Shown here: positions 1 through 33,830 of the stretch, piece by piece
Layout: each line of letters begins with the position of its first letter
How positions within the stretch are numbered: position 1 is the stretch's first letter
NCBI GenBank assembly: GCA_903903975.1
Contig: CAIVAS010000031.1
Coordinates: 1 to 33,830, forward strand
Origin: an uncultured Burkholderiales bacterium
GTDB taxonomy: Bacteria; Pseudomonadota; Gammaproteobacteria; Burkholderiales; Burkholderiaceae_E
Direction: 5' to 3'
Length of the DNA stretch: 33,830 bases
The notes under the pieces: generated by a model
The model's input: the letters and a program-made list of their open reading frames with translations, nothing else
Told to the model about the DNA's origin: nothing
The model's database searches: none
Program-made: the position numbers and the translations under genes

Positions 1-177
1 CAGCGCCGCAAGATGCTGCGCGGCACCCTCTTACCCTGGCTGCGCGAGCAGGGCCTCGATCTCGCGCAGCAGGGGCTCGCACTCGAGCCGACCGCCCGGC
101 CGGAGGAGATTGCGGTCGAGCGCTGGGCTCAGATTGCCGATGCGCTGTGGTCGCTCAGCGAGCGCTGCGCTCGATGA
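1..177 (+). CDS. rsmA: rsmA (ksgA), 16S rRNA dimethyladenosine transferase, 3' end only
   Basis: This is an open frame from the window edge to a TGA at 175-177, giving 58 C-terminal residues; the start lies outside the window. The visible part begins [14 protein letters not shown] and later has [17 protein letters not shown]. These match the C-terminal helical domain of RsmA/KsgA (the 'QRRKTLRN' and 'RxEELS' blocks). The family methylates two adjacent adenines in the 3' terminal helix of 16S rRNA using S-adenosylmethionine. The Rossmann domain is not in the window, so catalytic residues cannot be checked. The last 23 bp overlap the 3' end of the convergent gloA gene. rsmA next to gloA is a common Burkholderiales arrangement, which supports the call. 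Confidence 0.85.
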
Positions 178-544
178 GTTCGATCTTGTAGCCGTCCGGG
201 TCCTGCACGAAAGCGATGACGGTCGAGCCGCCCTTCACCGGACCGGCCTCCCGGGTGACCATGCCGCCTGCCGCCTTGACCCGGGCGCAGGTGGCTGCGG
301 CATCGGTGACTGCAATCGCGAGATGGCCGAAGGCGGTGCCGAGTTCGTACTGGTCGACGCCATAGTTGTAGGTCAGCTCGATTTCGGCATGGTCGGGGTT
401 GCTGCCGTAGCCGACGAAGGCGAGTGAGTATTTCTGCTCGGGACGGTCGGTCGTGCGCAGCAGCGTCATGCCCAGCATCGTGGTGTAGAAATCGATCGAG
501 CGTTGCAGGTCGCCGACCCTCAACATGGTGTGCAGCATTCTCAT
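155..544 (-). CDS. gloA: gloA, lactoylglutathione lyase (glyoxalase I)
   Basis: The product has 129 residues, the usual length for bacterial glyoxalase I. The family isomerises the hemithioacetal of methylglyoxal and glutathione to S-lactoylglutathione in the cytoplasm. The four metal ligands of the E. coli enzyme are found at identical positions: His5, Glu56, His74 and Glu122. It starts [20 protein letters not shown] and has two betaalphabetabetabeta modules. This is the nickel/cobalt-type short form, without the insertions typical of zinc enzymes (family knowledge). It is the last gene of the long minus-strand series, 14 bp after the YgjP-type protease gene. Its 3' end overlaps the end of rsmA by 23 bp. 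Confidence 0.95.
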
Positions 545-558
545 GGTGTATTCCGCCT

Positions 559-1437
559 TCAGCTCAGGGTGAGGTCATCGGGAAACTGCTTCAATTGCTG
601 GCGCGCGATGTCGAACTCGGGCAGCAGCGACTGGACGGTGGCCCAGAAGTCGGGGCCGTGATTCATTTCCTTCAGGTGTGCCAGTTCGTGGACCACGACA
701 TAGTCGATGATCTCGATCGGAAAGTGCACCAGCCGCCAGTTCAGTCTGATCGATCCGTCGGGCGCGCAACTGCCCCAGCGGGTGCGCGCCGACGACAGAC
801 GAAGTTGCGTGGGCGCGGCGCCCAGACGCTCGCTGTAGATCGGCAGGCGTTCGCGAAACACCGCACGGGCCTGCGTCTGCATCCAGGCCTGGACCGCATT
901 CTTGAGTTGGCCGGCATCCGCCTGCGCCGGCAGCCCGATGCGCAGCGTGTCCTGGTCGATCGAGACGCCGCGAGCGCCGGCATCCAGTCGCATGGTCAGC
1001 GTGCGACCGAGAAAGGCGACCGTGCCGCCGTCTTCCCAGCGGACCGCCAGGCGTTCGCGTCGACCCGCGTGTTCGCGCCATTCGACCAGCTTGCGAAGGA
1101 TCCAGGCCTCCTTGGCCGACAGGGCCGAATCGATTTCGGCGATGCCAACCCAGCGGGGTGCGGTCACGCGCAGCCCCGAGTCGTCGACGCAAAAACCGAT
1201 CGTGCGGCGTCGTGATCGGCGCAGTTCGTATTCGACCGGATGGCCGCCCAGACGTGTCAGCCGGCGCGAGGTGCCGGGCGCGTGGGCGACCGGTGTGCCG
1301 CCCGCATTCGGGGCCGGCGGCACAGGGCGCGATGCCGGCGCGCGAACCGGCGTCGGCGCGATCTGATCGAACAGCGGCAGCGTCAGTTGCAGGGCTGCAT
1401 CGCCGGCCGCGCGGGCCAGGTCACGAAGTCGCTTCAT
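559..1437 (-). CDS. YgjP-type zinc metallopeptidase (M48-like, DUF45)
   Basis: The product has 292 residues. Near the C-terminus is [11 protein letters not shown]: His250, Glu251 and His254 form the HExxH motif and His260 is the likely third zinc ligand. This matches the YgjP/WLM-like metallopeptidase domain (COG1451), whose substrates are poorly known. The N-terminal ~65 residues are Pro/Ala-rich and probably disordered. I chose the ATG at 1437 because GGAG sits 6 bp upstream; a longer frame to 1473 exists but lacks this support. The gene overlaps the end of plsC by 17 bp, suggesting translational coupling. There is no signal peptide, so it is probably cytoplasmic. The plsC-YgjP-gloA order is conserved in Burkholderiales. 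Confidence 0.85.
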
Positions 1438-2191
1438 GCATCGCTCCTGCAGCGGGGTTGCCGGGGGTGTCACGGTAAGCGTCGGGATCGATGCGTCGCA
1501 TTTCCGATTCGATCCAGTTCATGACGTCGGCGTTGACCTGATCGGGTCGGCGATTGGTGGTCGGAATCGGCGGGCCGACTGAGACCGTGATCAGTCCCGG
1601 TGACTTGATGATCGGCTTTTTCGGCCAGCAGTGCCCTGAATTGACGGCAATTGGCACAACGAGTGCCCCGGTGCGGATCGCGAGCCTTGCGCCACCGCTC
1701 TTGTACTGGCCCTGCTTGCCGACCGGAATGCGGGTGCCTTCCGGGAACATGACGATCGAGCGGCCCTCATTTAGCTTGCGCTGCCCCTGGGCCACGACCG
1801 ACTCGAAGGCATCGCGACCCTGCGACCGATTGATGTGGATCATGTTGAGCAGGCCGATACCCCATCCGAAAAAGGGCAGATAGAGCAGCTCGCGCTTGAA
1901 GACGAAACAGACTTCGCGTGGTGCATAGGCGACGTAGAAAAGCGTCTCCCAGGTCGACTGGTGCTTTGAGAGCAGCACCACCGGCGCGTCGGGCAGGTTC
2001 TCCCAGCCCTTGACCTCCCAGCGGATGCCCAGGATCACGCGCGCACCCCAGAGCACCAGTCGGGGCCAGCGGATCGTGAAGGCATAGCGCATGTGCAGCG
2101 GCAAAGGGGCGAGCAGCAGGCAGCCGATCCCGAAGGGAACCACCGTGACCGCCTGGAAAATCAGAAAAAGAAGGGTTCGGATGAGGGGCAT
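1421..2191 (-). CDS. plsC: plsC, 1-acyl-sn-glycerol-3-phosphate acyltransferase
   Basis: The product has 256 residues. PlsC adds the second acyl chain to lysophosphatidic acid to make phosphatidic acid at the inner membrane. A hydrophobic N-terminal segment (about residues 4-30) would anchor it. Motif I is KHQSTWE, with His77 and an acid at the +5 position, Glu82 rather than the Asp of the classic HX4D. From memory, this HQSxWE form is common in a proteobacterial subclass. Motif III, FPEGTR, lies at 149-154, and a motif II-like region (VFKRELLYLPFFGWG) precedes it. It follows the gmhB-like gene by 29 bp and overlaps the protease gene, so it is probably co-transcribed. Confidence 0.93.
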   Translation of the reverse strand: MPLIRTLLFLIFQAVTVVPFGIGCLLLAPLPLHMRYAFTIRWPRLVLWGARVILGIRWEVKGWENLPDAPVVLLSKHQSTWETLFYVAYAPREVCFVFKRELLYLPFFGWGIGLLNMIHINRSQGRDAFESVVAQGQRKLNEGRSIVMFPEGTRIPVGKQGQYKSGGARLAIRTGALVVPIAVNSGHCWPKKPIIKSPGLITVSVGPPIPTTNRRPDQVNADVMNWIESEMRRIDPDAYRDTPGNPAAGAMHEATS

Positions 2192-2220
2192 GGGTTCGGT
2201 GTCTGGCGGGCGTTGGGCGA

Positions 2221-2748
2221 TCAGGGCGCCAGTTCGGCGGCCACCGCGGCAAGGTCGACCCGCACGATGGTGTCGGCCGGCAGCAGCCCGGTATCGAGCG
2301 TGAGCTGACCATGACCGGTGAGGACCAGGACCGGGCGCAGGCCGGCGGTGTGGGCCGCATCGAGTTCGTCCTGCGAGTCGGTGACCAGCACGGTTGCCCC
2401 CGGTGAGACGTCGAGTCGTTCGAGGGCGTCGGTCAGTGTGGCGGCGACCCTGGCGTTGCGGTTGGAGGCGTCGGCACCCGGTACGAAGAGCACCACGTCG
2501 ATCGGGCCGCCCTGTGCGGCGAGATCTTCGACCATGCGCGAATGCACCGCGTTGAGTGCCGCCATGTCGCAGGTGCCACGGTCGAGCGGGCCGCAGTCGG
2601 CCAGGACGGCGACGCGATAACCGTGATGATGCAGCCGCGAAATCGCCGCAGCCGCACCCGGCATCGACACCCAGTCTTCGGCGCGGGTGATGCGGCCATC
2701 AGGGTCGTTGGACACGACGCCGTCGCGGTCGAGGATGATCAGCTTCAC
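2221..2748 (-). CDS. GmhB-like HAD phosphatase with degenerate active site
   Basis: The product has 175 residues, the usual GmhB length, and sits between glyS and plsC where Burkholderiales carry gmhB. GmhB removes the 7-phosphate from heptose 1,7-bisphosphate for LPS core synthesis. HAD motif I is intact (DRDG, Asp7 and Asp9), as is the general fold (RGTCDMAALNAVHSRM). However, motif II, normally TNQSG, reads ADCGP (50-54). The zinc loop with CPH...CxCRKP is replaced by cysteine-free VPGADASNRNARVA (about 89-102), removing the motif III lysine. Motif IV, usually GDSxxD, reads TDSQDE (123-128). The frame is open, so this is not a simple pseudogene. It may have a changed substrate or be inactive. 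I withhold the gene symbol for that reason. Confidence 0.75.
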   Translation of the reverse strand: MKLIILDRDGVVSNDPDGRITRAEDWVSMPGAAAAISRLHHHGYRVAVLADCGPLDRGTCDMAALNAVHSRMVEDLAAQGGPIDVVLFVPGADASNRNARVAATLTDALERLDVSPGATVLVTDSQDELDAAHTAGLRPVLVLTGHGQLTLDTGLLPADTIVRVDLAAVAAELAP

Positions 2749-2809
2749 GGTATGCAGTGTTCCCAGCGGTGGTGATCAGTGGTGCTCAGTATCGTGATCA
2801 GAGTCTTTG

Positions 2810-4924
2810 TCAGGCCGCGAGCTTCGAGAGATCGGCAACGCGATTCATGAGCCGGTGCAGTCCGCCCAGAAGAGCCAGTCGATTTCGTCTCAGCGCAGCC
2901 TCTTCGGCATTGACCATGACCGCATCGAAAAACGCATCGACCGGCTCGCGCAGCAAGGCGAGCGTGCGCAGTGCGCCGGCGTAATCGAGCGCAACGAGCC
3001 GCGCCTCTACTGCAGGGGTGGCGCTGGCGATCGCCTTGAAAAGCGAGTGCTCTGCCTCTTGGGCGAGCAGGTCTTCGCGCACATCGGCCAGCGCATCGCC
3101 GGCATCGGCCTTGCGAAGGATGTTGCCGATGCGCTTGTTGGCCGCTGCCAGGCTGGCCGCCTGCGGCAGGGCCCTGAACTGCGCGATCGCATCAAGCCGC
3201 GGCAGCACGCGGTCGAGCTGATCGGCATCGATAGCGAGCACCGCATCGATGTCGGCGATCGGATAGCCGCGCTCGCGCAGCCAGCCGCGCAGACGATCGG
3301 TGATGAAGTCGTGCAGAGCCGCCGGCGCGGCCGTGACCGCGGGGACTTGAGAAAAGGCCTCGAAGGCTGCGGCGATCAGGCTCGAGAGCGCAGGCGTCGG
3401 TGTGCCCGAGGCGAGCGGGCGCTCGATCAGCATCCGGAGCACGCCGAGCGCATGGCGGCGCAGAGCGAAGGGGTCCCGGTCGCCGCTGGGCTGCGAGCCA
3501 ATCCCCCAGATGCCGGCGAGCGTCTCGAGCTTGTCGGCGAGCGCCACCGCCATCCCGAGTTCGGAGGCCGGCAGGGCGTCGCCGGCAAAGCGCGGCTGGT
3601 AGTGCTCGGCGATGGCCTGCGCCACGGCCGGTGACTCGCCGTCGTGCAGTGCATAGTGGCGGCCCATCGTGCCCTGCAATTCGGGGAACTCGCCCACCAT
3701 GCCGGTCAGCAGGTCGGCCTTGGCGAGCAGCGCCACGCGGTCGGCGGTATCGGCATCGACGCCGATGTGCGCGGCAATCAGACGCGCCAGCGTGCGCACG
3801 CGATCGGTTCGCTGCGCCTGCGTGCCGAGCTTGGCGTGATAGACCACCGAGGCGAGTTGCGCGGTGCGATCGATCAGCCGCAGCTTTTTGTCCTGTTCGA
3901 AGAAAAACCGGGCATCGGCCAGTCGCGGGCGCACGACCCGCTGGTTGCCGTCGATGATCAGCGACGGATCATCGACCGCCATGTTCGAGACGATCAGAAA
4001 GCGCGCCTCGAGTTGGCCATTGCGATCGAAGAGCGGAAAGTATTTCTGGTTGGTGCGCATCGTCAGGATCAGACACTCCTGGGGCACCTGCAAAAACTCG
4101 TCCTCGAATCGGCCGACATAGACCGCCGGCCACTCGACCAGCGCGCACACTTCGTCGAGCAGAGGCGCGACCGGCCCCTCGTCGCCAAGCGAGGCACCCA
4201 GCTCGCGGGCACGATCGCGCAGCAGTGTCTCGATGCGCTCACGCCGCTTGGTCAACGAGGCGATCACCCGACCGCGTTCGGCCAGCAGTCGTTCGTAGTC
4301 GGTGGCATCGGACAATTCGATGTGCGACTCGCCCTGAAAGCGATGGCCGCGGGTCATGCCGCCTGATTGCAGACCAAGGGCGGCTGCCGGCAGCACCGAC
4401 TGCCCATGCAGAACCACCAGCCCATGCGCGGGGCGCACGAAACTCACGCTGGTATGGCCGTCGGCAAGCTGGTACTGCATGAGCTTCGGGATCGGCAGGC
4501 GCGCAATCGCCTGCTCGATCAGGGGCTGTATGACTTGTGTGAGCGCCGCGCCGGTGACGGTGCTGCGCAGATAGAAGCACTCCTGCTTGCCGTCGGAGGC
4601 GCGGGTGAGTGCATCAACCTGCGCGCCCTGTTTTTCGGCCCATTTTTTCAGAGCCAGCGTGGCCTGACCCTGCGCATCGAGGCCGACGGAAACCGATGGG
4701 CCCTTGATCTCGACGGCGCGGTCGTCGGCCTGCTCGCGCACAGCCGCCACGCAGACTGCCAGGCGCCTCGGGGTAGCAAAGACCTCGAAGCTGCCATCGG
4801 CGGGCGCCAGACCCTGCTGGCGCAGCCCGTCGACGATGGTGTTGGCAAACGAGTCGCCCAGCCGGGCAAGCGCCTTGGGCGGGAGCTCTTCGGTGAGCAG
4901 TTCGACGAGCAGAGGCTTGGTCAT
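2810..4924 (-). CDS. glyS: glyS, glycyl-tRNA synthetase beta subunit
   Basis: The product has 704 residues from the ATG at 4924 (MTKPLLVELLTEELPPKAL), which matches the canonical GlyS N-terminus; the frame stays open further upstream but would run into glyQ. The beta subunit of the alpha2beta2 bacterial GlyRS binds tRNA-Gly; the alpha subunit carries the aminoacylation site. Visible family blocks are FATPRRLAV, MRTNQKYFPLFD, FLIVSNM and the HD-like region (KADLLTGMVGEFPELQGTMGRHYA). The C-terminal helical anticodon-binding region ends LGGLHRLMNRVADLSKLAA. It starts 10 bp after the glyQ stop, consistent with fixed subunit stoichiometry from one mRNA. Confidence 0.97.
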   Translation of the reverse strand: MTKPLLVELLTEELPPKALARLGDSFANTIVDGLRQQGLAPADGSFEVFATPRRLAVCVAAVREQADDRAVEIKGPSVSVGLDAQGQATLALKKWAEKQGAQVDALTRASDGKQECFYLRSTVTGAALTQVIQPLIEQAIARLPIPKLMQYQLADGHTSVSFVRPAHGLVVLHGQSVLPAAALGLQSGGMTRGHRFQGESHIELSDATDYERLLAERGRVIASLTKRRERIETLLRDRARELGASLGDEGPVAPLLDEVCALVEWPAVYVGRFEDEFLQVPQECLILTMRTNQKYFPLFDRNGQLEARFLIVSNMAVDDPSLIIDGNQRVVRPRLADARFFFEQDKKLRLIDRTAQLASVVYHAKLGTQAQRTDRVRTLARLIAAHIGVDADTADRVALLAKADLLTGMVGEFPELQGTMGRHYALHDGESPAVAQAIAEHYQPRFAGDALPASELGMAVALADKLETLAGIWGIGSQPSGDRDPFALRRHALGVLRMLIERPLASGTPTPALSSLIAAAFEAFSQVPAVTAAPAALHDFITDRLRGWLRERGYPIADIDAVLAIDADQLDRVLPRLDAIAQFRALPQAASLAAANKRIGNILRKADAGDALADVREDLLAQEAEHSLFKAIASATPAVEARLVALDYAGALRTLALLREPVDAFFDAVMVNAEEAALRRNRLALLGGLHRLMNRVADLSKLAA

Positions 4925-4934
4925 GGAGGGGCGC

Positions 4935-5825
4935 TCAGGCAGACGGTGTGCCCAAGCGCGCGAGCATCGGGAATCCGAGGCGTTCGCGCGAGGCATGGTA
5001 GGCGCTGGCAACCGCGCGGGCGAGCGCACGCACCCGACCGATATAGGCCGCGCGTTCGGTCACCGAAATCGCGCCACGCGCATCGAGCAGGTTGAAGGAG
5101 TGCGAGCACTTCATGACCATCTCGTAGGCAGGCAGTGCGAGTTCGGCGGCGATCAGGCGCTGCGCCTCGGCTTCGTATTCATCGAAGTGGCGAAACAGCA
5201 TCGGCGCATTGGCGTACTCGAAGTTGTAGGTCGACTGTTCGACCTCGTTCTGGTGAAAGACATCGCGGTATTTCACGCCATCGGTCCAGACCAGGTCGTA
5301 GACGCTTTCGACGCCCTGCAGATACATGGCCAGACGTTCGAGGCCATAGGTGATTTCGCCGGTGACCGGCACGCACTTGAGCGAGCCGACTTCCTGGAAA
5401 TAAGTGAACTGGGTGACTTCCATGCCGTTGAGCCAGACCTCCCAGCCCAGGCCCCAGGCGCCGAGTGTGGGCGACTCCCAGTCGTCCTCGACGAAACGGA
5501 TGTCGTTGCGCGTGGTGTCGACGCCCAGCGCCCGCAGTGAACCGAGATAGAGGTCGAGGATCTCGGGCGGCGAGGGCTTGAGAACGACCTGAAACTGGTA
5601 GTAGTGCTGAAGCCGGTTCGGGTTGTCGCCGTAGCGCCCGTCCTTGGGACGGCGCGACGGCTGCACATAGGCGGCTCGCCAGGGCTCGGGACCGATTGCG
5701 CGAAGGAAGGTGGCGGTATGGAAAGTGCCGGCGCCGACTTCCATGTCATAGGGTTGAAGCAGGGCACAACCCTGATTATCCCAGTACTCCTGCAGTCGCA
5801 GGATCAGTTGCTGAAAGCTGATCAT
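4935..5825 (-). CDS. glyQ: glyQ, glycyl-tRNA synthetase alpha subunit
   Basis: The product has 296 residues from the ATG at 5825 ([20 protein letters not shown]), the standard GlyQ N-terminus. The alpha subunit contains the class II catalytic core that makes glycyl-adenylate and charges tRNA-Gly. Family signatures include [57 protein letters not shown] and [23 protein letters not shown] at 5846 would add seven residues but has no family support. No strong Shine-Dalgarno sequence precedes the ATG, and the first 50 bp lie inside the 3' end of the upstream patatin-like gene, so translation may depend on ribosomes arriving from that gene. Confidence 0.96.
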
Positions 5826-7074
5826 CGGTGGGAGAGGGCCGCGCAAATGTCGGCTGTGCCGGATAAGCCGTGGATTCTAACGGGTTCGGCGACCGCGGCC
5901 ATCCGAAGAAGCGCAGCACCTCCTCGCGACGCGCCATCGCGTCGGCTTGCCCGAGCGCGATCAGCTCTCGGGTATAGCCCGATTCGAAGAGCAGATAGCT
6001 CAGAAAGGCCGCGCCACGCGTGTCCCTGCCCCGGCCGGCGACACCGACCGCCCGCAGCATCGATCGGACCGCGATCGGCAGCGAGGACAGGTGCGGTGCG
6101 GCCAGATCATCGAGTCGCTGGCTGGGCGAAATCACCAGCACCTCGATCGGCTTGAGGGTCGTGCGCGAGCGCGCGTCGTCGTCGAGCAGCGCAAGCGTCC
6201 GGTTGATGCGCTCCAGACGCTCGACATCGACCGCCAGTGAGTCGAGAAAGATGCTCGACATCGCATGGCCTGCGATCTGGGCGAGGCTCGGATAGCTCGG
6301 GCTCACCGGTCGCCTTTCAGCTGGCTCGCGCATGCGCCCGGCGCCGATCACCAGCACTTTTTCGGCGCCCATGTGCACGGCCGGCGAGATCGGGGCCGAC
6401 TGGCGCATGGCACCATCGCCGAACCATTCCTGCTGACCTTCGAGGGGCAGGCGTACCGAGGGAAACGCAAACGGTATCGCCGAGGAGGCCAGCAGATGAT
6501 CGATGGTGATCTGCGTGCGCACCGAGATCCGATGCGACCGGGTCCAGGGTGTGATCGTCGATTCGGACTGATAGAAGGTGACATGGTCGCCGCTGCTGTA
6601 GCTCGAGGCGGTGACTGCGAGGGCGTGCAGATGGCCGTCGGCCATGATCGCCGGCAGTCGATCGAAGTCGATCATCCGGTGCAGCAGTTCCTGCAGGGGC
6701 GAGTTGTCGAGCAGCGAGCGCGGCCGCGCCCGTCGCCAGCGGGCGATCGCCCAGCCGAGGGTGAACATCGACAGCCAGCGCGCACCGCTTTGCGCCACGC
6801 CCAGGGCATCGGCCCGATAGACCTGATCAGCACTGAAGTCGGACCACAGATCGACCAGCTTTGCCACGCCTTCGCTGTAGCGGTCGGCATGACAGGCCAG
6901 GCCTGCGGCGATGATGGCGCCAGCCGAGGTCCCGGCGATCACCTGGAAGGGGTTGGCTGCGGGAGCGCCTGCCTCGCGGGCGATGCGATCGATGGCAGCG
7001 ACCACCCCCACCTGGTAGGCGGCGCGCGCGCCGCCGCCGGTCAGAATCAAGCCCGTGCTGCTTGCTTGGGACAT
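5776..7074 (-). CDS. patatin-like phospholipase family protein
   Basis: The product has 432 residues. The N-terminal oxyanion-hole motif [11 protein letters not shown] (13-23), the nucleophile elbow GTSAG with Ser50, and the DGA motif with Asp220 (FGDGAMRQ) together give a complete patatin Ser-Asp dyad. Such enzymes hydrolyse acyl esters of phospholipids or lysophospholipids; the substrate here is unknown. There is no N-terminal signal peptide and no POTRA or barrel, so it resembles the RssA/YchK-like cytoplasmic or peripheral type rather than PlpD. The C-terminal ~35 residues are Pro/Ser/Thr-rich and probably disordered; the last 50 bp overlap the start of glyQ. It lies between lnt and glyQ, about 100 bp downstream of lnt. 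Confidence 0.88.
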
Positions 7075-7178
7075 CGGTGGCAGCCCTCGAAGGTGTTCGA
7101 TTCGAGTCTACGCGGCGTGCACGACGCCGGAGGGAGGTGGCATTCCGGTTGTCTGCCTCGGACTGCCGTCAGCCCGGC

Positions 7179-8822
7179 TCATGCCGATGAAGGGCCGCCG
7201 CGCCAGGGCGCAAACAGGGCCAGTGCCAGGCACGTCAGCGCCAGCAGCAGGATCGCGGAATTGCCCAGGCGGGTGAACGGGGTCAGGCCGCTGGTGCCCT
7301 GCACGCTGACATCGAGGGCACCTGCGGTGTAGGGCGCAAGCTGTGCGGTCACTGTGCCTGCGGCATCGATGGCGGCGGTGGTGCCGGTGTTGGTCGAGCG
7401 CAGCATCGGCCGGCCGGTTTCGAGCGAGCGCATGCGGGCGATCTGCAGATGCTGGGGCAGGGCGTGCGAGCGGCCAAACCAGGCGATGTTGCTGACATTG
7501 GCCAGAATCGAGGCGCCCGGTTCGCTGAGCAGCACCCCGCGGATCTCTTCGCCGAAAAGATCCTCATAGCAGATGTTGAAGGCGACGCGCTGGCCGCCCA
7601 CCGCAAAGGCCGGCTGAATCGTCGCGCCGCGCCCGAAGTCGCCCATCGGGATCTGCATCAGATTCACGAACCAGGCAAATCCCCAGGGGATGAACTCGCC
7701 GAAGGGGACCAGATGCTGCTTGTCGTAGCGTGGCGCCTTTGCGTAGCGATCGGCAGCGCCACCCGGCTCCAGCAGCAGCACGCTGTTGGTGAGCCGCCAG
7801 TCGTCGCGCAAGCCGCGCTTTTGCTCGAGGGTGAAGGCTGGCAAGCCGATGGCCACCGCATGGCCTGCGCCGACATGGGCATCGAGTCGTTGCATGAGAT
7901 CGGGTGGCGTGCGCTCGAAGGGAATGGTCCAGGCGGTCTCGGGCAGGATGGTCAGTGCGGCATCACCGGTCTCGATGAGTCCGACATAAGCCTGCATGGC
8001 GGCCAGCGTGCGCTCGGGGCGAAACTTCATGTCCTGCGGCACGTTGCCCTGCAGCAGCCGCACACTCAGTGCCGGCCCGGAAGGGGTGGTCCAGGCGTCG
8101 CTGGCAGGCAGCGCGAGCGGTGCGAGCAGCAGGGCGAGCGCGGTCGCTGCGGCGATCAGCGCTTCCTGCCGTGTTCGGTCAGGCGATGTCTGATCAGGCC
8201 TTGTCTGTTCTGGGCTGATCGGTCGGCGGCCGGATGGGGCGCGACCTCGAGCGATGCCTGCGATCGCGCTGGCGCACAGCGAGGCGACGCCGACCGCAAC
8301 GCCGCCCAGCGCAAAGACGCCTGCCACCGGTGCCAGACCGGTGAGCGGGCCGTCGATCTGAGCGTAGCCGAGTGCCAGCCACGGAAACCCGGTGAAGACC
8401 CAGCCGCGGGCGAGTTCGGCCAGCGTCCAGGCGCCGGCTGTGCCGAGTGCCAGACGCATCGGACCCCGATTGGCGCACCAGCGCCAGGCGATCGCGCTGG
8501 CCAGCATCGGATAGATTGACAGATAGGCAGCAAAGAGGATCAGCGCCAGTGCCGCGAGCGGTGCCGGCATGCCACCGTAAAAGTGCATGCTGATGAAGAG
8601 CCAGGACAGCCCCGCACCGAGCCAGCCCATAACGAAGGCAAAGGCCAGCACCGCCTGCATGACAAACACAGCGCCGCGCAAGCGGGCGATGTGCATCAGC
8701 CAGAACAGGCCGGTGAGTGCGAACAGCGACACGGTCCAGTGGGACCACGGCGCAAAACTGGCGGCGTTCAGCAGGCCGAGCGCAAAGGCGCCGAGCACAA
8801 GCTCAGCGCGGCGCCGGGTCAT
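7179..8822 (-). CDS. lnt: lnt, apolipoprotein N-acyltransferase
   Basis: The product has 547 residues. Lnt adds the third acyl chain to the N-terminal cysteine of lipoproteins on the periplasmic face of the inner membrane. Several membrane segments fill the first ~200 residues and one more lies at ~220-240. The nitrilase domain follows, starting SVRLLQGNVPQDMKF, with catalytic Glu295 (ILPETAW), Lys368 (YDKQHLVPFGEF) and Cys418 (FNICYEDLFGEE). A last hydrophobic segment (~520-540) ends the protein. Three 5-residue repeats (residues 203-217, SPEQT/RPDQT/SPDRT) sit in the loop before the membrane segment that leads into the nitrilase domain. The gene overlaps corC by 20 bp, a classic corC-lnt pair. 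Confidence 0.96.
   Translation of the reverse strand: MTRRRAELVLGAFALGLLNAASFAPWSHWTVSLFALTGLFWLMHIARLRGAVFVMQAVLAFAFVMGWLGAGLSWLFISMHFYGGMPAPLAALALILFAAYLSIYPMLASAIAWRWCANRGPMRLALGTAGAWTLAELARGWVFTGFPWLALGYAQIDGPLTGLAPVAGVFALGGVAVGVASLCASAIAGIARGRAPSGRRPISPEQTRPDQTSPDRTRQEALIAAATALALLLAPLALPASDAWTTPSGPALSVRLLQGNVPQDMKFRPERTLAAMQAYVGLIETGDAALTILPETAWTIPFERTPPDLMQRLDAHVGAGHAVAIGLPAFTLEQKRGLRDDWRLTNSVLLLEPGGAADRYAKAPRYDKQHLVPFGEFIPWGFAWFVNLMQIPMGDFGRGATIQPAFAVGGQRVAFNICYEDLFGEEIRGVLLSEPGASILANVSNIAWFGRSHALPQHLQIARMRSLETGRPMLRSTNTGTTAAIDAAGTVTAQLAPYTAGALDVSVQGTSGLTPFTRLGNSAILLLALTCLALALFAPWRGGPSSA
8172..8216 (-). repeat. three 15-bp tandem repeats inside lnt
   Basis: Three consecutive 15-bp units encode SPEQT, RPDQT and SPDRT. 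The units differ by a few bases each, so the array is old enough to have diverged or is maintained by selection on the peptide. The array keeps the lnt frame. Confidence 0.8.
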
Positions 8823-9663
8823 CGGGCAATGGCTCGATCAGCAATGTGTGAATCGAACGCTCGTCGCCGCGGATCACTTCGATGACAAGACGATCGAGTT
8901 CGATGCGCTCGCCGCGTCGCGGGACGCGTCCGAGCCGCTCGGTGACGAGGCCGCCAACGGTGTCGAAGGCGTCATCGTCGAAGTTCGTACCGAGCGACTT
9001 GTTGAACTGCGCCACGCCGGTGAGTGCACTGACGCGAAAGCGAGGCCCATAGGAACCGGCATCGATCTGAACAATGTTGTCGCTGTCGTCGCCCTGGTCG
9101 AATTCATCTTCGATTGCACCCACGATCTGCTCAAGCACATTCTCGATGGTGATCAGGCCAGCAGCGCCGCCGTATTCGTCGACCACGATCGCGAGATGCT
9201 TGCGACTGAGCCGGAAGTCGCGCAGCAGCGCGTTCAGCCTCAGTGTGTCGGGCACAAAGTGCGCCGGGCGAAGCAGGTCGCGGATCGAGACCTCCTTTTC
9301 GGCGTACAGGCGCAGCAGGTCTTTGGCGTGAAGGATGCCGATCACGTTGTCGCGATCGTTCTCGACCACCGGAAAGCGTGAATGCGCGGTCTGAATCGCG
9401 TACCGGACGACCTCTGCGGCAGACCAGGTGATGTCGATGGCATCGATTTGCGAACGCGGCACCATGATGTCGCGGGCACAGACCTCGGTCATCTGCAGCA
9501 CGCCCTCGATCATCGACATCGCTTCGGCGTCGAGCAGATCGCGCTCCTGCGACTGGCGCAGCAACTGCAGCAGCTGGTCGCGGTCGTCGGGTGCTCGCAG
9601 GAGCATTGCCGACATGCGTTCGAGCAAAGTGGGTTTGGATTTGCTCGACGAAGGGTCGGGCAT
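8803..9663 (-). CDS. corC: corC, CBS-domain transporter-associated protein (CorC/HlyC family)
   Basis: The product has 286 residues. It has an N-terminal helix region ([25 protein letters not shown]), a pair of CBS domains (about 60-190: [73 protein letters not shown]) and a C-terminal CorC_HlyC domain (about 200-280). It lacks the DUF21 membrane domain, so it is the soluble CorC type, linked to magnesium/cobalt efflux. CBS pairs usually bind adenine nucleotides. Together with ybeY, phoH-like and lnt it forms the conserved ybeZ-ybeY-ybeX-lnt cluster. No strong Shine-Dalgarno sequence is visible before the ATG at 9663. Confidence 0.93.
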
Positions 9664-9734
9664 TGGGTCAGGCAGTTGGTCGCGGGAGAGGCAGCATACC
9701 GGAGATGCAGGGGCCGACCAAGCACGCGTCCATG

Positions 9735-10193
9735 TCAGGCAAGATAGGGATTGCCGATTCTGAATCGATGCAGCAGCGCGATCTCGAGGGCTTCCATCGC
9801 TTGAGCCTCGGCTGCTATCTCATGATCCATGCCCTGGGCATGGAGCACGCCATGCACGATCAGATGCGCCAGATGATCGCGCAGTGACTTGCCCTGCTCG
9901 CGGGCCTCGCGGGCCACCACCGGCAGGCAGATCACGATATCGGCCTGAACCATGGCCGCATCGATCGCGTCATCGGCATCGTCGTCATAAGCGAAGGTGA
10001 GCACGTTGGTTGCATAGTCGCGACCGCGAAACTGCGCATTGAGGGTCCGGGCTTCAGCCTCGCCCACCAGCCGCAGCGTCAGCGCTGCATCGCAAGCAAG
10101 GGCCGTTTTGGCCCAGCGTCGCAGCTGCCTGCGATCGGCCGGCAGCTCGCCGGCATCGGGCGCGAGCTGGATTGACAGTGACAGATGCGCCAC
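9735..10193 (-). CDS. ybeY: ybeY, rRNA maturation endoribonuclease
   Basis: The product has 152 residues, starting at a GTG at 10193. The zinc signature HGxxHxxGxDH is complete, with His114, His118 and His124 in HLIVHGVLHAQGMDH (110-124). Upstream, FRGRDYATNVLTFAYDDD matches the conserved 'FRGKDYPTNVLSF' block. YbeY takes part in 16S rRNA 3' end maturation and 70S quality control. It begins 11 bp after the phoH-like stop, and 71 bp separate it from corC. An alternative start was not found: the next in-frame methionine lies well inside the fold. Confidence 0.95.
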   Translation of the reverse strand: MAHLSLSIQLAPDAGELPADRRQLRRWAKTALACDAALTLRLVGEAEARTLNAQFRGRDYATNVLTFAYDDDADDAIDAAMVQADIVICLPVVAREAREQGKSLRDHLAHLIVHGVLHAQGMDHEIAAEAQAMEALEIALLHRFRIGNPYLA

Positions 10194-10204
10194 GACCGTC
10201 GACC

Positions 10205-11257
10205 CTAGCGCAACTCGGGCGGTGAGTGCCGCTCGTAGGCCTCGACGATGCGCGCAACCAGCGGATGGCGCACCACATCGCTGGTGTCGAATTCGGTGAA
10301 CGCCAGTCCGCGCACCTCACGCAGCACGCGACTTGCCTCGATCAGCCCCGAGGGTTGGCCGCGCGGCAGGTCCATCTGGGTCATGTCGCCGGTGACCACT
10401 GCCCGCGAACCGAAGCCGATGCGGGTGAGGAACATCTTCATCTGCTCGGGGGTGGTGTTCTGCGCTTCATCGAGAATGATGAAGGCGTTGTTGAGCGTGC
10501 GCCCGCGCATGTAGGCCAGCGGCGCGATCTCGATCGACTGGCGCTCGAACATCTTGGCGACACGATCGAAACCCATCAGGTCGTAGAGCGCATCGTAGAG
10601 CGGACGCAGATAGGGGTCGACCTTCTGCGCGAGATCGCCCGGCAGAAAACCCAGCCGTTCGCCGGCCTCGACAGCGGGCCGGGTGAGCACGATCTTCTTG
10701 ATGGCATCGCGCTCGAGCGCATCGACCGCGCAGGCCACCGCGAGATAGGTCTTGCCGGTGCCGGCCGGACCGATGCCGAAGGTGATGTCGTGCGACAGGA
10801 TGCTGCGCAGGTATTCGCGCTGTCGCGGTGTGCGGCCCTGAAGATCGGCCTTGCGAGTATGCAGGGGCGGCGAGGTGTCGTCGGCAGGGGCGATGCCCGG
10901 GGTGGCAGGAGCAGTGCCTTCGGCAGGGGACCCATGGGGTGTGGACGCTGCGGCCGCTGTGTGTGCCGCGGGTGCTGCGGCGGTCTCGGGCATTCCGCGC
11001 AGCTGGATCAGTCCGAGCTGGATATCGTCAACCGACAGCGTGCCGTCGGCCAGCCGGGTGAAGTGCTCGAGTGCCCGCACCGCCTGACGCGCCTGCAGGC
11101 CGACGCCGGCGACGGCGAACTGGTCGGAGCGTCTCAGGATGCGCACATCGTAGGCCTGCTCGATCTGACGAAGGTTCTGGTCGAGTGCGCCACACAGATT
11201 GGCCAGCCTGCGGTTGTCGGCACCGACTGGCTGAAAGGTGAGCGTGTTGATCTTCAT
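10205..11257 (-). CDS. PhoH-like (YbeZ) P-loop NTPase
   Basis: The product has 350 residues. The N-terminal ~90 residues form a KH-like region ([24 protein letters not shown]). A Pro/Ala-rich linker follows (~105-135), then the PhoH ATPase domain with Walker A GPAGTGKT (Lys169), Walker [12 protein letters not shown], and [12 protein letters not shown]. PhoH/YbeZ proteins are proposed RNA helicases or ATPases that partner YbeY; the exact role is unsettled. The start codon begins exactly one base after the miaB stop, so the two genes abut. The Ala/Pro linker is longer than I expect for E. coli YbeZ. Confidence 0.92.
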
Positions 11258-12616
11258 TCAGTCGACGATTGGCACCTGCCCGCGCAGCGAGTGCGGCAGC
11301 GCGGAGGTGATCGTCAGATCGATCAGCTGACCGATCAGGCGCGGCGAACCGGCGAAATTCACGACGCGATTGTTGCCGGTGCGCCCGGCGAGTTCGGCCG
11401 CATCCTTGCGCGAGGGGCCTTCGACCAGTACCGCCTGAGTGCTGCCCACCATCTCCTGCGAGATGCGTCGGGCGTTGGCGTCGATGGTCGATTGCAGGCG
11501 CTGCAGCCTGGCGAGCTTGACGTCCTGCGGCGTTTCGTCGGGCAGGTCGGCCGCAGGCGTGCCGGGACGCGGGCTGTAGATGAACGAGAAGGAGTGATCG
11601 AAACCGATGTCCTCGATCAGGGACATGGTCTGCTCGAATTCGCGTTCGGTCTCGCCTGGAAAGCCGACAATGAAGTCGGAGGTGATCGTGATGTCCGGGC
11701 GGGCGGCGCGCAATTTCCGGATGATCGATTTGTATTCGAGCACGCTGTAGCCGCGCTTCATCGCCGCCAGCACCCGGTCTGAGCCCGACTGCACCGGCAG
11801 GTGGACATGCGCGGCGAGTTTGTCGAGGCTGGCATGCGCGTCGATCAGGCGCTGGGTGAATTCGCGCGGATGCGAGGTGGTGTAGCGCACGCGATCGATG
11901 CCGGGAATCTCGCAGACATAGTCGAGCAGCATCGCGAAGTCGGCGATCTCGGCGTCGGTGTCTGGGGTGCCGGGCTCGCCGATGCGGCCCAGATAGGCGT
12001 TGACGTTTTGTCCGAGCAGCGTGACTTCACGAACACCCTGTTCGGCAAGCAGGGCGATTTCGGTCAGGACGTCTTCGAAGGGCCGCGAAACCTCTTCGCC
12101 CCGGGTATAGGGCACGACGCAAAAGCTGCAGTATTTGCTGCAGCCTTCCATGATCGAGACAAAGGCGCTCGCGCCCTCGACCCTGGCCGGTGGCAGGTGA
12201 TCAAACTTTTCGATGGCGGGAAAACTGATGTCGACCTGCGAGCGCCCCGAGCTGCGCCGGGCCTCGATCAGCTGGGGCAGCCTGTGCAGTGTCTGCGGGC
12301 CGAAGACCACATCGACATAGGGCGCGCGACTCACGATGTTGGCGCCTTCCTGGCTGGCCACGCAGCCGCCCACACCGATCACCAGATCGGGTCGCTCGAG
12401 CTTGAGAAGACGCATGCGACCCAGATCGGAAAAAACTTTTTCCTGGGCTTTCTCTCGCACCGAACAGGTGTTGAAGAGCACGATGTCGGCCTGCTTCGGA
12501 TCATCGGTGGTCTCGATGCCACCGGCCTGCGACTGCGCCAGCACGTCGATCATCTTGGCCGAGTCGTACTCGTTCATCTGACAGCCGAAGGTACGGATAT
12601 AAAGCTTCTTGGTCAT
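11258..12616 (-). CDS. miaB: miaB, tRNA-2-methylthio-N6-dimethylallyladenosine synthase
   Basis: The product has 452 residues. MiaB thiomethylates i6A37 of tRNAs that read UNN codons, using radical SAM chemistry. The N-terminal UPF0004 domain carries auxiliary iron-sulfur ligands Cys12, Cys51 and Cys85. The radical SAM motif CxxxCxxC is Cys159, Cys163 and Cys166 (CSKYCSFC). A C-terminal TRAM domain (about 380-445) ends the protein. Family blocks [31 protein letters not shown] and [16 protein letters not shown] are intact. It starts at the ATG at 12616, 28 bp after the small exported protein gene, and abuts the phoH-like gene. Confidence 0.97.
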
Positions 12617-12644
12617 GGGGGGGCGCAGGCCTTGCTTGCGGGAG

Positions 12645-13058
12645 TCAGCGCGATCCGCCGGATCGGCGCGCAGCTGCCGCCCGTTCGGCGACCACTCGGT
12701 ATTCGGCGTCGGACAGCATCCAGATCTGCAGGATTTCGCCCAGGTTGCCGCGCACGAAGGCCACCCGGTAATCGCCGCTCAGGCTGGCCGGCGTGCGGAT
12801 CAGGTTCTGTTCGTCATAGATGCGCGCACCCGCACCAAGCACGACCGGCTGCCCGTTCATGAAGGCCTCCGGGAAGATCGCGGGTTTGAAAAGACCGGGC
12901 AACGCCTCGGTCGGGATGATCCGGCTGACCTGCGCCGATGCTGATGCGCAGAGCCGGCCACCGAGCAGGCCCGCCCCCGCCGCCGCTACAGCTACCTTCA
13001 GGCATGCCCTGCGCGAGGGCTTGTGGCTTGACGGATGGTTTGCTGGAAGGATCGGCAT
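12645..13058 (-). CDS. small exported protein with twin-arginine-like signal, function unknown
   Basis: The product has 137 residues from the ATG at 13058. A TTG at 13076 would add six residues and has no ribosome-site support. The N-terminus holds [20 protein letters not shown], a twin-arginine pair followed by a hydrophobic stretch, with a possible cleavage site after ASA or SAQ near residue 43. The mature ~95 residues include [52 protein letters not shown] and a basic Ala/Arg-rich tail. I do not recognise a named domain; I recall similar small exported proteins next to miaB in Burkholderiales. It is the first gene of the long minus-strand series and is divergent from ppk2. Confidence 0.7.
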
Positions 13059-13176
13059 GGCTGGCAATGATAGCAAGGTGGCCGGGCGCCGACCGGTTGC
13101 GCTGTCATTCTCAGGACATCCCGGTCGTGGACCATCATCGGTCGTCCCGACGATTCACACCACCATGGAGGCTTCT

Positions 13177-14106
13177 ATGAGCACGCCGATTGATCCTGAC
13201 CTGAGCGAGTTGCGCCGGCGCATTGAGCGCGATCTCATCGACAGCTACGATGAGGCGCTCGAACTCGAACTCGAGGATCAGGCTTTTGACATGCCGGGTA
13301 CCGATCCGGCAGCACCCGCCAGCGAGGAAGACCGCAAAGCCCGGCAACATTACTTCAGCGAGCTCTTTCGCCTGCAGGGCGAACTGGTCAAGCTCCAGGA
13401 CTGGGTCGTCACAACCAAGACGAAAGCGCTGGTGATTTTCGAAGGTCGTGATTCGGCCGGAAAAGGCGGCGTGATCAAGCGCATCACCCAGCGACTGAAT
13501 CCTCGCGTGGCGCGGGTCGTTGCCCTGCCAGCACCCAATGATCGTGAGCGCACCCAGTGGTACTTCCAGCGTTATGTGTCGCATCTTCCGGCCGGTGGCG
13601 AACTCGTTCTCTTTGATCGCAGCTGGTACAACCGCGCCGGGGTCGAGCGCGTGATGGGCTTTTGCAGCGACGACGAGTATGAAGAGTTCTTCCGGTCGGT
13701 TCCCGAGTTCGAGCGCATGCTGGTGCGCTCCGGCATCAAGGTCATCAAGTACTGGTTCTCGATCACCGACGACGAGCAGCATATGCGCTTCCTCGCCCGG
13801 ATCAACGATCCGCTGAAGCAGTGGAAGCTCAGCCCGATGGACCTCTACGCGCGCAGCAAGTGGGAGGACTACACCCGTGCCAAGGAGACGATGCTCGAGC
13901 GCACACACATCGCCGAGGCGCCCTGGTCACTGGTGCATGCGGTCGACAAGAAAAAGGCGCGTCTGAACTGCATCTCGCATCTGCTGTCGCAGTTCCCGTA
14001 CGAAGAGATCCAGCGTGAACCGGTTGTGCTGCCGGAACGCGTGCGAAACCCGGATTACCTGCGCCATCCGGTTCCGCCCGAGCTCTATGTTCCGGAAAAG
14101 TACTGA
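13177..14106 (+). CDS. ppk2: ppk2, polyphosphate kinase 2 family protein
   Basis: The product has 309 residues from the ATG at 13177, chosen because GGAGG lies 5 bp upstream; an in-frame ATG at 13165 overlaps that ribosome site. The single PPK2 domain has Walker A EGRDSAGKGG (89-98, Lys96), Walker B DRSWYNR (Asp147) and the lid block RVMGFCSDDEYEEFFRSVPEFE. PPK2 enzymes transfer phosphate between polyphosphate and nucleoside phosphates. Length and single-domain form suggest class I, which mainly phosphorylates nucleoside diphosphates, but class cannot be fixed by eye. It is a lone + strand gene between the minus-strand block and leuA, with 20 bp separating its stop from the leuA stop. Confidence 0.93.
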   Translation: MSTPIDPDLSELRRRIERDLIDSYDEALELELEDQAFDMPGTDPAAPASEEDRKARQHYFSELFRLQGELVKLQDWVVTTKTKALVIFEGRDSAGKGGVIKRITQRLNPRVARVVALPAPNDRERTQWYFQRYVSHLPAGGELVLFDRSWYNRAGVERVMGFCSDDEYEEFFRSVPEFERMLVRSGIKVIKYWFSITDDEQHMRFLARINDPLKQWKLSPMDLYARSKWEDYTRAKETMLERTHIAEAPWSLVHAVDKKKARLNCISHLLSQFPYEEIQREPVVLPERVRNPDYLRHPVPPELYVPEKY

Positions 14107-14126
14107 GCCTTTGAAGTGATCTTCGG

Positions 14127-15812
14127 TCAGGCCGCGCGCCGCGTCGCGCGGTCGCCGGCGTGATCGGCCAGACCGAAGCGGTTGGCCGCACTCAGCAGTG
14201 CCCGCAGCGAGGCCACCACGATGCTGCGATCGATGCCGACGCCGAAACGCGCGCCGGTCACGCCGTCGCTGGTCGCCTCGATGAAGGCCACCGCGCGGGC
14301 ATCCGACCCCGAATCGATCGACCGCTCTTCATAGCTGTCGACACGCAGGGGCAGGCCAAGCGCATGGACGGCCGCATCGATCGGGCCATTGCCTTCGCCG
14401 TGCAGCACATGCGTGACGCCGTCGATCGAGACGGTGAGGTCGATCTGATGGCCGCCGTCGGTGCCGACCATGCGGTGCGACAGCAGCTTGATGCGGGCGT
14501 CGTCGTGGAGGTATTCGGTGTTGAAGAGGCGCCAGAGATCGTCGGCGGTCACTTCGGTGCCATGCTCGTCGGTATGGCGCTGCACGATCGAGCTGAACTC
14601 GACCTGCAGGCGGCGCGGCATCACCAGACCATGATGGCGCTCGAGCAGGAAGGAGATGCCGCCCTTGCCCGACTGGCTGTTGACGCGGATGACCGACTCA
14701 TAGGTCCGCCCGAGATCAGCCGGGTCGAGCGGCAGATAAGGGACTTCCCAGAGCGAGTCGGGCTGCTGGACGGCAAACCCTTTTTTGATCGCGTCCTGGT
14801 GCGAGCCCGAGAAGGCGGTGAACACCAGATCGCCGACATAGGGATGACGCGGATGGATCGGCAGCTGATTGCAGTGCTCGACCGTGCGGGCCACCTCATT
14901 GATGTCGGAGAAGTCGAGCTTGGGGTCGACGCCCTGTGAATAGAGGTTCAGCGCCAGCGTGACCAGGTCGACATTGCCGGTGCGCTCGCCGTTGCCGAAG
15001 AGGCAGCCCTCGACCCGGTCGGCACCCGCCATGACGCCGAGTTCGGCAGCGGCCACGGCCGTGCCGCGGTCATTGTGGGGATGCAGGGAGATGATGGCCG
15101 ATTCACGGTTGGGCAGGTTGCGGATCATCCACTCGATCTGGTCGGCATAGATGTTCGGCGTGGCCGACTCGACCGTGGCAGGCAGGTTGAGGATGACCTG
15201 ACGCTGCGGCGTCGCGCCCCACTCCTTCATGACCGCGACGCAGACATCACGCGCGAATTCGAGTTCGGTGCTGGAGAACACCTCGGGGCTGTATTCAAAG
15301 CCCCAGTTGGTGCCCGGGCGCGCGGCCAGCAGGCGCTTGACCACCCGGGTGCTGCTGATGGCCAGCTCGGTCACTTCCTCTTTGCTCAGATTGAAGACAA
15401 TGCGCCGAAAGACCGGTGCGGTGGCGTTGTACAGATGCACCGTGGCGTTTTTGGCGCCTTCGATCGACTCGACCGAGCGGGTGATCAGGTCTTCGCGGGC
15501 CTGGGTCAGCACGCTGATCACGACATCGTCGGGCACCAGACCCTGTTCGATGATGTGGCGCACGAAATCGAAGTCGGTCTGCGAGGCGGCCGGAAACCCC
15601 ACCTCGATTTCCTTGACGCCGATCTTCAGCAGAGTCTCGAACATGCGCAGCTTGCGCGCGGTGTCCATCGGTTCGAAAAGTGCCTGATTGCCGTCGCGCA
15701 GGTCGGTCGACAGCCAGCGGGGTGCTGTGTCGATGGTTCGGGAAGGCCAGCTGCGGTCGGGCAGGTCGATGACCGGGAAAGGGCGGTATTTGCCAGCGGG
15801 CGATTTCATCAT
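14127..15812 (-). CDS. leuA: leuA, 2-isopropylmalate synthase
   Basis: The product has 561 residues, the length of the longer LeuA type 2 form. It condenses acetyl-CoA with 2-oxoisovalerate in the first committed step of leucine synthesis. The TIM barrel has the substrate/metal block [11 protein letters not shown] (from residue 35) and the metal motif HPHNDRG (His244, His246). The C-terminal LeuA dimer domain (about 430-555) normally binds leucine for feedback inhibition. AAGGAG lies 10 bp before the first ATG at 15812; a second ATG follows directly. The gene is preceded by a leucine-rich leader peptide and stem-loops, pointing to leucine-dependent control of expression as well. Confidence 0.96.
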
Positions 15813-15828
15813 GATCTCAAGGCTCCTT

Positions 15829-15991
15829 CGGTTGCGGTGGGGTCTGCAACCGGAACAGGGAGCACAGAGGCAGACGCCTTATCGGCTGGCCTCCCGGGCA
15901 CCCCCTGTTGCGGTTGGGGTTCGGGTGGGCCGGGGTGGCGTTACTGACTGGTACTCAGGCGCCCTGAACGGGCAGCAGACGACCCCGGCCC
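15829..15991 (-). promoter_or_regulatory. leuA leader RNA with competing stem-loops
   Basis: Reading the minus strand, a 10-bp perfect stem pairs 15991-15982 (GGGCCGGGGT) with 15936-15927 (ACCCCGGCCC). Its first arm lies inside the leader peptide frame just after the leucine codons. Next, 15916-15903 pairs with 15860-15847 over 14 bp with one mismatch. The distal arm of that stem (CGGTTGC, 15852-15846) can instead pair with GCAACCG at 15835-15829, a perfect 7-bp hairpin that ends right before the leuA AAGGAG. These pairings are mutually exclusive. No clear U-run follows, so the control could be attenuation without a standard terminator, or control of translation. Confidence 0.55.
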
Positions 15992-16047
15992 GTGCCTAGT
16001 CGTAGCAGGGACACAAGCGTGATCTGGGTCAGCGAAACGCAAGTCAT
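15955..16047 (-). CDS. leuL-like leucine-rich leader peptide of leuA
   Basis: This 30-codon open frame starts ATG and ends TGA, 142 bp upstream of leuA. Seven of its 30 residues are leucine, including LVSLLRL at positions 11-17, where codons 14-17 read CTG CTA CGA CTA. CTA is rare in this GC-rich DNA, and rare leucine codons are the hallmark of leu leader control regions. The codons lie just before the 5' arm of a 10-bp perfect stem. A TTGACA -35 element lies upstream. I infer a ribosome-stalling sensor of leucyl-tRNA supply. The position and codons are seen; the function is inferred. Confidence 0.75.
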   Translation of the reverse strand: MTCVSLTQITLVSLLRLGTGRGRLLPVQGA

Positions 16048-16053
16048 CCCGAG

Positions 16054-16083
16054 AGCCTAGTCGCGAGCCGGTGCGCTTGTCAA
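16054..16083 (-). promoter_or_regulatory. candidate promoter of the leuA leader
   Basis: A perfect -35 hexamer TTGACA lies at 16083-16078 and a weaker -10 TAGGCT at 16059-16054, with 18 bp between. Seven bases downstream of the -10 is the A of the leader peptide ATG at 16047. Confidence 0.5.
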
Positions 16084-16177
16084 CCGGCTCGGACCGACGG
16101 CTGTCTCCTGAGCGGGTGATCAGGGGTGCTCGCCGTGGCTCAGTGTGGTGCTCTGTGGCGTATTCAGTGGCCTGAGA

Positions 16178-17428
16178 TCAGCCGGTCAGAACGCCGACCA
16201 ACGCGGCTGTGATGCAGGTCGACAGGAGTCCGGCCGGCAGCGATCGGATAGCCAGACGGCCGACCTCAGTGCGACGCTCCTCGGGCATCAGCGGTGCCAT
16301 GCCGCCCAGCATGATTCCGACGCTGCCGAAGTTGGCAAAGCCTGCGAGGGCGTAGGTCATCAGCAGTCGGCTGCGCGCAGACAGGGCCTCGGGCGGCAGC
16401 GAGGCCATGTCGGCAAAGGCGAGGAATTCATTGAGAACGGTCTTCTTGCCCAGCAACTGGCCGGCGGCGCCGGCTTCGTTCCACGGTATGCCCACCAGCC
16501 AGGCCAGCGGCGCGAAGACGCTGCCCATGATCCGTTCGGCCGATACCGGTGCGCCGGCCACGGCCGGCAGGAGCACGAGGCCCTGATCGACCAGCGCGAC
16601 CAGTGCAACGAAGACAATCAGCATTGCGACGATGTTCAGCAGCAGTTGCAGACCTTCGAGGGTGCCGCGCGTCAGTGCGGCGATCGCGCTCGCATCTTCG
16701 CGCTGCATCGCAAGGCTCGATCGATCGGCAGGCTGATCCGACGGCACCATCAGGGCGGCCACCGCGATCGCTACCGGAATCGCCACCACCGAGGCGACCA
16801 GCAGATGGCCGAGCGCCTGCGGAACGATCGGCTTGAGGATGGTTGCATAGAGCACCAGCACCGTCCCGGCAATGGTGGCCATGCCGCAGTTCATGACCAT
16901 GAAAAGTTCGCCGCGACTCATGGTGGCCAGCCAGGGTCTGACCACCAGCGGCCCTTCGATCATGCCGACGAAGGCGTTGGCTGCCGCCGATACGCCGACC
17001 GCGCCGCCGATGCCCAGCGTGCGATTGAGCAGCCAGGCGAAGGCCTCGACCACGCGCTTGAGAATGCCCCAGTGAAACAGCACCGCCGACAGTGCCGAGA
17101 TCAGCAGCACCAACGGTAGCGCCTGGGTGGCCAGCACGAACCCGGCGCCCGGGCTGACCGGGGTAAAGGGCAGGGCGCCACCACCGAGGTAGCCGAAGAC
17201 GAAGGAGGTGCCGGCGGTACTGGCCAGCATCAGTGCATCGAGGACACCGTTGCTGCGTTCGAGCAGCCAGCTCAGTCCGGGCAGCCAAGTGAATGCCGCG
17301 ATCAGCACCAATGCCAGTGCGATGCCTGCGGCGACCGTTCGCCAGGCGATCAGATCGCGTCGCTCCGAGGCGAGCCATGCGAGTCCGAGCATGGCCAGCA
17401 CACCGAATCCACTATGAATCATTGCCAT
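16178..17428 (-). CDS. concentrative nucleoside transporter family protein (NupC-like)
   Basis: The product has 416 residues and is hydrophobic throughout. The concentrative nucleoside transporter signature SAAANAFVGMIEGP lies at 147-160, followed by LVVRPWLATMSRGELFMVMNCGMATIAGTVL. A second conserved block near the C-terminus (LLGKKTVLNEFLAF ... RSRLLMTYALAGFANFGSVGIMLGG) is also present. The family imports nucleosides with H+ or Na+. The usual GQTEAP core reads GMIEGP here, so substrate preference may differ from E. coli NupC. AGGAG precedes the ATG at 17428 by about 9 bp. It diverges from fadD and lies upstream of the leuA leader; 130 bp separate its stop from the leader peptide. Confidence 0.88.
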   Translation of the reverse strand: MAMIHSGFGVLAMLGLAWLASERRDLIAWRTVAAGIALALVLIAAFTWLPGLSWLLERSNGVLDALMLASTAGTSFVFGYLGGGALPFTPVSPGAGFVLATQALPLVLLISALSAVLFHWGILKRVVEAFAWLLNRTLGIGGAVGVSAAANAFVGMIEGPLVVRPWLATMSRGELFMVMNCGMATIAGTVLVLYATILKPIVPQALGHLLVASVVAIPVAIAVAALMVPSDQPADRSSLAMQREDASAIAALTRGTLEGLQLLLNIVAMLIVFVALVALVDQGLVLLPAVAGAPVSAERIMGSVFAPLAWLVGIPWNEAGAAGQLLGKKTVLNEFLAFADMASLPPEALSARSRLLMTYALAGFANFGSVGIMLGGMAPLMPEERRTEVGRLAIRSLPAGLLSTCITAALVGVLTG

Positions 17429-17605
17429 CCCTGATTGCTCCTGCAGTCTTTCGCCTGTCGAGCCCGCATTGAATCACGGGCTTGTCGGCGCGACACAGTG
17501 CGCCGTGCCGGGCAAGGCGGCGCTATCATCGCGGGTCTTTCGTCGATGGTGATGCCATGGCGAGTCATTCAATAATGAGCGCCTGAGCGCTCGCGAGGAG
17601 GTCGC

Positions 17606-19306
17606 ATGGATCGCTTTTGGCTCAGTTCCTATCCTGAAGGCGTTCCTGCCGATATCGACCCGTCGCTTTACCCGTCGCTCAATGCGCTGATCGACGAGAG
17701 CCTGAAGAAGTACAGCACCCGCACCGCCTATCTGTGCATGGACAAACCCATGACCTATGGCGAACTCGACCGGCGATCGCAGGCCTTTGCCGCCTGGTTG
17801 CAGTCGAAGGGCCTGGGCAAGGGCAAGCGGGTGGCGATCATGCTGCCCAATATCCTGCAATTTCCGGTGGCTGCGGCCGGCGTGCTGCGGGCCGGTTGCA
17901 CCGCGGTCTGCGTCAATCCGCTCTACACCCCGCGCGAACTCGAGCATCAGCTCAAGGACTCGGGCGCCGAAGCGATCATCATTCTTGAAAATTTCGCGCA
18001 CACCCTGCAGCAGGTGATCGGTCACACCGCCATCAAGCATGTGGTGCTGACCTCGATCGGCGAGATGCTCGGTGCGGTGCGCGGCAGGATCATCGATTTT
18101 GCGATCCGCAATGTGCGCAAGATGGTGCCGCCTTTTGATCTGCCCGGTGCAAGCCGGTTCGCCGATGCGGTGTCTGCCGGTGCCTCGATGCGCTATCAGG
18201 CGCCGAATGTGAGCGGCGAGGATCTGGCCTTTCTGCAATACACCGGCGGGACCACCGGCCTGTCAAAGGGCGCGATGCTCTCGCATCGCAACGTGATCGC
18301 AGCCATTCTTCAGTGCGAAGCCTGGTTCCTGCCAATCGAGCGCGCGTTCAAGGCGAAGTACGGCGAAGAGGCCCCTTTTACCGGGCTGTGCGCTTTGCCG
18401 CTCTATCACATCTACATGCTTGCACTGGGCTTTGGCTTTGGCATGAAGTCGGGGGGCTGCAACCTGCTGGTGCCTAATCCGCGCGACATCCCGGACCTGA
18501 TCAAGGTGCTTGCCAAGCATCCGGTCAACAATTTTCCGGGCCTCAATACGCTTTTCAATGCGCTCGCCAACAATCTCGAGTTTGCCAAGCTCGATTTCTC
18601 GCAGCTGATGTTTGCCGCAGGCGGTGGCATGGCGACTCAGCAGGCCGTGGCCGAAAAATGGCTGGCAGTCACCGGCGTGCCGCTGGGTGAGGGTTTCGGC
18701 TTGTCCGAGACCTGTGCGGTCGGAACCATCAACCCGGTCAACAGCACCGCCTTCAATGGCACGGTCGGCCTGCCGGTCAGCTCGGTTGACGTCGCGATCC
18801 GAGATGATGCCGGCCACGATGTGCCGTCGGGTGAGCGCGGCGAGATCTGCATCCGCGGGCCGCAGGTCATGACCGGCTACTGGCAGCAGCCCGAGGAGAC
18901 GGCGCGGGCGATGACCGCCGATGGATTCTTCAAGACCGGCGATATCGGCGTGATGGATTTCAAGGGCTTCGTGAAGATCGTCGATCGCAAGAAGGACATG
19001 ATCATCGTCTCGGGCTTCAATGTGTTTCCGAACGAGATCGAGGAAGTGATCGTCGCACTGCCCGGTGTGCTTGAGTGCGCAGCGGTCGGTATTCCCGACG
19101 AGCATTCAGGCGAGGCGATCAGGGTCTTCGTGGTGCGCAAGGATCCGGCGCTCACCGAACAGGCGGTTCGTGACTGGTGCGCCGAGCGCCTGACCGGCTA
19201 CAAGAAGCCTCGGCACATCGTGTTTTGTGCGGAGTTACCCAAGAGCAATGTCGGCAAGATTTTGCGTCGCGAGTTGCGCGATTCACCGCCTAAGGCACTT
19301 GCCTGA
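17606..19306 (+). CDS. fadD: fadD, long-chain fatty acid-CoA ligase
   Basis: The product has 566 residues, close to E. coli FadD. It activates fatty acids to acyl-CoA via an acyl-adenylate. The AMP-binding P-loop YTGGTTGLSKG lies at 212-222. Later are GEGFGLSETC, the FADS motif region GFFKTGDIGVMDFKGFVKIVDRKKDMI and the C-terminal catalytic lysine in GKILRREL (Lys551). AGGAGG lies 5 bp before the ATG at 17606. A possible -10 (TATCAT, 17524-17529) has no good -35. I saw no PsrA-like or FadR-like operator that I could defend. It is transcribed divergently from the nucleoside transporter gene. Its stop codon opens a four-copy 13-bp repeat. Confidence 0.95.
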   Translation: MDRFWLSSYPEGVPADIDPSLYPSLNALIDESLKKYSTRTAYLCMDKPMTYGELDRRSQAFAAWLQSKGLGKGKRVAIMLPNILQFPVAAAGVLRAGCTAVCVNPLYTPRELEHQLKDSGAEAIIILENFAHTLQQVIGHTAIKHVVLTSIGEMLGAVRGRIIDFAIRNVRKMVPPFDLPGASRFADAVSAGASMRYQAPNVSGEDLAFLQYTGGTTGLSKGAMLSHRNVIAAILQCEAWFLPIERAFKAKYGEEAPFTGLCALPLYHIYMLALGFGFGMKSGGCNLLVPNPRDIPDLIKVLAKHPVNNFPGLNTLFNALANNLEFAKLDFSQLMFAAGGGMATQQAVAEKWLAVTGVPLGEGFGLSETCAVGTINPVNSTAFNGTVGLPVSSVDVAIRDDAGHDVPSGERGEICIRGPQVMTGYWQQPEETARAMTADGFFKTGDIGVMDFKGFVKIVDRKKDMIIVSGFNVFPNEIEEVIVALPGVLECAAVGIPDEHSGEAIRVFVVRKDPALTEQAVRDWCAERLTGYKKPRHIVFCAELPKSNVGKILRRELRDSPPKALA

Positions 19307-19355
19307 GGTGCTTTGGTGAGGTGCTTCGGTGAGGTGCTTCAACGAGGCGCTTGAA
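19304..19355 (+). repeat. four 13-bp tandem repeats at the fadD stop codon
   Basis: Four head-to-tail units: TGAGGTGCTTTGG, TGAGGTGCTTCGG, TGAGGTGCTTCAA and CGAGGCGCTTGAA. The first three bases of unit 1 are the fadD stop codon. Confidence 0.85.
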
Positions 19356-19360
19356 TGAAA

Positions 19361-19380
19361 CGAGCCCCGGGTGGGGCTCG
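19361..19380 (-). terminator. hairpin terminator, probably for the SDR gene
   Basis: A perfect 8-bp stem (CGAGCCCC/GGGGCTCG) with a 4-base loop. On the minus strand it is followed by TTTCATT, a modest U-run, 72 bp after the SDR stop. On the plus strand no T-run follows, although it may also slow transcription leaving fadD. Confidence 0.65.
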
Positions 19381-19452
19381 CTCAGGCAGGGCGCCGGCAC
19401 CACGCCGACCTGATGCCGGCTTGATGACCGAGCGCCGCTGCGCGGCTCAGGG

Positions 19453-20217
19453 TCAGCCGGTGATCGTGGCGCCACCGTCCGACACGATCGACTGGCCGGT
19501 GATGAAAGCACCCGCGCGGCTGGCGAGCATCACCGCGATGCCGCCGATATCGTCGGGCTCGCCGAGTCGGCGCAGCGGAAAGCGCGCTTCGGCGGCAGCC
19601 TTGCGCTTCGGATCTTCGTAGAGCGCCTTGGCGAAGTCGGTCTTGATCAGGCCGGGAGCGATGCAGTTGACGCGGATGTTGTCCGGCCCCCACTCGCAGG
19701 CGAGGTTGCGGGCAAGCTGCATGTCGGCGGCTTTCGAGATGCAGTAGGCGCCGATCTCGGTCGAGCCTTTCAGACCGCCGATTGACGAGACGATGATGAT
19801 CGCGCCGTCTTTCTTGGCCACCATGTCGGGCCTGACCATGGTGCACAGCCAGTGGTTCGAAAGCACGTTGTTGCGCATGATCTTTTCGAAGACTTCGTCG
19901 CCCATGCCGGCAGCCGGACCGAAGTAAGGATTGGACGCGGCATTGCACACCAGGATGTCGATCGGGCCGAAGGCCTTGCGGGTGCCGTCAACCAGGGCTT
20001 GCAGGCCCTGCTTATCGGAAATGTTGGCCGGGATCGAGATCGCCTCGCCGCCGGCATCGCGGATCTCTTTCACGACCGCTTCGCAGGCGTCGGCCTTGCG
20101 GCTCGAGACCACGACACGCGCACCGTGGGCGGCAAAATTGAGGGCGATCGAGCGGCCGATACCGCGGCTCGAACCGGTGACGATGGCGACCTTGCCGGTC
20201 AGATCGAAAAGACTCAT
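19453..20217 (-). CDS. short-chain dehydrogenase/reductase (SDR family, glucose/ribitol type)
   Basis: The product has 254 residues from the ATG at 20217, which has GGAGA 6 bp upstream. This is a classical SDR: the NAD(P) motif TGSSRGIG lies at 14-21, NNV in the middle, and the catalytic Ser with YCISK (Tyr158, Lys162). Arg and Lys after the second strand (SSRKAD) would favour NADPH. The conserved end GAFITGQSIVSDGGATITG is complete. The substrate cannot be told from sequence; such genes often act on 3-hydroxyacyl or alcohol substrates and neighbour fatty acid genes, as fadD does here, but it is convergent with fadD. It follows ggt by 41 bp on the same strand. Confidence 0.9.
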   Translation of the reverse strand: MSLFDLTGKVAIVTGSSRGIGRSIALNFAAHGARVVVSSRKADACEAVVKEIRDAGGEAISIPANISDKQGLQALVDGTRKAFGPIDILVCNAASNPYFGPAAGMGDEVFEKIMRNNVLSNHWLCTMVRPDMVAKKDGAIIIVSSIGGLKGSTEIGAYCISKAADMQLARNLACEWGPDNIRVNCIAPGLIKTDFAKALYEDPKRKAAAEARFPLRRLGEPDDIGGIAVMLASRAGAFITGQSIVSDGGATITG

Positions 20218-20258
20218 GGTTGTCTCCTGCTGTGGGTTGATTGTGTTGGGATCTTTGA

Positions 20259-22229
20259 TCAGCGACCGATCACCAGGCCTTCGCGGCGCGGATCGGCTCC
20301 GCCGGCAAGCGTACACCGACCCGCCCGATCACACCGCCGCTCGATCGCCTGCAGGCCGCTGGTCATGTCGATTTCGCGGATTTCATGGCCTCGTGCGCGC
20401 AGTGAATCGGCAAGGCTGGCGCTCACCCTGCCGGCCTCGAGTTCGGTCGGGCCGTTGCGATTGCCCAGATTCGGCATGCCGATCGCGGTCTGGACATCCA
20501 GACCGTCACCGATCGTGGCGAGCAGCGTGCGGGCGACATAGCCGATGATCTGCGAGCCCCCGGGCGAGCCGAGCGTCATCAGCAGCGGGCCTGGCGCAAT
20601 CACCACAGTGGAGGGCGGCTTGGTGGTGACGGCCGATGGCCGGGTCGAAGCGCTGGCGATTCTCTGGTGATGTCGCGCGGACGCGGAGGCGGATACGGAT
20701 GCTGGTGGCGCGGTGGTGGCGGCTAAGGTGGCAGATGAGGTGGCAGATGAGGTGGCGAGGGCGGCCTGCGCGAAGACCAGCGTGGGCGCCATCGAACTGC
20801 GGGGCCGTTTGCCCGGCTCGACCCGATTGGCCACCGGCAGGCCATTGGCCTGGCCGGCAAACGAAAAATCGGTCAGCTGATTGTTGAGCAGGAAACCGCG
20901 CACCATCAGACGCGCGCCGAACTGGTCTTCGATGGTGGTGGTCATCGCGATCGCATTGCCCCAGGCGTCGATGATCGACAGGTGTGATGTGCCGGGCTGC
21001 TCAAGCGTCGCTTCGCTCACCTTCAGCGGTGGCGCACCCGGCGGGTCGCCCGGTAGCGCACGGCCCATGTCGCGCGGACCGATGAGGCTGGCGCGGCGCT
21101 TGAGGTAATCGGGATCGATCATCCCGGTCGGTTGCGTCACGAAGTCGGGGTCGGCTACATACTGGTTGCGGTCGGCAAAGGCGAGCCTTCCGGCTTCGGC
21201 AAAGACATGCGCACCGTCGGCTTGAGGGATTGCGTCGGCCGAGGCAAAGCGCGGTGCACCGGCCGCGTCATAGAGGCCCAGAATCTGCGCGACCGCGATC
21301 GCGCCCGATGAGGGCGCCGGCATGCCGCAGATCGTGCGGCTGCGAAAATTCGAGCACAGCGGCGTGCGGACCTTCGGCTGATAAAAGGCCAGGTCGCGCT
21401 CATCGAGCAGCCCCGGGTTGATCGGATGCGAGCGAACCGCCGCGACAATGTCGCGCGCAATCGGACCGGTGTGCAGCGCGAGGCTGCCGCGTCGGGCGAT
21501 CTGCGCGAGCGTGTCGGCCAGCTGGGGATTTTTCAGGCGATGGCCGACCGGCCAGGGCGCGCCGTTCGCGTCATAGAAGTAGCGGGCGGCGGTCGGATCA
21601 TGTTTGAGATGAGGCTCGATGGCGAGCAGCCGGTTGAGCCGCGCACTGACCTCGAAGCCCTGGTCAGCCAGCCTGATTGCCGGCTCGAAGAGCATCGCCC
21701 AGGGCAGGCGCCCGTGCTGCGCATGAGCCGCTTCGAGCATGCGCAGCACGCCCGGCGTGCCGACCGATCGGCCACCGACCACCGCATCGAAAAAGGCCAG
21801 CGGCTTGCCGTCGGGGCCTTCGAAGAGTTTTTCGGTGGCTGCCGCCGGAGCGGTCTCGCGGCCGTCCCAGGCCTGTACTGCCCGGGTTCTCGCGTCGTAG
21901 TGCAGCAAGAATGCGCCGCCGCCGATGCCCGAGGACTGCGGCTCGGTGAGCGTCAGCACCATCTGCGCGGCAATCGCGGCGTCGAGCGCCGAGCCCCCGC
22001 GCTCGAGGATCATGAAGGCGGTGCGCGTGGCATGCGGGTTGGCGGTGGCGGCCATCATCTGGCTGCCACGCACCAGCGACTTCGCGGTCTGCCCGCTGGC
22101 GGCCTCGGGTTGGGCAGGGGCGAGTTGCGCGATCGCTGTGCCGAGCGTCAGACCGGCGATCGCACCCGTCATGGCTCGCATCAGACGGTGCGTAATGTGC
22201 ATCACCGGTATCGAATCGCTGCGCTTCAT
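20259..22229 (-). CDS. ggt: ggt, gamma-glutamyltransferase
   Basis: The product has 656 residues. GGT is made as a precursor, exported, and cleaved by itself; it hydrolyses or transfers gamma-glutamyl groups, such as from glutathione. The N-terminus has a signal-like segment (MHITHRLMRAMTGAIAGLTLGTAIA). The nucleophile is Thr414 in TSHLSIIDAWGNAIAMT; cleavage before it gives the small subunit. GIGGGAFLLHYD and LGSPGGSQIIGYV match family blocks. A Ser/Ala/Thr-rich insertion of about 50 residues (roughly 487-540) interrupts the region between SMAPTLVF and LLMTLGSPGG; this makes the protein longer than the usual ~580. GGAGA precedes the ATG at 22229. The amidase gene diverges upstream. Confidence 0.93.
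   Translation of the reverse strand: MKRSDSIPVMHITHRLMRAMTGAIAGLTLGTAIAQLAPAQPEAASGQTAKSLVRGSQMMAATANPHATRTAFMILERGGSALDAAIAAQMVLTLTEPQSSGIGGGAFLLHYDARTRAVQAWDGRETAPAAATEKLFEGPDGKPLAFFDAVVGGRSVGTPGVLRMLEAAHAQHGRLPWAMLFEPAIRLADQGFEVSARLNRLLAIEPHLKHDPTAARYFYDANGAPWPVGHRLKNPQLADTLAQIARRGSLALHTGPIARDIVAAVRSHPINPGLLDERDLAFYQPKVRTPLCSNFRSRTICGMPAPSSGAIAVAQILGLYDAAGAPRFASADAIPQADGAHVFAEAGRLAFADRNQYVADPDFVTQPTGMIDPDYLKRRASLIGPRDMGRALPGDPPGAPPLKVSEATLEQPGTSHLSIIDAWGNAIAMTTTIEDQFGARLMVRGFLLNNQLTDFSFAGQANGLPVANRVEPGKRPRSSMAPTLVFAQAALATSSATSSATLAATTAPPASVSASASARHHQRIASASTRPSAVTTKPPSTVVIAPGPLLMTLGSPGGSQIIGYVARTLLATIGDGLDVQTAIGMPNLGNRNGPTELEAGRVSASLADSLRARGHEIREIDMTSGLQAIERRCDRAGRCTLAGGADPRREGLVIGR
20726..20759 (-). 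repeat. 12-bp tandem repeats inside ggt
   Basis: On the plus strand, AGGTGGCAGATG occurs twice in tandem (20726-20737, 20738-20749), followed by a partial third unit. On the coding strand this gives repeated SSAT within the Ser/Ala/Thr-rich insertion of gamma-glutamyltransferase. Confidence 0.75.
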
Positions 22230-22369
22230 GGCGGCGTCTCCAGAAAGATCATGGCTGGCTTATTCCTGCGGTGTGTTCGGGTAGCTCGGTCGACTGAGGG
22301 GATAGATCGACCAAGGTGGGCCGACTGAGGTCCATCGACTGCGCCCTGTTCTGCGCCAAGGGTGCCCGC

Positions 22370-22375
22370 TACTAT
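22370..22375 (+). promoter_or_regulatory. possible -10 element of a leaderless amidase transcript
   Basis: TACTAT lies with its last base 7 bp before the A of the ATG at 22382, so transcription would begin at the start codon. The -35 region (around 22346-22352) is weak. Confidence 0.3.
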
Positions 22376-22381
22376 ACGGCG

Positions 22382-23779
22382 ATGAACTCCACCACTTCTT
22401 CCGTTATCGCCGCGGGCCTGGCCCGATCCCCCGCCTCGCAACCCGGTACGGTCAGCCCCGGCATTCGCGCCGCGGTGTCCGCGCAGGCCGAGGGTGCGCT
22501 CTCCAGTCGGGACCTGCTCGACTCTGCGCGTGCAGCGCACGAAGCTCATCGCCATCTCAATGCGATCGCCTGGGTCGATTTCGATGCGGCGGCGCGCGAT
22601 GCCGATGCACTCGATTCGCATCGCCGCTCAGGCGCACCCTTGCGCCCTTTGCACGGCGTACCGGTGACCATCAAGGATCTCTTCAACGTGAACGGCATGC
22701 CGACCGCAGCCGGCACCCGAGCCCGCTTGCCGGATTTCGGCGGCGAGGCGATTGCGGTGAGCCGCTTGCGTGCGGCCGGTGCGTTGGTCTTTGCCAAGAC
22801 CAATATGCATGAGATTGCACTGGGCGCCACCGGTGAAAACATCTGGACCGGCGATGTCCTCAATCCCTACGATCCGGCGCGCCAGGCAGGCGGCTCGTCG
22901 AGCGGCGCGGGCGTTGCAGTGGCGGTGGGCATCGGTCTGGCCGGCATCGGCAGCGATACCGGCGGGTCGGTGCGCATTCCGGCGGCCTTCTCCGGCGTGG
23001 TCGGCTTCAAGCCCACCTTTGGCGCGATTCCGCTTGCCGGCGCCTTGCACCTGTCCTGGACCTGCGATCACGCCGGACCGCTCACCCGATCGGTCGACGA
23101 TGCCGCGTTGATGTTCGAGGCAATGTCAGGCCGACGCACCGCCCATGCACGCGTGGCCCGCAGGCCTCGACTGGCGGTGCCGGCGCGCTGGCTGGCCGGT
23201 CGCCTGCATCCGGCGATGCGGGCCTGGTTCGAGTCCAGGCTTGCCGACTGGTGCACGCAAGCCGACATCACCGAGGTAGTGACGCCGGTCATGATGGATT
23301 CGAGTGCCCAGTACACCGTCATTGCTCGCGCCGAGGCTGCCCATGTCCATCGCGACGTCCTGGCATCCGGCGGCGAGGGTTTTTCGCCCGGGGTGCTCGC
23401 GCCCATGCGCCTTGGCGAGCAGGTTGCACTGCGCACCTATCTCGAGGCCCTGCAGTTTCGCGAAGCGCTGCGAGCCGAGCTCGATGCCCTGCTGCGCGAT
23501 CACGATGCGCTGGTGCTGCCGTCATCGGCCGTGCCGCCGCCCTTGCGGGGTCAGACCGACGTCGAGGTCGAGTCAGGAATCGTGACTGTTCGCGAGGCGG
23601 TTCTGGGGCAGACGCTGCCCTTCAGCTTTGCCGGCTTTCCTGCGATCAGTCTGCCGGGGGGCAGCGTTGAGTCGCTGCCCGCAAGCATCCAGCTGGTCGG
23701 CGCCCGCGATCGGGATGCTGCCCTGCTCGGGCTGGCTCGATGGATCGAGGGACAGTCTGTCGTTGAAGCAGGTCGTTGA
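22382..23779 (+). CDS. amidase signature family hydrolase
   Basis: The product has 465 residues from the ATG at 22382; a GTG at 22316 would add 22 residues. The amidase signature triad is complete: Lys98 (TIKDLF), cis-Ser172 in GGSSSG (170-175) and nucleophile Ser196 in GSDTGGS. The spacing of 24 between the serines fits known members. The family includes amidases and GatA; the lack of a gatB or gatC neighbour and the variable C-terminal half argue against GatA. The natural substrate is unknown. No Shine-Dalgarno sequence precedes 22382, and a TACTAT hexamer ends 6 bp before the ATG. The gene diverges from ggt and converges with hppA. Confidence 0.88.
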   Translation: MNSTTSSVIAAGLARSPASQPGTVSPGIRAAVSAQAEGALSSRDLLDSARAAHEAHRHLNAIAWVDFDAAARDADALDSHRRSGAPLRPLHGVPVTIKDLFNVNGMPTAAGTRARLPDFGGEAIAVSRLRAAGALVFAKTNMHEIALGATGENIWTGDVLNPYDPARQAGGSSSGAGVAVAVGIGLAGIGSDTGGSVRIPAAFSGVVGFKPTFGAIPLAGALHLSWTCDHAGPLTRSVDDAALMFEAMSGRRTAHARVARRPRLAVPARWLAGRLHPAMRAWFESRLADWCTQADITEVVTPVMMDSSAQYTVIARAEAAHVHRDVLASGGEGFSPGVLAPMRLGEQVALRTYLEALQFREALRAELDALLRDHDALVLPSSAVPPPLRGQTDVEVESGIVTVREAVLGQTLPFSFAGFPAISLPGGSVESLPASIQLVGARDRDAALLGLARWIEGQSVVEAGR

Positions 23780-23787
23780 AGCAGGTC
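23762..23787 (+). repeat. two 13-bp tandem repeats across the amidase stop codon
   Basis: GTTGAAGCAGGTC occurs twice in a row. The second copy contains the stop codon TGA (23777-23779), and the first copy encodes the last residues of the amidase. Confidence 0.85.
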
Positions 23788-23793
23788 ACTGAG

Positions 23794-23833
23794 TGATCAG
23801 TACCGCGCCATCAGGATGGCTCGGTACTGATCA
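23794..23833. terminator. 40-bp palindrome between convergent amidase and hppA, likely bidirectional terminator
   Basis: A 12-bp perfect outer stem (TGATCAGTACCG with CGGTACTGATCA) is separated by one mismatch from a 6-bp inner stem (GCCATC with GATGGC) and a 2-base loop. It sits 14 bp after the amidase stop and 12 bp after the hppA stop. No U-run follows on either strand, so termination would not be of the textbook intrinsic type. Confidence 0.55.
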
Positions 23834-23845
23834 ACCGCTGTCGAC

Positions 23846-26347
23846 TTACTGCTGGGCCGAGATCTCAACGCGGCGGGCTTCGCGCCCACCGCCGGCATCC
23901 GTCAGGGCCGGCTTCTGAAGCACCACGCGGTCTTCAGGAACCCCTGCCGACTTCAGTACATCGGCCACCGCCACAGCGCGGTTCTTGGCCAGTTCGGCGT
24001 TTTGCGCAGGATCGCCGGTTGAATCATGAAAGCCCGAAATCGAGACCTTGCGCTCGGGGGCGACCATGACCCAGGCCACCAGTTTGGCGACTTGTGCGGG
24101 GGTGTCGCCCGGCAGTGCGCTTTCGGCGGTCTCGAAAAAGAGGACGACTTTCTCGGGTTGCGCGTTCGCGTCAGCCGCGTTGGCGGCCGTGGCGGCCGCA
24201 GCAGGCACCGGCACCGAGGTGGCTGCACCGGGTGCTGCCACGACAACGGGAGCCGGGCCATGGCTGACCTTCACGTTGTCAGGAACCGAGTTGCCGATCA
24301 CTGGCACCAGCAGCAGCGCCACGATGTTGATGATCTTGATCAGCGGATTGATTGCGGGGCCAGCGGTGTCCTTGTAGGGGTCACCGACCGTGTCGCCGGT
24401 GACCGCCGCCTTGTGGGCCTCGCTGCCCTTGCCGCCGTAATGGCCTTCCTCGATGTACTTCTTGGCATTGTCCCAGGCGCCGCCGCCGGTGCACATCGAG
24501 ATCGCCACGAAGAGACCGGTCACGATGGTGCCCATCAGCAGGCCGCCCAGTGCTGCCGGCCCGAGGAAGAGGCCGACCAGAATCGGCACCACCACCGGCA
24601 GCAGCGACGGAACAATCATTTCCTTGATGGCGGCGGTGGTCAGCATGTCGACCGCACGGCCGTATTCCGGCTGAGCGGTGCCTTCCATGATCCCTTTGAT
24701 TTCGCGGAACTGGCGGCGAACCTCGACCACCACCGAGCCCGCAGCACGGCCAACCGCTTCCATCGCCATCGCGCCGAACAGATAGGGCACCATGCCGCCG
24801 ATGAACAGGCCGACGATGACCATGTGGTTCGACAGATCGAAGCTGACCGCCTTGCCGGCCGACTCGAGCGCGTGGGTGTAGTCGGCAAAGAGGACCAGCG
24901 CGGCCAGACCGGCCGAACCGATCGCATAGCCCTTGGTCACCGCCTTGGTGGTGTTGCCGACCGCATCGAGCGGGTCGGTGATCGCACGAACCGACTCGGG
25001 CATTCCGGCCATCTCAGCGATGCCGCCGGCGTTGTCGGTGATTGGTCCGTAAGCGTCGAGTGCAACGATGATGCCGGCCATTGAAAGCATCGAGGTTGCG
25101 GCGATCGCGATGCCATACAGGCCTGCGAAATAATACGAGGCGATGATCGCGCCACAGACCATCAACACCGGCAATGCGGTCGATTTCATCGACACCGCCA
25201 GACCCGCAATGATGTTGGTGCCGTGACCGGTTTCGGAGGCTGCCGCCACATAGCGCACCGGCTTGTATTCGGTGCCGGTGTAGTACTCGGTGATGACCAC
25301 CAGCAGCGCGGTCAGGACCAGGCCAACCACCGCCGACAGATAGACCTTCATCGCAGCGCCGGTGCCGCCAAGCGCATTGTCGGGGATCATCCAGGTGGTG
25401 ATCGGGTAGAAGGCGATCAGGGCGAGCACGCCCGCGACGATCAGGCCGCGATAGAGCGCGCTCATGATCTTCTTGCCCGGCTCGGCCTTCACGAAGGCGC
25501 AGCCGATGATCGACGCAATGATCGCGAATCCGCCCAGCACCAGCGGATAGGTCGCTGCGGCCATCGGTGCGTTGGTGAGCAGCAGTGCGCCCAGCAGCAT
25601 CGTGGCGATCAGGGTCACCGCGTAGGTCTCGAAGAGGTCGGCGGCCATGCCGGCGCAGTCGCCGACGTTGTCACCGACGTTATCCGCGATCACGGCCGGG
25701 TTGCGCGGATCGTCCTCGGGAATCCCGGCTTCGACCTTGCCCACCAGGTCGGCGCCGACGTCGGCGCCCTTGGTGAAGATGCCGCCGCCGAGACGCGCGA
25801 AGATCGAGATCAGCGACGAGCCGAAGGCCAGTCCGATCAGCGGCTTGATGACGTCGTGGAGTTTTTCCGGCGCCGCGTCAGCGCCGCCGAGGAACAGGAA
25901 AAAGCCTGCCACGCCGAGCAGGCCGAGACCGACGACCAGCATGCCGGTGATCGCGCCGCCGCGAAAGGCGACCGTGAGGGCGTCGTTCAGTCCGCGCGTA
26001 GCGGCTTGAGCGGTTCGCACATTGGCTTTCACCGAGACGTTCATGCCGATGTAGCCGGCCAGACCCGACAGAATCGCGCCGATGGCGAATCCAAAGGCGG
26101 TGGTGCCGCCAAGGCCCGGCACGAAGAAGATCAGCAGGAAGAGAACAGCGCCGACGATGGCAATGGCGGTGTACTGGCGATTGAGGTAAGCCTTGGCACC
26201 CTGCTGGATGGCGGCTGCGATCGATTGCATTTTCGCGTTGCCTGCATCCAGGCCGAGAATCCATCGGCTGGACACGATGCCGTAAATCACGGCAATCGCA
26301 CCGCAGATCAGAGCGAACCAAATCGCGGTGTTAGGGGTAACCGTCAT
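23846..26347 (-). CDS. hppA: hppA, membrane proton-pumping pyrophosphatase with C-terminal OmpA-like domain
   Basis: The product has 833 residues. Residues ~1-690 are a full M-PPase with ~16 membrane segments. Active-site blocks are [27 protein letters not shown] (in part), [17 protein letters not shown], and [39 protein letters not shown] (in part). Lys468 in GNTTKAV is the residue that marks potassium-independent H+ pumps. It hydrolyses pyrophosphate and pumps protons. After an Ala/Pro-rich linker (~690-731) comes an OmpA-like domain (732-833): [13 protein letters not shown] and [20 protein letters not shown], keeping the Asp and Arg that bind peptidoglycan in OmpA. M-PPase C-termini face the periplasm, so the domain would reach the cell wall. 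GGAGA precedes the ATG. Confidence 0.93.
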
Positions 26348-26480
26348 CGTCAGAATCTCCGTGTCGTATTGCGAACCATGGTCGGTTCGACGGGTCGCCC
26401 GAGAGATAGTCGGAACAGCCTCATCGAAGACCGCCTATTGCACATCAGCGCCGTTTGAGCGCACCGAAACTTCAAGCAAA

Positions 26481-26500
26481 TGGCGCCTGAGCGGGCGCCA
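26481..26500 (-). terminator. intrinsic terminator of adk
   Basis: A perfect 7-bp stem (TGGCGCC/GGCGCCA) with a 6-base loop begins 14 bp after the adk stop on the minus strand and is followed by TTTGCTT. It separates adk from hppA. Confidence 0.65.
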
Positions 26501-26514
26501 TTATGGGGGATTGC

Positions 26515-28100
<1,586 letters not shown>

Positions 28101-28107
28101 GCCTTGC

Positions 28108-28278
28108 TCACGATTCGGGCAGGACCCGGGCTTGCTCCTCGACCATGATCGGAATGCCGTCCCGGATCGGGAAGGCCAGCCGGTCGGTCTGGCAGGTCAG
28201 TTCCTGTGTCGTGCGGTCGTGCTTGAGCAGACCTTTGCAGATCGGGCAGACCAGGATTTCGAGCAGACGGCTATCCAC
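28108..28278 (-). CDS. ycaR: ycaR, Trm112-like small zinc-ribbon protein
   Basis: The product has 56 residues from a GTG at 28278, with GGAGG 9 bp upstream. It reads [18 protein letters not shown], then [25 protein letters not shown]. This is the Trm112/UPF0434 family of small proteins; eukaryotic Trm112 activates methyltransferases, but the role of the bacterial YcaR is not settled. Only three cysteines are present (CPIC plus one), so zinc binding would need a fourth ligand. It overlaps the end of lpxK by 8 bp and precedes kdsB; the lpxK-ycaR-kdsB order is shared with E. coli and Burkholderiales. Confidence 0.92.
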
Positions 28279-29362
28279 GAAGGCGATCCTCCAACCAGTC
28301 GATGAGCGCCGCCTCGGGGACGGCTTCGATGTGCAACACGACGCACCGCGACTGCAGGGCGTCGTCAAACCCGACGCATCTTACGGCGTCCTTCGCTGTC
28401 ATGATCAGCCAGCGGCCCGGCAGCGTCGCAAGCCAGGCCTCGTCGATCGGTTCGTGGTCGGCCAGCGGCCAGCACCTCGCCTCGATGCCCAGCTCGGCGA
28501 GCTGTCCGAAAAAGCGCTCAGGCGTACCGATTCCGGCCAGCGCATCGAGTGACAGACCGTGCATCTGCGCCGCAAATTCGCCGATCTCCCAGCTCAGGCT
28601 GTCGTCCAGGGTGGCGAATCGGGTCATGGGCGTCTGAAAGTGGAAGACCCGCGAGTGGGCGATTGGCGTCGGCGTGGCGGTGCCGCTCAGCACGATGGCG
28701 TCCAGCAGCAGCGCATCCGACAGCGGTTCGCGCAAGGGGCCGGCCGGCAGGCACCGCCCATTGCCGGCGCCACGCGAGTCGAAGACGGCGAGTTCGAGGT
28801 CGCGGCGCAGCCCGACATGCTGCAGGCCGTCGTCCGACAGGACCACATCGAGCGCTTCCAGTGCGCTCAGTTGACGCAAGGCAGCACCACGGTCTCGTCC
28901 GACCACCACCGGCCGCCCTGTCTCGCGCGCAATCAGGATCGGTTCGTCGCCGAAGTCGGTGGTCGTGCCGTCGCACTGCACCAGCCTGGGCGCGTTGCGG
29001 GCTCCCCGGTCATGGCTGCCATGTCCGCGGGCGATCACGCCGACACGCCAGCCGCGCGCCGTCAGGCCTTTGGCCAAGGCGATGAGGAGCGGCGTTTTAC
29101 CGGTGCCGCCGACCAGCAGATTGCCGACGATCACCACCGCAGGCTCACCCGAAGCGCGCGGCATCAGTTTGTCGTGGGCAATCTGTTCGCGTCGGTGCGC
29201 AGCGACCGCGCCGAGCAGGCTGCCGAGCGGGCGCAGTGCCAGTCCGATCAGGGCGTCTGCGCTACCGCGCGGCGCGAACCAGAGTCGCCGGATCCGCTGC
29301 TCGAGGGCGGCACGCCAGCCCGTCGGTCCCGGCCGCGGTGCGAGGGCATGCGGCGTCGTCAA
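28271..29362 (-). CDS. lpxK: lpxK, tetraacyldisaccharide 4'-kinase
   Basis: The product has about 363 residues. LpxK phosphorylates the 4' position of the disaccharide precursor to make lipid IVA at the inner membrane. The Walker A region [33 protein letters not shown] (metal and catalytic) and [21 protein letters not shown] are all family blocks. I place the start at a TTG at 29362, which overlaps the exbD stop as TTGA. No in-frame ATG or GTG lies near the expected N-terminus, and the frame stays open through exbD in another frame, so the start is uncertain. The usual SRGYGG segment reads [10 protein letters not shown] here. Confidence 0.88.
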
Positions 29363-29787
29363 GGTTTGCGGGCGTTGCCGGTCTGCGTGGCAAAGCTGAC
29401 CTTGCCCAGGCCGGCAAGCCTTGCCGCCTCCAGCACATTGATCACCGCCTGATGGCTTGCGCCGGCATCGGCATAGATCACGACGGTCGAATCGCTGCGG
29501 CCGGATGCGGCTTTCGACAGCAGTTGCGCGAAACTGCCGGCATCCCGCCAGGCGGCAATCTCGCCGTCGATGGCGTAACGCGATTCGGTCGACACGGTGA
29601 CTGAAATCTCGGCCGGTCGTTCGGCCGGCTTGTCGACCGCGGCCGATGGCAGATTGACCTGCAGTTCGCTGAACCGGGAATAGGTGGTGGTTACCAGCAA
29701 AAAGATCAGGATGACCAGCAGCAGGTCGATCAGCGGAACGAAATTGATTTCCGGTTCTTCGCGCCGGAACCCGCGCCGGAAATTCAT
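29359..29787 (-). CDS. exbD: exbD, ExbD/TolR-family energy transduction protein
   Basis: The product has 142 residues. It has a short cytoplasmic N-terminus, one membrane segment (about 16-38) and a periplasmic domain. The conserved membrane aspartate, Asp21, in FVPLIDLLLVILIFLL is the likely proton path. With ExbB it harvests the proton gradient to drive TonB or a related partner. The start ATG overlaps the exbB stop (ATGA), and the stop overlaps the lpxK start. It may serve TonB-dependent uptake or, given lpxK, an envelope function; no tonB gene is in this window. The ExbD/lpxK pairing is typical of Burkholderiales. Confidence 0.93.
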   Translation of the reverse strand: MNFRRGFRREEPEINFVPLIDLLLVILIFLLVTTTYSRFSELQVNLPSAAVDKPAERPAEISVTVSTESRYAIDGEIAAWRDAGSFAQLLSKAASGRSDSTVVIYADAGASHQAVINVLEAARLAGLGKVSFATQTGNARKP

Positions 29788-30416
29788 GTCGTCTTGGGCG
29801 AGAGACGGGGGTTCGACTGTCGTGGCGCGATGCCATCGAGCAGGCGCAGCGATTGCTGCTCCATGTCGATCAGAAAACCGTCGACCCGGTTTCGGAAACC
29901 GCGATACGCGATCAGGGCGGGGATGGCCACGATCAGGCCAAGCGCGGTGTTGTAGAGCGCGACCGAGATTCCGTGCGCCAGCGCCTGAGGGTTGGAGCCG
30001 GCCGGCGTTGCGGCGCCGAAGATCTCGATCATGCCGACGACCGTTCCGAACAGTCCGAGCAGGGGCGTGATGCTGGCGATCGTGCCGAGCGTGGCCAGAT
30101 AGCGCTCGAGATCGTGGCTGACCGCGCGGCCGGTTTCTTCCATGGCCTCTTTCATCGACTCACGCCCGGCGAGGGAGTGGCGCAAGCCGGCAGCGAACAC
30201 CTTGCCAAGCGGCGATGAGCTTTCGAGTTTCTGTACCATCTCCGAGGTGGCCGCGTTCTGGCGATGCAGGTCGAGAACCCGCTCGAGCAGGCCGGCCGGC
30301 ATGACCCGGGTGGCCCGCAGCGAAATACCGCGCTCGATGATCAGTGCGACTGCGGTAAACGAAGCGATGATCAGAAACCAGACGGGCCAGCCTGCAGCCT
30401 GGATGAGGGACAACAC
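29784..30416 (-). CDS. exbB: exbB, ExbB/TolQ/MotA-family proton channel subunit
   Basis: The product has 210 residues from a GTG at 30416, preceded by GGAGGT at 4 bp spacing; an upstream in-frame GTG-less extension has no support. It has one N-terminal membrane segment (WPVWFLIIASFTAVALIIERG) and two more (TLGTIASITPLLGLFGTVVGMIEIF and ISVALYNTALGLIVAIPALIAY in part). The block TPLLGLFGTVVGMIEIF is diagnostic of the MotA/TolQ/ExbB family. It forms the stator-like complex with ExbD. The exact partner (TonB or Tol) cannot be told; without pal, tolA or tolB nearby, ExbB is the better name. It is the first gene of exbB-exbD-lpxK-ycaR-kdsB-adk. Confidence 0.92.
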   Translation of the reverse strand: MLSLIQAAGWPVWFLIIASFTAVALIIERGISLRATRVMPAGLLERVLDLHRQNAATSEMVQKLESSSPLGKVFAAGLRHSLAGRESMKEAMEETGRAVSHDLERYLATLGTIASITPLLGLFGTVVGMIEIFGAATPAGSNPQALAHGISVALYNTALGLIVAIPALIAYRGFRNRVDGFLIDMEQQSLRLLDGIAPRQSNPRLSPKTT

Positions 30417-30771
30417 ATCGACCTCCGAAATCGCGGCTCCCTGGGCCGATTGCCGCAAGTCGCGTGAGTCGGCGATTGTCCGGGTTTTCTGCCTGCCGGG
30501 GCAAGTCGCCGCCGATCGGCTCGAAAACTGCTGTCCGGTCGCGCCGCTGAAACCGTTCGTTCATGGCTCTGTCATGACCGTCTATCCCCAAACGCTGTGG
30601 ACAAGTCTGTGCATCAATCGGGTCGACGGCGGTCAAAATGGCTTGAAAGCTGGCTTTGCAAGCTTTGCCGAAAAAATACGCAAGATAAATATTTATAAAA
30701 TTCAATGAGTTACATCGAAAACCCGTGCGGTTCGAGGCATTAGGTCGAATGATGACGAAAATACGTCGTTT
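30417..30771. other. intergenic region between divergent exbB and xseA, with AT-rich island
   Basis: This 355-bp stretch has no supportable gene. It holds the divergent promoters for exbB (-) and xseA (+). From about 30671 to 30720 it is strongly AT-rich, unlike the GC-rich surroundings, with a perfect 12-bp palindrome ATAAATATTTAT at 30685-30696. TGTGGACAA (30596-30604) and TGTGGATAG (30771-30779) each differ by one base from the DnaA box TGTGGATAA. CTATCCCCA (30582-30590) is a weaker match on the other strand. A short inverted repeat AAAGC-TG-GCTTT lies near 30646-30657. I could not assign a convincing -35/-10 pair. Confidence 0.6.
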
Positions 30772-30804
30772 GTGGATAGTTTTCGCCCGGAGAGTGGCTT
30801 GGCC

Positions 30805-32226
30805 GTGAGCTCCGACGGACAGGGTCGTGGCGCTCAGGTCGGTGTCGTGACGGTCACCGAACTCAATCGCGCAGTGGCGGCACTGCTTGATCGCAGCTTC
30901 TCGCCCGTCTGGGTGAGCGGCGAAATTTCCAACCTGACGCGGGCAGCCAGTGGTCACTGGTACTTCACCCTAAAGGATGCCCAGGCGTCGGTGCGCGCGG
31001 TGATGTTTCGCGGCCGGAACCAGCTTGTCGCTTTCAATCCGGCCAACGGCGATCGGGTCGAAGCTCGGGCTCAGGCGGGTCTGTATGAGGCTCGTGGCGA
31101 ATTCCAGCTCAATGTCGAGGCCATGCGCCAGGCGGGCGCGGGAGACCTGTTTCAGCGATTCCTCCAGATCAAGGCGCGGCTCGAAGCCGAGGGGCTCTTT
31201 GAGGCCACCCGCAAGCGGGCGCCACCGGTGCATGTCCGAACGGTCGGTATCGTGACCTCACTGCAGGCGGCGGCGCTGCGCGATGTGCTGACCACGCTCG
31301 CGCGCCGTGCGCCTCAGGTGGGGGTGATCATTTATCCCGCGTCGGTCCAGGGGGCCCAGGCACCCGCCGAACTGATCCGCGCCATGCTCGCCGCGGGCTC
31401 GCGGGCCGAGTGTGAGGTCCTGTTGCTGGTGCGCGGTGGCGGATCGATCGAAGATCTCTGGGCGTTCAACGATGAGCGACTGGCGCGGGTGATCGCTGCC
31501 AGCCCGATTCCAGTCATCAGTGGTGTTGGCCACGAAACCGACTTCACGATTGCCGATTTCGTCGCCGATGTGCGTGCGCCGACGCCCACCGCTGCGGCGG
31601 TGAACGCCGTGCCCGATCGGATGGAGCAACTCGTCGGTCTGGCCCGCGACCGACATCGCATGATGCAGGCCTGGCGCCGCCTGAGTGATCAGCGCGAACA
31701 GCGGCTCGATACCGCAACCCGGTTGCTGCGTCCGCCTTCCTTGCAGTGGGCGCAGCGACAGACCCGCCTCGAACAGCTTGCCCAGCGGCTTTCCACCGCT
31801 GGCGTGCGAAGCACCGACTTGCGTCGAGCCCGGCTCATGAAGCTGGCCTCGGCGCTGCGAACGCCGGAGCTGGCCGCGCCGCGCTCCCGTCTGGAGGGCG
31901 CGGCACGCGCCCTGACAGCCGCCGCCAGAGTGACCGCAGAGACCTCGGCTCAGCGTCTGCTGCACGCCGGCGCTGCGCTCGAGCTGGTCAGTCCGCGCGG
32001 GGTTCTGGAGCGCGGTTATGCGATCGTCACCCTTGCCGATGGTCAAATCGTGCGCAGTGCCGGGAGCCTGTCGGGCGGCGATCAGGTGAGCGTCGTGCTG
32101 GGTGAAGGGGCTTTTGACGCAACCGTCGACAGGCCGCGTGTCGACGCCAATATCGACACCACCATCGACATCGGCGTCAAACCCGACGACGCGCCCGCTC
32201 CCCTTAAACGCCGCCGTGGCCGCTGA
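30805..32226 (+). CDS. xseA: xseA, exodeoxyribonuclease VII large subunit
   Basis: The product has 473 residues from a GTG at 30805, which has a GGAGAG-like site about 10 bp upstream; a GTG at 30772 in the same frame would add 11 residues. ExoVII degrades single-stranded DNA from both ends. The N-terminal OB fold (VTVTELNRAVAALLDRSF, VWVSGEISNLTRAASGHWYFTLKD) and the catalytic core (RTVGIVTSLQAAALRDVLTTLARRAP, VLLLVRGGGSIEDLWAFNDE, VISGVGHETDFTIADFVADVRAPTPTAAA in part) are intact. A coiled-coil region follows (290-420) and the C-terminus is the small barrel (VSPRGVLERGYAIVTL). The small subunit xseB is not in this window. Confidence 0.94.
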   Translation: MSSDGQGRGAQVGVVTVTELNRAVAALLDRSFSPVWVSGEISNLTRAASGHWYFTLKDAQASVRAVMFRGRNQLVAFNPANGDRVEARAQAGLYEARGEFQLNVEAMRQAGAGDLFQRFLQIKARLEAEGLFEATRKRAPPVHVRTVGIVTSLQAAALRDVLTTLARRAPQVGVIIYPASVQGAQAPAELIRAMLAAGSRAECEVLLLVRGGGSIEDLWAFNDERLARVIAASPIPVISGVGHETDFTIADFVADVRAPTPTAAAVNAVPDRMEQLVGLARDRHRMMQAWRRLSDQREQRLDTATRLLRPPSLQWAQRQTRLEQLAQRLSTAGVRSTDLRRARLMKLASALRTPELAAPRSRLEGAARALTAAARVTAETSAQRLLHAGAALELVSPRGVLERGYAIVTLADGQIVRSAGSLSGGDQVSVVLGEGAFDATVDRPRVDANIDTTIDIGVKPDDAPAPLKRRRGR

Positions 32227-32263
32227 TCGTTTTTCGCGCCGCGGCACGATTTAAGCGCCCTGA

Positions 32264-32293
32264 TTGAGCGCGGTCATCCTGCTGGCCTACAAT
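32264..32293 (+). promoter_or_regulatory. candidate sigma-70-type promoter of sodB
   Basis: TTGAGC (32264-32269) and TACAAT (32288-32293) are separated by 18 bp and lie about 95 bp before the sodB ATG. TACAAT matches the -10 consensus at five of six bases. Confidence 0.55.
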
Positions 32294-32386
32294 CGCGCCA
32301 GCCTGCAGTCGCCGGCCGGCTACTGATTCAAGCGTCGCGCCGTCGGCGTCGACATCTTCCCAACACTTCTCATTCTGGATGCGACT

Positions 32387-32965
32387 ATGGAACACACCCT
32401 ACCGCCGTTGCCCTATGCCATCGATGCTCTGGTGCCGCATATCTCGAAGGAAACCCTCGAGTTTCATTACGGCAAGCATCATCAGACCTATGTCACCAAC
32501 CTCAACAACCTGATCAAGGGCACCGAATTCGACGCGATGGGCCTCGAAGACATCGTGCGCAAGTCGTCCGGCGGCATGTTCAACAATGCGGCCCAGATCT
32601 GGAATCACACCTTTTACTGGAACTCGCTGTCACCCAAGGGTGGCGGTCAGCCGGCCGGTGCGCTGGCTGCGGCCATCACCGCCAAGTGGGGTTCCTTCGA
32701 CGCCTTCAAGGATGCCTTCACCAAGTCGGCAGTCGGCAATTTCGGCTCGAGCTGGACCTGGCTCGTCAAGAAGGCCGACGGTTCGCTCGATATCGTCAAC
32801 ACCAGCAATGCCGCCACCCCGGTGACCGGCACCGACAAGCCGCTTCTGACCTGCGACCTCTGGGAACACGCCTATTACATCGATTATCGGAACCGTCGTC
32901 CCGATTACATGGCTGCGTTCTGGAGCCTGGTCAACTGGGACTTCGCTGCCAAGAATTTCGGCTGA
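32387..32965 (+). CDS. sodB: sodB, iron superoxide dismutase
   Basis: The product has 192 residues. It dismutates superoxide to oxygen and hydrogen peroxide in the cytoplasm. The metal ligands are His27 (HYGKHH), His74 (WNHTFYW), Asp157 and His161 ([11 protein letters not shown]). Gln70 in AAQIWNH is the residue that marks iron enzymes; the manganese-type Gln further along is absent. The N-terminus [20 protein letters not shown] is the standard start. A good -35/-10 pair lies upstream. It is downstream of xseA in the same direction and converges with the DUF192 gene, 12 bp between stops. Confidence 0.97.
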
Positions 32966-32977
32966 TCGGCGAGATTT

Positions 32978-33517
32978 TCAGTTGCGAGCCGCGGCCCCGA
33001 AAAGCTGCGGCTGAACCAGCCGGGCGCCGGCTTTGACGCCGCGCCTGGCGAACCATCCCTGTTCCATCTCTAGCGCATAGCGCACGGCCCGCACCGGGCA
33101 ATGGCTGTCCTCGGTCTGCGGCTTCATGTCCTCGATGTTTGCGATCGTGCCGTCGTCATCCAGAAAGGCAATTGACAGCGCAACCAGGGTATTTCGCATC
33201 CAGAAGCAATGACCGGCCTTGTCCGGAAAGACGAAGATCATGCCTTCGTTCGCGCCCAGTTTCTCGCGCATCATCAGGCCGCGCATTCGGGTCGGCGTGT
33301 CAGCCGCGACTTCGGCCTTAATCAGGTGCATTCCAGCCTTGATTTCGATCTGCTCCAGCCTGGCATTCGGCACAACGCGGTCGGCTGTCCCCTGTGCATC
33401 CGCAGGGTGCATAACCCCGCTGCAGGCGATCAGAAGGGTCGCAAGCACCGCCCGGAGGGTGGCTGTCGATTTGCGCTCGGAAGTCAGGCAGTACAGATTC
33501 AAAAGGGGCATTTTCAT
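32978..33517 (-). CDS. DUF192 family exported protein
   Basis: The product has 179 residues. The N-terminus has a signal-like hydrophobic stretch (LRAVLATLLIACSGVMHPADA). LIAC fits a lipobox, so it could be a lipoprotein, or it could be cut later after ADA. The DUF192 core spans about residues 65-170: TRMRGLMMREKLGANEGMIFVFP, FWMRNTLVALSIAFLDDDGTIANIEDM and ALEMEQGWFARRGVKAGARL. The family's function is unknown to me. It is divergent from icd and close to sodB. An ATG two codons later (MPLLNL) is also possible. Confidence 0.9.
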   Translation of the reverse strand: MKMPLLNLYCLTSERKSTATLRAVLATLLIACSGVMHPADAQGTADRVVPNARLEQIEIKAGMHLIKAEVAADTPTRMRGLMMREKLGANEGMIFVFPDKAGHCFWMRNTLVALSIAFLDDDGTIANIEDMKPQTEDSHCPVRAVRYALEMEQGWFARRGVKAGARLVQPQLFGAAARN

Positions 33518-33654
33518 GGGATATCCGGTCGGTCGTGTGTCCGATTCAGGTCGAACGATAGCCGCAAAGCCATGGTGCGGTCGATCGTCAGCGTCTGCCC
33601 TCGCATGTCTGCCTCGAACATTGGCCGGCTGAATCCGGTCTGATCATTAGCCCT

Positions 33655-33660
33655 TATACT
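33655..33660 (+). promoter_or_regulatory. candidate -10 element of icd
   Basis: TATACT at 33655-33660 matches the -10 consensus at five of six bases and lies 75 bp before the icd ATG. No convincing -35 is visible. A small hairpin (GGCCG/CGGCC) at about 33673-33691 would lie in the transcript leader. Confidence 0.4.
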
Positions 33661-33735
33661 GCGAAAGGGTATGGCCGCTATTAAAACGGCCGATGTTTCG
33701 AGCGTCTTAAGACCAGTCGCAGGAGATTGCGCTTC

Positions 33736-33830
33736 ATGTACCAGCACATCAAGGTTCCGGCCGTCGGCGAAAAGATCCGCGTCAATGCCGATTTCACGCT
33801 TTCAGTGCCCGATCAGCCGATCATTCCCTA
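33736..33830 (+). CDS. icd: icd, NADP-dependent isocitrate dehydrogenase, 5' end only
   Basis: The gene starts at the ATG at 33736 with AGGAGA 9 bp upstream and runs off the window after 31 codons. The visible N-terminus, MYQHIKVPAVGEKIRVNADF followed by SVPDQPIIPY, matches the Burkholderiales Icd N-terminus as I know it. Icd oxidises isocitrate to 2-oxoglutarate in the citric acid cycle. The substrate-binding serine and cofactor residues lie beyond the window, so cofactor use cannot be checked. The neighbouring divergent DUF192 gene is a common partner in this order. Confidence 0.85.
   Translation, partial: MYQHIKVPAVGEKIRVNADFTLSVPDQPIIP

Follow-up and report, generated by a model that had tools for sequence, protein, structure and literature searches.

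The window, that is, the whole stretch of 33,830 nucleotides analysed here, carries a leuA gene on its minus strand. The region ahead of this gene contains a short leucine-rich frame and the elements listed below in the direction of transcription.

16078–16083, minus strand: −35 hexamer TTGACA, unchanged in all 12 genus members and placed 18 nt ahead of the −10 hexamer
16054–16059, minus strand: −10 hexamer TAGGCT (TANNNT), which ends 6 nt ahead of the leader ATG; TANNNT-N6-ATG in 12 of 12 genus members
15955–16047, minus strand: leader peptide frame, ATG to TGA, 30 codons, MTCVSLTQITLVSLLRLGTGRGRLLPVQGA, recurring in the genus
15997–16008, minus strand: Leu sensor codons CTG CTA CGA CTA (codons 14–17); the CTG and both CTA codons do not vary among the 12 genus members
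15982–15991, minus strand: strand 1 of hairpin I, GGGCCGGGGT, over Gly-Arg-Gly codons, pairing with strand 2
15927–15936, minus strand: strand 2 of hairpin I, ACCCCGGCCC, with compensatory changes; hairpin I as a whole occupies 15927–15991
15847–15915, minus strand: hairpin II, a long imperfect stem of 68–70 nt with no U-run behind it, assessed by z-scores and by an arm-exchange test
15823–15826, minus strand: leuA Shine-Dalgarno (SD) site GGAG, assigned from the sequence; a third hairpin may sequester it (covariation not clear, 12 of 120)
14127–15812, minus strand: leuA, 2-isopropylmalate synthase, 561 aa; TIGR00970 leuA_yeast, 791 bits against a cut-off of 697

The family search places the gene downstream of the leader with the long, leuA_yeast type of 2-isopropylmalate synthase. 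The leader frame contains seven Leu among its 30 codons, and 142 nt separate its stop codon from the leuA ATG at 15812. The initial annotation had described a frame of 30 codons at 15955–16047 with seven leucines, CTG CTA CGA CTA at codons 14–17 and a distance of 142 bp between its end and leuA; reading of the minus strand confirmed each of these points. Within the whole window, on both strands, this is the sole ATG frame of 10–60 codons with at least three Leu and at least two CTA in four codons. The Leu run CTGCTACGACTA is found one further time in the genome, where the phase, judged by eye, is apparently Cys-Tyr-Asp-Tyr.

The leader frame precedes leuA in all 12 genomes of the genus. The CTG, the CTA and the last CTA codon are invariant in 12 of 12 members; CGA stands between the two CTA codons in five close relatives, and the remaining seven members have CTG CTA CTA. 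The Leu run starts at codon 14 in 11 members and at codon 18 in L009, being in frame in all 12. The N-terminal half of the leader peptide drifts among the 12 sequences: amino-acid changes are numerous there, and L009 carries an insertion of 12 nt. The indels ahead of or inside the Leu run in the genus alignment are multiples of three, and a one-base indel at the stop codon in four sequences makes the frame end one codon earlier. What is kept appears to be the codons and not the entire peptide, and from this conservation of codons and frame the leader is predicted to be translated.

A second leuA homologue, of the short type, is present in five of the 12 genus members (G004, G006, G008, G010 and G011; loci L125–L129), and these short-type loci have no evident Leu leader by eye. 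Among the leuA matches, the window's own genome has the long type only.

A leuA-like match was found in 94 of the 101 related genomes searched. The relatives set was composed of 41 long-type leuA loci with up to 450 nt upstream of each, short-type homologues and a 67-residue fragment (G048:C67) being left out. A leader was defined by rule as an ATG frame of 10–60 codons with at least four Leu in six codons, or with at least three Leu of which at least two are CTA in five codons. Such a frame is present in 35 of these 41 loci, against none in antisense and 1.0 on average in dinucleotide shuffles, and the other six have no leader by the rule. The comparison proposed in the initial annotation, namely whether the frame and its Leu codons are kept while other codons drift, thus came out in favour of the leader both in the genus (12 of 12) and in the related long-leuA loci (35 of 41). 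Among the best 80 loci from genome contigs, 38 have a leader by the same rule (antisense, 2; shuffles, 2.7), three of them duplicating loci of the relatives set; leaders in these 80 loci occur in Paraburkholderia, Burkholderia, Pandoraea, Acidovorax, Azohydromonas and three cyanobacteria. The leader peptides belong to several types of differing sequence, with Leu codons CTG CTA CTA, CTA xxx CTA or CTA CTA CTA depending on the sub-type. Removal of three duplicates (L044, L045, L076) and of 11 frames judged doubtful by eye (L018, L036, L052, L053, L054, L057, L061, L091, L111, L117, L119) from the 73 rule hits left 59 leaders, the ATG being set by hand in seven. A DNA pattern search across the family was too unspecific: most of its matches were judged unrelated.

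The rarity of CTA, also pointed out in the initial annotation, is borne out by the codon counts: in 14 long frames of the window, assumed to be genes (four of them were checked by family search), 4 of the 742 Leu codons are CTA. At this rate the probability of at least two CTA among seven Leu is 0.0006, a value calculated post hoc. Within the genus, 11 leuA genes are complete, and none of their 531 Leu codons is CTA. Across the 59 leader frames it accounts for 131 of 436 Leu codons, and across 26 named leuA genes for 13 of 1150; the CTA share of the leaders is about 27 times that of the genes.

All 12 genus members have the arrangement TTGACA-N18-TANNNT-N6-ATG, a spacing that would put the first nucleotide of the transcript on the A of the leader ATG or right next to it. 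The leader start therefore looks leaderless, as far as promoter spacing can predict it. A generic promoter scan gave no promoter at the leader because the −10 hexamer matches three of the six consensus bases; we assign one nevertheless because the spacing is conserved in 12 of 12 members. In the wider collection TANNNT ends 5–9 nt ahead of the ATG in 42 of 59 leaders, while none of 20 downstream control offsets gives more than 6 of 59, and a −35 element with at least four matches is found in 29 of 59. No SD-like word (GGAG, GAGG or AGGA at −16 to −4) is present in any of the 59. When all 70 non-duplicate rule hits are taken, TANNNT precedes any qualifying ATG in 48, or in 40 if the ATG is that of the shortest frame, and SD-like words number two.

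Strand 1 of hairpin I starts 5 nt past the last Leu codon in all 12 genus members. All 22 sequences compared (12 from the genus and ten from the sister class described below) form seven consecutive pairs, and both-side changes are seen at three positions of the helix (L037, L009, L020). Eight pairs are kept in L009 and nine in L013. The z-scores of this hairpin are between −2.8 and −4.8 in all 12 genus members. The proposed sensor part, consisting of the Leu codons, the frame and hairpin I, is well supported by this sequence comparison.

Hairpin II has z-scores of −3.2 to −5.9 in all 12 genus members, for segment limits set after seeing the folds. Permutation tests in the genus used five of the 12 sequences, one per lineage, and upon exchange of the hairpin II arms between these five lineages the true pairing was the best of 120 assignments. 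The minimum free energy fold of the full free RNA includes hairpin II in four of five structures inspected. Ensemble folding covered ten of the 12 genus sequences (L013 and L043 were left out); for the RNA downstream of strand 2 the outer pairs of hairpin II exceed a probability of 0.5 in only one of the ten (L005), and these ensembles often favour the 3:4 and SD hairpins over hairpin II. What appears conserved, and is supported by the comparison, is the capacity of hairpin II to form before the leuA SD site.

Several other pairings in the genus are thermodynamically possible but gained little or no support from arm exchange, as assignments as good as the true one numbered 34 of 120 for the 3:4 hairpin, 12 of 120 for the SD hairpin, 104 of 120 for the strand 2:strand 4 pairing and 108 of 120 for the P helix. 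An antiterminator formed by strand 2 with the next strand is likewise possible as a pairing, but covariation support for it is absent (104 to 110 of 120 assignments as good). A pseudoknot is unsupported in the genus sequences. A long helix masking the SD site (anti-SD helix) is absent from the genus, which has only short pairing stretches, and these are unsupported (102 of 120). With strand 2 freed, the predicted pairing of the SD site goes up in four of ten genus sequences (L003, L005, L007, L009) and is approximately unchanged in six, so folding does not give the expected direction of the switch. Folding with the ribosome in place or with strand 2 freed is thus ambiguous, four of the ten sequences behaving opposite to the expected direction.

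The consensus scan found no terminator-like site with a U-run at 15700–16200. Rfam, which includes a leucine leader family, gave no match at the gathering score, either for the window or for 20 related loci; at E values up to 1, the lone match at 15780–16120 is a microRNA family on the other strand (E 0.19). As neither a U-run terminator nor an Rfam match was found, the leader does not qualify as a transcription attenuator of the textbook type. The parallel that the initial annotation drew with enterobacterial leu leaders is incomplete, since the consensus scan found no U-run terminator and the downstream switch appears to differ.

The sister class mentioned above is represented by ten loci from Acidovorax, Azohydromonas, Paracidovorax, a Burkholderiaceae bacterium and four further relatives. 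It has strands 1 and 2, and downstream of them, instead of the genus arrangement, a helix P enclosing strand 2 and a small hairpin. One member, L037, fails the leader rule and was retained for its strands 1 and 2. In seven of the ten sequences (L088, L092 and L121, being close to others, were left out) the arms of both helices fitted better within than between species, 24 of 5040 assignments being as good for helix 1:2 and 38 of 5040 for helix P. In the seven sequences compared strands 1:2 and helix P would cross each other. With strand 1 blocked, helix P reaches at least 0.5 in only three of the ten loci (L017, L037, L107).

In six of the ten sister-class loci (L085, L088, L092, L107, L113, L121) the stretch GGCCCRCGAAC, formed by the end of strand 2 and the linker, is complementary to the leuA SD region with one bulge. 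This near-invariant anti-SD stretch adjoins strand 2 and is separated from its partner by a variable spacer of 55 to 138 nt. Covariation in the anti-SD helix is confined to one position (A-U in three loci, G-U in two, G-C in one). Over seven mixed sequences 46 of 5040 assignments were as good; among five loci carrying the helix the figure is 48 of 120, which is not significant because the helix is nearly invariant among its carriers. The helix is predicted in both folding states in four of the six carriers. The complementarity suggests a translation-level control of leuA in these loci.

A second small frame before leuA was also observed, with a motif of approximately R-L-x-x-G-C-Q-A-x-x-x-W/R-Q-P-G-S lying over a hairpin, about 100–135 nt upstream. 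By a strict pattern it occurs in 10 of 121 loci (L015, L062, L082, L091, L094, L096, L099, L103, L104, and L076 as a duplicate of L015), which belong to betaproteobacteria, alphaproteobacteria and cyanobacteria. By eye, the stop codon of this frame seems to lie within the leuA start in eight of the nine distinct loci (TGA in ATGTTGA or a similar sequence), and the frame might couple its translation to that of leuA.

Most probably, the leader is a leucine-specific, ribosome-dependent attenuator of leuA; this degree of confidence concerns the Leu-codon sensor and not the output step. The suggestion of the initial annotation that leuA responds to the supply of leucyl-tRNA is supported by the promoter spacing, by the covarying hairpin after the Leu codons and by the excess of CTA. 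According to this scheme the leuA mRNA would begin at the leader AUG, and a ribosome would load on this 5'-terminal AUG. Its speed over CUG-CUA-(CGA)-CUA would report the level of charged Leu-tRNA, chiefly of the one reading CUA. A ribosome held at the Leu codons would cover the 5' part of strand 1 and hinder hairpin I, the downstream fold would then change, and leuA expression would rise. Given the usual footprint of a ribosome, a stall at the last CTA would mask only about half of strand 1, which counts against the scheme.

With regard to the output step, the lack of a U-run terminator in the consensus scan makes control of leuA translation initiation the most likely one, and this is our first choice, held with about even confidence. 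The main alternative within the same scheme is that transcription terminates at hairpin II or beyond it, with the help of Rho or without a U-run. It can be formulated as the same sensor with a transcription output, in which hairpin II replaces the terminator, either U-less or with Rho, and is prevented by stalling at the Leu codons; it overlaps with the explanation preferred here, and we regard it as quite possible, though on the improbable side. Hairpins I and II follow one another in the manner of strands 1:2 and 3:4 in a textbook attenuator, and the arms of hairpin II match best within species. A transcription output is also favoured by the leaders of genus g2, a member of the same family, in which a GC-rich hairpin with a U-rich tail can be recognised by eye. 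However, no U-run terminator was found in the window, and the antiterminator partner has no covariation support. The g2 leaders (L024–L028, L031, L033) are of the type MD.R..LLL..LF..GRR, and the terminator-like hairpin following them is clearest in L024, L026 and L028, unlike in the window's genus; the output step may have changed between related genera.

Two further explanations dispense with the sensor. A regulator might bind the conserved block as an RNA or DNA element, in which case the Leu codons of the frame and its translation would be incidental; this we consider quite improbable. Strands 1 and 2 are indeed conserved at the nucleotide level, and mutations in the leuA leader of S. coelicolor do not fit classical attenuation, according to PMC1262725. 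Yet what the leader sub-types have in common is in-frame Leu codons and not one DNA word, and a regulator-bound element is also hard to reconcile with the large excess of CTA in the 59 leaders over the 26 named leuA genes. That the leader is a chance frame in GC-rich intergenic DNA is scarcely credible. The frame is short and is overlapped by other short frames, but the fact that all 12 genus members have it, Leu codons included, means that it is not due to chance; together with the uniqueness of the codon cluster in the window and the antisense and shuffle controls on the 41 and the best 80 loci, this led us to reject a chance origin. A leucine-sensing attenuator thus remains the preferred reading of the leader.

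Proteobacterial attenuators were surveyed by Vitreschak et al. in 2004, reportedly with coverage mainly of the gamma and alpha groups. Leucine leader peptides of leuA have been described in gammaproteobacteria, namely in Shewanella (PMC2659441) and in the leu operon of E. coli and Salmonella (PMC6123439, a review which also mentions putative leaders and terminators before branched-chain genes of various Gram-negative species). In Epsilonproteobacteria, e.g. C. jejuni, leuA is preceded by LeuL, a short frame that contains rare Leu codons and has been proposed as an attenuator (PMC3847290), and in Actinobacteria the LEU element, or leuL1 leader, is located upstream of leuA (PMC1262725, PMC8079986). 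The accessible portion of PMC2965389 makes no mention of leuA, and that of PMC7822408 describes no leuA leader. In the literature searched, as far as its accessible text goes, no description of a betaproteobacterial leuA leader or of its two RNA arrangements was found.

The leader shares with gammaproteobacterial leuL a frame with Leu codons ahead of leuA as well as a hairpin expected to re-form after passage of the ribosome, and differs from it by the predicted leaderless start, other folds, no U-run terminator found and no Rfam match. It resembles leuL1 of S. lividans at least as closely as the enterobacterial leu attenuators (PMC8079986): the latter is described as a leaderless Leu-run leader ahead of leuA for which no typical Rho-independent terminator is present, and both properties are predicted here from the promoter spacing and the terminator scan. 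Neither of them, therefore, is unheard of. In contrast to the LEU element, the run CTGCTACGACTA lacks, by inspection, a complement of GGAG and so has no match to the SD site; nor is there a supported pseudoknot in the genus, which is characterised by rare CTA codons and a pair of large hairpins in tandem. C. jejuni LeuL and the present leader are alike in being short frames that precede leuA and contain rare Leu codons. Frames there were sought with a ribosome binding site, whereas none is seen here, and short RNAs end there soon behind the stop codon. The general kind, leucine leader attenuation, is thus known, and the leader described here looks like a variant of that kind.

Attenuation by amino acids is usually taught as termination at a hairpin with a U-run, governed by a leader peptide having its own ribosome binding site. 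In the leaders studied here the sensor codons and the adjacent hairpin are kept, while the U-run hairpin and the ribosome binding site seem to be missing. We tentatively propose, as a possibility still short of probable, that the long-type leuA genes of betaproteobacteria have a class of leaderless, terminator-less leucine attenuators. A ribosome on the 5'-terminal AUG would sense CUA, and the switch would act on leuA translation, via a long-range anti-Shine-Dalgarno helix in some families or a long hairpin ahead of the SD site in this genus. The leader itself is a conserved small gene of the sort that annotation may miss, and the set of leaders offers a comparative system for the coupling of leaderless translation to regulation.
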